Source: Treponema sp.
Lineage (GTDB): Bacteria > Spirochaetota > Spirochaetia > Treponematales > Breznakiellaceae
DNA: 52,066 nt
Assembly (NCBI GenBank): GCA_009777535.1
Contig: WRLP01000020.1
Span: forward strand, 1-52,066
Direction of reading: 5' to 3'
Every line of letters starts with the position of its first letter. Positions within the stretch are counted from its first letter, which is position 1. The notes beneath the pieces are model-generated. The model was not told the origin of the DNA, made no database searches, and saw only the letters and a list, made by a program, of their open reading frames with translations. Made by a program: the position numbers and the translations under genes. Positions 1 to 52,066 of this stretch are shown here, one piece after another.

Positions 1-126
1 AGCGGTGAAACAAGCCGTGTATTTATACAACACTCGGCGCCCGCATAAGTCGCTTGATTATGAAACACCGGAAAAAATGCACAGGATTGCGGCTTAAAAT
101 GTGTCAACCTATTTTAGGACTTGACA
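1..126 (+). mobile_element. Right end of an IS3-family insertion sequence
   Basis: The last 31 codons of an IS3-type DDE transposase (2-97) are followed at 102-126 by TGTCAACCTATTTTAGGACT and five more bases ending in CA, as a right terminal inverted repeat of IS3 elements does. The left part of the element lies outside the window, so its completeness is unknown. The exact right border is inferred. Confidence 0.7.
2..97 (+). CDS. IS3-family transposase (OrfB/integrase core), C-terminal end only
   Basis: Reading from base 2 gives a 31-residue C terminus ending at TAA 95-97. It contains YNTRRPHKSLDYETPEKM, the very typical end of IS3/IS150-type integrase-core transposases (the tyrosine-asparagine and RPH-SL signature followed by a TP box). 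The catalytic DDE residues lie upstream, outside the window. The enzyme would carry out copy-out/paste-in transposition of its own element. It cannot be told from this fragment whether the gene is intact. Confidence 0.8.
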   Translation, partial: AVKQAVYLYNTRRPHKSLDYETPEKMHRIAA

Positions 127-153
127 AGAAAAATGATCTTGCTTTGTTTTTTC

Positions 154-237
154 GTGTTTTCATAAAACACTCCTTCTTTGCGCCCGCCAGGATCTGGCGG
201 ACAAGTTTAATATTTGATCCACAGCGCAACGCGCTGT
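154..237. repeat. Three perfect 7-3-7 palindromes between IS end and TA promoter
   Basis: Three different perfect inverted repeats, each a 7-bp arm with a 3-nt centre, lie in a row: GTGTTTT-CAT-AAAACAC (154-170), CCGCCAG-GAT-CTGGCGG (184-200) and ACAGCGC-AAC-GCGCTGT (221-237). They fill the gene-free stretch between the IS end and the promoter of the following pair. Their role is unknown; they could be RNA hairpins of a read-through transcript or protein binding sites. Confidence 0.6.
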
Positions 238-246
238 TGAATTTGC

Positions 247-275
247 TTGTTTTTCCCTCCTCATCGTGTTATATT
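247..275 (+). promoter_or_regulatory. Sigma-70-type promoter, start codon at predicted +1
   Basis: TTGTTT (247-252), a 17-nt spacer, then TATATT (270-275). Only six bases separate the -10 box from the ATG at 282, so the predicted transcription start is at or next to the start codon. Confidence 0.5.
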
Positions 276-281
276 TCCTGT

Positions 282-530
282 ATGGAACCTGAATTTATCT
301 TTGTTCCTTCGGTGTTCAAACACGGCGTTACGAAAGAAGATATTCACCATGCCTACAAAACTAAAATCTATGATGGCCCGCTTCGGGATTATGTCAGCAA
401 ACACGGTTTTGTTGGATTTAATCGGGCAGGAAATCCGATTGAAGTTTTTTATAACCCCATTGACGATGATATCGTAAAAGTTTTTCATGCTATGGGCTGC
501 CGAGATGGCACAATCGATCAATTGAGATAG
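282..530 (+). CDS. Small putative toxin of a TA pair (82 aa)
   Basis: A small soluble protein of 82 residues. The N-terminal half has an HGVTKEDI-HAYKT block and the C-terminal half a strand-rich GFNRAG-PIEVFYNPIDDDIVKVFHAM block. This layout resembles BrnT/RelE-like or DUF4258-like mRNA interferase folds, but I do not place it firmly in a named family. The start at 282 is chosen because a promoter lies just before it and because the long upstream extension of the frame runs through the IS end. There is no Shine-Dalgarno sequence. The next gene begins 9 nt later and looks like its antitoxin. The toxin role is inference from size and pairing. Confidence 0.55.
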   Translation: MEPEFIFVPSVFKHGVTKEDIHHAYKTKIYDGPLRDYVSKHGFVGFNRAGNPIEVFYNPIDDDIVKVFHAMGCRDGTIDQLR

Positions 531-539
531 GAGAAAATT

Positions 540-779
540 ATGAACTATACTGACATGACTGATGAAGAGTATGACGCTCTTGACGAAGAATTGACTCGTA
601 CCGTCCCCAGACTTGGGCAAAACGGCACAGGCTATCTTAGTCTGCGGGAAATGTACCATTTCGGCTTTTCTAATGTAACAGTCAATTACCTGCTTACAAA
701 AGCAAAAGCGATGAACAAAAGCCCTGTTCAACTTATTAATGATCTTGTAAACAAAGAGCTTGTCACCGCAGTTAATTAA
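540..779 (+). CDS. Putative antitoxin partner (79 aa)
   Basis: Acidic N terminus (MTDEEYDALDEELTRTVP) followed by a C-terminal segment of about 35 residues that looks like a ribbon-helix-helix or other small DNA-binding unit (strand YLSLREM, then two helices ending in LINDLVNKEL). The ribosome binding site is GGAG just after the stop of the upstream gene, so the two are translated as a pair. An acidic part to cover a basic toxin plus a small DNA-binding part is the usual antitoxin plan, and it would repress the promoter at 247-275. The family was not recognised; the role is inferred. Confidence 0.5.
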   Translation: MNYTDMTDEEYDALDEELTRTVPRLGQNGTGYLSLREMYHFGFSNVTVNYLLTKAKAMNKSPVQLINDLVNKELVTAVN

Positions 780-867
780 TCTCATTTTTTTCATTGCCAG
801 CCCTGCATTACGGTTCCCGCCTCATCAGTTGAGCTTTCCTGGTTTCGCTAACATATTCCTCACTTTT

Positions 868-896
868 CGGCGCCCGGACGCAATTCCTGGGCGCCG
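868..896 (-). terminator. GC-rich hairpin after the large lipoprotein gene
   Basis: CGGCGCCC (868-875) and GGGCGCCG (889-896) form a perfect 8-bp stem just past the stop codon of the minus-strand gene ending at 904. There is no U-tract on that strand, so it is a 3'-end hairpin that may protect the mRNA or act with a factor rather than a classical intrinsic terminator. Confidence 0.35.
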
Positions 897-903
897 GTGT
901 TCG

Positions 904-3900
904 CTATCTTAAAATACCATCGTTGTCTATATAACGCGGGCTGATGGCTTGTGTGGCTATGGGGCTTTCGGTAATAAAGTTCCCCCGTGTAACTCGCCCG
1001 ACAGTAGTTACAATCACGCCGGGGCCGACCAGCACAGCTTTTCCTAACCAGTAATTGATCACATTATCCATTACACTGTTGACTCCATACAGGTTGAGGC
1101 CTGACACGGTTCCTGTCCAACCTGAGTTTACGGTCAACGGCTTCTGGACAGTAGCAGAACCGGCAGATAAAGTGAGGACTCCCAATGCGGCAGTTCCTGA
1201 CACGGTAATACTATTGATAGCACTTGTTACATAAACATCACCGGGCACAGGGCTGGTATTTCCCACCATAGTTGTATTTCCCGTTATGCTGCCGCCATTC
1301 AGAGTAATGGTTGTGCCTCCTCCTGTCGCGTACAATCCAGCTCCGACAGCATTTATAGCATTTGTAGTATTATTTGCAGTGGTATTGTTTCCGGTAATTG
1401 ATCCGCCCTCCATGGTAAAACTGCTGCCCCCGTTGACAGAAACTGCAGCCTGGTTGCTGGACATATTTGAAGAAGAAGTATTCCCCGTAATTTTTGAGCC
1501 CGGAAGCATGGTAAATGCAGCGGCATTTTGTACAAGCACAAGGCTAAAGTCGTTATTGTTATTCCCCATCAGGGTGATGTTGTTGCCCAGGGTCAGTGCA
1601 ATCTCTGTATAAGTTCCCTCTCCCACGATAAATATGTTCCTTGCTTGACCCGCCGGCAACGATATTTGCCTTTCAGTACCCAGGCCTATGACAGTGAGTT
1701 TAACGCCTGTTCTATTGAGCCTTCGGTCGATTGGCCTACTTTGGAAAGTACTTAGAAGGGAAACATCGTCGTCAATAAGCAGAGTGTATTCCGTAGCATT
1801 GGCGTTGATGTAGGCAAGAGACCTGTCAACGATTGTAGTGCCTACGTATGTACCGGTATAACTGGAAACGTCAATTGGAGCATGTGTTGTAAGTAAAGAA
1901 GCGGGAGCGCCCAAATACAGACCTTCCTGTGAGGGGAGCCCGCTTGAACCGGATGAGTAGTAAATGGTTACCGATCCTGGCGAACCGGTGATGTTGTATC
2001 CTTCCTTTGTAACCGTTGCACTCAACGTGCCACCGGCGCTAAAGCCGCTGATAGGCAGGGTGTATGTTTGGGTTGAATCTGGGCTTATGTTTGAAACTGT
2101 GCCTGAAACCGGGCCGAGCAGTGTTCCCTTACTCATGCCGCTTACACCGCTCAGGGCGATGTCATCGGCGTCCAAACCGGTGATTGCCGCGCTAAAGGTC
2201 AGGGTCAGTATTGTTGTGGTGGTCCCTGAACTTCCGTTGGCGCTTACGCTGTTAAAATTAACGGCGGGTACATACGCCGGAGCTTCGATTTTAAGCGGCG
2301 CGCTGATATTGCCTGCTGAATCTTCGACGACCACATAAATGTCCCATGGCCCTGCCGTAAGCGTTACCGGTTTACTGTTGGGTCCAACAACGACAGCGCT
2401 GAGTGATGTACCGGTACTTTTGACCGCAGCGCCTGCGGGCGCGGGATCTCCGCTTGCCAGCCGAACGTAGTATGCAGTTCCCGCTTCATCGGTGCTAAAA
2501 GTTATGGTTGCCGCAGTATTGCTTGTGCGGTTTATACTGCCTGCCGAAAGTGAGGGCGCAGTGGTGTCAGAATCAAAGGCCTCCGCTTCAATTTTAAGCG
2601 GCGCGCTGATATTAGTTGCCGCGTCTTCAACCACGATGTAGATATCCCGGTCCCCTGCCGTCAGGGTTATCGTTTTGCCGGTATTGGGGCCGGCTATAGC
2701 GGCGCCGAGAGATGTTCCCGCCCGCACTACGGCACTTGTAGGAGCACCCGCTCCGCTTGCCAATTCAACATAATACGCTGTTCCCGCTTCATCGGTGATA
2801 AAGCTGATGGTCGCCGCCGTGTCGCTGGTGCGGTTTACGCTGCCACCGGAAAGCACAGGCGGAGTGATGTCAGGAGGAACATAGGCCGCCGCAGGAATTG
2901 TCAGCACGGCGCTGATGTTGCCTGCCGCGTCTTCAACGACAACATAAATATTAACTGCCCCCGCTATCAGAATTACCGCCTTGGTGTTGGGGCCGAGCGC
3001 GGCGGCGCCGGTTGATGTACCGGTATTTTTGACCACAGTATTTGCGGGCGCAGCCGCTGTGCTTGCCAAAACAAGGTAATACGCTGTGCCTGCTTCATCG
3101 GTGGTGAATTCTATGGTTGCCGCTGTATCGCTGGTGCGGTCGACGCTGCCGCCGGAAAGCACAGGCGGAATGATGTCAGGAGGAACATAGGCCGCCGCTT
3201 CAATTTTAAGCGGGACGCTGATGTTGTTTGCCGCATCTTCGACAACAACGTAAATATCCCTTGCTCCTTCTGTAAGTGTTACGGGCTTCCCGGTGTTGGC
3301 GCCAAGCGCGGCAGCACCGAGTGAATTATTAGCCGCTTTTACCTCCGCACCAGTGGGTGCTGTTGCTCCGCTTGATATTTGAACGTAGTATGCAGTGCCC
3401 GCTTCGTCGGTACTGTAGTTAATGGTTGCGGCAGTATTGCTTGTGCGGTTTACGCTGCCGGCAGAAAGCACAGGCGCAGTGGTATCCAGTACATACGCCG
3501 CCGCTTCGATTTTAAGCGGCGCGCTGACATTGCCTGCCGCATCTTCGACAACTACATAAATATCCCTTGCGCCTGATGTAAGCGTAACGGCAATGCCGAT
3601 ATTCGCTTCAGAAGTGACAGCGCCGAGATTATTATCTACAGCTTTGACCGCATCACTTGTCGGCGCTGACTCTCCGCTTGGCACTTGAACGTAATATGCT
3701 GTTCCGGCTTTGCTGCTGATAAAGTTGATTGTAGCCGCCGTATCGCTGGTACGGTTTACGCTGCCGAGAGAAAGCTCCGGCACAGTGTCGTCATACTCAT
3801 CTGCATAAATATAGAGCGGATAGCTGATGTTGCCGGATGAGTCCTCAACTACGATAGAAATTTCCCAGGCCCCGGTTGTAAGCGTTACCGTCCTGGTGTT

Positions 3901-5193
3901 GGCGCCAACAGTAACAGGGCCGAGTGATGTTCCGGCCCGGACCTCATCTATCGTAGGCCAGTAGTCTTCGCTGGGTTCCGTAACAAGACAATATGCCGTG
4001 CCTGCTTCGTCGCTGGTAAAGCTGATGGTTGCAGCGGTATGGCTTGTGCGGGTCACGTCGCCATCTGAAAGCTCAGGCGGAGTCAAGTCGCCTTCAAAGC
4101 CCAATTTAATGAACGGGCCGCCTGTTCCATCATCAAAACCAGGACCAAAACCAACCATGATGGCGCCCTTGCTGGTGTGGAGATATACAAAGAACATAAC
4201 CTCCTCTCCCAGAGTAACGGTTAAATCGCTGCCATCGGACTTTAGAAACTCATACAAGCCGCTATTGGCGCTGAGCTCTCCGGTAATTTTATAACCGGTA
4301 TGATAAGAGCTGATGTGGCCCGTTACCGGCGACCAGTCAAGGCCGCTCATGGAGAATCCCCCGCCCTCATCACCGCTAAAAACCAAACTGTCGGCGCTTA
4401 AGACTATCTGATCAAACCAGTCTTCATCAAAATTCCATTTCCATGTGCCATAGTAGTTGGCATCGCCATCATCGCCGGGATCAAACGCCGCCACCGTAAT
4501 TAAGAGCACGGCGCTGATATTGCCTGCTGCATCCTCGACGACAAGGTAAATATCACTTGCAGCTGCTGTAACAGTTACTGCTTTTCCGGTATTCGCACCT
4601 ACCGTAACAGCCCCGAGTGAAGTTCCCTCTCTTACTGCAGTGTTTGCAGGCGCTTCCGCTCCGCTTGACAGGACAAGATAGTAAGCCGTGCCTGCCTCAT
4701 CAGTGCTAAAGTCTATTGTCGCCGCTGTGTCGCTGGTGCGGTTTACGCTGCCGCCGGAAAGCACTGGCGCTTTGGTATCATCCGGATCAAAAGCATCAGC
4801 TTCAATTTTTAGTGGTGCGCTGATATTGCCTGCCGCGTCCTCGACGACAAGGTAAATATCACTTGCAGCTGCTGTAACAGTTACTGCTTTTCCGGTATTC
4901 GCACCTACCGTAACAGCCCCGAGTGAAGTTCCTTCTATCACGTCTTCACTTACAGGCGCCTCCGCCCCGTTTGCAAGGACAAGATAGTACGCTGTTCCAG
5001 CTTCATCGGTTGTAAAGCTAATCACCGCCGTTGTCTCACCTGTACGGACTAAGGTGCCGCCGGAAAGCACCGGCGCAGTTACATCGGCGCCCCCGCCTCC
5101 GCCTCCGCCGGTAGGACTCTCACAAGAGAAAAAATAAAAGAGAAGAGAGAAAAGAGAGAGGAAGAAGAAGGTTCCTGCTTTACCTGGTTTCAT
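904..5193 (-). CDS. Giant surface lipoprotein with eight Ig-like repeats and a beta-helix end
   Basis: 1429 aa. A signal peptide ends in the lipobox LFYFFSC (Cys about residue 24), followed by a glycine-rich linker, so the protein should be lipidated and exported. Eight repeats of about 95 residues follow, each opening with a version of APVLSGGSVNRTSDTAATI and carrying TDEAGTAYY and IYVVVEDAAGNIS. A unique block of roughly 150 residues with many aromatics splits repeats 2 and 3. After the repeats comes a bacterial Ig-like segment and then a right-handed beta-helix-like region with GGSITGN motifs. The start has AAGGAG at good spacing. It probably acts as a surface adhesin or stalk; the ligand is unknown. 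The gene stands alone, with a GC hairpin at its 3' end. Repeats 1 and 2 are nearly identical in DNA, so length may vary by recombination. Confidence 0.8.
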   Translation of the reverse strand: MKPGKAGTFFFLSLFSLLFYFFSCESPTGGGGGGGADVTAPVLSGGTLVRTGETTAVISFTTDEAGTAYYLVLANGAEAPVSEDVIEGTSLGAVTVGANTGKAVTVTAAASDIYLVVEDAAGNISAPLKIEADAFDPDDTKAPVLSGGSVNRTSDTAATIDFSTDEAGTAYYLVLSSGAEAPANTAVREGTSLGAVTVGANTGKAVTVTAAASDIYLVVEDAAGNISAVLLITVAAFDPGDDGDANYYGTWKWNFDEDWFDQIVLSADSLVFSGDEGGGFSMSGLDWSPVTGHISSYHTGYKITGELSANSGLYEFLKSDGSDLTVTLGEEVMFFVYLHTSKGAIMVGFGPGFDDGTGGPFIKLGFEGDLTPPELSDGDVTRTSHTAATISFTSDEAGTAYCLVTEPSEDYWPTIDEVRAGTSLGPVTVGANTRTVTLTTGAWEISIVVEDSSGNISYPLYIYADEYDDTVPELSLGSVNRTSDTAATINFISSKAGTAYYVQVPSGESAPTSDAVKAVDNNLGAVTSEANIGIAVTLTSGARDIYVVVEDAAGNVSAPLKIEAAAYVLDTTAPVLSAGSVNRTSNTAATINYSTDEAGTAYYVQISSGATAPTGAEVKAANNSLGAAALGANTGKPVTLTEGARDIYVVVEDAANNISVPLKIEAAAYVPPDIIPPVLSGGSVDRTSDTAATIEFTTDEAGTAYYLVLASTAAAPANTVVKNTGTSTGAAALGPNTKAVILIAGAVNIYVVVEDAAGNISAVLTIPAAAYVPPDITPPVLSGGSVNRTSDTAATISFITDEAGTAYYVELASGAGAPTSAVVRAGTSLGAAIAGPNTGKTITLTAGDRDIYIVVEDAATNISAPLKIEAEAFDSDTTAPSLSAGSINRTSNTAATITFSTDEAGTAYYVRLASGDPAPAGAAVKSTGTSLSAVVVGPNSKPVTLTAGPWDIYVVVEDSAGNISAPLKIEAPAYVPAVNFNSVSANGSSGTTTTILTLTFSAAITGLDADDIALSGVSGMSKGTLLGPVSGTVSNISPDSTQTYTLPISGFSAGGTLSATVTKEGYNITGSPGSVTIYYSSGSSGLPSQEGLYLGAPASLLTTHAPIDVSSYTGTYVGTTIVDRSLAYINANATEYTLLIDDDVSLLSTFQSRPIDRRLNRTGVKLTVIGLGTERQISLPAGQARNIFIVGEGTYTEIALTLGNNITLMGNNNNDFSLVLVQNAAAFTMLPGSKITGNTSSSNMSSNQAAVSVNGGSSFTMEGGSITGNNTTANNTTNAINAVGAGLYATGGGTTITLNGGSITGNTTMVGNTSPVPGDVYVTSAINSITVSGTAALGVLTLSAGSATVQKPLTVNSGWTGTVSGLNLYGVNSVMDNVINYWLGKAVLVGPGVIVTTVGRVTRGNFITESPIATQAISPRYIDNDGILR
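4511..4932 (-). repeat. Near-identical 116-bp direct duplication inside the repeat lipoprotein
   Basis: 4511-4626 and 4817-4932 match over 116 bp with only two differences, 306 bp apart (one protein repeat). The other repeats of the gene have drifted much further, so this copy is recent. Confidence 0.8.
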
Positions 5194-5300
5194 TGATTTA
5201 CTCCTTGTTTTAATCGTTATTAGCCTTAAATTTGCAAATTTACGAGCACATACGCCCGCATACGCCGAGATTATACATTGTTTATAGTTGAAAAAGACGA

Positions 5301-5322
5301 AACCTTAATAAGATTTAAGGTT
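5301..5322 (-). terminator. Hairpin of an older terminator, now detached from its gene
   Basis: AACCTTAA (5301-5308) and TTAAGGTT (5315-5322) form a perfect 8-bp stem with a 6-nt loop; on the minus strand TCGTCTTTTT follows. The right arm lies in the 35-bp repeat that also ends the regulator gene at 6260, but that second copy lacks the left arm. It therefore looks like the regulator's original terminator. Confidence 0.5.
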
Positions 5323-5341
5323 CAGAGGGGGTTTTTTTGTT
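5306..5341. repeat. Left copy of a 35-bp direct repeat flanking the MNT/HEPN pair
   Basis: Identical to 6251-6285 except for one extra G in a G-run (five against four). The sequence contains the last eight codons, stop and ten further bases of the regulator gene ending at 6260, so this is a detached 3' end of that gene. Confidence 0.85.
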
Positions 5342-5426
5342 ACGACAGGAGTTTTTTTTACCCTTGAGAAGGAAATATTAGAGATATATTGATAAAAAGG
5401 GCCAATGATTAGGAAATGATGAGATC

Positions 5427-5455
5427 TTGGCGTAGGATTAAAACCGGGATATAAT
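5427..5455 (+). promoter_or_regulatory. Strong promoter of the MNT/HEPN pair
   Basis: TTGGCG (5427-5432), exactly 17 nt, TATAAT (5450-5455). A GGGAG ribosome binding site (5461-5465) follows, 9 nt before the ATG at 5475. The promoter lies inside the cassette bounded by the direct repeats, so the pair carries its own expression signals. Confidence 0.75.
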
Positions 5456-5474
5456 GAACAGGGAGTAAAGAACG

Positions 5475-5825
5475 ATGAACACTGAACAGGCGATATTGAA
5501 TGACAACCCCGATTTAAGGCAAAACCTTGATGTTATCGCTAAAATAATCGCCGAAACTGTACCTGTGGAATCAATTTACCTTTTTGGCTCTTATGCCTAT
5601 GGAACGCCGAACAAGGATTCTGACCTGGATTTATATATTGTTTTTAAAGATGAATTGCCTATGCGGGAACTTGAAGCAATCACTGCTGTTAGTATGGCGA
5701 TTTATCCGGTAAAAAAGATGCCTATGGATATACTGGGACTAAAGCAAAACCGCTTTCATATCCGTAAAATGTACGCAACCCTTGAACGTAAAATAGTTAG
5801 AGAGGGAATTAAACTTTATGGATGA
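5475..5825 (+). CDS. MntA-like minimal nucleotidyltransferase (antitoxin)
   Basis: 116 aa. The nucleotidyltransferase signature GSYAYGTPNKDSDLD (residues about 36-50) fits the GSX10DXD pattern of MntA/MNT proteins, and MDIL near residue 87 supplies the third acidic position. Known members of this family AMPylate or otherwise modify the partner HEPN protein and so neutralise it. The gene overlaps the HEPN gene by 8 nt, as such pairs usually do. It has its own promoter and GGGAG site. The pair lies between 35-bp direct repeats, suggesting that it arrived as a unit. Substrate and activity are inferred from the family. Confidence 0.85.
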   Translation: MNTEQAILNDNPDLRQNLDVIAKIIAETVPVESIYLFGSYAYGTPNKDSDLDLYIVFKDELPMRELEAITAVSMAIYPVKKMPMDILGLKQNRFHIRKMYATLERKIVREGIKLYG

Positions 5826-6240
5826 ATATAAAGCAGAAATATTACAGCAATGGCTTGATAAAGCAAGTGATGATTTAAGGGCGGCAGAGTATCTTTCTAC
5901 AATGCGTCATCCAATGCCCGATGAAATAATCTGTTTTCATTGCCAGCAATCGGCAGAAAAATATTTGAAAGCGTTTATATTTTTACAGGATATTGAACCA
6001 GAAAAATCACATATTCTTGAAGACTTATTAACAATATGCCAGAAATATAATGCTGAATTTTCTACATTATTATCAAAAGCTATTTTGTTAACAAGATACG
6101 GTGTAATGCCCCGTTATCCAAATGATCTTGGGATTACCAATGAGCAAATGAAAACAGCCATCCAGTATGCAAAAGATGTGCAGGAATTTGTTTTACAGGT
6201 AATTAAAAATGAGCAGGAAGCAGATACCAATGAACAATGA
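5818..6240 (+). CDS. HEPN-domain protein, partner of the nucleotidyltransferase
   Basis: 140 aa, all-helical HEPN domain (PF05168 type). Visible marks are a WLDKASDDLRAAEYL first helix, CFHCQQSAEKYLKAF in the second helix and RYGVMPRYPND in the last part. The RX4-6H ribonuclease motif of HepT toxins is not present in a clear form, so this belongs to the branch with the RYP ending and its RNase activity is uncertain. Translation is coupled to the upstream gene through the 8-nt overlap. The stop codon is followed after about 10 nt by the right copy of the direct repeat. The likely role is the toxin or effector half of a two-gene module. Confidence 0.85.
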   Translation: MDEYKAEILQQWLDKASDDLRAAEYLSTMRHPMPDEIICFHCQQSAEKYLKAFIFLQDIEPEKSHILEDLLTICQKYNAEFSTLLSKAILLTRYGVMPRYPNDLGITNEQMKTAIQYAKDVQEFVLQVIKNEQEADTNEQ

Positions 6241-6250
6241 ACAAAGCAAG

Positions 6251-6285
6251 TAATAAGATTTAAGGTTCAGAGGGGTTTTTTTGTT
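6251..6285. repeat. Right copy of the 35-bp direct repeat flanking the MNT/HEPN pair
   Basis: Matches 5306-5341. It forms the 3' end of the regulator gene (last eight codons and stop) plus ten bases beyond it, so the gene stayed intact when the cassette came in. Confidence 0.85.
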
Positions 6286-8026
6286 CAATTGGTCCAAAAG
6301 TATAGCCTTGATTTCGCAAAACAGCTATTTCCCAGCCGGAGGGTTCGATTTTTTTTCGTAGATTTGAAATGGTTACCTGTAAGGTGTTTATATTTTTGCC
6401 CAATGGCTGTTTCCATACATTATCATAGATGGACTCTGCACCCATCACCGTTCCTTCGTTTTGCGCCAACAGGAGCAGACAGGCGAATTCTTTTTGCGTT
6501 AAAAACAGGTCGTTGTCTGCACCGTTATTTTCGATAAAGGCCCGTCCGGCAATGATGTCCAGTTTTAAGGATCCTCTTATGATTACCTTAAGCGATTTAT
6601 CTTCCCGTTGTCTTATAAGTTTTGCCAGCTGCGCTTTCTGGAGTTCAATGCGCTCTTCCAAAGATATTTTTTCATAAGCCAGAGTGCGTTCTTTTTGTTT
6701 TGCCTTGTCAAATTCTTTTATGGTAACGATGAACAAAGCAGCCCCCTGGCAGTAGGTTAAGAGCAGCATTGCAATTGAAGTCATATCATGGAGGGCAAAA
6801 TTGCCTATAATTCCGTAATAATTGTTATAATAGAAAAAGTCATTTATCGCTGCCAGACAGAAGACAGCAATGCCGGCAAGAAAAACGCAGTGTTCCAGTT
6901 CCAAGCGGAGCAATCTACGGATAGATACAAACACGAAACGGCTCGCTATGTAGAGTATAGCCAAAATATATGCCGCACCAATCCATTGCAGGGCATGGCT
7001 CATGAGTATTGTATCCATGAATAGAAATATAATGATAAAGACAGCGGAAACAGCATACAGGGCATAACGGAATTGCTTATGCAGTACCGGTCTGTCTTCC
7101 AGACAGCCCTGTCTGTCTTCCGGACAGACCTTAAACATGATGTTCAAAAGCGATACAAGGAGCGCGCCGGTAAGGGGGATTGCCAGATACTCAATACGAA
7201 ACTTTACATACCAGGACAGGGCTGGAAATATATACGTAAAGATTTTTTCTCCGGTAACTCCCGAGCGCAAAAACCACATTAAGCAGAACAGGGCAAAATA
7301 CAAATTGCCCTTAAAACTGCGCAGTAACAGGAACAGAAAGATAAACACAATAAAAAGCGAAAGAAAAGAGCCAAGCTTGATAGCTTCGATAAAGTTATTG
7401 GCCAGAAAAGGCTCATTTGTCCCTATACTTACATTCCACCAGTTATGACCGCCGCCATAACGGTGAACAAAATTCGATGCCTGCTGTATAAGTTCTATTA
7501 CGCCGCCGCCGTCCTCAGAATTCGATGCTTTTATGGTAAGATACACAGTGCCTGTATTGGGAACATTTGTTTCTTTTGTCTCGCCAGGGCTTCCCATCGA
7601 AAAAATAAAATCGCCGTTTGCATACATCTTATGGGAATGTTCCAGGCTCCGCCGGCGAAGAGCATAATATCCGTCATCCGGCACAAGGATTCGCATACGG
7701 CTTGTTGCAAACTGGGAAACGTTTTGTGGAGCGCCGATAAGGATTTCCCCCTCCCATGCGGCAAATTCAACCGGGTCCAGAAAAACATTCGGAATATATT
7801 CCACAAGGCCGTTTAACGAATAGATGACAGTATTTCCATCGCGGGAAATTAAATCACGCAAATCAAATACGCCGGTATCGCTGTATATCATTTCATGCTT
7901 TAATTCTTTATTGAGTGAATAGGTATAGATATACCAGGCGGTGATAATGGCAATCAAGAGGATAAAAACAGACAAGAAGTTAAACAGGGGCCGATTTTTC
8001 CCTTCCATGATTAGTAAAGATGCCAT
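6260..8026 (-). CDS. Membrane-bound one-component regulator: 7TMR-DISM sensor with winged-helix output
   Basis: 588 aa. A membrane anchor (about 15-36) is followed by a periplasmic domain (about 37-215) of the DISM jelly-roll type, a multi-spanning block (about 218-440) typical of 7TMR-DISM_7TM, a short coiled coil (445-485) and a C-terminal OmpR/PhoB-type winged helix (about 495-580; FLTQKEFACLLLLAQNEG, then VTISNLRKKI and a YTFGP end). There is no kinase, cyclase or receiver domain, so a periplasmic ligand probably acts on DNA binding directly, as in ToxR or CadC. Starts at 8026 or at the second Met (8008) are both possible; neither has a clear ribosome binding site. It overlaps the stop of the upstream barrel gene, so the two are coupled. 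Confidence 0.75.
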   Translation of the reverse strand: MASLLIMEGKNRPLFNFLSVFILLIAIITAWYIYTYSLNKELKHEMIYSDTGVFDLRDLISRDGNTVIYSLNGLVEYIPNVFLDPVEFAAWEGEILIGAPQNVSQFATSRMRILVPDDGYYALRRRSLEHSHKMYANGDFIFSMGSPGETKETNVPNTGTVYLTIKASNSEDGGGVIELIQQASNFVHRYGGGHNWWNVSIGTNEPFLANNFIEAIKLGSFLSLFIVFIFLFLLLRSFKGNLYFALFCLMWFLRSGVTGEKIFTYIFPALSWYVKFRIEYLAIPLTGALLVSLLNIMFKVCPEDRQGCLEDRPVLHKQFRYALYAVSAVFIIIFLFMDTILMSHALQWIGAAYILAILYIASRFVFVSIRRLLRLELEHCVFLAGIAVFCLAAINDFFYYNNYYGIIGNFALHDMTSIAMLLLTYCQGAALFIVTIKEFDKAKQKERTLAYEKISLEERIELQKAQLAKLIRQREDKSLKVIIRGSLKLDIIAGRAFIENNGADNDLFLTQKEFACLLLLAQNEGTVMGAESIYDNVWKQPLGKNINTLQVTISNLRKKIEPSGWEIAVLRNQGYTFGPIEQKNPSEP

Positions 8027-9573
8027 AAAGAAGCGGAAAATTCAAACCCGCTGTCCGGCTGGAACTTACCGGGTGAAATAAGTTCGCTTATATTCCAGGC
8101 GGCGCTTATGCGCAGATATATGTTTCGTATAAATAAGGGAAACACCAATAGTTCAGCACCGGCACAAAAGGCAATGTTTTTTATATCGAAAGAAATGTTA
8201 TTTACCGGATCATTGTACAATGCCAGATCCATTATTGGTGATAAATGGAACTCAAGATCAAATGTGCCTTTCCTTTGCCTGTCTTCGGCAGGGGATGGCC
8301 TGAAAACCCGGAAAGGAAAATCAAGGTTCAGCGAAAGCATATAATCGGCGTCAACAGCCCAGTCGGCAATGCCCCGCAAAACTTCCCCTGCATTTACCTG
8401 ATACGAAATTTCGCGGTACAGCCAATGGCGGTATTGGAGTCTGGTTGAAATCCCGAAAAATTGTGCCGGCATAAAATGCCCAATACCCCTGACTGCCAAC
8501 TCAATATTCAGAGGATATTCATTTTTTGAATAACGGTAAAAATCATAGTCATTAAAGTTTTCAATAAAAACAGATAGACCTTTGCGGAAGTTGTCATGCC
8601 AGTCTATTTTTTCAAAACCCAGCGAATGGTCAAAGCCCAAAAAAGGGCCCTTGTTAAAAGCATGTAAACTCATGCCGGGCATCTCGTGGTGGAATTTTGC
8701 CCAAACTCCGGGGCTGTAGGTTAATTCACCAAAACGGGATACATTAAGGCCAAGGGGTATTTCAACATTAACAAAGGGCTTTGACACCATGTAAAAGCCA
8801 TTCTGGAAATCCCCGTAGCTATCCCTGTAACGCTCGGGATTCCATTCGTTTAATAGGAAGTATTCATCAAAACCGGGGGTAAAGGTTACCCTGCGCAGTG
8901 GTAAATCTATTGAAAGCCCGGTAACATTTTTGTAGAAAAACGGCTCTTCGGCTTCCACCCGGTAGTGAAAGTTATGTTCAAATTTAAAGTTCCATGTAAA
9001 CCCAAAAGCGCTGAATGGCGCGTTGGGAATAATATCAAGCTGAAAGGAGCTGCGCCTGTTTTCATTTAATGTGTATCCAAAATTGACTATCAAGGGCTCC
9101 ATGGTCCCCAGAAAATTCATGTCCCTTGCATTAATGGTTATATCAAAACCCTCGCTGGTGCTGTATCTGGGGTACGGAAAAAAGATATAATTCCAGGAAT
9201 CTTCAACATTAATGTATAGTATTATGTTACACGAAGCATCCTGCTCTCCCGCAGGGCTCTCTTGTTCCCGCCATGTTATAACAACATTATCTTTCAATAC
9301 ACGCTGATTTATAAGGATTTGGGTTTTTTCCCGGATATACAGATCAAGATTTTCAGCGCCCCTGATCTGCTCCCCTGTTTTCAGTTCTGCAGCATTAATA
9401 AGGACAAAAGGCCTTGTACGCCCCTTAATATCAAACTCAAAACCGGCGATGGTATACAGCGTATCTTCTTCCGTATCTGTAATCTGCTGCGCCTGTATGG
9501 GAAAAAGAGCCGCGATAAAAAGCAAAAAGAACAGCAAAAAATGAGGCTTTTTAAAAACTGCAGTAATCGGCAT
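8011..9573 (-). CDS. Outer-membrane beta-barrel protein with N-terminal POTRA-like domain
   Basis: 520 aa. A signal peptide (FKKPHFLLFFLLFIAALFPI, cleavage near AQA) is followed by a domain of about 100 residues with the spacing of a POTRA unit (GFEFDIKG at its start, IILYINVEDSW at its end). The rest alternates polar and aromatic residues in short strands and ends in an aromatic pair (SASLWHLY), as outer-membrane barrels do. It is thus a BamA/TamA-like or surface-antigen-like protein; the exact family is not certain. The regulator gene starts inside its last codons, so the two probably form a sensor/outer-membrane unit. A promoter with TATAAT six bases before the ATG suggests a leaderless message. 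Confidence 0.65.
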   Translation of the reverse strand: MPITAVFKKPHFLLFFLLFIAALFPIQAQQITDTEEDTLYTIAGFEFDIKGRTRPFVLINAAELKTGEQIRGAENLDLYIREKTQILINQRVLKDNVVITWREQESPAGEQDASCNIILYINVEDSWNYIFFPYPRYSTSEGFDITINARDMNFLGTMEPLIVNFGYTLNENRRSSFQLDIIPNAPFSAFGFTWNFKFEHNFHYRVEAEEPFFYKNVTGLSIDLPLRRVTFTPGFDEYFLLNEWNPERYRDSYGDFQNGFYMVSKPFVNVEIPLGLNVSRFGELTYSPGVWAKFHHEMPGMSLHAFNKGPFLGFDHSLGFEKIDWHDNFRKGLSVFIENFNDYDFYRYSKNEYPLNIELAVRGIGHFMPAQFFGISTRLQYRHWLYREISYQVNAGEVLRGIADWAVDADYMLSLNLDFPFRVFRPSPAEDRQRKGTFDLEFHLSPIMDLALYNDPVNNISFDIKNIAFCAGAELLVFPLFIRNIYLRISAAWNISELISPGKFQPDSGFEFSASLWHLY

Positions 9574-9579
9574 GGGGAT

Positions 9580-9608
9580 ATTATACAGGAAAAATGTAAT
9601 ACTGTCTT
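9580..9608 (-). promoter_or_regulatory. Promoter of the barrel/regulator pair, predicted leaderless
   Basis: On the minus strand AAGACA (9608-9603), 17 nt, TATAAT (9585-9580), then ATCCCC and the ATG at 9573. No ribosome binding site fits between. Confidence 0.55.
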
Positions 9609-9674
9609 TTATGCCGGCTGCAGTGGAAAATTCTCATAAACAATGATATATTTGTAGACAAGGGAGAATTCTGT

Positions 9675-10904
9675 ATGAAAAAGAAAATAATTTTAGCAAT
9701 ACCGGCAGCGATGCTGGCGCTTGGCTTGATCCTGACGGGGTGTCCCACGGAGTCATCCGGAACGACAACATACTACAAGGTAACTTTCAACCTTAACGGC
9801 GGAGACATCGACGGCAGTACAACACCAATAGTGAAAGAAGTTGAAAGGGGCTCCAGAGTAACCCTGCCTGATGCTCCTGATAGAGCAGGAGGCTATGATT
9901 TTTGGGGCTGGTATACTGCAAACGGAGCAGGCGGAGACTGGGGTAATAATTTCGATGGAAGCACCCCGATCACAAAAGACATCACTGTTTATGCCAGATG
10001 GGGAACCGGTGCGAAGCCGGCGGAACATACGGTTACATTTAACGCCAACGGAGGAATTGTAAGCCCGGCCAGCATTACGGTATTGCAGGGCGACACCTGC
10101 GACCCGCCGTTACCGACAAGATCCGGCAGCTATGTATTCAGCGGCTGGAACACAAAGCAGGACGGCACAGGAGATGTTTTTAATTCAAGTACGCCGGTCA
10201 TCGCAAATATAACTGTATACGCGCAATGGTCAAATGTTGTTAGCGGCAATGGTTCTTTCGACGGGAAAATAACCGGCGCCAATGTCCATGACTGGGATAC
10301 CAAAACTGTACTTGCCAGCGGCGCCTTATATGGAGGCAGTTATGCTTATACGCTGCTTTGGGATGAAGAAGAGGACGATGAAGAATTGGTGCCACTTTCA
10401 GAATTGATACCCGGGACGACTGTAGAAATTGGAGCCAACGGCAGATTAAACATAAATCTTGGAACACCGGCGCCGTCTGTTTTAAGGCCAATTGAGCAAT
10501 TATTGGCCATTTCCCCCGGTATTTCAGCAACACCCAACACCAACGCAAATATATATCAGCTAAGTGAATTTACTGATAAAGACGGCGATAATTTTTTAGC
10601 TTTTTTTGATGGAAAAGATACCTGGGTTGGATTTATATATGCAGATAAGCAGCTAACAATTACGGGAACCTCAAAATATGAGAGTGAATATGGATATTAT
10701 GAGACCACCATTGCATATAACCTAAGACCAGGCTGGAATTATGCTATCCAAACCAGCACAGAAGTTGATAAATATAGTTATTCCAATATCAGTGTAACAG
10801 GAAATCCCGGCAGTGATTGCCAATGGTTTGTGGGAGATATTTATACCAGCCACACTGAATATATCGAAGAGACGTATCCATTACCTGATGAAGGAGAATG
10901 GTAG
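9675..10904 (+). CDS. Surface lipoprotein with two InlB B-repeats
   Basis: 409 aa. The signal peptide ends in the lipobox LILTGC (Cys about residue 23). Two Listeria-Bacteroides (InlB B) repeats follow: VTFNLNGG to ITVYARW (about 35-110) and VTFNANGG to ITVYAQW (about 119-186). The remaining 220 residues are acidic and aromatic-rich with no family I recognise. GGGAG lies 8 nt before the ATG. B-repeats are small beta-grasp-like modules of secreted bacterial proteins, so an exposed lipoprotein is likely. It is divergent from the barrel gene and separated from it by about 100 bp. Confidence 0.8.
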   Translation: MKKKIILAIPAAMLALGLILTGCPTESSGTTTYYKVTFNLNGGDIDGSTTPIVKEVERGSRVTLPDAPDRAGGYDFWGWYTANGAGGDWGNNFDGSTPITKDITVYARWGTGAKPAEHTVTFNANGGIVSPASITVLQGDTCDPPLPTRSGSYVFSGWNTKQDGTGDVFNSSTPVIANITVYAQWSNVVSGNGSFDGKITGANVHDWDTKTVLASGALYGGSYAYTLLWDEEEDDEELVPLSELIPGTTVEIGANGRLNINLGTPAPSVLRPIEQLLAISPGISATPNTNANIYQLSEFTDKDGDNFLAFFDGKDTWVGFIYADKQLTITGTSKYESEYGYYETTIAYNLRPGWNYAIQTSTEVDKYSYSNISVTGNPGSDCQWFVGDIYTSHTEYIEETYPLPDEGEW

Positions 10905-10925
10905 GCGGCCTGTAACAAAAGCGGG

Positions 10926-12290
10926 ATGAACAATATCAGACAAAAATTACAACAATCAGCCCTGGCAGTTCCGGAAATTTTACTGCCAGGGAAAGTTGAC
11001 TTGCAGAAGTGGGCGGTAATTGCCTGCGATCAGTTTACACAAGATCGGGAATATTGGGACAAGGCCGCAAGTTTTACTGCCGGCGCGCCAACTACACTGA
11101 ATTTGATTTTTCCCGAAGTCTTTCTAACCGGTGCAGATAACACACCAAGAATCGCCGCCATTCACAAGGCCATGAAAACTTATCTGGAGCAGGGAGTTTT
11201 TGGCGCGCCGGAAAAGGGATTTGTCTATATTGAACGGGATACTCCGTATCAGAAAGGGCGCAGGGGGCTTGTTGCGGCAATTGATCTGGAGCAGTACGAC
11301 TGGAAGCCGGATACACAGCCGCTTATACGATCGACCGAGGGAACGGTAGCCGAACGGCTGCCGCCCAGAATGGACATCCGCCGGGGAGCGGCGCTGGAAG
11401 TACCGCACGTTCTTCTGCTCATTGACGACGAAACCGGCAGCATGCTGCCTGCTCTGGGCGAACGGGCAAAAAAAAACGCCCCTCTTTATCAAACCAATCT
11501 GATGATGGATTCCGGCTGCATAAGCGGCTGGGCTTTTGACGCCGAAGAAGACCTGGCTTTTCTTGCGGAAAAACTTGAAGAACTCCGCCTCCGCTCCCTT
11601 AACCGTTATGCGGCAGATAAAAACGCTGCCGGCGGCAACGCCGAAAACAGCGATGCCCCCTTTCTTTTTGCCGTGGGCGACGGGAATCATTCCCTTGCAG
11701 CCGCAAAGGGCATTTGGGAAGAATACAAGAAGTCCCGCTCCATAACCGGGCTGCCGGAACATCCATGCCGTTATGCGATGGTAGAAATTGAAAACCTCTA
11801 CGATCCGGCGATCCAGTTCGAACCCATACACCGTGTTGTTTTCGGACTGGGTTTTGACAAAACGCTTTCCCTGCTTTCGCGGCTGCCGGACTTTTCCAGC
11901 CGGCCAGTCAGCGGCCGTGATGAGCTTGTGCGGCTGTGCTCGGAACCATTCAACGGAAACCGCTTCGGCCTTGTATCGGCCGGCCGTTATGCGCTAATAG
12001 AAACCAGTGCAGCCGGCATTTCCACCGCATGTCTCCAGCCGCTGCTGGATGGGGCGCTGGCGGACGCAGGGGGCAGTTCCATATCCATCGACTATATCCA
12101 CGGCGAAGAAGAATTGTTCCGGCTGGCGGAAAACGCCGGGAGGGCGGCGGCGGGAATACTGCTGCCGCCTGTGAACAAGGCCGGCCTGTTTGAAACCGTA
12201 GCTCGCAGCGGCCCCCTGCCCCGAAAAAGTTTTTCCATGGGCAATGCGGCGGAAAAGCGCTTTTATCTGGAGTGCAGACGGTTGTTTTAG
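10926..12290 (+). CDS. DUF1015 family protein
   Basis: 454 aa, the usual length of DUF1015 proteins. The N terminus carries WAVIACDQFTQDREYW and the middle FAVGDGNHSLAAAKGIW, both conserved in the family. No signal peptide or membrane segment is seen, so it should be cytosolic. The biochemical role of the family is not settled to my knowledge. It starts 21 nt after the InlB-repeat lipoprotein gene with a weak GCGGG site and may be read through from it. Its last codons overlap the convergent RelE-like gene by 4 nt. Confidence 0.8.
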   Translation: MNNIRQKLQQSALAVPEILLPGKVDLQKWAVIACDQFTQDREYWDKAASFTAGAPTTLNLIFPEVFLTGADNTPRIAAIHKAMKTYLEQGVFGAPEKGFVYIERDTPYQKGRRGLVAAIDLEQYDWKPDTQPLIRSTEGTVAERLPPRMDIRRGAALEVPHVLLLIDDETGSMLPALGERAKKNAPLYQTNLMMDSGCISGWAFDAEEDLAFLAEKLEELRLRSLNRYAADKNAAGGNAENSDAPFLFAVGDGNHSLAAAKGIWEEYKKSRSITGLPEHPCRYAMVEIENLYDPAIQFEPIHRVVFGLGFDKTLSLLSRLPDFSSRPVSGRDELVRLCSEPFNGNRFGLVSAGRYALIETSAAGISTACLQPLLDGALADAGGSSISIDYIHGEEELFRLAENAGRAAAGILLPPVNKAGLFETVARSGPLPRKSFSMGNAAEKRFYLECRRLF

Positions 12291-12574
12291 GGCTGGGTTG
12301 TTGTTTTCAAATCCCTATAGAAATTTTCATGCGAGCCAAGATCAACGAAAGTTAATATGATTTCATTATTTTTTTCAACCGAATATCCGAGCAAGGTAAG
12401 CTGCCCAAGAACATTAAATTTGTAAACACGAAGCCAGGATAGACTGCCTTTTTTTTGTTCTCCAATTTCAGGATTTTTTATTACTTTTTTGATCGCTTTG
12501 TTCACTTCAGCGAGCTGGTTTGAATGGAGTTTTTTGTACGCTTTTCTAAATCTGTTTGTCTGGTTTAATGTCAC
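12287..12574 (-). CDS. RelE/ParE-superfamily toxin
   Basis: 95 aa. N-terminal helix RFRKAYKKLHSNQLAEVNKAIKKVI, then a strand-rich part with SWLRVYKFNVLGQLTLLGYSV and a last strand IILTFVDLGSHENFYRDL ending as RelE/ParE toxins do. Such toxins cleave ribosome-bound mRNA (RelE) or poison gyrase (ParE); which applies is not visible. The start is GTG and it shares a base with the antitoxin stop (TAGTG), so translation is coupled. The gene converges on the DUF1015 gene with a 4-nt overlap. Confidence 0.8.
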   Translation of the reverse strand: MTLNQTNRFRKAYKKLHSNQLAEVNKAIKKVIKNPEIGEQKKGSLSWLRVYKFNVLGQLTLLGYSVEKNNEIILTFVDLGSHENFYRDLKTTTQP

Positions 12575-12801
12575 TATTTTTTCCTGAACCGAAATTCAGA
12601 AACTTCGCCGTTTTCCATTTCGCTTTTTGCTTCAAGAACGCCCTTTATAAATTCATAGGGAAGATCAGGGTTTTCTTCGGCAATTCTGCCTATTTTTACC
12701 CAATGTTCTATCTGCTTTGGAATAGAACGCGAATTAATAGGGGCATAGGTAACAGCCGCCTTCATAATATCTTCGGAAAGCCTTATCGCATTTGTAACCA
12801 T
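12574..12801 (-). CDS. ParD-like antitoxin
   Basis: 75 aa from the ATG at 12801, which has a strong AGAGGAG site 7 nt upstream; the longer frame reaching 12882 runs through the neighbouring permease gene and is not real. The sequence (AIRLSEDIMKAAV, then RSIPKQIEHWVKIGRIAEENPDL) matches the ParD_like family (PF11903), a ribbon-helix-helix-type DNA-binding domain with a C-terminal toxin-binding tail. It should neutralise the RelE-like toxin and repress the operon at the direct-repeat operator in the promoter. The promoter lies in the 3' end of the upstream permease gene. Confidence 0.8.
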   Translation of the reverse strand: MVTNAIRLSEDIMKAAVTYAPINSRSIPKQIEHWVKIGRIAEENPDLPYEFIKGVLEAKSEMENGEVSEFRFRKK

Positions 12802-12819
12802 TAATTTCTCCTCTGTTGC

Positions 12820-12848
12820 ATTATACTGCAATTTACTGCAAATAGCAA
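12820..12848 (-). promoter_or_regulatory. TA promoter with direct-repeat operator
   Basis: Minus strand: TTGCTA (12848-12843), 17 nt, TATAAT (12825-12820). Two TACTGCAA copies (plus strand, 12824-12831 and 12834-12841) lie 10 bp apart in the spacer and touch the -10 box. One helical turn of spacing is what a ribbon-helix-helix repressor would need. Confidence 0.65.
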
Positions 12849-13759
12849 AAAATGTCAACAACAAGCCCTGTAACGAGGGCAAAAAGAACAGAAAAAATTA
12901 TATAAAAAACAAAATGCTTTATGCCAAGGATAATTTTGACCGCGCTTATATTCGTTATTTTCATGGCAGGCCCTGTAATCATGAACGCTGCGGCAGAACC
13001 CAATGACATGCCGCTTTGCATCCAGGTGATGAGCAGGGGAATTGTTCCGCCGCCGCAGACATACAATGGGACGCCCACTGTGGCGGCCATGAGCAGGGCG
13101 AAACCCCGGTGCCTTCCAAAAAGGGCGGCGACGGCGTTAGCCGGAACATAACGCTGAAAAAGGGCAGACAGGCTTAACCCGATAAGAAAGGCCGCTCCGG
13201 TGGCTTTTATGTTACGCAAAAAATTTTTTAAGAATCGCAGCAGCAGGTTTTTATCAGTATCACGGTCTTCTGTTTCGCCATGATCTGTTTCCATGAAGCG
13301 CGCAAAATTAAAAAACTTTCTGCCCCTAAAAAAGAAACGAACCAAAATTCCCGCCGTTATACCGCAAAGAAAACAACTTACAAAACGGATAATAAGGGCG
13401 GCTCTTCCCAAAGCCGCACTGTAAAAAAGAAGCTGCGGGTTTAAAAGTATAGAGCCCATCATAAATGCCGCCAGCCAGTCATCTTCCATTCCCTTTTCGG
13501 AAAAAGATGCGCAAATGGGAATTGTACCGTACATGCAAAGCGGAGAGGCGATGCCTATGAGCGCGGCGGGAACGATTCCTAAAATCCCCAAGTCCCTGTT
13601 CTTCATCGCCAGGAACATGGACTGGAGCTTTTTTTTACCGAAGACAGAGATAAGGGAACCAAGCGCCATTCCCAGCGCCCAGTACGGGACTATTTGGCGT
13701 AACAGAATTGAAAAGTAATACCAGAAATAAATTAGTTCCCGCTGTACTGCCCCGGCCAT
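12833..13759 (-). CDS. Permease of the ArsP/YraQ family (DUF318)
   Basis: 308 aa with about eight hydrophobic segments. The family's CMYGTIPICA motif lies in the first half (about residues 73-82) and its duplicated counterpart CGGGTIPLLITWM in the second half, matching PF03773 permeases. Relatives export organo-arsenicals or metals; the substrate here is unknown. Its ATG overlaps the stop of the DUF362 gene (TAATG), so the two are made together. A cytosolic loop with an acidic stretch (METDHGETEDRDTDK) divides the halves. Its last codons contain the promoter of the following TA pair. Confidence 0.75.
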   Translation of the reverse strand: MAGAVQRELIYFWYYFSILLRQIVPYWALGMALGSLISVFGKKKLQSMFLAMKNRDLGILGIVPAALIGIASPLCMYGTIPICASFSEKGMEDDWLAAFMMGSILLNPQLLFYSAALGRAALIIRFVSCFLCGITAGILVRFFFRGRKFFNFARFMETDHGETEDRDTDKNLLLRFLKNFLRNIKATGAAFLIGLSLSALFQRYVPANAVAALFGRHRGFALLMAATVGVPLYVCGGGTIPLLITWMQSGMSLGSAAAFMITGPAMKITNISAVKIILGIKHFVFYIIFSVLFALVTGLVVDIFCYLQ

Positions 13760-14787
13760 TACATTCTTACAAGCCGGTATGCCCTGCTGCCCAGGCCAAT
13801 TCTTTCAGCATGCTCTATTGTTAAAATACCATTTCTCGATTCAATGCGCTGGATAAGGTCTCTGCCGTCGGGAGCCGCATACACAAGATCAACACAGGCT
13901 TGATCGAGGGCGACAGGATCAAGAGATGCAAGTATGCCTATATCCGCCATTGTTGGAGCAGCCGGACGGCCGCTGCAGTCGCAGTCAACAGAAAGGTGAT
14001 TCATCACATTGATATAGAGGATTCTCCCGCGGCTTGCATCGGAGACCGCTTTTGCGGCTTCGGCCATGGATTCAAGAAAGGAATTTTGATCTCCACCCCA
14101 GGAAATTGTTCTGCTTTTGCCGGCAGTATGAATCCACGCCTTGCCCGCAGAAGAAGCATAACCGATAGACATATTTTTTAACGCGCCGCCAAGCCCGCCC
14201 ATTTGGTGCCCCTTAAAATGTGAAAGCACTATGTGAAAATCAAACTCATTAAAGCGGGCGCCTACAATGTCTTCTTTTAGGTGCTTCCCTCCGTTTACGG
14301 GAAGGCTGATGTCCGCTCTTTCATCGAGAATAACGACCGGCGCAATTGCGGTAAAGCCGTGGTCCCTCGCTACCTGATAATGAGCGGCGGTACTGGCGCG
14401 CCTTCCGCCATATACGGTATTACATTCAACAATGGTGCCGCTCACTTTTTGAACAAGGTCCTTGATGAGAGACGGCGCAAGATAGTGGGTGTTGCCGGGT
14501 TCCCCTGTGCTTATCTTTACAGCCACGGAGCCGTCCGCGGCAAGACCCAGCGCCTCATAGACGGCTATAAGGCCGGTGGAATTAATGCTGGTTGTCATGT
14601 AGACAACGGGCGCCTGCGCCTGTCCGGCATCAAGAGGCCGGGAGCTGCCATCCGGCAATTCCCCGGCGGACTCCGATCTTGTGTGCTGGGCATCCGCCTT
14701 TTGCGTAAAACAGCCGGTAATACAAAGGCCGGCAGCAAACACAAGCGTGGTACATAAAAACCTTATAAATCTTTTCCTGTTATTCAT
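13759..14787 (-). CDS. DUF362 domain lipoprotein
   Basis: 342 aa. The signal peptide ends in a lipobox LCITGC (Cys about residue 26), so the protein should be anchored outside the inner membrane. The rest matches the DUF362 domain, including HFKGHQMGGLGGALKNMSIG and VALDQACVD. The ferredoxin-like [4Fe-4S] part found in some DUF362 proteins is absent; only a CDC motif is seen (MNHLSVDCDC). It is coupled to the ArsP-like permease downstream. No ribosome binding site is seen; TGGTATACT ends six bases before the ATG, so the message may be leaderless. Function is unknown. Confidence 0.75.
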   Translation of the reverse strand: MNNRKRFIRFLCTTLVFAAGLCITGCFTQKADAQHTRSESAGELPDGSSRPLDAGQAQAPVVYMTTSINSTGLIAVYEALGLAADGSVAVKISTGEPGNTHYLAPSLIKDLVQKVSGTIVECNTVYGGRRASTAAHYQVARDHGFTAIAPVVILDERADISLPVNGGKHLKEDIVGARFNEFDFHIVLSHFKGHQMGGLGGALKNMSIGYASSAGKAWIHTAGKSRTISWGGDQNSFLESMAEAAKAVSDASRGRILYINVMNHLSVDCDCSGRPAAPTMADIGILASLDPVALDQACVDLVYAAPDGRDLIQRIESRNGILTIEHAERIGLGSRAYRLVRM

Positions 14788-14793
14788 ATCATC

Positions 14794-14802
14794 AGTATAC
14801 CA
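14794..14802 (-). promoter_or_regulatory. Extended -10 box of the DUF362/permease operon
   Basis: Minus strand TGGTATACT (14802-14794), an extended -10 of the TGN type, then GATGAT and the ATG at 14787. No good -35 hexamer is seen. Confidence 0.4.
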
Positions 14803-14840
14803 TATATTCTACGAAAAGTTACAGGAAGTTGTAAAAATCC

Positions 14841-14868
14841 TTGTTTTTTATCATTCTCACAGTATAAT
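14841..14868 (+). promoter_or_regulatory. Promoter of the small lipoprotein / rRNA methyltransferase unit
   Basis: TTGTTT (14841-14846), 16 nt, TATAAT (14863-14868). The ATG at 14888 has an AAGGAAGG site, so this transcript has a normal short leader. Confidence 0.6.
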
Positions 14869-14887
14869 GACAGTAAGGAAGGCTAAT

Positions 14888-15487
14888 ATGGAAAACAGAA
14901 AACCGTATCTTTTGGGGATTATAGTGCTATGCGCAGTTATGGCTGGTTCCTGTGACCATAATTCGAATTCAGAGCCGGATATCTGGACACTGGTAGAAAA
15001 TGCCGATGAAATTGCCGGTTTGTGGGAAAGTAAAAGAACTCAATATTTTGATGCGAAAAGTGAATATAGTCAGTTAATTAACAACTATATAAAATTAACA
15101 ATTCCTTCCACATCTGTTTTAATTACCATAACAATGGAATATAAAAGCGGAGATACTGACATGGAAATTATTTCAAGCTCAGATTACAGCAAATTACTTG
15201 ATGATGTTGTAAAAGCAAATAAAGGTTATACAAAGGATGTTCTGTGGATGATGTTTACAATGGCGCTTGCATCGCTTAACGAACCGGGTATCAATATAAC
15301 GACGGGTAAGTATTATATTCTTTTTCAGCAAAAATTTCCTGTTTCCTTTATTATTGGCAATGACATCGGTTTTGTTTACATAAATCAACGCGGCAATAGA
15401 CTGAAAATAAAACCGGACTACGATAATGAACTCCTGGCAGAAATTATAGGAGAAAATCCTGAAATAATTTTTAACAAGAAGCGGTAA
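14888..15487 (+). CDS. Small lipoprotein of unknown function
   Basis: 199 aa from the ATG at 14888, chosen for its AAGGAAGG site and because the signal peptide starts there (GIIVLCAVMAGSC lipobox, Cys about residue 22). The longer frame upstream would cross the promoter. The mature part is charged and helix/strand mixed without a family I recognise. Its stop overlaps the ATG of the methyltransferase gene (TAATG), so the two are translated in tandem although their functions seem unrelated. Confidence 0.75.
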   Translation: MENRKPYLLGIIVLCAVMAGSCDHNSNSEPDIWTLVENADEIAGLWESKRTQYFDAKSEYSQLINNYIKLTIPSTSVLITITMEYKSGDTDMEIISSSDYSKLLDDVVKANKGYTKDVLWMMFTMALASLNEPGINITTGKYYILFQQKFPVSFIIGNDIGFVYINQRGNRLKIKPDYDNELLAEIIGENPEIIFNKKR

Positions 15488-16689
15488 TGAAAAATCAACA
15501 TAATGCCGTTGCCCTTTGCGCAGTCGGAGCGGAAAAGGCAGTATCAAATGAATTGCGGAAACTGGGGCTTGCGGTTATCGATTCGCTTTACGGCAAGGTT
15601 AGATTCAGTGCAGACATTGCCGGGCTTTATAAGGCCCTGATGGGACTGCGCGCCGCAGATCGCCTAACGCTGGAAATTGATTTTTTTAAGGCACATGATT
15701 TCGACGATTTGTTTGAAAAAACAAGGGTTGCAGCATGGGAACAGTTTGTACCGAAAGATGCAGGGTTTACCGTGGTAAAGGTGCGCTCTAACCGTTCGCA
15801 GCTAAAGGCTGAAACAAGTATTCAGTCCGTGGTTCACAAGGCTGCTGCAGAAAAGCTTTGCGAAAAATATAAAATAAAGCGGCTGCCGGAAAACGGAAAC
15901 AATGCAGAAGTCCGCGTCCATGTAGAAAAAGACATGGTCTCGCTGCTCCTTGATTTAAGCGGCGAGCCGCTTTTTAAGAGAGGCTACAGAAGCGAAGGGG
16001 GAATTGCACCATTGCGGGAAACTACTGCGGCGGCAATGCTGCTGCTTTCAGGCTGGAAGCGAAAGTTCCCTCTTTACGATCCATTCTGCGGATCGGGCAC
16101 AATTCTTATCGAGGCGGCAATGTACGCCTGGGATATGGCGCCCGGCCTTGGCAGGCGCTTTGCCATAGACAAACTGCTTATCGCCGACAGGGGTGTTGAG
16201 CAAAAAGCGCGCGAAGAATTCAGGAGCAAAATTGATTTTGATCGAATTATCAGAATCGCCGGAAGCGATGAGGATGCCAGATCAGTTTCCATTGCCAAAT
16301 CGAATATTGAGCGCCTGCTCGATCTTGCCGAGGGGAGAAAGCCCAGGCACGGCACAAGGACGGGCGGCAAATCGGGCCCGATAGAGCTGGTGACCCTGCC
16401 AATGAAGGATGCTCGCTCCCCCTTCCCACTTCCTTCTTCCCCGGCCCCCAGTCCCCAAGGCTTTATTATTACCAATCCGCCATACGGGAAGCGGCTGGGC
16501 GATCCGGTTCAGTCGGAGCAAATTTATAAGGAAATGGGGAGCTTGCAGCAGCGCTTTCCGGGCTGGAAACTTGCGTTGATAACGGACAATTCCGGCTTTG
16601 AAAGTTTTTTCGGTAAAAAGGCGGATTCCTGCAGGGAAATAAGCAACGGAGCTATTCCTTCCTATTTTTTTCAGTATGATGTATTATAA
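15487..16689 (+). CDS. rlmL: THUMP-domain class I methyltransferase, RlmL/YpsC-type
   Basis: 400 aa. An N-terminal ferredoxin-like/THUMP RNA-binding part (about 1-155) is followed by a Rossmann methyltransferase domain with DPFCGSGT (198-205, S-adenosylmethionine site) and NPPYGKRLG (330-338, catalytic). This is the plan of the N2-guanine methyltransferases of 23S rRNA (RlmL N-terminal half; YpsC in Firmicutes). The second methyltransferase domain of Escherichia coli RlmL is absent, as usual outside Gammaproteobacteria. A proline- and serine-rich stretch around 310-324 looks like a loop insertion. The gene shares bases with the lipoprotein stop. The TetR gene follows after 4 nt. Confidence 0.8.
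   Translation: MKNQHNAVALCAVGAEKAVSNELRKLGLAVIDSLYGKVRFSADIAGLYKALMGLRAADRLTLEIDFFKAHDFDDLFEKTRVAAWEQFVPKDAGFTVVKVRSNRSQLKAETSIQSVVHKAAAEKLCEKYKIKRLPENGNNAEVRVHVEKDMVSLLLDLSGEPLFKRGYRSEGGIAPLRETTAAAMLLLSGWKRKFPLYDPFCGSGTILIEAAMYAWDMAPGLGRRFAIDKLLIADRGVEQKAREEFRSKIDFDRIIRIAGSDEDARSVSIAKSNIERLLDLAEGRKPRHGTRTGGKSGPIELVTLPMKDARSPFPLPSSPAPSPQGFIITNPPYGKRLGDPVQSEQIYKEMGSLQQRFPGWKLALITDNSGFESFFGKKADSCREISNGAIPSYFFQYDVL
16682..16687 (+). promoter_or_regulatory. Possible -10 box of the tetR-trk unit
   Basis: TATTAT ends six bases (AAGTAA) before the ATG at 16694. It lies in the last codons of the methyltransferase gene. No clear -35 hexamer is seen, so this is suggestive only. Confidence 0.3.
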
Positions 16690-16693
16690 GTAA

Positions 16694-17287
16694 ATGGCTA
16701 TAGTTGTTGAACATGAAAAAAGACGAATAGAAATCCTTGAAAAGGCTCTGACTGTTTTTATGGACGACGGTTACGAGGATGCGACTTTTCAAAGAATCGC
16801 CGACCGCTGCGGCATTACAAGAACGACCCTGTATATCTATTTCAAGAATAAAAAAGATATTTTTAATTTCAGCATTAAGCAGTTGATGAATAAAGCCGAA
16901 CAGGGTATTCAGAAAATCAGCTCTGATAAATCGCTTAACAGCGTTGAAAAAATAACAAAAGTCCTTTTGTACATTCTTGAACTGTTGGAGCAAAACCGGC
17001 GGCTTCTTTATGTAATACTGGATTATCTGCTGCATTATATGAAAAGCGAGGGCAGTCCGGAAGCCCAGGTTCGCCGCCGTACTGTAAGGCTGCGGCATAT
17101 AATATCGTCAATGGTGATTGACGGGATAAAAACAGGTGAACTAAAAAAAGTTAATGTAAAAGCAGCGAATATCTTCCTGTTCAGTATTATTGAAACCGCG
17201 ATTTTTCATCTTGTTGTTCTTAAACGAAAAAACCTGGGAGAACTTGGAGACATGGCGGCTTTTGCCGTAAAACTGTTAGCGGTATAA
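16694..17287 (+). CDS. TetR-family transcriptional regulator
   Basis: 197 aa. The N-terminal helix-turn-helix is typical (ALTVFMDDGYEDATFQRIADRCGITRTTLYIYFKNK split around residues 16-50). The C-terminal ligand domain is helical and not assignable. The gene ends 3 nt before trkA, so it is probably co-transcribed with the potassium-uptake genes and may control them. No ribosome binding site precedes the ATG. TetR regulators of Trk systems are not common, so the link is an inference from spacing. Confidence 0.85.
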   Translation: MAIVVEHEKRRIEILEKALTVFMDDGYEDATFQRIADRCGITRTTLYIYFKNKKDIFNFSIKQLMNKAEQGIQKISSDKSLNSVEKITKVLLYILELLEQNRRLLYVILDYLLHYMKSEGSPEAQVRRRTVRLRHIISSMVIDGIKTGELKKVNVKAANIFLFSIIETAIFHLVVLKRKNLGELGDMAAFAVKLLAV

Positions 17288-17289
17288 AA

Positions 17290-18741
17290 ATGCGCATTGT
17301 TATAGTCGGCGCCGGCAATATCGGCACCCAGTTAGCCGAATATCTTATTCAGGAAAAACACGATGTTTCCATAATTGAATCCGATGAGGAACGTGCCAGG
17401 CATGTATCGAATCGAATCGACTGCATGGTGATACACGACAACGGCAACAATCTGAAAGCCCTGGAAGAAGCGGGAACAGCAAAAGCTGATGCTCTTGTCT
17501 GCGTTACCGATTCCGATGAAGTTAATATGATAATCTGCGGCCTTGCGACTTCAAATTTTAACGGGGGAGCAAAAAAGCTGCTTAAAATTGCCAGGGTAAG
17601 GAATGATGATTATGTGCACCTTAGCCTTTCAGATAACAGGAAGGCGCTTGGCATCGATCACTTTATTCACCCTACAATGGAAATGGCCCGTTCAATAATA
17701 AAGGATATTGAACATGGTGTTACGGGAGATATAGTTACATTTTCAAATACGCCATTTGAATTGGGCTCCATTGATATTCCTACCGGCAGCGCTTTTGACG
17801 GACTTATTTTATCGGATTACCCTAAACTCGTTCCCCTGGAGTCGATGGTTACCCTGATTGAGCGCGATGAAGATGTGCTTATTCCAACAGCATCGACGGC
17901 GCTGAAAAACGGAGACAGGGTTTTTATTCTGGCAGACAGTAAGAACCTGCACGAGATTTTCCGGATTATTGGTTTAAAACAAAAGCCAATTCGCAAGATC
18001 GGCATTGTCGGCGGCAGTAAACTTGGTTCCTTGATAGCCGAAGGCCTTCTGAATAAAACTGATGCAGCTGACGGCGATGCAAAGAGAAGAAAGCCGGGAA
18101 AATGGAATTTCCTTTTTTCTTTATCCAAACTGCTAATGCCCAAAAGCCGCCGTATAATTATCATAGAAAAGGAAATACAACTATGCAAAGATCTGGCCGC
18201 CCGCTTCCCCGAAGCGCTGATCTTAAATCAAAATATTTCCGACGAAACCTTTATCAATGAAGAACAGCTGGACGGCCTTGACTGTCTTATTACTACGACC
18301 AGTAATCAGGACATGAATATTATCGCTGCCGTTTATCTTAAGTCCAGGGGGATTGCGCGTACAATAGCAATGGTTGACAGTTCCGGTTATGCGGCAATGG
18401 CCAGGCGTCTTGGCGTAGACGTGGCAATCCCCATGAAGTCGGTGGTGGTGGATACGATTCTCTCTCACCTGATGGGCAGTGGTGTAAAGGATGTAAAAAC
18501 CCTGGGAGACGGCAAGGTAGATATAATGGAAATCGAAATAGAAAAGAATTCCCCGGCCATTAAAAGACCGGTTTCCGAGTTCAAGCTATACACCAGCGGA
18601 CTTTTGCTGCTGGTAACCAGAGAGGAAAAAACATTTATTCCGGGAAGCGGTTATTTTTTCGGTGAAGGCGACCGAATTATTATTATTGCCAGGACAGACA
18701 GCCAGGTGGAGATAAGGAACTATTTTAAGGCCGACCATTAA
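17290..18741 (+). CDS. trkA: Trk system potassium uptake protein TrkA
   Basis: 483 aa, the length of the two-unit TrkA of proteobacteria. Two RCK-N Rossmann domains are seen: IVGAGNIGTQLAEYL (5-19) and GIVGGSKLGSLIAEGL (about 238-253), each followed by an RCK-C domain. The second half includes a lysine-rich loop (KRRKPGKWNF). TrkA is the cytosolic NAD(H)/nucleotide-binding gate ring of the TrkH channel. It is followed by two trkH genes, which fits a complete potassium uptake module. Confidence 0.9.
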   Translation: MRIVIVGAGNIGTQLAEYLIQEKHDVSIIESDEERARHVSNRIDCMVIHDNGNNLKALEEAGTAKADALVCVTDSDEVNMIICGLATSNFNGGAKKLLKIARVRNDDYVHLSLSDNRKALGIDHFIHPTMEMARSIIKDIEHGVTGDIVTFSNTPFELGSIDIPTGSAFDGLILSDYPKLVPLESMVTLIERDEDVLIPTASTALKNGDRVFILADSKNLHEIFRIIGLKQKPIRKIGIVGGSKLGSLIAEGLLNKTDAADGDAKRRKPGKWNFLFSLSKLLMPKSRRIIIIEKEIQLCKDLAARFPEALILNQNISDETFINEEQLDGLDCLITTTSNQDMNIIAAVYLKSRGIARTIAMVDSSGYAAMARRLGVDVAIPMKSVVVDTILSHLMGSGVKDVKTLGDGKVDIMEIEIEKNSPAIKRPVSEFKLYTSGLLLLVTREEKTFIPGSGYFFGEGDRIIIIARTDSQVEIRNYFKADH

Positions 18742-18773
18742 TACCGGTCCAAACCATTGTTGGTTTTCATATT

Positions 18774-19994
18774 ATGAAAAAACAATTTATACTGATTTTT
18801 TTAATCTGGCTCAGCCTTTGCTTCCTGGGCGCGCTGCCATATTACTGTTCCGGTGTTATACCCCGTTTTACAGATGCGTTTTTCGAAAGTGTCTCCGGCT
18901 TTACTACCACCGGCGCAACTGTGTTATCTGATATCGAAGCCCTTCCGGCATGGCTTTTATTCTGGAGGTCACTGACTCAATGGCTTGGCGGAATGGGAAT
19001 TATTGTACTCGGCATTGCCCTGTTTCCGGTTCTTAGCACAGACAGTTTACATCATAAAATGAAAAAATCATTTTTCAGAATGAAGCCGGCGGCCGGACGC
19101 CTCCTTGCCCTTTATATAACCCTTACCGCCCTGCAAACACTGCTGCTGCATTTTTTCGGCATGAATTGGTTCGATGCCGTAACCCATGCCTTTTCGACAA
19201 TTTCTACAGGCGGTTTCAGCGTTAAAAACAGCAGCATCGCATTTTTTAATTCGCCTGCAATTGAATGGATCTGTATTATTTTCATGTTTCTGGCGGGCTT
19301 GAATTTTATGCTTATTTTGCTGCTTTTTTTTGGAAATATCTCAAGTTTGCGCAACAGCGAAGCAAGAACCTATACCGCCATTGTTATTGCGGCGACCCTG
19401 ATTGTCACCCTTGCGCTCCTGCCGCAAAGCCCCTCAGCCGGGACAGCCGCGCGGCGGGCTTTTTTCCATGTAACTTCCATGCTCAGTACCAGCGGTATGG
19501 CAGCCGCCGATATAAGCCAGTGGCCTTCCGCCGCGCAGGGGATATTGTTTTTACTTATGTTCATCGGTGGCTGTTCCGGCTCAGCGGCCGGCGGCATTAA
19601 AATCATTCGTTATGTGATACTTTCCAAGCAGACATGGAAAGAAATGAAGCGCATAATAAACCAGCGCAGGGTAGTAGATTTCAGGCTCGACGGCAGGAGC
19701 GCAAAAAAAGAAGTGGTTAACGGTGTTGCCGGTTTTGTGTTTCTGTATTTTGTTATTGTCTTTTTAGGCGCCCTGCTGGTCAGTTCCAGCGGGGCCGGTG
19801 TTTTTACTTCACTAAATGCAGCTGTAATCTGTCAGGGCAATATCGGAGCAGGGCTTGGAGAGTTCGGTGCATTCATGCCTTTTCCGGACTTTCCCGTTCA
19901 TGTAAAATGGGCCCTTTCTTTTTTAATGATAGCTGGCAGGTTTGAACTCTGGATTATTCTGGCGTTATTTAACAGGGATTTCTGGCGGAAATAG
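18774..19994 (+). CDS. trkH: TrkH-type potassium channel subunit, N-terminally short
   Basis: 406 aa membrane protein of the TrkH/KtrB superfamily. The four pore loops can be seen: TTTGAT (44-49), STGGFS, STSGMA and GNIGAGLGEFG. The protein begins where residue about 80 of the neighbouring TrkH aligns (WLSLCFLGALPYY against WVLASFIGAIPYY), so the first membrane hairpin of classical TrkH is missing. Only 32 nt separate it from trkA, so the missing part is not hidden upstream by a frameshift. KtrB proteins also lack that hairpin, so it may work as such. Together with the next gene it may form a heteromeric or alternative pore. Confidence 0.85.
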   Translation: MKKQFILIFLIWLSLCFLGALPYYCSGVIPRFTDAFFESVSGFTTTGATVLSDIEALPAWLLFWRSLTQWLGGMGIIVLGIALFPVLSTDSLHHKMKKSFFRMKPAAGRLLALYITLTALQTLLLHFFGMNWFDAVTHAFSTISTGGFSVKNSSIAFFNSPAIEWICIIFMFLAGLNFMLILLLFFGNISSLRNSEARTYTAIVIAATLIVTLALLPQSPSAGTAARRAFFHVTSMLSTSGMAAADISQWPSAAQGILFLLMFIGGCSGSAAGGIKIIRYVILSKQTWKEMKRIINQRRVVDFRLDGRSAKKEVVNGVAGFVFLYFVIVFLGALLVSSSGAGVFTSLNAAVICQGNIGAGLGEFGAFMPFPDFPVHVKWALSFLMIAGRFELWIILALFNRDFWRK

Positions 19995-20001
19995 CATAAA
20001 G

Positions 20002-21459
20002 ATGAAACAGAATCGTTTTCTAAAACATTTTATTTTAATCCGGCTGCTGGCGGCTCTCCTGGGTTTTATTCCAATGGTAATGATATTTCCGCTGATTTTG
20101 GCTGTTGCGCAGGGCGAAAGCGTAATGGTTCGGGGCTTTGTTTTTCCAATGGTTATTGTTGCTTTTGCGGCGCTTGCAAGTTTTTATTCCCTGCATAAAA
20201 AGAAACTCAACCTTAACGCCAGAGACGGCTTTCTGCTTGTTTTTGCAACCTGGGTTTTGGCGAGTTTTATAGGGGCGATTCCATATTATTTTTGGGGTTT
20301 AAGTTTTACCGACTCCCTTTTTGAAAGCGCATGCGCTTTTGCAACAACCGGCGCTACTGTTATCAGCAATATCGAAGCCCTTCCGTCTTCGCTGCTGTTA
20401 TGGCGCAGTCTGACTCACTGGGTCGGAGGTATAGGGATAGTTTTAATATCTGTGGCCTTGCTTCCTGTATTGGCAGTCGGGGGATTTCAGCTAATCAAGG
20501 CGGAAGAACCTGGACCGGAAAAGGATAAAATAACCCCAAAGGTTGCCGTTACGGCAAAACTCCTTCTGCTGGCCTACGGAACGCTTACACTGATTCTTTC
20601 TATACTGTATCTGGCCGGGGGCATGAGCCTGTTCGAATCGCTCTGCCACTCCCTTACCACAATGGCATCGGGAGGAGTAAGTGTAAAAAACGGCGGCATT
20701 GCTTCCTATAATTCAGCTTTTATCTGCGTGGTTACAACTGTTTTTATGATGCTTGCGGGAGCCAATTTTAACCTGTACTACCGGCTGCTTCAGGGAAAAA
20801 TCGGTGAAATTAAAAACAATACAGAAATCCGGGTCTATCTTATTATTTTTCTGGCTGCCTCGGCGGTTATTTCAATTTCACTGGTCCCGGTATACAGTTC
20901 GGTGTCCGATGCCGTACGTTATGCGTCAACCCAGACAGCTTCAATATTGTCTACCACCGGACTGGGCATTGCGGATTATGAGCAGTGGCCTGGTATTGCC
21001 AGAATGGTTCTTTTTGGCCTGATGTTCGTCGGCGGCTGTTCAGGGTCTACAGCCGGAGGCATTAAAGTTATACGCCATGTCGTGCTGTGGAAGCAAATGT
21101 CAGGTGAAATGCGGCGAATGATTCACCCTTACGGGGTTTTCAGCGTTCAGCTAAACAAACGTGTAGGCCGTAAAGACGTGGTCTACGGTGTAGCGGGATT
21201 TTTCTTCCTTTACCTTGCAGTTATTGCAGTTGTTACGATCATTACCGCCGCATCGGGCATAGATCTTTTCTCGTCATTCAGCGCCGCCATTTCCATTACA
21301 GGAAACATAGGCGCCGGCTTCGGCGCCGCAGGATACAGCAGCGACTACAGCGGTTTTGCAGATCACATCAAATGGCTTTATTCATTTGTAATGATAGCCG
21401 GACGGCTTGAAATGTGGACTGTGTTTATTTTATTCACTCCCATTTACTGGAAGAAATGA
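20002..21459 (+). CDS. trkH: TrkH potassium channel subunit, full length
   Basis: 485 aa from the ATG at 20002, 7 nt after the stop of the first trkH; the longer frame from 19942 overlaps that gene and is less likely. The pore loops TTGATV, TMASGGVS, STTGLG and TGNIGAGFG are all present, along with the conserved GGCSGSTAGGIKVIRHVVLWKQ segment before the last repeats. It is the usual partner of TrkA. The two trkH copies are clearly diverged, so the duplication is old. Confidence 0.9.
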   Translation: MKQNRFLKHFILIRLLAALLGFIPMVMIFPLILAVAQGESVMVRGFVFPMVIVAFAALASFYSLHKKKLNLNARDGFLLVFATWVLASFIGAIPYYFWGLSFTDSLFESACAFATTGATVISNIEALPSSLLLWRSLTHWVGGIGIVLISVALLPVLAVGGFQLIKAEEPGPEKDKITPKVAVTAKLLLLAYGTLTLILSILYLAGGMSLFESLCHSLTTMASGGVSVKNGGIASYNSAFICVVTTVFMMLAGANFNLYYRLLQGKIGEIKNNTEIRVYLIIFLAASAVISISLVPVYSSVSDAVRYASTQTASILSTTGLGIADYEQWPGIARMVLFGLMFVGGCSGSTAGGIKVIRHVVLWKQMSGEMRRMIHPYGVFSVQLNKRVGRKDVVYGVAGFFFLYLAVIAVVTIITAASGIDLFSSFSAAISITGNIGAGFGAAGYSSDYSGFADHIKWLYSFVMIAGRLEMWTVFILFTPIYWKK

Positions 21460-21465
21460 GGGTTG

Positions 21466-21494
21466 TTGCCCCCGGATCATTAATAATGTAAAAT
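21466..21494 (+). promoter_or_regulatory. Possible promoter of the small membrane protein, predicted leaderless
   Basis: TTGCCC (21466-21471), 17 nt, TAAAAT (21489-21494), then AACCC and ATG at 21500. No ribosome binding site is visible. Confidence 0.45.
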
Positions 21495-21499
21495 AACCC

Positions 21500-21763
21500 A
21501 TGAAAGTAAAGCGTAAAACGCTCCTTGCGATAGTCGCCGGCCTGGGAGTGTTCCTAATCATTTTCAGTGTTATACGGCATTTTACCGGCTTCCCGGCAGA
21601 TGAGGCCCTGAACAGATATATAACTGACGGCATCATCATCGCCGCTCTGTGTATTTTTATATATAACCGCAAAATGGCAAAAGAAGAAAAGCTGGCAGAG
21701 GAAGCAAAACGCCAGGATGAAGAAGACGGGACAATATCTTCCGAAGAAAACAACCAGCCCTGA
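21500..21763 (+). CDS. Small two-helix membrane protein
   Basis: 87 aa. A basic N terminus (MKVKRK) is followed by two hydrophobic helices (about 7-28 and 43-58) and a charged, acidic tail (AKEEKLAEEAKRQDEEDG). Not recognised. It lies after the trk genes in the same direction with a 40-nt gap, so it could be an accessory of that system or independent. It converges on pheT with 4 nt between the stops and no visible terminator. Confidence 0.6.
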   Translation: MKVKRKTLLAIVAGLGVFLIIFSVIRHFTGFPADEALNRYITDGIIIAALCIFIYNRKMAKEEKLAEEAKRQDEEDGTISSEENNQP

Positions 21764-21767
21764 GCCG

Positions 21768-23522
21768 CTATTCTTCGATTAGTATATCAATGTCCAGCTC
21801 ACAGGCGGTGCAGGGAATCGTTATACCCCAGTTTTCCAGCGCTTCGGGGTGAATTTCACCAAACACTCCGGCTTTTTTTCCTTTGTACAAAATGGAAGCC
21901 GCCCGCCCGGGAATAAAGCGAGGGTCATCAGATTCCTCAACATCATATTCGCGTGAAAGATAATAAAACAATGTTTGAAGCTGGCCTGCGGCAGTATTGA
22001 AATTTGCCTCTGCGCCCGCATGAAGAATACCGGCAAACTGGCGCGTAACAGTGCCGTAATTTTCGGCCTCATCACGGAAAGCTATTTTTCCTACTTCAAA
22101 AATCCTGTGGGGATAGACTGAATGGCCGGAGACTGACTCGCTTGACAGAAGCGAAGCCAGTATTGAGTCGCGGACATATTCATAGTTTTCTGTCATTGGA
22201 TTGGAAATGCGAATAATCCTGTCGCCATCGCCGCGCATATTTTCCACCAGATCTCTGCGGGAGCCCAGATAATTGTATATCATTTCCTGATAGCCCATGC
22301 CGATCAAAATTTCCTTAACCTGTCTGCTGAAAAGCGTAAGTGGCAGGAGCCGTCCGACAGTGAAATCGCCCGGCCGCTGGGGTTTGAATGAGTCCAGGCT
22401 GCGGCCTATCATCACGTCTTCTGCAACATCGACTGCATGAAGAAAATCGTTGCGGTATTCCGGCGGCCAGGCGCATACGCCTTCGCTTTTACCGCCGGCC
22501 TGTCCGCGTTCAAGAGACACGGCTTTTTCCGCCCTTACGCCCATGCGCTGCAGAGCCTTTACACATTCATCTGCTTTTAAATTTTCGCCAAGGAATTTTT
22601 CGACAAGCGCCAGCGAACAAAATACCGGCTCCTGGAAATAATAGGGAGTTACGACATTTCTGCCGAAGGGTGTGTCGTATTCATATACTACTTCCACCGG
22701 TTCAATGTTAAAACCGTTATCCGCCAGATCGCAGGCCACAATGGAAGCGGCCAGGGTAAGCGAGGCAATGTCGCTGCCGGTCAGTTCGATAAAGATTTCG
22801 CTGTCCCCCACCTGCACCGCGCCGATATCGTTTGAATTGATAATGGGCGGATAGGAAAGAATAAAGCCCTGCAAGTCCGTCAACAGGGGGTGGACCGGCT
22901 CCTTTTCCAGGATAAAGGCGTATTCCCTGCCCTTGGGATGCTGCTTCAGGATTTCCCGCAGGGTAAGCTCAGAATCCCATTGCAGGGGTACAAAGGATAC
23001 AGAATCGGGATCAGCCCCCCGGTAGATAATCGGCCATTTAATCAGTGAAGTGCGGTACAATCCCATGGAAATCGTCCGTCGTTTGCGCCCGAAATTCCAC
23101 GCCAGCTTTTCCTGGGTCTGAATCATGTCGCGTAACAATGGGTCGGATATTTCTCTGCCGCTTGCAACAAAGCCGGCGAGAAAAGGGCGAACCTGTTTGA
23201 CGCTTTCCTTTACCATTACCTTTCTATCAGTTTTTTTTATATCATTCGGCTTTGAAAAAAACGGATACTCATTCCTTTTGGTATCGTTATACACCCGAAT
23301 CTGCCGGGCGCAGCCGGCGGTGCTCCACAGATCCGGCCGGTTTGTATCATTTAACTCAATTTTCAGGGTTCTTTCGGCAAGAGGAAGACCCTTGTCGCTG
23401 TCTTCGTCCAGTTCCGCCTTGGCGCATGTAAGAGCCGCTTCAAATTCTTCCGTAGTGTTCCAGCGGCTCTTCCCGCCCGCCAGTGTGTAAAAAACTTCTT
23501 CGTTGACTTCAATCTTGGGCAT
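21768..23522 (-). CDS. pheT: Phenylalanyl-tRNA synthetase beta chain, archaeal type
   Basis: 584 aa from the ATG at 23522, which has AAGGAAA about 6 nt upstream and begins MPKIEVNEEVFY as the family does; the frame extension to 23777 overlaps the divergent purD and is rejected. The length and N terminus (short, without the tRNA-binding domain of the ~800-aa bacterial form) are those of archaeal/eukaryal PheT, which spirochaetes are known to use. Motifs include ELNDTNRPDLWS and FTVGRLLPLTLFSRQVKEILIG divided over the B5/core part. It pairs with PheS to charge tRNA-Phe; pheS is not in this window. Confidence 0.9.
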   Translation of the reverse strand: MPKIEVNEEVFYTLAGGKSRWNTTEEFEAALTCAKAELDEDSDKGLPLAERTLKIELNDTNRPDLWSTAGCARQIRVYNDTKRNEYPFFSKPNDIKKTDRKVMVKESVKQVRPFLAGFVASGREISDPLLRDMIQTQEKLAWNFGRKRRTISMGLYRTSLIKWPIIYRGADPDSVSFVPLQWDSELTLREILKQHPKGREYAFILEKEPVHPLLTDLQGFILSYPPIINSNDIGAVQVGDSEIFIELTGSDIASLTLAASIVACDLADNGFNIEPVEVVYEYDTPFGRNVVTPYYFQEPVFCSLALVEKFLGENLKADECVKALQRMGVRAEKAVSLERGQAGGKSEGVCAWPPEYRNDFLHAVDVAEDVMIGRSLDSFKPQRPGDFTVGRLLPLTLFSRQVKEILIGMGYQEMIYNYLGSRRDLVENMRGDGDRIIRISNPMTENYEYVRDSILASLLSSESVSGHSVYPHRIFEVGKIAFRDEAENYGTVTRQFAGILHAGAEANFNTAAGQLQTLFYYLSREYDVEESDDPRFIPGRAASILYKGKKAGVFGEIHPEALENWGITIPCTACELDIDILIEE

Positions 23523-23593
23523 TTTTAGTTTCCTTATAACATTGATTATATCTTTTTTCATAAAGGAACGTCTATTCCGGCGCAATACCTGTC

Positions 23594-23602
23594 TGTTATA
23601 AT
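23594..23602 (+). promoter_or_regulatory. Extended -10 promoter of purD, predicted leaderless
   Basis: TGTTATAAT (23594-23602) is a TGN-extended consensus -10 box. Five bases (AAGGC) then lead to the ATG at 23608. No clear -35 hexamer is seen, which suits an extended -10 promoter. Confidence 0.55.
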
Positions 23603-23607
23603 AAGGC

Positions 23608-24912
23608 ATGAAAATTCTCATTGTTGGATCGGGCGGGCGCGAACATGCCCTTGCGTGGAAATTCGCGCAGTCGGACAAGGTTGAAAAAATATATGCCGCT
23701 CCGGGAAACTGCGGAACAGCGGCGGAGGCAAAATGCGAAAATGTTCCGGTAAGCGGAAATGATCCTGCTTCTGCCAAAGGGCAGGAAGAATTGGTTCAGT
23801 TTGCCGGAAGGGAAAAAATTGATCTTACCGTCGTAGGGCCGGAGCTTCCACTGGGAGAGGGCATTGTAGACAGGTTCCGCGCCGCCGGACTCAAAATTAT
23901 CGGGCCGGATAAAAAAGCAGCGCAGCTTGAAACTAGCAAAATCTATTCCAAGGCTTTTATGAAGAAGTACGGAATACGAACCGCGGGAAGCTCCGATTTT
24001 ACCGATATGACGGCGGCACTTAAATACGCGCAGGATCATTTCAGTGCCGCCTCTGCGCCCCTTGTTATAAAGGCCGACGGACTGGCAGCCGGAAAGGGCG
24101 TCGTAATAGCACAGAATATGCAAGAGGCTGAATCAACCCTTTTGGCTTTTATGAAAGAAAAGAATCTTGGAGCAGCAGGCGCATCGGTGATAATGGAAGA
24201 ATTTATCGATGGTAAAGAAGTTTCGGTTCTTGCCGCCGTAGGCATTGTTTCCGGCGGGGGAACAATACTGCCCTTTATATCCGCACGTGATCACAAACCC
24301 CGCTTTGACGGCGGAAAAGGGCCGAACACTGGCGGCATGGGGGCGATTGCTCCGGTTCCGGATTTTTCACCGGCCGAGCAGCAGGATTTTATCGTCTCGA
24401 TTCTTCAGCCAACACTGAACGGCATAAAAGCCGAGGCGCTGGATTACCGGGGTTTTATTTTTTTCGGGCTGATGATTAAAAATGAAAAATGTTATCTGCT
24501 TGAATACAATGCGCGCCTCGGCGATCCGGAGACCCAGGCGGTGCTGCCGCTGATGGACTTCGATTTGCCCGATCTGTGCGCCGCAATTCTTGCCGGTCAG
24601 GAATTTACCCTTAAATGGAAAGAAGGCGCAGTCTGCGCGCCGGTTGCGGTAGCAGAAGGCTATCCGGGCAAATACCGCAAGGGCGATTTAATCAATATAA
24701 ACAAACCGGCTCTTGAAAACACAGGCGCAAAAATATTTTTCAGCGGCGCGGAAAGAGACGCTTCCGGCATTCGTACTTCCGGCGGCAGGGTACTGACGGT
24801 ATCCGCTTTCGGAGCAGATGCGGTGCAGGCCGGAGCAAATGCCTACAGCGGGCTTAAAGCAATTTCTTTTAACGGCATGGGCTACCGGAACGATATCGGG
24901 AGAGAGAAATGA
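23608..24912 (+). CDS. purD: Phosphoribosylamine-glycine ligase
   Basis: 434 aa. The N terminus MKILIVGSGGREHALAW is the GARS signature. The ATP-grasp core shows PLVIKADGLAAGKGVV, EEFIDGKEVSVLA and the metal/ATP part YNARLGDPETQAVLP. It makes glycinamide ribonucleotide from phosphoribosylamine, glycine and ATP, the second step of purine synthesis. It stands alone between divergent pheT and the convergent YihY gene and ends in its own terminator, so it is probably monocistronic. Confidence 0.95.
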   Translation: MKILIVGSGGREHALAWKFAQSDKVEKIYAAPGNCGTAAEAKCENVPVSGNDPASAKGQEELVQFAGREKIDLTVVGPELPLGEGIVDRFRAAGLKIIGPDKKAAQLETSKIYSKAFMKKYGIRTAGSSDFTDMTAALKYAQDHFSAASAPLVIKADGLAAGKGVVIAQNMQEAESTLLAFMKEKNLGAAGASVIMEEFIDGKEVSVLAAVGIVSGGGTILPFISARDHKPRFDGGKGPNTGGMGAIAPVPDFSPAEQQDFIVSILQPTLNGIKAEALDYRGFIFFGLMIKNEKCYLLEYNARLGDPETQAVLPLMDFDLPDLCAAILAGQEFTLKWKEGAVCAPVAVAEGYPGKYRKGDLININKPALENTGAKIFFSGAERDASGIRTSGGRVLTVSAFGADAVQAGANAYSGLKAISFNGMGYRNDIGREK

Positions 24913-24944
24913 GCAGGGCCAGGGCTTTTTAAGGCTCTGCTTTT
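24912..24944 (+). terminator. Terminator of purD
   Basis: AGCAGGGCC (24912-24920) pairs with GGCTCTGCT (24933-24941) with one G-U pair; TTTT follows. It overlaps the last base of purD and the 3' codons of the convergent gene. Confidence 0.55.
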
Positions 24945-26305
24945 GATACCAATGCAGCGATTTGTTCGTTGCTTTTTTGTAAACTTTGCGACAAATGGCC
25001 GATAATGGCGCGGTCGACACTGGTATCGTATTTCAAAATTTCATCGAATATTTTTGGCGGCAGAGCCAATACCAGTACATCGGTCTTTGCCCTTATCGTG
25101 GCGGTGCGGTTTCCTGAAAGCAGATGGCTCATAACGCCAAAGAAGGAATCCGGCCCCATGACCGAGGCATTGGCGCCGGCATCAGAATTTAATAAAGACG
25201 GATTAAACACCGATATTTCACCTTCAAGAAGATAAAATATTTCATCTCCGCCGTCATTATTGGAAAAGATTATATCTCCTTTTTTATAAAAACGGGAGTA
25301 TTTTTTCAATCCGGAATCGCAGGAAAAAAGCGCTTTTTGCAGAGCGTGTAGTTTTTTAAATTTTTTATTGCCTGCGCTTGTTCTTGCCTGCCTCATTTTC
25401 AAAAAAAGAAGACCATCAAAAAAATCTATCACAAAGGCGAGCTGCGCTCCTGCAAAAAACAATAAAAAGAAAAAATACACATTTACCAATTGTATAATAA
25501 GGCTGCCCAATGCGCCGTAGAGAAAATCAAACCTGGGGCGGTTTAATAAAAAGTTTAACGCCATGGATATACATCCGAAAGAGAAAACGCAGAAAATGCT
25601 TCCATGCAGAGCGGACATTTTCCGGGGCGGGTTTTCCGGAATAAAAATGTAAGCGCAAAATAAAATCAGAGCCATTGCAATAAATGAAAACAATCTTCTT
25701 CCCGATATTGATGAAAATAAAAACGTTTCTGATATTTGGGGAAAAATATTCAAAACCCTGATAAAACGAAGCGCCATTTGGGAATAGAGAATCACAACAA
25801 GGGCAAAAACCAGCGCTGTAACTTCGACTGCCAGCGCTGTAAGGTTATCCCTCAGCGGATTTCTCTTTTTTGCTCCGGTAAAAATAATCCTAAGGCCTCT
25901 TTTAAGGGAAACAGCAAAAATCCTGCCTGCCCAAAAAATACTCAACAAAAATATAATGCCCGAAATACCCGGCTGCGATAGTGTAAAAAATTCACTTGTC
26001 AGCCAATGTTCATCGAAGACAATATCCAGAAAGGGAATGTCTTTTATTAAAGCCGCAACCATCTCGGGCGAAGACCTAAGGGCAAACAGCAGAAAAAAGG
26101 ATAACATCAGCAGCATTGGAGCTATTGAAAGCAAAAAGCCGTAAGCGCCTGCGGCGGCATGGTTCGCAAGGCCGTTACGCTTAAATACCTGCACGGTGAT
26201 AACAAAGCGCTGTATCAGGGTTTTTACGATCGTTTGAATTTTATCCCATGCCCCGGCCGGAGCGGTGTTTCTATTTTGCACAGCCAAACAACTCCATATC
26301 CACAT
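24929..26305 (-). CDS. YihY/BrkB-family membrane protein fused to a cyclic-nucleotide-binding domain
   Basis: 458 aa. The N-terminal 300 residues hold six hydrophobic segments with NHAAAGAYGFLLSIAPM and the RPRFDFLYGALGSLI stretch of the YihY/BrkB (formerly RNase BN) family. A C-terminal cNMP/CRP-type sensor domain follows (about 330-455; YKKGDIIFSNNDGGDEIFYLLEGEISVF split by its beta-roll, then DSFFGVMSHLL). No helix-turn-helix follows it. The arrangement suggests a membrane protein gated or tuned by a nucleotide or by another small ligand. The arginine-containing phosphate-binding cassette of true cAMP sites is not obvious. The start is either ATG 26305 or GTG 26281, the latter with GGAG upstream; both overlap the preceding gene. 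Confidence 0.75.
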   Translation of the reverse strand: MWIWSCLAVQNRNTAPAGAWDKIQTIVKTLIQRFVITVQVFKRNGLANHAAAGAYGFLLSIAPMLLMLSFFLLFALRSSPEMVAALIKDIPFLDIVFDEHWLTSEFFTLSQPGISGIIFLLSIFWAGRIFAVSLKRGLRIIFTGAKKRNPLRDNLTALAVEVTALVFALVVILYSQMALRFIRVLNIFPQISETFLFSSISGRRLFSFIAMALILFCAYIFIPENPPRKMSALHGSIFCVFSFGCISMALNFLLNRPRFDFLYGALGSLIIQLVNVYFFFLLFFAGAQLAFVIDFFDGLLFLKMRQARTSAGNKKFKKLHALQKALFSCDSGLKKYSRFYKKGDIIFSNNDGGDEIFYLLEGEISVFNPSLLNSDAGANASVMGPDSFFGVMSHLLSGNRTATIRAKTDVLVLALPPKIFDEILKYDTSVDRAIIGHLSQSLQKSNEQIAALVSKAEP

Positions 26306-26576
26306 GCCCCGTTTTTGACACCCTCACTCCTTCGGCGCGCAGCAGACCGGTCTGTACTTCCCTGCCCTGCCCGCTTTCCAGGGCGATAAAGCCGTCGGCA
26401 CGGACAATCCGGTGCCACGGCAGCCGGTGTTTTTCCGACATAGAGTGAAGAATGCGCGCCGCCTGCCTTGCCCCGTTGGGCATGCCGGCGGCCAGGGCAA
26501 TATCACGGTAACAGGAAACCCTTCCCCTGGGAACTGCAAGGATTGCTTTGATAATGCGTCCTGTCTGCTCTGTCAT
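26271..26576 (-). CDS. Alkyltransferase-like (ATL) DNA-binding protein
   Basis: 101 aa from the ATG at 26576. It matches the DNA-binding domain of O6-alkylguanine-DNA alkyltransferases (VPRGRVSCYRDIALAAGMPNGARQ, split near residue 28), but the active-site PCHR box is PWHR (53-56), with tryptophan in place of the acceptor cysteine. Known ATL proteins bind O6-alkylguanine and hand it to nucleotide excision repair without removing the alkyl group. No ribosome binding site is seen; TATGAT ends six bases before the ATG. It overlaps the 5' end of the YihY-like gene, so both are likely one unit. Confidence 0.85.
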   Translation of the reverse strand: MTEQTGRIIKAILAVPRGRVSCYRDIALAAGMPNGARQAARILHSMSEKHRLPWHRIVRADGFIALESGQGREVQTGLLRAEGVRVSKTGHVDMELFGCAK

Positions 26577-26619
26577 AATATAATCATAATACCGTCTAGC
26601 AAGAAAAAGAAGTCCATAA

Positions 26620-27420
<801 letters not shown>

Positions 27421-27451
27421 CGCCTGCCCCTCTGAACAGGCCGTTGTTTTC

Positions 27452-27480
27452 TTGTTTTCCAGCCGCCAGAGTGATATAAT
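27452..27480 (+). promoter_or_regulatory. Promoter of the GLUG-repeat lipoprotein
   Basis: TTGTTT (27452-27457), 17 nt, TATAAT (27475-27480). A full AGGAGG ribosome binding site (27507-27512) follows in the leader. Confidence 0.65.
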
Positions 27481-27519
27481 GCTGTAGTATAAAGTACAAT
27501 TCAACCAGGAGGCTTGGCC

Positions 27520-29979
27520 ATGACAAACCCGGGCAGACCTTTCTCCATCCGGCATTTTCTGTTCTTCGCATTTACTTTTTGTTTAATTACCTGTGATCTT
27601 TTTACCGGTGCAACAGATAATGATCTTCTGAAAAAAATAGACGAGGAAATCGCCTGGGCGAACGCGGCGAAGTTAAATGTATTCATCAGTTATGACCAGA
27701 ATTGGGGCACAAGCAATCCGCCAATGGGGCAAATAACAGGGAACAGGGATATCAGGCGGGGTTATGAATTTGATGTGGAATTCATTCCTGACACAGCTCA
27801 TACCCTGATTGAATGGCGTGCTTACAGCGGTGTTTTGGAAACGGGCTGGGCGGAAAATATAGCCCAATTTGAAATTGCTATGAAAGAGCGCAGACTTGCG
27901 CTGGGGGAAGATTTTATTCTTGTGTCAGAATTTTCTCCAAGGGGCGGAAAAAATACCCTGAAAATCAATACGACCGGAACCATTACCCTTGTTCCCTGGT
28001 GCGAAACAGAACCGCGAATAACCAGAACAACGCCCCTTTTTACTCCCGGTGCTGAATTTCCAAGGGGAACAGTTATCAGTATTTATTTTAATTCACAGCT
28101 TGATGTTTCTTCGGTGCATGATGCAGTTGAAATAAGGAACACAACGGATAATGTTGATTATTCCTCGAGGTACATAATCGAGTATTTTGATGTTGCCGGC
28201 GTTCAGTTTATAACGCTTACTCCAAAAACAGGCAATCTCCCTGAGCCGGATAAAAATATAATGGTTACGGTAAAAGACAATATTGCAAATTTAGCCGGTA
28301 ATTTTATGCCGGTCAGTGTAAGTTATTCATGGAAAACGCTGGCTGCAACAGCCGCCGGTGTTAAAGAATTTGAAGTATCATACAACTCCGGTGATAGAAC
28401 TATTGTTGTTGATAAACTGGAGCTGACAGAGGGCGGCTACGATGAGTGTATAGTTTCCTACACGATAAATGGGGGAACAAGAATACTCCTTCCTGCCGAT
28501 GAAACAATCCGGGGTGTTGGCAGGCTTGTTGATATAAATATCTGGCAGGGCACAGGTGTAAGCGGCCTGCAGGAGTATGAGATTTTCGTAGACATTTATC
28601 AGAGGGGTTTTATTGAAAACAGCGCGTCTGTAAAGATATGGAACATACCGGGCATGGTTGTAAACATCGCTAACACCGCATACATCGACAGCCAGGACGC
28701 CCTCAGCGCCGCTGCCGGCGACGATTCCAAAATAACAAACATTGCGCTGACACAGGATCTATACCTGCATGATTGGACACCGGTAAACTTAGGCAACCGC
28801 AGCTTCTACGGCAGCGGGCATACAGTAACAATAGGCAGCTTTAACTCCGATGGCGAATCCGGTGATATTGGCCTGTTCGCCGCGGTGTCGGATAACGCCC
28901 TAATCCGTGATTTATCAGTAGAATATGAAATTGATCAGGCTTCTGTTACAGGCGAAGTCCGTTTTGGCGGAATAGCGGGAACAATAAAAGATACACAGCT
29001 TCGCAATGTGCGGGTATTGGGCGGGGTGGCGTTGAATGTAAGCGGCAATACTACCTCCGGCGGGCTTGTTGGACTGCTGACCGGAACTTCCGACATTTCC
29101 AATGCATACAGCAGCCTAAATCTTACCGTAATGAATGGAAGCAGTACCGGCATGACAATAGCCGGAGGGTTTGCAGGGCACATCGAGACACTTGGGCCTG
29201 TTATGCAATGTTACAGCAGAGGAAACATTCATGCCGAAAGCCCCGGTATTATACATGCCGGAGGTTTTGCCGGAACAACGAACAGTAAAGTGCAGGACTG
29301 TTATGCCCTGGGAAATGTATACATTGACATTACCAATACAGGAAACAATGGAACATCAACAGTCGGCGGTTTAATAGGGTGGCTTAAGCCTGATAGCGAT
29401 AGTGAGGTAATAACCTGCTTTGCCAAAGGCAATGTTACTGCCCATAATAATGGTAAGGGTGCAGAAAACAAATTGTATGCCGCAGGCATTGTTGGCCTTA
29501 GCGGCAGAGATGAAGTCGGTGATGATGGTCTTCCAAAAGGCTTGCGTCCAATACGGCAAAGTGTTGTTTTGGGAGAAAGTATAACAGCGACTGGTGTTAC
29601 TAACTCTGATTCTTCACCGACTCATGACAGTTACACCATCGGGAGAGTATATGGAAATTTGTCCGGCCAACTTTACAACAATAATTCCACCGATCCTATA
29701 ACTCGTGATAATTTTGGTTATAGTGGATCAGGAAATATATTTGCCAGCGATATCTATAACGATTACACACTTAACAGTATAATTCCTGGAAATGATGGTT
29801 CGAATAGAAACTGTAACCATGGGGCCCTTACGAGTTTTATAAATTTTATTCCCACCACATTTTGGAAAAGGGATCCATCACAATCAAGCGTAGGATTTGA
29901 TAGTTCAGTCTGGGATTTAAGCGACCTGGCTTTGCCTCGCGGCTATCCGTTATTATTAGGCGTTGGGGGACAGGAATAA
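27520..29979 (+). CDS. Surface lipoprotein with Ig-like domain and GLUG-type beta-helix repeats
   Basis: 819 aa from the ATG at 27520, which lies 7 nt after a perfect AGGAGG; a TTG six bases earlier is less likely. The signal peptide ends in the lipobox FCLITC (Cys about residue 23). An SbsA/Big_5-like Ig domain (TTPLFTPGAEFPRGTVISIYF split, to about residue 270) is followed by a long C-terminal region with GLUG-type repeats: GGIAGTIKDTQLRNVRV, GGLVGLL, GGFAGHIE, GGFAGTT and GGLIGWL, each followed by a YS/YA-G-N strand. It has the build of an exposed adhesin or passenger protein. Its ligand is unknown. The type III TA locus follows. Confidence 0.8.
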   Translation: MTNPGRPFSIRHFLFFAFTFCLITCDLFTGATDNDLLKKIDEEIAWANAAKLNVFISYDQNWGTSNPPMGQITGNRDIRRGYEFDVEFIPDTAHTLIEWRAYSGVLETGWAENIAQFEIAMKERRLALGEDFILVSEFSPRGGKNTLKINTTGTITLVPWCETEPRITRTTPLFTPGAEFPRGTVISIYFNSQLDVSSVHDAVEIRNTTDNVDYSSRYIIEYFDVAGVQFITLTPKTGNLPEPDKNIMVTVKDNIANLAGNFMPVSVSYSWKTLAATAAGVKEFEVSYNSGDRTIVVDKLELTEGGYDECIVSYTINGGTRILLPADETIRGVGRLVDINIWQGTGVSGLQEYEIFVDIYQRGFIENSASVKIWNIPGMVVNIANTAYIDSQDALSAAAGDDSKITNIALTQDLYLHDWTPVNLGNRSFYGSGHTVTIGSFNSDGESGDIGLFAAVSDNALIRDLSVEYEIDQASVTGEVRFGGIAGTIKDTQLRNVRVLGGVALNVSGNTTSGGLVGLLTGTSDISNAYSSLNLTVMNGSSTGMTIAGGFAGHIETLGPVMQCYSRGNIHAESPGIIHAGGFAGTTNSKVQDCYALGNVYIDITNTGNNGTSTVGGLIGWLKPDSDSEVITCFAKGNVTAHNNGKGAENKLYAAGIVGLSGRDEVGDDGLPKGLRPIRQSVVLGESITATGVTNSDSSPTHDSYTIGRVYGNLSGQLYNNNSTDPITRDNFGYSGSGNIFASDIYNDYTLNSIIPGNDGSNRNCNHGALTSFINFIPTTFWKRDPSQSSVGFDSSVWDLSDLALPRGYPLLLGVGGQE

Positions 29980-30202
29980 TTTCAAAAAAACGGAGGTTTT
30001 ATTGGAAGGGAAAGGGGGAGGTAAAAGTTAGAAATTTTTCCTTTACTTGCTTTATTTGCCGTGTTATTATTATAACTTACAGCCTGCTTTAACCCGTCTA
30101 TCGGTTATTTTACTCAAAAAAGGAGAAAGAATGAGGTGAGCAGGGCCCTGCCGGGCAGGATTTAACAGAACAGCCCGGAAGGTATTATTATTATTCCGGA
30201 CC
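29980..30202 (+). other. Gene-free stretch with an orphan start signal
   Basis: This 223-bp stretch has no gene. It holds an AT-rich promoter-like region near 30045-30085 (TTGCTT, TATTAT and TATAAC boxes), an AAGGAG ribosome binding site near 30120 and an ATG at 30131 that is followed after one codon by a stop. A small CCTGC-CGG-GCAGG hairpin (about 30148-30160) and a CCGGAA/TTCCGG pair come next. It looks like the front end of a lost gene. Confidence 0.4.
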
Positions 30203-30229
30203 TTGACATTTCCCTCTATTTCATATTAT
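30203..30229 (+). promoter_or_regulatory. Promoter of the type III TA locus
   Basis: Consensus TTGACA (30203-30208), a short 15-nt spacer, TATTAT (30224-30229). The predicted RNA start near 30236 is a few bases before the first pseudoknot repeat. Confidence 0.6.
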
Positions 30230-30242
30230 CTTTTATTATGAA

Positions 30243-30336
30243 GTGATTGTAGAACGCAATCACGATAATCTAAAGAAAGTTCGATTGGTGAGGTGATTGT
30301 AGGGCGCAATCACGTTAATCTAAAGAAAGCCCGATT
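30243..30336 (+). repeat. Tandem 50-nt antitoxin repeats
   Basis: Copy 1 30243-30292 and copy 2 30293-30336 (without the final linker). They differ chiefly at the positions of the predicted second stem, where changes compensate each other, and at one linker base (GATAATC against GTTAATC). Confidence 0.85.
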
Positions 30337-30341
30337 TATTG

Positions 30342-30366
30342 CGCCCCTGTAATGGGGCGTTTTTTT
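30342..30366 (+). terminator. Attenuating terminator between antitoxin RNA and toxin gene
   Basis: CGCCCC (30342-30347), loop TGTAAT, GGGGCG (30354-30359), then seven T (30360-30366). The toxin ATG is only 11 nt further. In known type III systems such a terminator keeps the RNA in excess over toxin mRNA. Confidence 0.85.
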
Positions 30367-30377
30367 ATAAGGTAGTT

Positions 30378-30824
30378 ATGAAATTCTATCGTTTGAGTGC
30401 AGCTTTTTATAGAAAATACTGTCAGTTTGATGAGATTCTTACCAAAGAAAACAGACCATATTATGTTTTACTTCTGGAACTAGATGGCCTGACGTATGCA
30501 ATTCCACTTAGATCTCATATTACGCACCCCCACTGTTTTATTGCAGATAATACTGCTGGTCTAAACAGCGGTGTTGACTACTCAAAGGCAGTGGTAATTA
30601 CCGAGAAACAATTCATTGATTCCAGCCAGGTAACAATCCGACAAAATGAATTTAACATTTATAAAAAACGGGAATATCATATTAGGAAACAATTTTCTTC
30701 TTATGTGGCCCATTACAAAAAGGAAGTCCGCCGTCGCCTGCTCAACCCGACCATTCCAATTTCTGCTTTGTGCCGCTTTTCTTCTTTAAAGTACTTTCAC
30801 AAGGAACTCGGTCTTCAGAGTTAA
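30378..30824 (+). CDS. Type III TA endoribonuclease toxin, TenpN-like (ToxN/AbiQ superfamily)
   Basis: 148 aa from the ATG at 30378, with AAGG 5 nt upstream; the frame extension to 30339 runs through the terminator and is rejected. The N terminus MKFYRLSAAFYRKY and the core YYVLLLELDGLTYAIPLRSHI recall TenpN-type toxins, which have the ToxN/AbiQ fold and cut RNA at specific sites. The C-terminal half is basic (KKREYHIRKQFSSYVAHYKK), suiting RNA binding. Placement directly after the RNA repeats and terminator supports the call strongly. Family choice (TenpN rather than CptN or ToxN) is from memory of the PLRSH region and less certain. Such systems can act as abortive-infection phage defence. 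Confidence 0.8.
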   Translation: MKFYRLSAAFYRKYCQFDEILTKENRPYYVLLLELDGLTYAIPLRSHITHPHCFIADNTAGLNSGVDYSKAVVITEKQFIDSSQVTIRQNEFNIYKKREYHIRKQFSSYVAHYKKEVRRRLLNPTIPISALCRFSSLKYFHKELGLQS

Positions 30825-30888
30825 GTGTAATTGCCATCTACCTGCCCACGCCTGGCCTGGGAGCAGGGAAAATATTTCAAAAAAACGT

Positions 30889-30984
30889 CCCTGGGATAAT
30901 TCATAACAGGGGTTTAGATTATCCCGGGGATTGACATTCCCCAATAACTCTTGGATAATTCATAACAGGAGTTTAGATTATCCC
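30889..30984 (+). repeat. Two 59-nt-spaced palindromic repeats before the ATPase gene
   Basis: Copy A has GGGATAAT (30893-30900) and ATTATCCC (30918-30925); copy B has GGATAAT (30953-30959) and ATTATCCC (30977-30984). The centres TCATAACAGG(G/A)GTTTAG match except one base. On the plus strand the loop GG(G/A)G can pair with C(C/T)CT just upstream of each left arm, with one compensating change. The sequence may be a pair of operators or a structured RNA. Confidence 0.75.
30931..30959 (+). promoter_or_regulatory. Promoter of the DUF4143 ATPase, overlapping palindrome B
   Basis: TTGACA (30931-30936), exactly 17 nt, GATAAT (30954-30959). The -10 box is the left arm of palindrome B, so a protein bound there would block transcription. 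Confidence 0.6.
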
Positions 30985-30986
30985 AA

Positions 30987-32219
30987 ATGGCAGATTATAC
31001 CATTTCCAGGCATGCGGAAGATGCCCTTTCGGATCTTATCGGTTCTTTTCCCATTGTTCTTGTAACCGGTCCCCGGCAAATTGGAAAATCAACTCTGCTG
31101 AAAAATGCTAAAAGGACAAGAAAGATACCATATATCAGCTTTGATGATCCTGCCGAAATTATGGCGGTAAAGGCAGACCCCAAAAGTTTCCTTTCCATGC
31201 ACAAGCCACCGGTTATTTTTGATGAAATTCAATATGTTCAGGAATTATTTCCGTATCTGAAAATAGAAGCGGATAAAAACAAAAAAAAGGGAATGTACTT
31301 TCTAACCGGAAGCCAGCAATTCCATTTGATGAAAGATGCAAGCGAAAGCCTTGTGGGAAGAATTGGCATTTTGCAGTTAATGGGATTATCCATGCGCGAG
31401 ATTCGCCGGGATAAATTTAATAAACCCTTTGTTCCGGTAAACGAATATTTTTTGGCCAGAAAAAAAGGCATAGCAAATTACAGCCCCGGCGAAATATGGA
31501 AAATAATCCATACCGGTTTTTACCCTGCGGTAATTACCGGCTACTCCAAACAAAAAGCTTTTTACGATTCATATATCAAAACATATATAGAACGGGATGT
31601 CCGCGCTTTGGCCAATGTGGGTGATGAACTGCAATTTATGCAATTTATAACCGTTGCGGCAAGCCGCACTTCCCAGATGCTGAATTACCGGGATATTGCC
31701 CGTGATGTACAAATAAGTGAACCTACAGCCAAAAAGTGGCTGTCGATTCTGGTAACATCGGGGCTTGTGTACCTTTTGCCGCCATTTTCAGCAAATGTAG
31801 AAAAGCGTGTGGTAAAAACACCAAAACTGTATTTTCTGGATACCGGACTCGCCGCCTACTTAACCAAGTGGTCCAGCCCCGATGTTTTAAGAAACGGAGC
31901 GGCGGCCGGGGCTTTTTTCGAGACATTCGTTATAGCGGAAATACTTAAAAGTTATTACAACAGGGGAACAGAGCCTTCGTTGTTTTATTACAGAGATAAA
32001 GACAACAAAGAGATTGATCTTCTGATAATGCAGGACGGTACTTTGTACCCCCTGGAAATAAAAATGACAGCCACTCCCAAAACAAGCGATGCCGCTGCAT
32101 TCAGGGTTTTGGAAGCTGCAAAAGGCCATAAAACCGGAAGCGGGGGCCTTATCTGCACCAGCGAAGCTTTTGGAATTCTTGACAAGGATCGCTACATCAT
32201 TCCTGTGTCTTATATTTAG
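30987..32219 (+). CDS. AAA_14/DUF4143 ATP-binding protein
   Basis: 410 aa. Walker A VTGPRQIGKSTLL (about 26-38), Walker B PVIFDEIQYV (about 75-84) and sensor TGSQQF are those of AAA_14 ATPases. The C-terminal DUF4143 domain carries FYYRDKDNKEIDLLI and LYPLEIKMTATP, with the E-D-EIK spacing of a PD-(D/E)XK nuclease-like fold, and a winged helix lies in between (ISEPTAKKWLSIL). The family is common in accessory DNA; its cellular role is not settled. No ribosome binding site precedes the ATG, which is only 2 nt past palindrome B. The leader from the predicted start would be about 20 nt. Confidence 0.85.
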   Translation: MADYTISRHAEDALSDLIGSFPIVLVTGPRQIGKSTLLKNAKRTRKIPYISFDDPAEIMAVKADPKSFLSMHKPPVIFDEIQYVQELFPYLKIEADKNKKKGMYFLTGSQQFHLMKDASESLVGRIGILQLMGLSMREIRRDKFNKPFVPVNEYFLARKKGIANYSPGEIWKIIHTGFYPAVITGYSKQKAFYDSYIKTYIERDVRALANVGDELQFMQFITVAASRTSQMLNYRDIARDVQISEPTAKKWLSILVTSGLVYLLPPFSANVEKRVVKTPKLYFLDTGLAAYLTKWSSPDVLRNGAAAGAFFETFVIAEILKSYYNRGTEPSLFYYRDKDNKEIDLLIMQDGTLYPLEIKMTATPKTSDAAAFRVLEAAKGHKTGSGGLICTSEAFGILDKDRYIIPVSYI

Positions 32220-32247
32220 AAAATGTTAATAACCGCCCGGCGCTTAA

Positions 32248-33825
32248 TTAAAACGCAAGCCATGCCCCGCCCGCAAGGCTGGCCGCCGTGTCGGCTAACT
32301 CCATGGGGTCGGTAAAGCGGTTTTTAATATTTTCGGCTCTGGCCGAGGCAATCAACAGGGCTGCGGCAGCGGCAGCGCAGGTGTATGCGTCGAACCGCTC
32401 CTCCTGAGCCATTCTTGCCGCAATGGCGGCGCAGAAACCCGCAAGCAGATCACCGCTGCCGCCGGCGGCCAGCACCGGAGCCATGCCGTCTACCACTCCC
32501 ACCCGTCCGTCCGGCGCTGCAATGGTGATAACATGACCTTTCAGCAGAATCAGCGCCTTGCGCTCCTGTGCATATTTCAAAAGCAGGGGAACCGGACGGT
32601 TTAATAGCTCATCTTTTTTAACGCCGGCAAATTTGCAAAATTCGCCAGGGTGCGGCGTTAAAATGGCATTGCCGCTGAAAACCATGTCTCTGGCAAGTTC
32701 AATCGCATCTGCATCCAAAATCAGGGGGACGCCTGTCTTTTCAGCAAGCGCCGCCTTTTCCAGCACACGCATCCTTTCCGGAGTTTTCCCCCATCCCGGG
32801 CCAAGGAGTATCGCATCACGCTCTGTCATGCCGCCGGAGTTATTTTCTGCATAAGCGGGTATTACCATAATGCCGGATACCTGCGAAGCAAGTACCGGGT
32901 ATATATCATCATCGGCGGCAAGGCGGATAAGGCCGGCCCCGGCTGCCTGCGCGCCCCGTGCGGCAATCAGAGCGGCGCCCGTGGTACCGGCGGAACCTGC
33001 GCGGATTTCTACGGTTCCCCGCCTGTTTTTATAGGCATCGCCGCGAATTTTAGGAATCTTTTCGCGCTCTTTTTCCCATTCAAGAAGCTCTGCGCCCTTG
33101 CAGCCGGCGATCAGCTCTTGCGGAAAAATCCCCTCTACCGCAAGAATGTTACCCGCATAGGGGCGCGCCAGGGGGGAATAAATGCAGTATTTCCGGGGCT
33201 CTATCGCCAGGGTAATATCCGCTTCAACCATCGGTATTCCGCCTTCCCACCCGTCAAAATTTCCCGACGGAACATCAACAGAAACAATAATTGGGGATAA
33301 TTTATTTTTACACAAATTAATTGCATTAAGCATTTCCAGAGCATTCCCACGCAGGGGGCCATTAATGCCGGTTCCGGCTATGCCATCTACTATTATGTCC
33401 GAGGCGGCAAGTATATCATCGGGAGAAAAATCTGATGCTCCGGCCTTATCACCATTCAAAACAAAATACGGAACTTTCATTTTCTTTAATGAGCCAAATA
33501 TTTCCACCCAGGGGCCGGTTTCGCCATTTTTTGGCAGGCGGCATAACAACAGGGCGCAGGAAGATACTTCAGCAAGGCCGCAAAGAATCCAGTATCGCAG
33601 CATTATCATGGCATCTGCGGCATTATTGCCCGTACCAGCGCAAACCGTAATTTTAGGCTGGTTTTTGAAATAATCCGGGAAGGTTTCGGTAAAAAGTACG
33701 GCACAGGAACGTCCCGCCGCTTCTATCAGGGAAAAAACATTAAAGCCCCATTCCGCCTGGGCTTCGGCATCCAGGGCGCGCGACGCTTCGGCGGATACGA
33801 GCTGTTTGTTTTTCATCGTCTTCAT
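32248..33825 (-). CDS. nnr: Bifunctional NAD(P)H-hydrate epimerase/dehydratase
   Basis: 525 aa. The N-terminal YjeF_N domain (about 1-225) has VCAGTGNNAADAM in place of the usual GNNGGDG loop and the IVSVDVPSGNFDG site; it epimerises R- and S-NAD(P)HX. The C-terminal carbohydrate-kinase-like domain (about 235-520) has AILTPHPGEF and VLAAGGSGDLLAGF and dehydrates S-NAD(P)HX with ADP or ATP. The altered N-terminal loop may lower epimerase activity; this is an inference. Its ATG shares four bases (ATGA) with the stop of pcm, so both repair enzymes are translated together. Confidence 0.9.
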   Translation of the reverse strand: MKTMKNKQLVSAEASRALDAEAQAEWGFNVFSLIEAAGRSCAVLFTETFPDYFKNQPKITVCAGTGNNAADAMIMLRYWILCGLAEVSSCALLLCRLPKNGETGPWVEIFGSLKKMKVPYFVLNGDKAGASDFSPDDILAASDIIVDGIAGTGINGPLRGNALEMLNAINLCKNKLSPIIVSVDVPSGNFDGWEGGIPMVEADITLAIEPRKYCIYSPLARPYAGNILAVEGIFPQELIAGCKGAELLEWEKEREKIPKIRGDAYKNRRGTVEIRAGSAGTTGAALIAARGAQAAGAGLIRLAADDDIYPVLASQVSGIMVIPAYAENNSGGMTERDAILLGPGWGKTPERMRVLEKAALAEKTGVPLILDADAIELARDMVFSGNAILTPHPGEFCKFAGVKKDELLNRPVPLLLKYAQERKALILLKGHVITIAAPDGRVGVVDGMAPVLAAGGSGDLLAGFCAAIAARMAQEERFDAYTCAAAAAALLIASARAENIKNRFTDPMELADTAASLAGGAWLAF

Positions 33826-34487
33826 AAAGATTCAACCATTGGAACAAATCTTACAGGGAATACATCTTTTTCGATAATTTCACTGTCTTTTTTAATTATC
33901 AGTTTTAATAGCTGCACCGAATTGGCCTGCCCGACAGGTATTATCATTTTACCCCCATCTTTTAATTGTTCAATCAGTTTTAAGGGAATTATAACGGGTG
34001 CGGCGGTAACAATAATAGCGTCAAAAGGGGCTTCTTCCGGCCAGCCTGAATAACCGTTTCCGCATTTAATCTTTACATTATTAAAATCAAGTGCACCAAT
34101 AATCTTTTTGGCTCCGGCGGCAAGTTCTTCCAGCAGCTCGATTGTATAGACTTCATATCCAAGATGGGCCAGAATTGCGGCCTGATAGCCCGATCCGGTT
34201 CCTATTTCCAGAATTTTTTGTCTGCCATGCCGCGTTAAGCTGCCGGACACGGCGGTATCTTCGATTGCCTCGGTCATAAACGCGACCATATACGGCTGCG
34301 AAATTGTCTGTTTTAATCTGATTGGCAGCGGAGCATCGTCGTAGGCTTGATATTGCAGTTTTTCAGGAACAAAAAGATGTCTCGGCACGGCTTGCATGGC
34401 ATTCAAAACATTTTTTGACATGATATTTCGCATTTTTAGCTGTTCATCGACCATTTTCATGCGAAGTTCTTCAAAATTTTGCACCAT
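33822..34487 (-). CDS. pcm: Protein-L-isoaspartate O-methyltransferase
   Basis: 221 aa from the ATG at 34487 (MVQNFEELRMKMVDEQL), preceded by GGAAA; the frame extension to 34526 lies in the ppdK terminator and is rejected. Motifs are RHLFVP, the TISQPYMVAFMTEAI substrate loop and EIGTGSGYQAAIL for S-adenosylmethionine. It repairs isoaspartyl residues of aged proteins. It is coupled to the NAD(P)HX repair enzyme, so the two form a small damage-repair operon. A promoter is not obvious. Confidence 0.9.
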   Translation of the reverse strand: MVQNFEELRMKMVDEQLKMRNIMSKNVLNAMQAVPRHLFVPEKLQYQAYDDAPLPIRLKQTISQPYMVAFMTEAIEDTAVSGSLTRHGRQKILEIGTGSGYQAAILAHLGYEVYTIELLEELAAGAKKIIGALDFNNVKIKCGNGYSGWPEEAPFDAIIVTAAPVIIPLKLIEQLKDGGKMIIPVGQANSVQLLKLIIKKDSEIIEKDVFPVRFVPMVESL

Positions 34488-34502
34488 TGGGTTTTTTCCG
34501 GT

Positions 34503-34546
34503 CAAAAAAAAGACCTGCCCAACCACAACAATGATCGGGCAAGTCT
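34503..34546 (-). terminator. Terminator of ppdK
   Basis: AGACCTGCCC (34511-34520) and GGGCAAGTCT (34537-34546) pair over ten positions with one wobble; on the minus strand a run of T (34511-34504) follows. It separates ppdK from pcm. Confidence 0.8.
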
Positions 34547-34583
34547 TCGCTCTGCAAAAACTTTTTAGTTAACCAAAAAACTT

Positions 34584-34805
34584 TTACTTTGCAGCAGCCT
34601 TCCTGGCGGCCGGCTTCTTTGCCGCAGGTTTTTTCTTCGCAGCCGGTTTCTTCGCGGCTGGTTTCTTTGCGGCCGGTTTCTTCGCCGCAACTTTCTTCTT
34701 CGCGGCCGGTTTCTTCGCGGCCGGTTTCTTCGCAGCGGTCTTCTTCGCCGCCGGTTTCTTTGCAGCAGGTTTCCTTGCCGCTGGTTTTGCAGATGTTACT
34801 GCCAT
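34584..34805 (-). CDS. Possible nested histone-H1-like peptide from an internal ppdK start
   Basis: Inside ppdK an in-frame ATG (34805-34803, residue 919) starts MAVTSAKPAARK. It is preceded by AAAGGGGGACAAGAGA, where AAGGGGG could pair with the anti-Shine-Dalgarno at 8-nt spacing. Starting there gives a 73-residue protein made almost only of Lys, Ala, Pro and a few Arg, like Hc2/BpH1-type H1 homologues. The start marks exactly the beginning of the repeat tail. Whether it is used is not known; the internal site could be chance. Confidence 0.4.
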   Translation of the reverse strand: MAVTSAKPAARKPAAKKPAAKKTAAKKPAAKKPAAKKKVAAKKPAAKKPAAKKPAAKKKPAAKKPAARKAAAK

Positions 34806-37559
34806 TCTCTTGTCCCCCTTTGCAGGTTTCTTACTGCCTTTCACCTGGGCAGTGGCGGGTTTACCAGTCTTCGCTGACTCCCCTCCCTTAGTTATGTTCT
34901 TTCCGGAATTTTTGATTACCGCCTGTGCGCCGGCAAGCCGTGCCAACGGTACCCGGAATGGTGAACATGATACATAGCTTAACCCGACTCTATAGAAAAA
35001 GTCAATAGATGCCGGATCACCGCCGTGCTCTCCGCAGATTCCTATTTTTAGATTCGGTTTTACTGATCGTCCGTCGCGTATCGAAACTTCTACTAATCCA
35101 CCTACTCCTTCTTCATCAATCGATTTGAAGGGATCTACATCCAGAACATTCTTCTCCAGATATACAGGCAGGAAGGAAGCGACATCGTCGCGGCTGAACG
35201 CAAAAGCCATTTGGGTAAGATCATTTGTTCCAAAGCTGAAAAAATCGGCATATTTTGCAATATGGGCCGATCGAAGCGCCGCACGCGGTACTTCGATCAT
35301 TGTACCGATAGCTATCGGCACCTTAACACCCGTCGCCTTGAAAACTTTTTCTATTACCTTTTCCGCACTGGGGCGCAGAAGCCTAAGTTCCCTCGCCGTA
35401 ACGATAATTGGTATCATAATCTCCGGCTGCACAGGAATTTTTTGCTTTACGCACTCGACAGCAGCCTTGGTGATCGCTTCGACCTGCATATCATAGATTT
35501 CGGGATATGTAACCGCCAAACGGCAGCCCCTGTGCCCAAGCATGGGGTTGGATTCAACAAGCTGATTGATCTTCAGCCGGAGAACATCACTTTCTACATT
35601 AAGATGGGCTGCAAGTTCATCAATTTCTTCTTTTGTGTGCGGAACAAATTCATGCAAGGGCGGATCAAGGAGCCTTATTGTTACAGGACGCCCCTCCATT
35701 GCCTTAAAAATACCGAAAAAGTCTTTTTGCTGCAGCGGCATAATTTTTTCTAGCTGTTTTTTCCGCTCCGCCTCTGTTTCGGCAACTATCATGGAGCGGA
35801 AGTGGATAAGTTTTTCCTTGTCGAAGAACATGTGCTCTGTACGGCACAAACCGATACCCTGTGCTCCGAAATCAAACGCACGCTTGGCATCTTCCGGCAG
35901 ATCGGCATTGGTTCTTATGCTAAAACCTTTTATGTTACCCCGGACAGCCTTATTGCGCACTTCATCGCACCATTTAAGGAATGTATTCATATCTTTTGAT
36001 ATTTTTGGTGCTACCAAAGGCAGTTGGCCCTCGTAAACATCCCCTGTTGAGCCGTCCAGTGTGAGCCAGTCCCCTTCATTGTAGGTTTTTCCGCTGATAG
36101 ATGCCGTTTTTCCGTGAACAAACACTCCCTTTGCGCCTGCAACACATGGGGTTCCCATGCCGCGGGCAACAACAGCCGCATGGCTTGTCATACCGCCGGT
36201 GGAAGTAAGCACCCCCTGCGCAACAACCATGCCGCCAATGTCTTCGGGGCTTGTCTCCTTACGCACTAAAAGCACTTTTTCGCCCCTTCCGTGCCAGTTT
36301 TCGGCCTCTTTGGCGGTAAAAACGATTCTGCCCGCAGCAGCCCCCGGGGAGGCATTTAATCCCTTTGTTATGGATTTGGCCTTTCTTTGAGCTTCGAGTT
36401 CGATCATTGGATGTAAAAGTTGATCAAGCAAAGCAGGCGTTACCCTTTGAATTGCGGTATTTTTGTCGATTAATCCTTCATTAACCATGTCCACCGCGCA
36501 CTTTACAGCGGCAGTTCCGGCGCGTTTGCCGTTTCGCGTCTGAAGCAGGTACAAATGGCCCTGCTGGACGGTAAATTCCATGTCCTGCATGTCCCTAAAA
36601 TGTTTTTCCAATCTGTTTTTAATGCCGACAAGCTGTTTATAGATAACAGGATTCCTGTTTTCCAATGTTGCGATCTGTTCGGGTGTTCTGATGCCGGCCA
36701 CAACATCTTCACCCTGGGCATTCATCAAAAATTCACCGTAGAATTTATTGATACCGGTGGAAGGATCACGGCTGAAACATACTCCTGTACCGGAATCTTC
36801 ACCAAAATTACCGAATACCATGGACTGCACATTAACCGCAGTGCCTTTAAGACCCTTAATATCATAGAGCTGCCGGTATTTTATTGCCCGTTCATTCATC
36901 CACGAACCAAAAACAGCATTGATAGCGCCCCAAAGTTGATCAAGAGGAGCCTGCGGAAAATCTTTTCCCGCACCTTTTTTAACAATTTTTTTGAATTCTT
37001 CAACAAGTTTTTCAAGATCGGCAGCAGTCAGAGCGGTATCAAGCTCGATATTTTTAGCTTTTTTTATGTTATGGATGGCTTCCTCGAACAAATCACGGTC
37101 GACTCCCATTACTACACCGCTGTACATCTGTATAAAACGCCTGTAAGCATCCCAAGCAAAGCGCGGGTTTCCGGTTTTTTTTGCAAGGCCTCTGACTGCC
37201 CTGTCATTCATTCCCAAATTAAGGATCGTATCCATCATTCCCGGCATGGAAGCGGCCGCTCCCGATCTAACTGAAACCAGCAGGGGATCGTCCGGGTCGC
37301 CGAGTTTCATTTTCATTACAGTTTCAAGTTTTTTTAATCCTGCCTCTACTTCTTCTTTAATTCCTGCCGGATATTTTTCTTTATTTTCATAATACGCGGC
37401 GCACACATCGGTAGAAATTGTGAAGCCCGGCGGAACAGGAATTCCAAGATTGGTCATTTCCGCGAGATTGGCTCCCTTGCCGCCCAGCAAATCTTTCATA
37501 TCTGCATTGCCATCGGCCTTACCTTCACCAAAAAAGAAAACATTTTTTTGTTTTGACAT
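34584..37559 (-). CDS. ppdK: Pyruvate, phosphate dikinase with a histone-H1-like C-terminal tail
   Basis: 991 aa from the ATG at 37559, six bases after GGAGG; the ATG two codons earlier touches that site and is rejected. The N-terminal ATP-grasp part begins FFGEGKADGNADMKDLLGGK; the phosphohistidine is in GGMTSHAAVVARGMG (His about 460); the C-terminal barrel has GTNDLTQMAFAFSRDD and ICGEHGGDP with the catalytic Cys about 841. It interconverts pyruvate, ATP and phosphate with PEP, AMP and pyrophosphate. The enzyme normally ends near residue 885. Here about 105 more residues follow, the last 73 built from KPAAKK-type units, as in bacterial histone H1-like proteins. No stop or frameshift is seen at the joint. 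The tail may bind nucleic acid or polyphosphate, or be made separately. Confidence 0.9.
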   Translation of the reverse strand: MSKQKNVFFFGEGKADGNADMKDLLGGKGANLAEMTNLGIPVPPGFTISTDVCAAYYENKEKYPAGIKEEVEAGLKKLETVMKMKLGDPDDPLLVSVRSGAAASMPGMMDTILNLGMNDRAVRGLAKKTGNPRFAWDAYRRFIQMYSGVVMGVDRDLFEEAIHNIKKAKNIELDTALTAADLEKLVEEFKKIVKKGAGKDFPQAPLDQLWGAINAVFGSWMNERAIKYRQLYDIKGLKGTAVNVQSMVFGNFGEDSGTGVCFSRDPSTGINKFYGEFLMNAQGEDVVAGIRTPEQIATLENRNPVIYKQLVGIKNRLEKHFRDMQDMEFTVQQGHLYLLQTRNGKRAGTAAVKCAVDMVNEGLIDKNTAIQRVTPALLDQLLHPMIELEAQRKAKSITKGLNASPGAAAGRIVFTAKEAENWHGRGEKVLLVRKETSPEDIGGMVVAQGVLTSTGGMTSHAAVVARGMGTPCVAGAKGVFVHGKTASISGKTYNEGDWLTLDGSTGDVYEGQLPLVAPKISKDMNTFLKWCDEVRNKAVRGNIKGFSIRTNADLPEDAKRAFDFGAQGIGLCRTEHMFFDKEKLIHFRSMIVAETEAERKKQLEKIMPLQQKDFFGIFKAMEGRPVTIRLLDPPLHEFVPHTKEEIDELAAHLNVESDVLRLKINQLVESNPMLGHRGCRLAVTYPEIYDMQVEAITKAAVECVKQKIPVQPEIMIPIIVTARELRLLRPSAEKVIEKVFKATGVKVPIAIGTMIEVPRAALRSAHIAKYADFFSFGTNDLTQMAFAFSRDDVASFLPVYLEKNVLDVDPFKSIDEEGVGGLVEVSIRDGRSVKPNLKIGICGEHGGDPASIDFFYRVGLSYVSCSPFRVPLARLAGAQAVIKNSGKNITKGGESAKTGKPATAQVKGSKKPAKGDKRMAVTSAKPAARKPAAKKPAAKKTAAKKPAAKKPAAKKKVAAKKPAAKKPAAKKPAAKKKPAAKKPAARKAAAK

Positions 37560-37630
37560 CAACATCCTCCGTACATTTACTTCATCATATCATACTGGAT
37601 TAAAATAATCAAATCATTATTATTAATATT

Positions 37631-40123
37631 ATGAACTATCTTGAGCTTCCTGTCTACAAAAATCATAAATTAATTTTATCTGCTCTTGAAAATAATCAAG
37701 TTGTGGTAGTTGTGAGTCCAACCGGATCGGGAAAAACCACGCAGCTTCCGGTAATACTGTACGAAGCAGGTTATTCACAGCGCGGAATCATCGGTGTTAC
37801 ACAGCCGAGGCGCATCGCCGCCGTTTCCGTGAGTGAATTTATCGCACGTCAGTGCGGAACATCAATACCTGAGCTGATCGGTTACAAGATGCGCTTCGAA
37901 GATCGCACCAATCATCAAACCAAAATCAAGATCATGACGGACGGAATTCTTTTACAGGAGATGAAACTTGATCCCTGGCTGTCAAAATACGGCTTGATCA
38001 TAGTCGATGAAGCCCATGAACGAAGCCTTAATATCGACTTTATCCTCGGTTTATTGAAGCGTGTGCTGGAAAGCCGCCGCGATTTTAAGGTGATAATCTC
38101 CTCTGCAACAATAAATGCCGAAGTTTTTTCCGAATATTTCAGTGAATGTCCGATTATAAAGATTGATGCGCAGCGTTTTCCCGTTACATTGATCTATGAT
38201 CCCAGCGAAAACGATCCGGAAGCATTATTGGCGAAAATTGAGGCCATAACAGCCCGTTTTATCAATGAAAAACGCGAAGGAGACATTTTGATCTTTCTTC
38301 CCGGCGAAAAAATGATAAAAGACTGCATTAAGCGGCTTGCTTTCAGTTCTTTTGGAAATTCGCTGCATCTTCTGCCATTGTACGGCAGACTTGGAAAAGA
38401 AGAGCAGGAAAGAGTCTTTATAAACGCTCCAAAAGGTAAAACAAAGGTAATAATATCAACAAATATCGCAGAAACATCGGTAACTATTGATGGAATTACT
38501 GCGGTAATTGATTCCGGTCTCTCAAAACTTAACTGGTACAACCCGCGCACCTTTACTTCCAGCCTGGTGGAATCGCCTGTCTCAAAAGCATCTGCAAATC
38601 AGCGCAAGGGACGCGCAGGGCGCACAAGAGAGGGAGTATGCTACCGGCTTTACACGCGGGGCGATTTCGAGAACCGTCCGCTGTTTACCACCGAAGAAAT
38701 CTTTCGCACCGACCTTTCGGAAGTTATTTTGCGCATGGCAGACCTTGGCATTACCAATTTTGAGGATTTTGATTTTATTGCCGCTCCGGAAAAAGCGGGG
38801 ATTATTGCCGGCATCGAAACACTTAATCTGCTCGACGCGCTGGAAAAAGACCGCAGCCTTTCCAATATTGGCAAATTAATGACTGAATTCCCGCTTGCGC
38901 CGCGCCATTCGCGGATAATTGTGGAGGCAATACTGAATTATCCCGATGTACTGCGCGAAACAGTCATTGCTGCGGCGTTTTTATCTACTCAAAGCCCGTA
39001 TATTCTGCCTCCGGGTGAAGAAACAGATGCGCGGCGGGCGCATCACCGTTTTCGCGACGATGCAGGGGACTTTGTTTCATATCTTAAACTGTATCGAGCT
39101 TATTCAGATTCGATCAATAAAACCAAATTCTGCGATCAAAATTATCTTGATGAAAGAGCGATGGCAGAAATCGCGAATGTTGTCGCGCAGCTCGAAGAAA
39201 TTGTAAGCAGCCTGAAAATTCCGTTGCATCAGGGGAAGTGGCCGCTGACTTCAAAATTAACCGACGATTATCTGTGCTGCATCGGCCGCGGAATGATTCA
39301 ATTTGTTTGTGTACGCGAAGGACGCGGCAGAAATACCTCGTACTGTAGCCTTACCGCCGATAAAATCATTATTCACCCCGGTTCTGTGATGTTTCGCATG
39401 GATCCAACATTTATTGTCGCCGGAGAAATTGTACGCACGACCAGAATGTACGCCATGTCGGTATCTCCGCTTTCCAGGGCGGTGCTGGACAGAATTAGGC
39501 CGGGTTTATTCACATACGAAGAAAAAACCGGCGGAAAGGAGCGCGAAAAACTCAAAAAAACAAGGGATTTTACAAACAATATAAAAATATCGGGCGAAAT
39601 TTTTGAGATTCAAACCGTCAAGGGCAAAAAAACAGTAATCCTTCCATGGGAAAAACTAAAAGCAATCCGCGATTCCATTCCCGCAGACACTGTATACAAG
39701 GGGCTTAAGGGAACAGTCCTCGTAAACAATATGAGCCTGCTTTCGGGGGAAAAACTGGAGCTGATTCTTTTTCTTGCGCCGACGCTGGATGCGGATAATG
39801 CGATAAAACGCCCATGGCCCCGTAAGAAAAATTTTAATTCACGTGAAAACCTTGCGGAATTACTGGAGCAGATGGACGCCCTGGTAAAGCCTGCAATATG
39901 GAAAAAAGGTGCAAAAGAGCTGGGTTTTCTCGGTCTTTTCAGCGACGGCGAAGGAAATTACTGGCTGCGATGCTGCCGCGGCTTTCACACAAGCCTTAAC
40001 GAGAGCCTGTCCAGCCTGGAAGCATTAATCGACGAGATGGGCGATGATATTGATATCGGGATAAAGCATATTGTGAATCAGTGTTATCGAAGATTATCGG
40101 ATTATTATCCGGCGCGCAGCTGA
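37631..40123 (+). CDS. hrpA: DEAH-box RNA helicase, HrpA-like
   Basis: 830 aa. Motif I TGSGKTTQLP (31-40), motif II DEAH (126-129), motif III SAT (158-160) and motif VI QRKGRAGR (324-331) give a DEAH/RHA helicase. The winged-helix/ratchet and OB-fold parts typical of the family follow. It is shorter than E. coli HrpA (about 1300 aa) and lacks its long C-terminal region. HrpA acts on mRNA and stalled ribosomes. The gene is divergent from ppdK over 71 bp and has no ribosome binding site; a TATTAT lies seven bases before the ATG. Its last 19 nt overlap the convergent kinase gene. Confidence 0.85.
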   Translation: MNYLELPVYKNHKLILSALENNQVVVVVSPTGSGKTTQLPVILYEAGYSQRGIIGVTQPRRIAAVSVSEFIARQCGTSIPELIGYKMRFEDRTNHQTKIKIMTDGILLQEMKLDPWLSKYGLIIVDEAHERSLNIDFILGLLKRVLESRRDFKVIISSATINAEVFSEYFSECPIIKIDAQRFPVTLIYDPSENDPEALLAKIEAITARFINEKREGDILIFLPGEKMIKDCIKRLAFSSFGNSLHLLPLYGRLGKEEQERVFINAPKGKTKVIISTNIAETSVTIDGITAVIDSGLSKLNWYNPRTFTSSLVESPVSKASANQRKGRAGRTREGVCYRLYTRGDFENRPLFTTEEIFRTDLSEVILRMADLGITNFEDFDFIAAPEKAGIIAGIETLNLLDALEKDRSLSNIGKLMTEFPLAPRHSRIIVEAILNYPDVLRETVIAAAFLSTQSPYILPPGEETDARRAHHRFRDDAGDFVSYLKLYRAYSDSINKTKFCDQNYLDERAMAEIANVVAQLEEIVSSLKIPLHQGKWPLTSKLTDDYLCCIGRGMIQFVCVREGRGRNTSYCSLTADKIIIHPGSVMFRMDPTFIVAGEIVRTTRMYAMSVSPLSRAVLDRIRPGLFTYEEKTGGKEREKLKKTRDFTNNIKISGEIFEIQTVKGKKTVILPWEKLKAIRDSIPADTVYKGLKGTVLVNNMSLLSGEKLELILFLAPTLDADNAIKRPWPRKKNFNSRENLAELLEQMDALVKPAIWKKGAKELGFLGLFSDGEGNYWLRCCRGFHTSLNESLSSLEALIDEMGDDIDIGIKHIVNQCYRRLSDYYPARS

Positions 40124-41097
40124 GCGTTTATCTTTTCGAAATGCCCGGATTTATTATCAAGTTTTCTGAGCGCCCAGATAACCGCGCCGGCTACAGCGGG
40201 CACATCAAGAAGCCTGTATTCAAAGCTGTAGGCGGGGTTTTCTTTTTGTACGATCTCTTTAAGTGTGTCGATTAATAGAGAATGTTCGCCCTTAACGAAA
40301 ATTGAGCCCATCAGAACTATAAATAAATCTTCGTTTGGAGCAAATTTTAACTCATCAATCATGCAGGATATTCCGCCGGCATAACTTTCGGCAATTTTAC
40401 GAAAAATTTCTGATGCAACCCCGTCTTTTTCCCGAACCGCTTCGAACAGCATTTTAGCACAGGCCCCTGGATTAAAGCTGCCGTCGGCTGTTTTTTCATG
40501 AATTTTTTCAACAAAATCATATTTATTTGTAATATCCAGCCTATTGAACAGTAAAGACGTCATGCAGGTCGGCTCGCCTCTGCGAAAAAGCTCGCTGTAA
40601 ACAGCTGAAACTACAGCTTCGCCCATCATTCCGCCGCCACCATAGTCCGCAGTAACATATCCTGCGCCACCGATTTGAAACTCCCTGCCATCTTTATTAA
40701 TTCCAACCAGAGTACAGCCGGTTCCATTGTTGGCGCAAATTCCGGTTCCGTCCGGGCTTCCGGCGGGAATGCCCAAAAAAGCATCATTTACCAGCGTGAA
40801 TCTTTTAAATCCTGTTCTTTTAAGTATTTCCGAGATAATATTATGCTGTTTCCTCGTATCAACACCTGCTATGCCAAATACAGAATATGAAATCTGCTCC
40901 ATTTTTATTTTATTTTTTGATAAGGCATTCGAGACAAATTGACCTATTTCTTCCTCGAATTGGGCAAACAAACCTGGAAGCACTTCGTAATTCAACGGCC
41001 CCCAACTGCACAAATCAATCAGCGTTCCATTTTTATCAAAAAGCGCAAGGTGGCTTTTTGTAGCGCCTGTATCAATGCCTATTACATACTGATTCAT
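40105..41097 (-). CDS. BadF/BcrA-type ATPase family sugar kinase (N-acetylglucosamine kinase-like)
   Basis: 330 aa. The ASKHA fold is marked by IGIDTGATKSHLALFD (phosphate 1, about 6-21), ICANNGTGCTLVGI (about 115-128) and GGAGYVTADYGGGGMMG. Close relatives are eukaryotic-type GlcNAc kinases and BadF/BadG proteins; the second are radical-enzyme activators, but the Fe-S cysteines needed for that are not seen, so a sugar kinase is favoured. Its start overlaps the GH4 gene by four bases (ATGA), giving a kinase/glycosidase operon for an amino- or beta-glucoside. Confidence 0.7.
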   Translation of the reverse strand: MNQYVIGIDTGATKSHLALFDKNGTLIDLCSWGPLNYEVLPGLFAQFEEEIGQFVSNALSKNKIKMEQISYSVFGIAGVDTRKQHNIISEILKRTGFKRFTLVNDAFLGIPAGSPDGTGICANNGTGCTLVGINKDGREFQIGGAGYVTADYGGGGMMGEAVVSAVYSELFRRGEPTCMTSLLFNRLDITNKYDFVEKIHEKTADGSFNPGACAKMLFEAVREKDGVASEIFRKIAESYAGGISCMIDELKFAPNEDLFIVLMGSIFVKGEHSLLIDTLKEIVQKENPAYSFEYRLLDVPAVAGAVIWALRKLDNKSGHFEKINAQLRAG

Positions 41098-42371
41098 GAA
41101 AAACCCTTGTGTATATACCTGGCGTTAGCCGCCAGCATTTCATCAAGAGCCGCTTTTGCCCTGCGGTAATCCCCAATAAGCGGGTGAATCATCAGCGCGG
41201 CAAGAGCGTCCGCCCTGCTTCCCGTCATCGCCGCCCTTACAGTGAGCTTTTCGTATGCCTTAACCGACTGCATCAGCCCCTTTATATAGGGGATATCCGG
41301 CTGCAAAACCCTGACAGGCGCCGCCCCTTTCCGGTTTGTTATACATTTTATTTCTACTACATCGTCATCGTCCATAAAGGGCACGGCGCCGTTATTTTTA
41401 ACATTTACAACATGGTATTCATTTTTATCGTTTTCGATGGCGTCAACGACCGATACGGCGGCGGTAGAGTACAGGGAGCCGCCGCGTTTTTCAAGCCCTT
41501 CCGGTTTGTCTTTAAGCTGCGGATCTCCATACTGTTTTACAAGTGATTCTTCCAGTTCAACGCAAATTTCCCCGCGTGTTTTTTCCGCGTTAAGGCATTT
41601 GTTAAGCTGATCTTCGCGCAGATAGAAATAACTTAAATATGATGAAGGAATGGCGGGTATGGCGGCAAGCAATTCGTCGTCATACTGAACTTCCGGCACA
41701 TTTTTCATTGAGGCCGCCGTTGATTTTCCAAGACGCTGGAGCATGTTTTCACCGTTTACAGTAACACTGGTAATCCAGCTTAGATGGTTTAATCCGATAT
41801 ATTCATAATCGAAATTTGCCGTGCCGATGGTTTTTGCAATACTTGCCCTCATATTGATAAAACAGTTGCAAAGGCCAATCATCTTTACATTTGTATGATT
41901 CAATAAAGCCTCTGCTATAATTCCGGACGGGTTGGAAAAGTTTACGAGCCAGGCATCTGGGCAGAGTTTTTCGATGCGGGCGGCAATATCAAGCATGGCG
42001 GGTATTGTTCTTAGGGCGTTCATAAAGCCGCCAGCGCCGGTTGTTTCCTGCCCCAAAAGGCCGTGTTTTAACGGGATTTTTTCATCAAGTATGCGGCTGG
42101 CCATTCCGCCGGCGCGTATCTGCGCAAAAACATAATCGGCGCCGGTAATTGCCTCGTCCAAATTCCCGGTCAGCATTATTTTACCCGTAAAACCCTTGGA
42201 CAGGAGCATTCTTTTTGCAAGCTCCCCGACAATTTCGAGTTTTTCCCTGTTAATGTCCATTAAAAATAATTCCTGAAAGTCCAGGCTGTCCCGCCTGTCA
42301 ATAAACCCTTCGATGAGTTCCGGCGTATAGGTGCTGCCGGCGCCTATTACAGCGGCTTTTAGTTTACGCAT
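41094..42371 (-). CDS. Glycoside hydrolase family 4, 6-phospho-beta-glucosidase type
   Basis: 425 aa. KAAVIGAGSTYTPELIEGF (5-23) is the NAD-binding GH4 signature; GLCNCF supplies the metal-binding Cys and NHLSW the His, as in LicH/CelF-type 6-phospho-beta-glucosidases. GH4 enzymes split the glycosidic bond by a redox mechanism needing NAD+ and Mn2+. The kinase gene is fused to its end by an ATGA overlap, which suggests that one half of the disaccharide is phosphorylated after cleavage. No transporter is in the operon. A TATAAT sits upstream on the minus strand near 42406. Confidence 0.85.
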   Translation of the reverse strand: MRKLKAAVIGAGSTYTPELIEGFIDRRDSLDFQELFLMDINREKLEIVGELAKRMLLSKGFTGKIMLTGNLDEAITGADYVFAQIRAGGMASRILDEKIPLKHGLLGQETTGAGGFMNALRTIPAMLDIAARIEKLCPDAWLVNFSNPSGIIAEALLNHTNVKMIGLCNCFINMRASIAKTIGTANFDYEYIGLNHLSWITSVTVNGENMLQRLGKSTAASMKNVPEVQYDDELLAAIPAIPSSYLSYFYLREDQLNKCLNAEKTRGEICVELEESLVKQYGDPQLKDKPEGLEKRGGSLYSTAAVSVVDAIENDKNEYHVVNVKNNGAVPFMDDDDVVEIKCITNRKGAAPVRVLQPDIPYIKGLMQSVKAYEKLTVRAAMTGSRADALAALMIHPLIGDYRRAKAALDEMLAANARYIHKGFS

Positions 42372-42435
42372 GGTAGCGGCCTCTTTTTGTTATGATATTT
42401 TAATTATAGTGGATTACCGGTAAAAAAACATGGAG

Positions 42436-43659
42436 TTATTCACCGTAGAACCGCCTGTATTCCCGGACAAAATCCGATACATACCTGCATCCCTGCCACA
42501 AAATATCAGCGTAGCCCATATATCCATTTATCACATATCCTTCCCATATCAAAACAGATTTATCCAGATAACTTTTGGCAAGTCTTGTTGACGAAGATCT
42601 ATTTTCTTTTAGCCATCTTGCATACCAGGCATATACTGATGCAAGGTTCATATTTGTATCGGGATTTAGATTCAGAGATGACGGCATATTGTTTATATCA
42701 TTAACCCATTTGCCGTTCGCAAAATCCGCCCAATACCAAAAAGCTCCGTAGCCTAGAGTGTAAACCGAATAATTACCCCCTGGCGTATTGGCATCTATAA
42801 TATCCCATGACTGTTCCCAAAGATCATCAAGCATAATTTTAATCGCAGCAGGTATGCGAGGGTCTTTATATACTTTTTCGTAATACTCGATTAAAGAATT
42901 CATGGAAAGTCCAACCATGAATGGCTGCCTGAAATTATCCGATGGATTATAAAAATCTCCTGTGTGCCACTGATCCAGGTGGCTTAAAGCCATATCCACA
43001 AAATGATTTAGTAATGTCGTGATATTCGGAATGTCCATTCCAGCCTCTATTGCCGCTATATAGACACTAATAGCATAGGATACTTCCCTGGAGTAGGCTG
43101 ATCGTTCGTTTACAGGATTCACAGATGCCCAATTGCTTCTTAGGGCGCATCCCTCCAGCGCTTCTTTATAAAACTGCTGTCCAGTGTCATGATACAAATA
43201 AGCAAGCCCATGGGGAAATCTTACATATCCTGCAAGACCGTTTAACGGACCAGGGGCGGTATAATGTGCGTGAAATATTTCCGCGCATTTTACTGCATAT
43301 ATATTCATTTCCGGTGCCGCCTTTGATCCCCAAAGTTCCGATAACTCAATCAAAACCTTGGCGGCATCGTAATATACGGCAGATTTATTCAATGTGGGCA
43401 GCGGTTCCGGCAGGCCTGGAAAACACGAATCCCACATTGCGCCAACAGCCTGATACGCCCCCGGCAGATTGTCGTCCACCCGTTGCTGAAACTCCTGCCA
43501 TAACGGGAGTTCAACGTATTGTAGAGCAGAGTCAGGCCCGCCTCCTGCATCTTTACAGGCAGCAACTGCTGTTATTATTACAAGCGCAATGGCTATGGCT
43601 GCCAACCCTTTGGTTGCAATATAAAAATATTTACGATAATTAACTTTGTTATTTTCCAT
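42436..43659 (-). CDS. Helical lipoprotein of unknown function
   Basis: 407 aa from the ATG at 43659; an in-frame TTG 18 nt earlier is possible. The lipobox is IITAVAAC (Cys about residue 34) after a long hydrophobic stretch. The mature part is helix-rich with repeated aromatic patches (RFPHGLAYLYHDTG, GYGAFWYWADFANGKW), reminiscent of an (alpha/alpha) toroid as in glycan-processing enzymes, but no family is certain. It lies upstream of the GH4/kinase operon in the same direction with a 64-nt gap, so a role in sugar use is possible. Confidence 0.65.
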   Translation of the reverse strand: MENNKVNYRKYFYIATKGLAAIAIALVIITAVAACKDAGGGPDSALQYVELPLWQEFQQRVDDNLPGAYQAVGAMWDSCFPGLPEPLPTLNKSAVYYDAAKVLIELSELWGSKAAPEMNIYAVKCAEIFHAHYTAPGPLNGLAGYVRFPHGLAYLYHDTGQQFYKEALEGCALRSNWASVNPVNERSAYSREVSYAISVYIAAIEAGMDIPNITTLLNHFVDMALSHLDQWHTGDFYNPSDNFRQPFMVGLSMNSLIEYYEKVYKDPRIPAAIKIMLDDLWEQSWDIIDANTPGGNYSVYTLGYGAFWYWADFANGKWVNDINNMPSSLNLNPDTNMNLASVYAWYARWLKENRSSSTRLAKSYLDKSVLIWEGYVINGYMGYADILWQGCRYVSDFVREYRRFYGE

Positions 43660-43715
43660 TTGTTTCAATTCAATCAAGTTATATCAATGTATTTTTTACC
43701 TGTCAATGGTAATTA

Positions 43716-44252
43716 TTATCCGGATACAGCCATCTTCGCCCTGGCAAACTTGGCAGCGCCGATATGGCAATATCCACCCGGATTTTTGTCAAGGTATTTT
43801 TGATGATATTCTTCCGCTGCATAGTAGTTTTCCAGCTCTTTAACTTCAATCACGACCGGCTTTTTACAGTTCTTTTGTAAAAGAGAAATAGAATTAAGAA
43901 TTATTTCCCTGTCTGCTTCATCGGTGTAATAAATTCCGGTGCGGTATTGCGTTCCGGAATCGAAGCCCTGGCGGTTAAGCGATGTCGGGTCTATAACATC
44001 GTAAAAAAGCTCCAGCAGAAATATAAGGTTTATCTCCGATTGATCATATTCAACCTTCACCGCCTCGGCATGCCCGGTATTTTTATAACAGACATCTTCA
44101 TACGTTGGATTTTCCGTGCGCCCATTGGCATAGCCAACCGAGGTGGATTCAACCCCCGGTATTAGCGAAAGGTACTTTTCAACTCCCCAAAAGCAGCCGC
44201 CCGCAAGATAGATTGTTTTTGTTTGTGGTGTATGACCGCCAATACATTCCAT
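43716..44252 (-). CDS. msrA: Peptide methionine sulfoxide reductase MsrA
   Basis: 178 aa. [15 protein letters not shown] carries the catalytic Cys (residue 20) and [14 protein letters not shown] and [10 protein letters not shown] the rest of the family signature. It reduces the S-form of methionine sulfoxide in proteins using thioredoxin. No MsrB domain is attached. A TATAAA lies about ten bases before the start; no ribosome binding site is seen. Confidence 0.95.
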
Positions 44253-44319
44253 AAATACACTATTTATATTTTATACAAAGTCTATTGTAATTTTAATACA
44301 TATACGTAAAAATGTAATC

Positions 44320-44586
44320 ATGCCAACAATTTCAATGTTTTATGGTATTCTAATAAGAATGTACCTGGGGAAAAAAGAACATAATCCTCCCCACATTCAT
44401 GCCATTTATCAAAAATCAAAGGCAATTTTTGATATAAAAACCGGTGAAAAAACAGATGGAAAATTACCACAGGACAAGGAAAAACTTGTTTCTGCATGGA
44501 TAGTTCTACACAAAGATGAACTTCTGGCTGATTGGGAGTTGGCGCAAAATGGTGAAATTCCATATAAAATTGAACCGTTAAAATAA
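44320..44586 (+). CDS. DUF4160 protein
   Basis: 88 aa. MPTISMFYGILIRMYLGKK and HNPPHIHAIYQ match DUF4160 (PF13711), a small protein with the conserved HxPPHxHA motif. It is usually found next to DUF2442, as here (11-nt gap). Such pairs behave like TA modules in gene context, but biochemical proof is lacking to my knowledge. The gene is AT-rich compared with its neighbours. Confidence 0.85.
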   Translation: MPTISMFYGILIRMYLGKKEHNPPHIHAIYQKSKAIFDIKTGEKTDGKLPQDKEKLVSAWIVLHKDELLADWELAQNGEIPYKIEPLK

Positions 44587-44597
44587 AGGATACTGAA

Positions 44598-44846
44598 ATG
44601 TATTTATCTGTAAATAAAGTAAGGGCTTTGGACGATTATAAATTAGAACTTATTTTTGAAAATAAAGAAATAAAAGTATTTGATGTAAAACCATATTTAG
44701 ACACAGGATTATTTAAAAAATTAAAGGATAAAAAATTTTTCAAAATGGTAAAAATATCGTATGATTCAATAGAATGGCCGGAAGGAATTGATTTAGATCC
44801 TGAAGTATTATATGAAAAAAGTAAAGTAAAAAAAGAGAAGGTATGA
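44598..44846 (+). CDS. DUF2442 protein
   Basis: 82 aa. The sequence VNKVRALDDYKLELIFEN, then VKPYLDTGLFKKLKD and SIEWPEGIDLDPEVLYE is the full DUF2442 domain (PF10387). AAAGGA lies about 9 nt before the ATG. It forms a pair with the DUF4160 gene; either may be the antitoxin. A lysine-rich tail (KSKVKKEKV) ends the protein. Confidence 0.85.
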   Translation: MYLSVNKVRALDDYKLELIFENKEIKVFDVKPYLDTGLFKKLKDKKFFKMVKISYDSIEWPEGIDLDPEVLYEKSKVKKEKV

Positions 44847-44919
44847 AATCAACAACCCTGCCCTGATAATTCATCGGTTTGACTACTTTCGCCTTTTTAA
44901 GTTATTCTGTAACTCAAAC

Positions 44920-45861
44920 ATGAAGCGCATTTATCGCCTCGTTATTCCTTTTTTTCTTTGCCTGCACTTTTTTCTGTCTATGCAAGCCGCCGCCCAGCAG
45001 GGGCAGATAAGGCATGCGCTTTTTCCGGAAAACCCCAGGCCGGGGGAGCCTGTAACAATTGCGGTGAATTCCGTGAATCCTGTCCGCCATGCATTATTGA
45101 TAGCAGGCGGGCAGCGGCTTGCAAGAGCTGTCTTTTTTTCCGTCCCAGCTGATGAGGGCGAACAGAGCTTTGCTGCGGCAGTAATTACGGTCCCCAGTAC
45201 AGCCAAGCCGGGGGCAGCAGCGATCAGGGTGGAGGGGCATCTGGGTACATTGATCGAGATACCCCTAAATATCGAAAGCCGTAATTTTGGTTCTGAGGTA
45301 ATCGAGCTTAATCAGACGCTGACCGGAATCAGAACCGATTCGAGCGCACAGAGAACAACAGAGTCTAATCAGCTTTGGACATTACTCAGCCATACAGGAA
45401 CCGCTGTTTATTTTACAGGAGCTTTTAGGGCGCCTGTCGATTCTGTCAGAAGAACCAGTTTATTTGGCGACCGGCGGGTCTTTAAGTACTCAAACGGCAC
45501 AAGCGATACCTCGATCCATGCGGGTGTTGATTTCGGCGTACCAACAGGAACGCCCGTAACAGCCTGCGGCGGAGGCAGGGTGGTTCTGGCAAGACCGAGA
45601 ATTGTTACAGGCAATTCGGTAGTTATCGAGCATTTACCGGGAGTATATTCCCTGTATTATCATCTTGATAAAATCGAAGTAGCGGAAGGCGCCATTGTCA
45701 GCGCAGGAGCCCTGCTTGGTTTATCCGGCTCCACGGGACTGGCAACCGGGCCTCATCTGCACTGGGAAATACGGATCTTCGGTGAAAATACCGACCCGGA
45801 TGCTTTTATTAACCGTCCCATTCTTGACAAAGACGCGATTTTAAGTAGAATCAGTAATTAG
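44920..45861 (+). CDS. M23-family metallopeptidase, periplasmic
   Basis: 313 aa. A signal peptide of about 25 residues ends near AAAQ. An N-terminal beta domain (about 28-120) is followed by a LytM/M23 domain with HAGVDFG (His200, Asp204), YYHLD and GPHLHWE (His279, His281), so all zinc ligands and the catalytic His are present. It should cut peptidoglycan cross-links or act as an envelope factor. A run of hairpins follows the stop codon and leads to rpsU. Confidence 0.9.
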   Translation: MKRIYRLVIPFFLCLHFFLSMQAAAQQGQIRHALFPENPRPGEPVTIAVNSVNPVRHALLIAGGQRLARAVFFSVPADEGEQSFAAAVITVPSTAKPGAAAIRVEGHLGTLIEIPLNIESRNFGSEVIELNQTLTGIRTDSSAQRTTESNQLWTLLSHTGTAVYFTGAFRAPVDSVRRTSLFGDRRVFKYSNGTSDTSIHAGVDFGVPTGTPVTACGGGRVVLARPRIVTGNSVVIEHLPGVYSLYYHLDKIEVAEGAIVSAGALLGLSGSTGLATGPHLHWEIRIFGENTDPDAFINRPILDKDAILSRISN

Positions 45862-45862
45862 T

Positions 45863-45977
45863 GTTGTTCGGAAACTTCAGTTTCTGAACAACTTCCTTAT
45901 GAAAACAGCAGTTTTGCAAGCCGTAGGCTGAAAAACTGCAAAACTTGTGAGGCAACCAACCGGGTTGCCGAACAAGT
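45863..45977 (+). promoter_or_regulatory. Three successive hairpins between the peptidase gene and rpsU
   Basis: Hairpin 1: GTTGTTC/GAACAAC with inner GAAAC/GTTTC (45863-45892). Hairpin 2: GCAGTTTT/AAAACTGC with inner AGCC/GGCT (45908-45939). Hairpin 3: ACTTGT/ACAAGT and GGCAACC/GGTTGCC with a GA/GA internal loop (45943-45977). The first could end the peptidase transcript although it lacks a U-tract; the set could also be an autoregulatory leader of rpsU or a dispersed palindromic repeat. Confidence 0.55.
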
Positions 45978-46031
45978 CAATTGAATACCATTCAAGCGCA
46001 TCTTACCCAATGAGGAAAGGAGGTGATATTT

Positions 46032-46235
46032 TTGGCGCACATTATTGTCGATGACAGCGAAATGCTCGAAAAGGCCATCAAGCGTTTTAAGCGCATGGTA
46101 GAAAAAGAAGGCATAATTCGGGAATTCAAAAAGCGGGAATACTTTGAAAAGCCCTCCACTATCCTCAACAGGAAAAAGAAGGCAAATGCCCGCAAACTGC
46201 TAAAAAAAAACCGTAAAGGCCGCTCTGATTATTAA
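46032..46235 (+). CDS. rpsU: Ribosomal protein S21
   Basis: 67 aa from a TTG start at 46032, five bases after the near-perfect AAAGGAGGTGAT site; the frame begins [15 protein letters not shown] once TTG is read as Met. [25 protein letters not shown] is the S21 core (here split around residue 18-42), followed by a basic tail. S21 binds the small subunit near the anti-Shine-Dalgarno region. The TTG start and strong ribosome binding site may be part of autoregulation. Confidence 0.9.
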
Positions 46236-47121
46236 AAACGCTCTCCGCGTCTCAGTAGTTTCCATTACATTTTTTATTTTTTATTCCTGCGCCACCATTT
46301 CTCCGGTGGGAACGGCGCGGGAAAGGCTTGTCTCTTCGACGGCAGTGGAAGCTGTCGTTCCGTTTTGGCAGCCGATTGAAGACGGCGCTATTGCCTATTT
46401 TTCCGGAAGAATCTCTGCACCCAGGCTTGAGTTCAGGGCGCTGAGAATCGATCTCCGCTCACCGGACATAACCATCGTTGTCAGAGGCGGACACTCGGAC
46501 ACACTCAGCACAAAGGTCAGCAGCTTTGTACGCGAAAACGCCCTGGCAGCAGGGATCAACGCCCTTCCCTTTGATCCGGTATCGGGCAAAGAAGGGGAGC
46601 CCAGAACCAACATAGGCATTGTAGTTTCCGACGGTATAATGATCTCGCCGCCGCAAGCAGGATATTCTGCCCTTGTTTTTTATAATGACGGCGGCGCATC
46701 AGTTGTAAGCCAGGCAGAGATTGCTTCGACAGATGATATTGCAAACGCTGCCGGCGGTTTTCATCAGATACTCGAAGCCGGTGAACTAACCGAGCGGGCT
46801 TTTGATACTAAGGCGCGGCACCCCCGCAGCGCCGCCGGCATATCAGCGGACGGCAGATACCTTTACCTGCTGGTTGTTGATGGCAGGCGCATTGGCAGCA
46901 TTGGAAGCACGGAAGCGGAAACGGCGCTGATGCTAAGAGCGCTCGGCTCGCACGACGGAATAAACTTTGACGGCGGCGGTTCCAGCTCGCTTGTTATGCG
47001 CTACCCCAACGGCAGGATACGCCCTGTTAACACCCCCATTCATGACGGTATTCCGGGCAGGGAGCGCGCCGTAGCCGGCTGCCTTGGGATCAGGATTATA
47101 GGCGGCGTCCAAAAAGAATAA
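46228..47121 (+). CDS. Phosphodiester glycosidase (NAGPA-domain) family lipoprotein, unusual start
   Basis: About 297 aa. The C-terminal 200 residues match the NAGPA/phosphodiester glycosidase domain (PF09992): [19 protein letters not shown] and [15 protein letters not shown]. The only in-frame ATG/GTG start is GTG 46306, which would cut off a clear lipoprotein signal ([17 protein letters not shown]). The frame upstream offers CTG 46225, ATT 46228 and ATT 46231, all overlapping the end of rpsU and preceded by AAAGG (46215-46219). So a non-canonical start is likely; 46228 is a working choice. The homologous domain removes GlcNAc from phosphodiesters; here it may act on wall polymers or envelope glycans. 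Confidence 0.7.
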
Positions 47122-47122
47122 T

Positions 47123-47276
47123 TAACCACTAACCACACAAACGGCACTAACCATTAGTTCGATATTGCTGAAAAACCTTTATGATTTTTCTTAATTTTGG
47201 GTTATTTGAAGATAGATATGATTCTTCTAGCAAGTTCGTGTTGGTTAGTGAGGTTGGTGGTAAAATAAAATTGTAA
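47123..47276. repeat. Diverged copy of the ACCACAAACC-type palindromic repeat
   Basis: The left arm AACCACTAACCACACAAAC and the right arm GTTAGTGAGGTTGGTGGTAAA are imperfect inverted repeats around an AT-rich centre. Both arms resemble those of the two copies at 51.1 and 51.9 kb. The downstream part of those copies is missing here. It lies between two convergent genes. Confidence 0.55.
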
Positions 47277-47298
47277 ATACCTAGATGGTTACATTATA

Positions 47299-48084
47299 CT
47301 AGTCCTTCCAAGGGAAAATAAAGTTTTTCAGCGTGCGTGTGCCGGTTTTTTCCCGTTCTTCCATTAAAAGCTCGTCCCAGGGAATTTTACGGCGGTTGGC
47401 ATCGGGGTTAACCTCCAGCCAGTCATATTTCATGATACGAAGGCGCAGGGCCTCATCAAGGTAAAGAAGAATGCCGGCAGGGCCGGGAAACAAAAAAGCA
47501 AGCAAAAGAGAAACAATCAACATTGCCGTATTATGCAATAACGAGAAAATTGCCATGCCCGGATTATCAACAAAAAGCAATATGCATTTTTTAAATACTT
47601 TAAGAAGTTTTGTATCCAGGCGGGCGCGTACGGCGAAAAAAAACTGAAAGGAGAGCACGGCAAAAATAAGCGCCCAGAAAATCAGTGCGGCCAAAAGCAG
47701 GCCCACAGGAGAATCCATGCTCATGTAAAATGGAATGGCAATCAACGCAACAGACAGGCAGCCAAAAAACAAGAGACCGGCAACAAGACCGGCCGGCCAG
47801 GCTTGCTTTAGATTACAAAAAAAATCGCCGAACCCGAATGAACCATAATCTGAAATTGTTTTAATTGAAAAAGCCGCTGTTGAAAGATAAACAGAACAGC
47901 AGAGGATTCCGGCAGCGCGGACAACAACCACAATAACGTCAGAGTTAAAAAGCTTTCTTCCCAAAAGCTCGGGAAGATAAGCGGGAATAACAAGCAAAAC
48001 AATAAAACCAAGGTTTACAAGAACAATTCTGAACATATTGTCCCATAAATCGTATGCCGTCTTCCTTAAAAGAAAACCTGTCAT
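47299..48084 (-). CDS. Polytopic membrane protein, DUF624-like
   Basis: 261 aa with about five to six hydrophobic segments and a hydrophilic C-terminal tail (DANRRKIPWDELLMEEREKTG). The N terminus LLRKTAYDLWDNMFRIVLVNLGF resembles YesL/DUF624-type proteins, which often accompany sugar transporters, but the match is weak. AGGA lies 7 nt before the ATG. It is alone between divergent and convergent neighbours and has no recognised partner here. Confidence 0.6.
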   Translation of the reverse strand: MTGFLLRKTAYDLWDNMFRIVLVNLGFIVLLVIPAYLPELLGRKLFNSDVIVVVVRAAGILCCSVYLSTAAFSIKTISDYGSFGFGDFFCNLKQAWPAGLVAGLLFFGCLSVALIAIPFYMSMDSPVGLLLAALIFWALIFAVLSFQFFFAVRARLDTKLLKVFKKCILLFVDNPGMAIFSLLHNTAMLIVSLLLAFLFPGPAGILLYLDEALRLRIMKYDWLEVNPDANRRKIPWDELLMEEREKTGTRTLKNFIFPWKD

Positions 48085-48118
48085 ATTTTATCCTATTAAA
48101 TTATTTCCATAAAGTCCA

Positions 48119-48147
48119 TTGCCAAATTTAACAATACCGGTTACAAT
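48119..48147 (+). promoter_or_regulatory. Promoter of the DUF4062 gene, predicted leaderless
   Basis: TTGCCA (48119-48124), 17 nt, TACAAT (48142-48147), six bases (AAGCCC), ATG at 48154. No ribosome binding site fits. Confidence 0.6.
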
Positions 48148-48153
48148 AAGCCC

Positions 48154-49158
48154 ATGAAGTACCATATTTTTATCGGTTCGACATTGGACGACCTGAAAAA
48201 CGAGCGGAAGGAAATTCCCAGGATCATTATGGAGCTGGGGCACATTCCTGTTATGGCCGATTATCTGGACTTATCTTCTAGAAGCGGACAGCAGCTTCTC
48301 CAAAAAACAATCGAAGAATGTGATTACTTTGTTGCAGTTGTCGCCCACAAATATTGTCCGGCAAAAGAAAGAACATCGCCTCTGGAGGCAGAGTACAATC
48401 TTACTGTTAAAAAAGGCATTCCGGTAATTGCGCTCATTATCGACGAAAAAGCCAGATGGAAAGCGTCCAAGAAGGAAAAAGAGGCGGCACTTACAAAAAA
48501 ACTGGAAGAGTTCAAAAAAAAGCTCCGTACCGGCCGGCACGAAACATGGCTTAACTCAACTGATCTTTGTCTGAAATTACAGACACTCCTTGTACACGAG
48601 ATAAACCTGCACCCGCAGAACGGCTGGGTAAAATCCGACAAGGCAGTTTCCCCCACTGTGGCTAATGAACTTTCCCGGCTTTCAGCAGAGAATGAACAGC
48701 TAAGGCGCCAGGTAAAGATGGAAGATAATCAGATTGTAACCAAGTTACGGGAGCAGATGAAGCATGCACTAAAGGTGCTTTCCCTTAACAAGACCACATT
48801 GAGTTTCTACTATGCCACAGGAGAAAATTGGGAAAACAGCCGGCAATTTCGCTATGTAAGGATTTTTAAGCTGCTGGTTCCGGAATTGTCACTGGGAAAG
48901 ACCACGTCGGAAATTGCCCGCTTCCTGGGTACTGTTCTTAACCCCGATTTGGATAAACTGGTTCGCAAAGACTACCCCACTCCATCAAATTCAATCAAAA
49001 AAATTATGGCCGATTTTTCCCTGCTAAAGCTGGTTAAATGTATAAATGATGATGAAGGTTCAGGGGACGAGATTTGGGAAATTACCGAATACGGAAAAGA
49101 AATTTATTCGGCTTACCGGATAAGGCAGCTCGAAAAGGCTTTTGTAAAGAAGGGTTAA
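48154..49158 (+). CDS. DUF4062 protein with C-terminal winged-helix-like domain
   Basis: 334 aa. The N-terminal domain (about 1-150) has FIGSTLDDLKNERKEI and ECDYFVAVVAHKY with SPLEAEYNLTVKKGIPVIAL, the DUF4062 pattern, a Rossmann-like fold related to TIR/nucleoside-binding domains and often found in defence or signalling STAND-type proteins. A short coiled coil (about 175-200) leads to a helical C-terminal part ending with a winged-helix-like unit (SIKKIMADFSLLKLVKC). No NTPase domain is attached, so this is a compact version. The partner and trigger are unknown. It ends at a terminator shared with the chemoreceptor gene. Confidence 0.75.
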   Translation: MKYHIFIGSTLDDLKNERKEIPRIIMELGHIPVMADYLDLSSRSGQQLLQKTIEECDYFVAVVAHKYCPAKERTSPLEAEYNLTVKKGIPVIALIIDEKARWKASKKEKEAALTKKLEEFKKKLRTGRHETWLNSTDLCLKLQTLLVHEINLHPQNGWVKSDKAVSPTVANELSRLSAENEQLRRQVKMEDNQIVTKLREQMKHALKVLSLNKTTLSFYYATGENWENSRQFRYVRIFKLLVPELSLGKTTSEIARFLGTVLNPDLDKLVRKDYPTPSNSIKKIMADFSLLKLVKCINDDEGSGDEIWEITEYGKEIYSAYRIRQLEKAFVKKG

Positions 49159-49190
49159 AAAATGGCTGCCCTTTCGGACAGCCACTGCTT
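49157..49190. terminator. Bidirectional terminator between convergent genes
   Basis: TGGCTG (49163-49168) and CAGCCA (49179-49184) with inner CC/GG pairs. On the minus strand TTTTTT follows directly; on the plus strand TTTTT comes after ACTGC. It serves the DUF4062 gene and the chemoreceptor gene. Confidence 0.75.
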
Positions 49191-49211
49191 TTTGAACTCA
49201 GTTATGCGCCA

Positions 49212-50984
49212 TTATGCTACCTTGAAGCGTGAAACTTCATTGATTAAGTAGTGAGTACTCTTGTGATTCCGTGCGCTTAATTCATTGACATTCTGTACTG
49301 CCGCATTTATGTGATCCGCACCTGTAGCCATGTCGTTCATGCCTCCGGTAATTTCATGCGTTGTTTTTTTAAGATTGTCAGCTTCCTTGATCACTTCCCT
49401 GGCCCCATCAAGCATTTCAACAGCCCCATCCCTTACAAGCTGGGTGATTTCGTTTACATAGCTTATGGCTTCCAGAATCTGTTTGCTCCCCTGATCCTGT
49501 TCCTCCATTGCTCCGCGGATATTTTCTTCCTGTTCCGCCACAATTTTAATACTCGAATCAATTGCCTCAAACTTTTGTAATACGCTTTTGGTGGAAGCGG
49601 TAATTTTGTCTATTGAGCTTTTCATCATTTTTAATACAGAGCTGATAGTCTTGGACTGTTCGCTGGAACTTTCCGCCAATTTACGAATTTCATCGGCAAC
49701 AACCGCAAAACCCCTGCCTGCTTCGCCTGCGTGGGCAGCTTCGATGGCAGCGTTCATGGAAAGCAGGTTTGTTTGGCTGGAGATGTTCGCCACAACAGAG
49801 TTTATTTCCAGCAGACCCTCGGATTCTTTGGCGATTTCCTGAATGTCAGAAACAATATCCTGAAGCCCGGCGTGACCTACCCTGGAAGCCGAAGTTAGAT
49901 CCTCAACATTTTTACTGTTACCAACAAGGGTTCTGGTTACCGATTGAATATTGGCAAGCATCTGTTCTATTGCCGATGACGACTGAGTGATACTGTTGGA
50001 TTGATGTTCGACATGATCGTTCAGCTTGTCGATGTTTTGGGCGATTTGTCCCATTGTGGCATCAGTCTGGGTAACACTGGCGCTTTGGTTTATTACCTGA
50101 TCCTTGATGCTTTTGATATTGTCAGTGATTTCGGTGATTGCCGAAGCGGTTTCAGTCATATTGTTTGTCAGTTCGGCTCCTATATTACTTAGGCCCGACG
50201 CCTGCTGTTTGATATTTACAACCATGCCCTTAATCTTCTCCAGGGTTTGGTTGAAATAGCGTGCGAGATCACCGGCTTCGTCTTTGGAATTGATTTCAAT
50301 GGTATGGGTCAGATCCCCTTCGCCCTGCGCGATATCTTTAAGGGAGTTCGTTACCTTGACGATTGGTTTTGTAATATTCGATGTAATAACCAGCGCCAAC
50401 AAAACGCTGATAATCAATGCGACGATTATCAGAACTATGATAGTGCGTTTAAACATAAGGCCCGTTTGGTAGATATCGCTTATTTTATCGCCAAGCAAAT
50501 CACTGTAATGCTCTTCCATAACTTCCAAACCGGAGATTACATCCAGCGTTTTCGGTAATACTTCAGCCTTGAATTTTATTAACGCTTCATCTGTTTCCCC
50601 TATACTTATATGACTGATAATTTCCCCTGCCTTTGCATGAATGAAATGATGAGGTTCAACAATCTGTTCGAGTAGAGAAACAGCCTCCGGATCGGTCAGG
50701 TTTCTTACTTCATCGCTGTTAAGCCATTTGCCCAGAGAGCATGTGTAAGAATCCAGCGAGCCGGTGAACTCAGCTTCGGAATACACCGTCTCGGACAGTC
50801 CATGCCGCCAAACATAATGCGAATTCAAGATCGATGAGATGTCTGTCCTTGTTTCTGCTAAATGAAGGATATCTTCCGATAATGAAACAAGTTTTGAGTC
50901 GTTATGTAACCCCAGTGATCCAAGAAAGATTCCTATTGCAACAACAATAAAGAAACCGCCAAAAAGTTTTGTTCGAATTTTCAT
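49212..50984 (-). CDS. Methyl-accepting chemotaxis protein with a periplasmic CZB-like domain
   Basis: 590 aa. TM1 about 8-26, periplasmic part 27-178, TM2 about 179-201, HAMP to about 260, then the signalling domain with the hairpin tip [20 protein letters not shown]. The periplasmic part has HYVW (His56), CSLGKW (Cys82) and PHHFIH (His112, His116), which is the zinc-ligand pattern of CZB domains. Those are normally cytosolic, so a periplasmic one would sense outside zinc or an oxidant such as hypochlorous acid. The start has a GGGAAAGG site. The receptor should feed CheA/CheW; no other chemotaxis gene is in the window. Confidence 0.9.
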
Positions 50985-51136
50985 TGCCTTTCCCCTTTGC
51001 GTACCGCGATTTATATTTAGTTCTATAATAAAATATGTGTATTTCCGGAAGAAAAGGAAAGCAAAAAAACACTGTTATTTTGGGGCATAATGCGCCAAAT
51101 GGGCGGCGCCGCGGAGGAGTGATGTATACAGTCCCT

Positions 51137-51345
51137 TCCCATAGAAAACAATTTTCAAATCATTTTTTACCACAAACCACACAAACCATCACGAACAAAA
51201 GGGCGAATTCAAAGTAATGGTTCGTGCTTTTAGTGAGGTTCGTGGTAAAATTTGTACAATTCCTCCGTCTCTCCGTGCCGCCGCGTGAAAATTTTTGGAA
51301 TTAGTGAAAAAAAAGGCTGCTCTTCCGGGCAGCCTTTTTTGCATT
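51137..51345. repeat. ~210-bp repeat element, copy 1, cutting the PIN toxin gene
   Basis: Matches 51852-52066. The first 121 bp (51137-51257) align without gaps and with about six differences, and contain imperfect inverted arms (TTTTACCACAAACC and GGTTCGTGGTAAAA). A CTCCGT-rich stretch and a GTGAAAATTTT segment follow, then a hairpin with A-run and T-run ending in TTTTGCATT. The PIN toxin frame ends inside that hairpin. The ~315-bp gene-free stretch before the chemoreceptor gene is mostly this element. Confidence 0.75.
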
Positions 51346-51591
51346 AACGCTATGTTTTTCAATTAATGAAACAGAGCACTGTTCTATTATTTCGTCAACT
51401 GCTAATTCAACATCTTCAATTGTTTGGCTTAATTTTCCAATACACACATTGCAAAATTCATTTAAAACCTGTGCACTGATTATACAATCATATTCGTTAA
51501 ACACTTTTTGAGAAATTCTCTGTTTTTCTGCCTCGTCTTCTGAATACAAATAGATAAATACGTTTGTATCAATAAAAGCCCTTTCATTCAT
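51301..51591 (-). pseudogene. vapC: PIN-domain toxin, 3' truncated by a repeat
   Basis: 96 residues remain from the ATG at 51591, which overlaps the antitoxin stop. RAFIDTNVFIYLY carries the first catalytic Asp and SAQVLNEFCNV the conserved Glu, as in VapC-type PIN ribonucleases. The family is normally 130-140 aa with further acidic residues in a final WDSLI-type part; here the frame changes after HSVNA to codons made from the repeat's hairpin (KKAARKSS) and stops. The hairpin and T-run (51340-51307 on the minus strand) come before the stop at 51303, so most messages would end without a stop codon. It is very likely inactive. Confidence 0.7.
51307..51340. terminator. Terminator hairpin in repeat copy 1
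   Basis: GGCTGC (51315-51320) and GCAGCC (51329-51334), with eight A before and six T after, so it can work in both directions. Confidence 0.75.
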
Positions 51592-51787
51592 TTGCGGCTT
51601 CCCTGTCAAACTTGAACCCTTTTGTTCTTAGCTTTAATGCAGAGAAATACCTGCCATTATGTTCCTTTGCCGTTTCATTCATAAGGAGAATAACCTTTAC
51701 AGGGGAAGATATATTTTCTAAATACTGTTTTGGAATATATATAACCCCTTCATCGCCAATAACCGAATTAAATTCTAATGTCTGCAT
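51584..51787 (-). CDS. Antitoxin of the broken PIN pair
   Basis: 67 aa. A short beta segment (FNSVIGDEGVIYIPKQYL) resembles the swapped-hairpin AbrB/VapB-like DNA-binding fold, and a C-terminal tail (GFKFDREAANE) would bind the toxin. GGAAGG lies 6 nt before the ATG. It overlaps the toxin start by 8 nt. The gene looks whole although the toxin gene is not, which is the stable state expected after toxin loss. Confidence 0.7.
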   Translation of the reverse strand: MQTLEFNSVIGDEGVIYIPKQYLENISSPVKVILLMNETAKEHNGRYFSALKLRTKGFKFDREAANE

Positions 51788-51851
51788 AAAATACCTTCCG
51801 ATGCACAGTTTATATTATTTATTATTTCCATGCAATGCCTCACCTCCTCCC

Positions 51852-52066
51852 TCCCATGGGAAACAATTTTCAAATCATTTTTTACCACAAACCACACGAA
51901 CCAACACGAACTAAAGGGCGAATTCAAAGTAATGGTTCGTGCTTTTAGTGAGGATCGTGGTAAAATTTGTACTTTTCTTCCGTGCCCTCCGTCTCACCGT
52001 GTTTCTCCGTGTGAAAATTTTCGGGCGCAAAAAAAGGGCTGCCTTAACAGGCAGCCCTTTTGCATT
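51852..52066. repeat. ~210-bp repeat element, copy 2
   Basis: Same orientation as copy 1 and 715 bp away from it. The region 51852-51972 aligns with 51137-51257 at about 95% identity without gaps; the following CCGT-rich part is looser, and the terminal hairpin with TTTTGCATT is shared. It runs to the window edge, so its far end is not seen. Confidence 0.75.
52029..52061. terminator. Terminator hairpin in repeat copy 2
   Basis: GGGCTGCC (52036-52043), loop TTAACA, GGCAGCCC (52050-52057), seven A before and four T after. Confidence 0.7.

Follow-up and report, generated by a model that had tools for sequence, protein, structure and literature searches.

The window analysed here, a 52,066-nt stretch of DNA from Treponema sp., very probably carries a type III toxin-antitoxin locus that lies on the chromosome and belongs to the TenpIN family. 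The locus is well formed and probably functional, with a toxin activity predicted from sequence and fold, and it adds an intact spirochaete member to this known family. The original prediction of a type III locus in a spirochaete was borne out as to the host, and the type III assignment was upheld by the presence of an antitoxin array, a terminator, a toxin that matches the TenpIN model and a ToxN-like predicted fold. The locus comprises the following features:

30203..30232, plus strand: promoter-like site (consensus scan, 10/12, 18-nt spacing)
30239..30288, plus strand: TenpI antitoxin repeat 1 (Rfam RF02925 6A, 49.8 bits; covariance model R1, 65.8 bits)
30289..30338, plus strand: TenpI antitoxin repeat 2 (RF02925, 43.9 bits; covariance model R1, 65.1 bits)
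30341..30367, plus strand: intrinsic terminator GCGCCCC-TGTAAT-GGGGCGT with T-run, in the antitoxin/toxin interval
30378..30824, plus strand: TenpN toxin ORF of 148 aa, its ATG preceded by AGGTAG

Both repeats exceed the RF02925 gathering score of 41.2 bits. They stand in tandem with a 50-nt period and are identical at 42 of 50 bases (84%), while no more than 30/50 positions agreed in any of 200 trials in which the 1 kb around them was dinucleotide-shuffled. The first stem (S1) is a hairpin, GUGAUUG/CAAUCAC, formed by 30243-30249 with 30257-30263 in repeat 1 and by 30293-30299 with 30307-30313 in repeat 2. The second stem (S2) joins GAAC (30252-30255) to GUUC (30279-30282) in repeat 1 and GGGC (30302-30305) to GCCC (30329-30332) in repeat 2. 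In each repeat S1 forms 7/7 pairs and S2 4/4 pairs, or 11/11 taken together. Of the eight positions at which the repeats differ, four make up two A-U to G-C double changes, located in the loop (30253-30254 versus 30303-30304) and in its partner (30280-30281 versus 30330-30331); the matched loop and partner changes that had been reported for these tandem 50-nt repeats are thus seen, and the upkeep of a pseudoknot by compensatory change is visible inside one locus. The S2 duplexes have energies of -4.2 and -8.7 kcal/mol in cis, compared with +0.3 and -3.2 kcal/mol in trans. Different, self-complementary S2 stems in the two units may help each unit to fold on itself instead of mispairing with the other; however, homotypic arrays are common, and orthogonal S2 stems are therefore not a general explanation.

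A covariance model built on S1 alone (R1) found 113 units, nearly all of them in TenpN loci. In the resulting alignment, made with S1 only, S2 was paired in 98.3% of cells, compared with 89.8% when partners were re-dealt and 5-38% when they were slid, and S1 and S2 jointly were paired in 97.4%, compared with 73.3% in the control. Homologues lacking covariation in the second stem had been named beforehand as the observation that would count against the pseudoknot; both-side changes were found at 4/4 S2 pairs across the 113 units. Units of the gammaproteobacterial type (model R2) covary too, with a mean S2 energy of -6.7 kcal/mol in cis versus -3.8 kcal/mol in trans. Altogether, the covariation of S1 and S2 in 113 related units argues for one H-type pseudoknot per repeat, as originally proposed, as the predicted fold, and the survey provides a consensus of the TenpI pseudoknot that is grounded in covariation.

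The 148-aa protein that follows the repeats had been described as TenpN-like, and it scored 135 bits (E 2e-39) against the NCBIfam equivalog model for TenpIN, NF047358, whose cut-off is 90 bits; this was its only NCBIfam match at E values up to 1. All 71 aligned homologues match the TenpIN model, and one of the 71 also weakly touches the CptIN model NF047359. The residues R26, P43, G65, D67 and K70, invariant in the 71-member alignment, are all kept in the window toxin, and its nearest set is formed by spirochaete toxins with 58-69% identity. A comparison of the toxin model with known folds had been recommended; an AlphaFold2 model built on the 71-homologue alignment (pLDDT 94.6) matched ToxN from B. 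thuringiensis (Z 13.2), AbiQ (Z 13.0), ToxN from Pectobacterium (Z 12.5) and from E. coli (Z 12.2), and CptN (Z 10.0), with MazF proteins ranking lower (Z ~7). ToxN and AbiQ were again the top matches in Foldseek, and the PDB copy searched held no close sequence relative of TenpN. These data indicate that the predicted structure of the toxin is a ToxN/MazF-like endoribonuclease fold. A model unlike the ToxN fold had been listed beforehand as a refuting result, and this check, like that of covariation, agreed with the original proposal.

The array lies upstream of the toxin gene on the same strand with a terminator in between, which is the layout of type III toxin-antitoxin loci. The promoter-like site consists of a -35 element, TTGACA (30203-30208), and a -10-like element, TATCTT (30227-30232). 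Of 11 spirochaete loci with a toxin that were compared, 10 have a TTGAC sequence 35-36 nt upstream of repeat 1, and this conserved position supports the reading of the site as a promoter, in agreement with the original prediction. The intrinsic terminator that had been placed just after the repeats was also found, as a hairpin at 30341-30360 followed by T7, and it is equally placed in several homologues (L129, L123, L132). On the far side of the toxin gene, a palindrome-bearing element, GGATAATTCATAACAGG.GTTTAGATTATCC, is present in two copies around a TTGACA promoter-like site at 30890-30986, just before the next gene, and may be an operator. That gene, directly 3' of the toxin (30987-32219), encodes an AAA_14/DUF4143 ATPase that matches the PADLOC candidate defence family PDC-S01 (E 3e-108).

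By analogy with the characterised ToxIN, CptIN and TenpIN systems, the single promoter would yield a two-unit precursor RNA, and the terminator would let only part of the transcripts pass into the toxin gene. The TenpN endoribonuclease would cut the precursor into ~50-nt units, which would fold as pseudoknots and hold TenpN inactive in an RNA-protein complex. Should the supply of antitoxin fail, for example during phage infection, TenpN would be freed and would cleave RNA, and growth and phage production would stop.

A second TenpI array was found in the same genome, on the minus strand at G000:C4:43022-43122 (L006:7024-7123). Its units show the two S2 types of the window array; its terminator is truncated, a single pair is broken in S1 and another in S2, and no toxin gene is adjacent to it. 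The TenpN of the window is the sole TenpN of the genome. The second array could feed antitoxin to the toxin of the window. Long proteins with GLUG-motif-type repeats are encoded near both arrays (window 27514-29979, called by a Pfam Glug match; L006:3056-5629, judged by eye). Across the spirochaetes, 9 of 19 arrays examined were without an intact toxin:

Toxin absent: C4, G396/L130 and G442/L133
Toxin in fragments: G525/L131, G519/L134 and G449/L135
Toxin with internal deletion: G317/L025
Toxin with insertions: G570/L129
Toxin with frameshift (assembly error possible): G517/L132

S1 and S2 mostly persist in the eight arrays outside the window's genome (L130, L131, L133, L134, L135, L129, L132 and L025). 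The L130 and L131 arrays are identical at 99 of 100 positions and lie in different genera with different flanks. In another family, 57 of 58 genomes were without an array. Pairing was kept at 178 of 187 pairs in the orphan arrays compared with 240 of 242 in the toxin-bearing loci (Fisher p = 0.012, approximate since the loci are related), and this lower pairing favours slow decay over strong selection. The orphan arrays fit the expected order of loss, with the toxin lost first, a fit that does not by itself prove a function. Spirochaete arrays whose toxin is lost or broken seem to be a new extension beyond what is known of TenpIN.

Since toxins are dead in so many relatives, the second array of the window's own genome included, the intactness of the window toxin could be a recent chance, and the locus could be a relic, TenpIN by descent, whose toxin-antitoxin function has been lost in its host. 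This is improbable, however, because the reading frame in the window is intact with all invariant residues, S1 and S2 form 11/11 pairs twice, promoter and terminator are both present, and the toxin-bearing loci as a class keep nearly all of their pairs. The repeats could also be read as a cis-acting leader that controls the downstream gene as an attenuator or riboregulator, rather than as a trans-acting antitoxin; the array and terminator do occupy the 5' leader of that gene, and the Rfam entry '6A RNA' describes a free-standing sRNA, with no toxin partner stated in the Rfam output. A cis role would nevertheless leave unexplained why the element also occurs far from toxin genes, in phages and at orphan loci, and an array together with a terminator and a toxin of ToxN fold is what defines a type III locus; we consider a cis-acting leader very improbable.

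It had been suggested, from its two repeats and 50-nt period in a likely spirochaete, that the locus may found a new type III subgroup. A scan of 84,980 genomes gave 80 TenpN loci and, with an alignment as the query, viral contigs gave 11; a single-sequence search of the viral contigs returned no close relative of the window toxin. Nearly all of these 91 loci, from many phyla and viruses, carry two copies upstream that repeat every 46-57 nt, and one, L097, has four; the two-copy layout spans Firmicutes, Fusobacteria, Proteobacteria, Fibrobacteres and phage loci. Homologues on plasmids and genomes with 31-41% identity share the common layout. The GAAC and GGGC pair of the window recurs in the spirochaete loci L007, L029, L030 and L031, and with a GU variant in the spirochaete loci L034-L036; GAAC is combined with GAGC in L032, L052 and L066, and other S2 combinations are found in proteobacteria (L080, L088, L103, L106, L117). 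The toxins of the 'Treponema sp.' loci occur, identical, in genomes of the window's genus. The closeness of the window toxin to a spirochaete set speaks for a separate group; however, two repeats, a 50-nt period and heterotypic S2 stems are features of the family, and they therefore define no new subgroup. In the form in which it was stated, the suggestion is refuted by the two-repeat, ~50-nt norm and by a toxin score well over the TenpIN cut-off, and we give it next to no credence. Two loci were unusual in other respects: in Aquibacillus (L083:1411-1513, minus strand) the TenpI array lies opposite the strand of the adjacent TenpN gene, unlike the other loci read, and Clostridium algidicarnis has, downstream of the toxin, another two TenpI units (L054:1699-1800), perhaps starting a tandem second locus.

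TenpI-like pseudoknots were furthermore found, one or two per record, in phage records that lack TenpN. A pattern with S2 fixed and S1 hardly constrained matched 13 viral contigs. In eight of these (L150, L152, L153, L155, L156, L157, L158 and L161), two of which (L152 and L158) represent a single phage, the units have S1 arms that match, and TenpN is absent. A looser pattern added one solo contig, L208, and the contigs L192, L194, L195, L209 and L210, matched by looser patterns, had no covariance-model score and were rejected as chance. A second, gamma-type pattern, with S1 fixed and S2 free, matched 12 contigs compared with one for its scrambled control; TenpN was present in L203 only, and the units are solo in L196-L202 and L204-L207. 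BLAST with one unit returned about 20 records of T4-like phages, all of Aeromonas but for one of Stenotrophomonas, and a very weak match in Vibrio phage D479; short matches of a Firmicute-type unit in named phages were dismissed as not credible. At least 26 phage records, some of them the same or close phages, carry solo units, and TenpN was found in 0 of 26 when the whole records were searched, with both positive controls having TenpN. Among named phages, five complete genomes have a clear unit. Other Rfam sRNAs (FuFi-1, skipping-rope) occur in two solo-unit contigs (L153:2613-2771; L155:10126-10203 and 11135-11364).

In every Aeromonas-type phage examined, and likewise in L196, L198, L201, L204/L207 and L205, the unit belongs to a tRNA cluster and shares the strand of the tRNA genes. 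Besides T4-like Aeromonas phages, several phages that are large and uncultured have the unit embedded in this way. In T4-like phages of Aeromonas and Stenotrophomonas (L211, L212, L213, L215 and L216, ~1182-1250) the unit is unannotated within the tRNA cluster and is bracketed by an 18-bp inverted repeat. Elsewhere, the L158 unit is flanked by DNA-binding protein and terminase genes, and the L157 unit has a holin gene on one side and an endolysin gene on the other. S2 covaries in the gamma-type phage units although the search pattern left it free: its energy was -4.7 kcal/mol in cis versus -2.4 kcal/mol when partners were re-dealt, and a permutation test on 15 distinct units, some of which come from related phages, gave p = 5e-5. 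In the Aeromonas phages, the region of the unit has a better predicted fold than shuffled sequence (z -3.4).

Infections by T4-like phages are among those that TenpIN can abort (PMC5449768), and phage PhiTE has shown that antitoxin mimics carried by a phage can defeat a type III system (PMC3475682). The likeliest reading of the phage units is an RNA decoy against TenpIN, and we lean somewhat towards the view that they are counter-defence RNAs that would be made in infection, occupy host TenpN and prevent abortion. The pseudo-ToxI of PhiTE is a precedent as an antitoxin-like RNA borne by a phage without the toxin; however, wild-type pseudo-ToxI has 1.5 out-of-phase repeats, with no complete unit, and acts only once expanded (PMC3475682), whereas each phage TenpI unit is a whole pseudoknot, in many cases within a tRNA cluster. 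The literature searched gave no account of TenpI units occurring naturally in phages, and solo phage units without TenpN seem to be a new extension beyond known TenpIN, present even in long-sequenced T4-like Aeromonas phages. If they are decoys, RNAs that stand unannotated in phage tRNA clusters would gain a function, Rfam '6A RNA' would comprise both phage decoys and TenpIN antitoxins, and phage evasion of type III systems could readily be tested; such fixed natural decoys would parallel the solitary-repeat RNA anti-CRISPRs that act against CRISPR.

Compared with known systems, the locus resembles ToxIN and AbiQ in toxin fold (Z 12-13) and in general genetic layout. It differs from ToxIN, whose repeats are 34-36 nt long in 2.8-5.5 copies (PMC5086642), by its 50-nt period and two copies, and membership in ToxIN was rejected on these values and on the score of the toxin against the Pfam ToxN model PF13958 (15.2 bits, cut-off 25). 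CptIN is alike in fold (Z 10.0) and is not matched in sequence; the window toxin does not pass its model, and CptIN membership was likewise rejected, the single weak match to NF047359 among the 71 homologues notwithstanding. The Rfam model of '6A RNA' (RF02925) contains S1 only, and its S1 hairpin is that of the window repeats; the loop and tail of its consensus hold the S2 pair GAGC/GCUC. Neither the Rfam output nor the papers searched link 6A RNA to TenpIN, nor was the origin of the name '6A' found in that literature; the present survey ties the two together. The closest likeness is to TenpIN of Photorhabdus luminescens (NF047358), with which the locus shares the toxin family, the order of array, terminator and toxin, and two ~50-nt pseudoknot repeats; it differs by its spirochaete host and by the heterotypic S2 stems of its two units, and is known here from its sequence.
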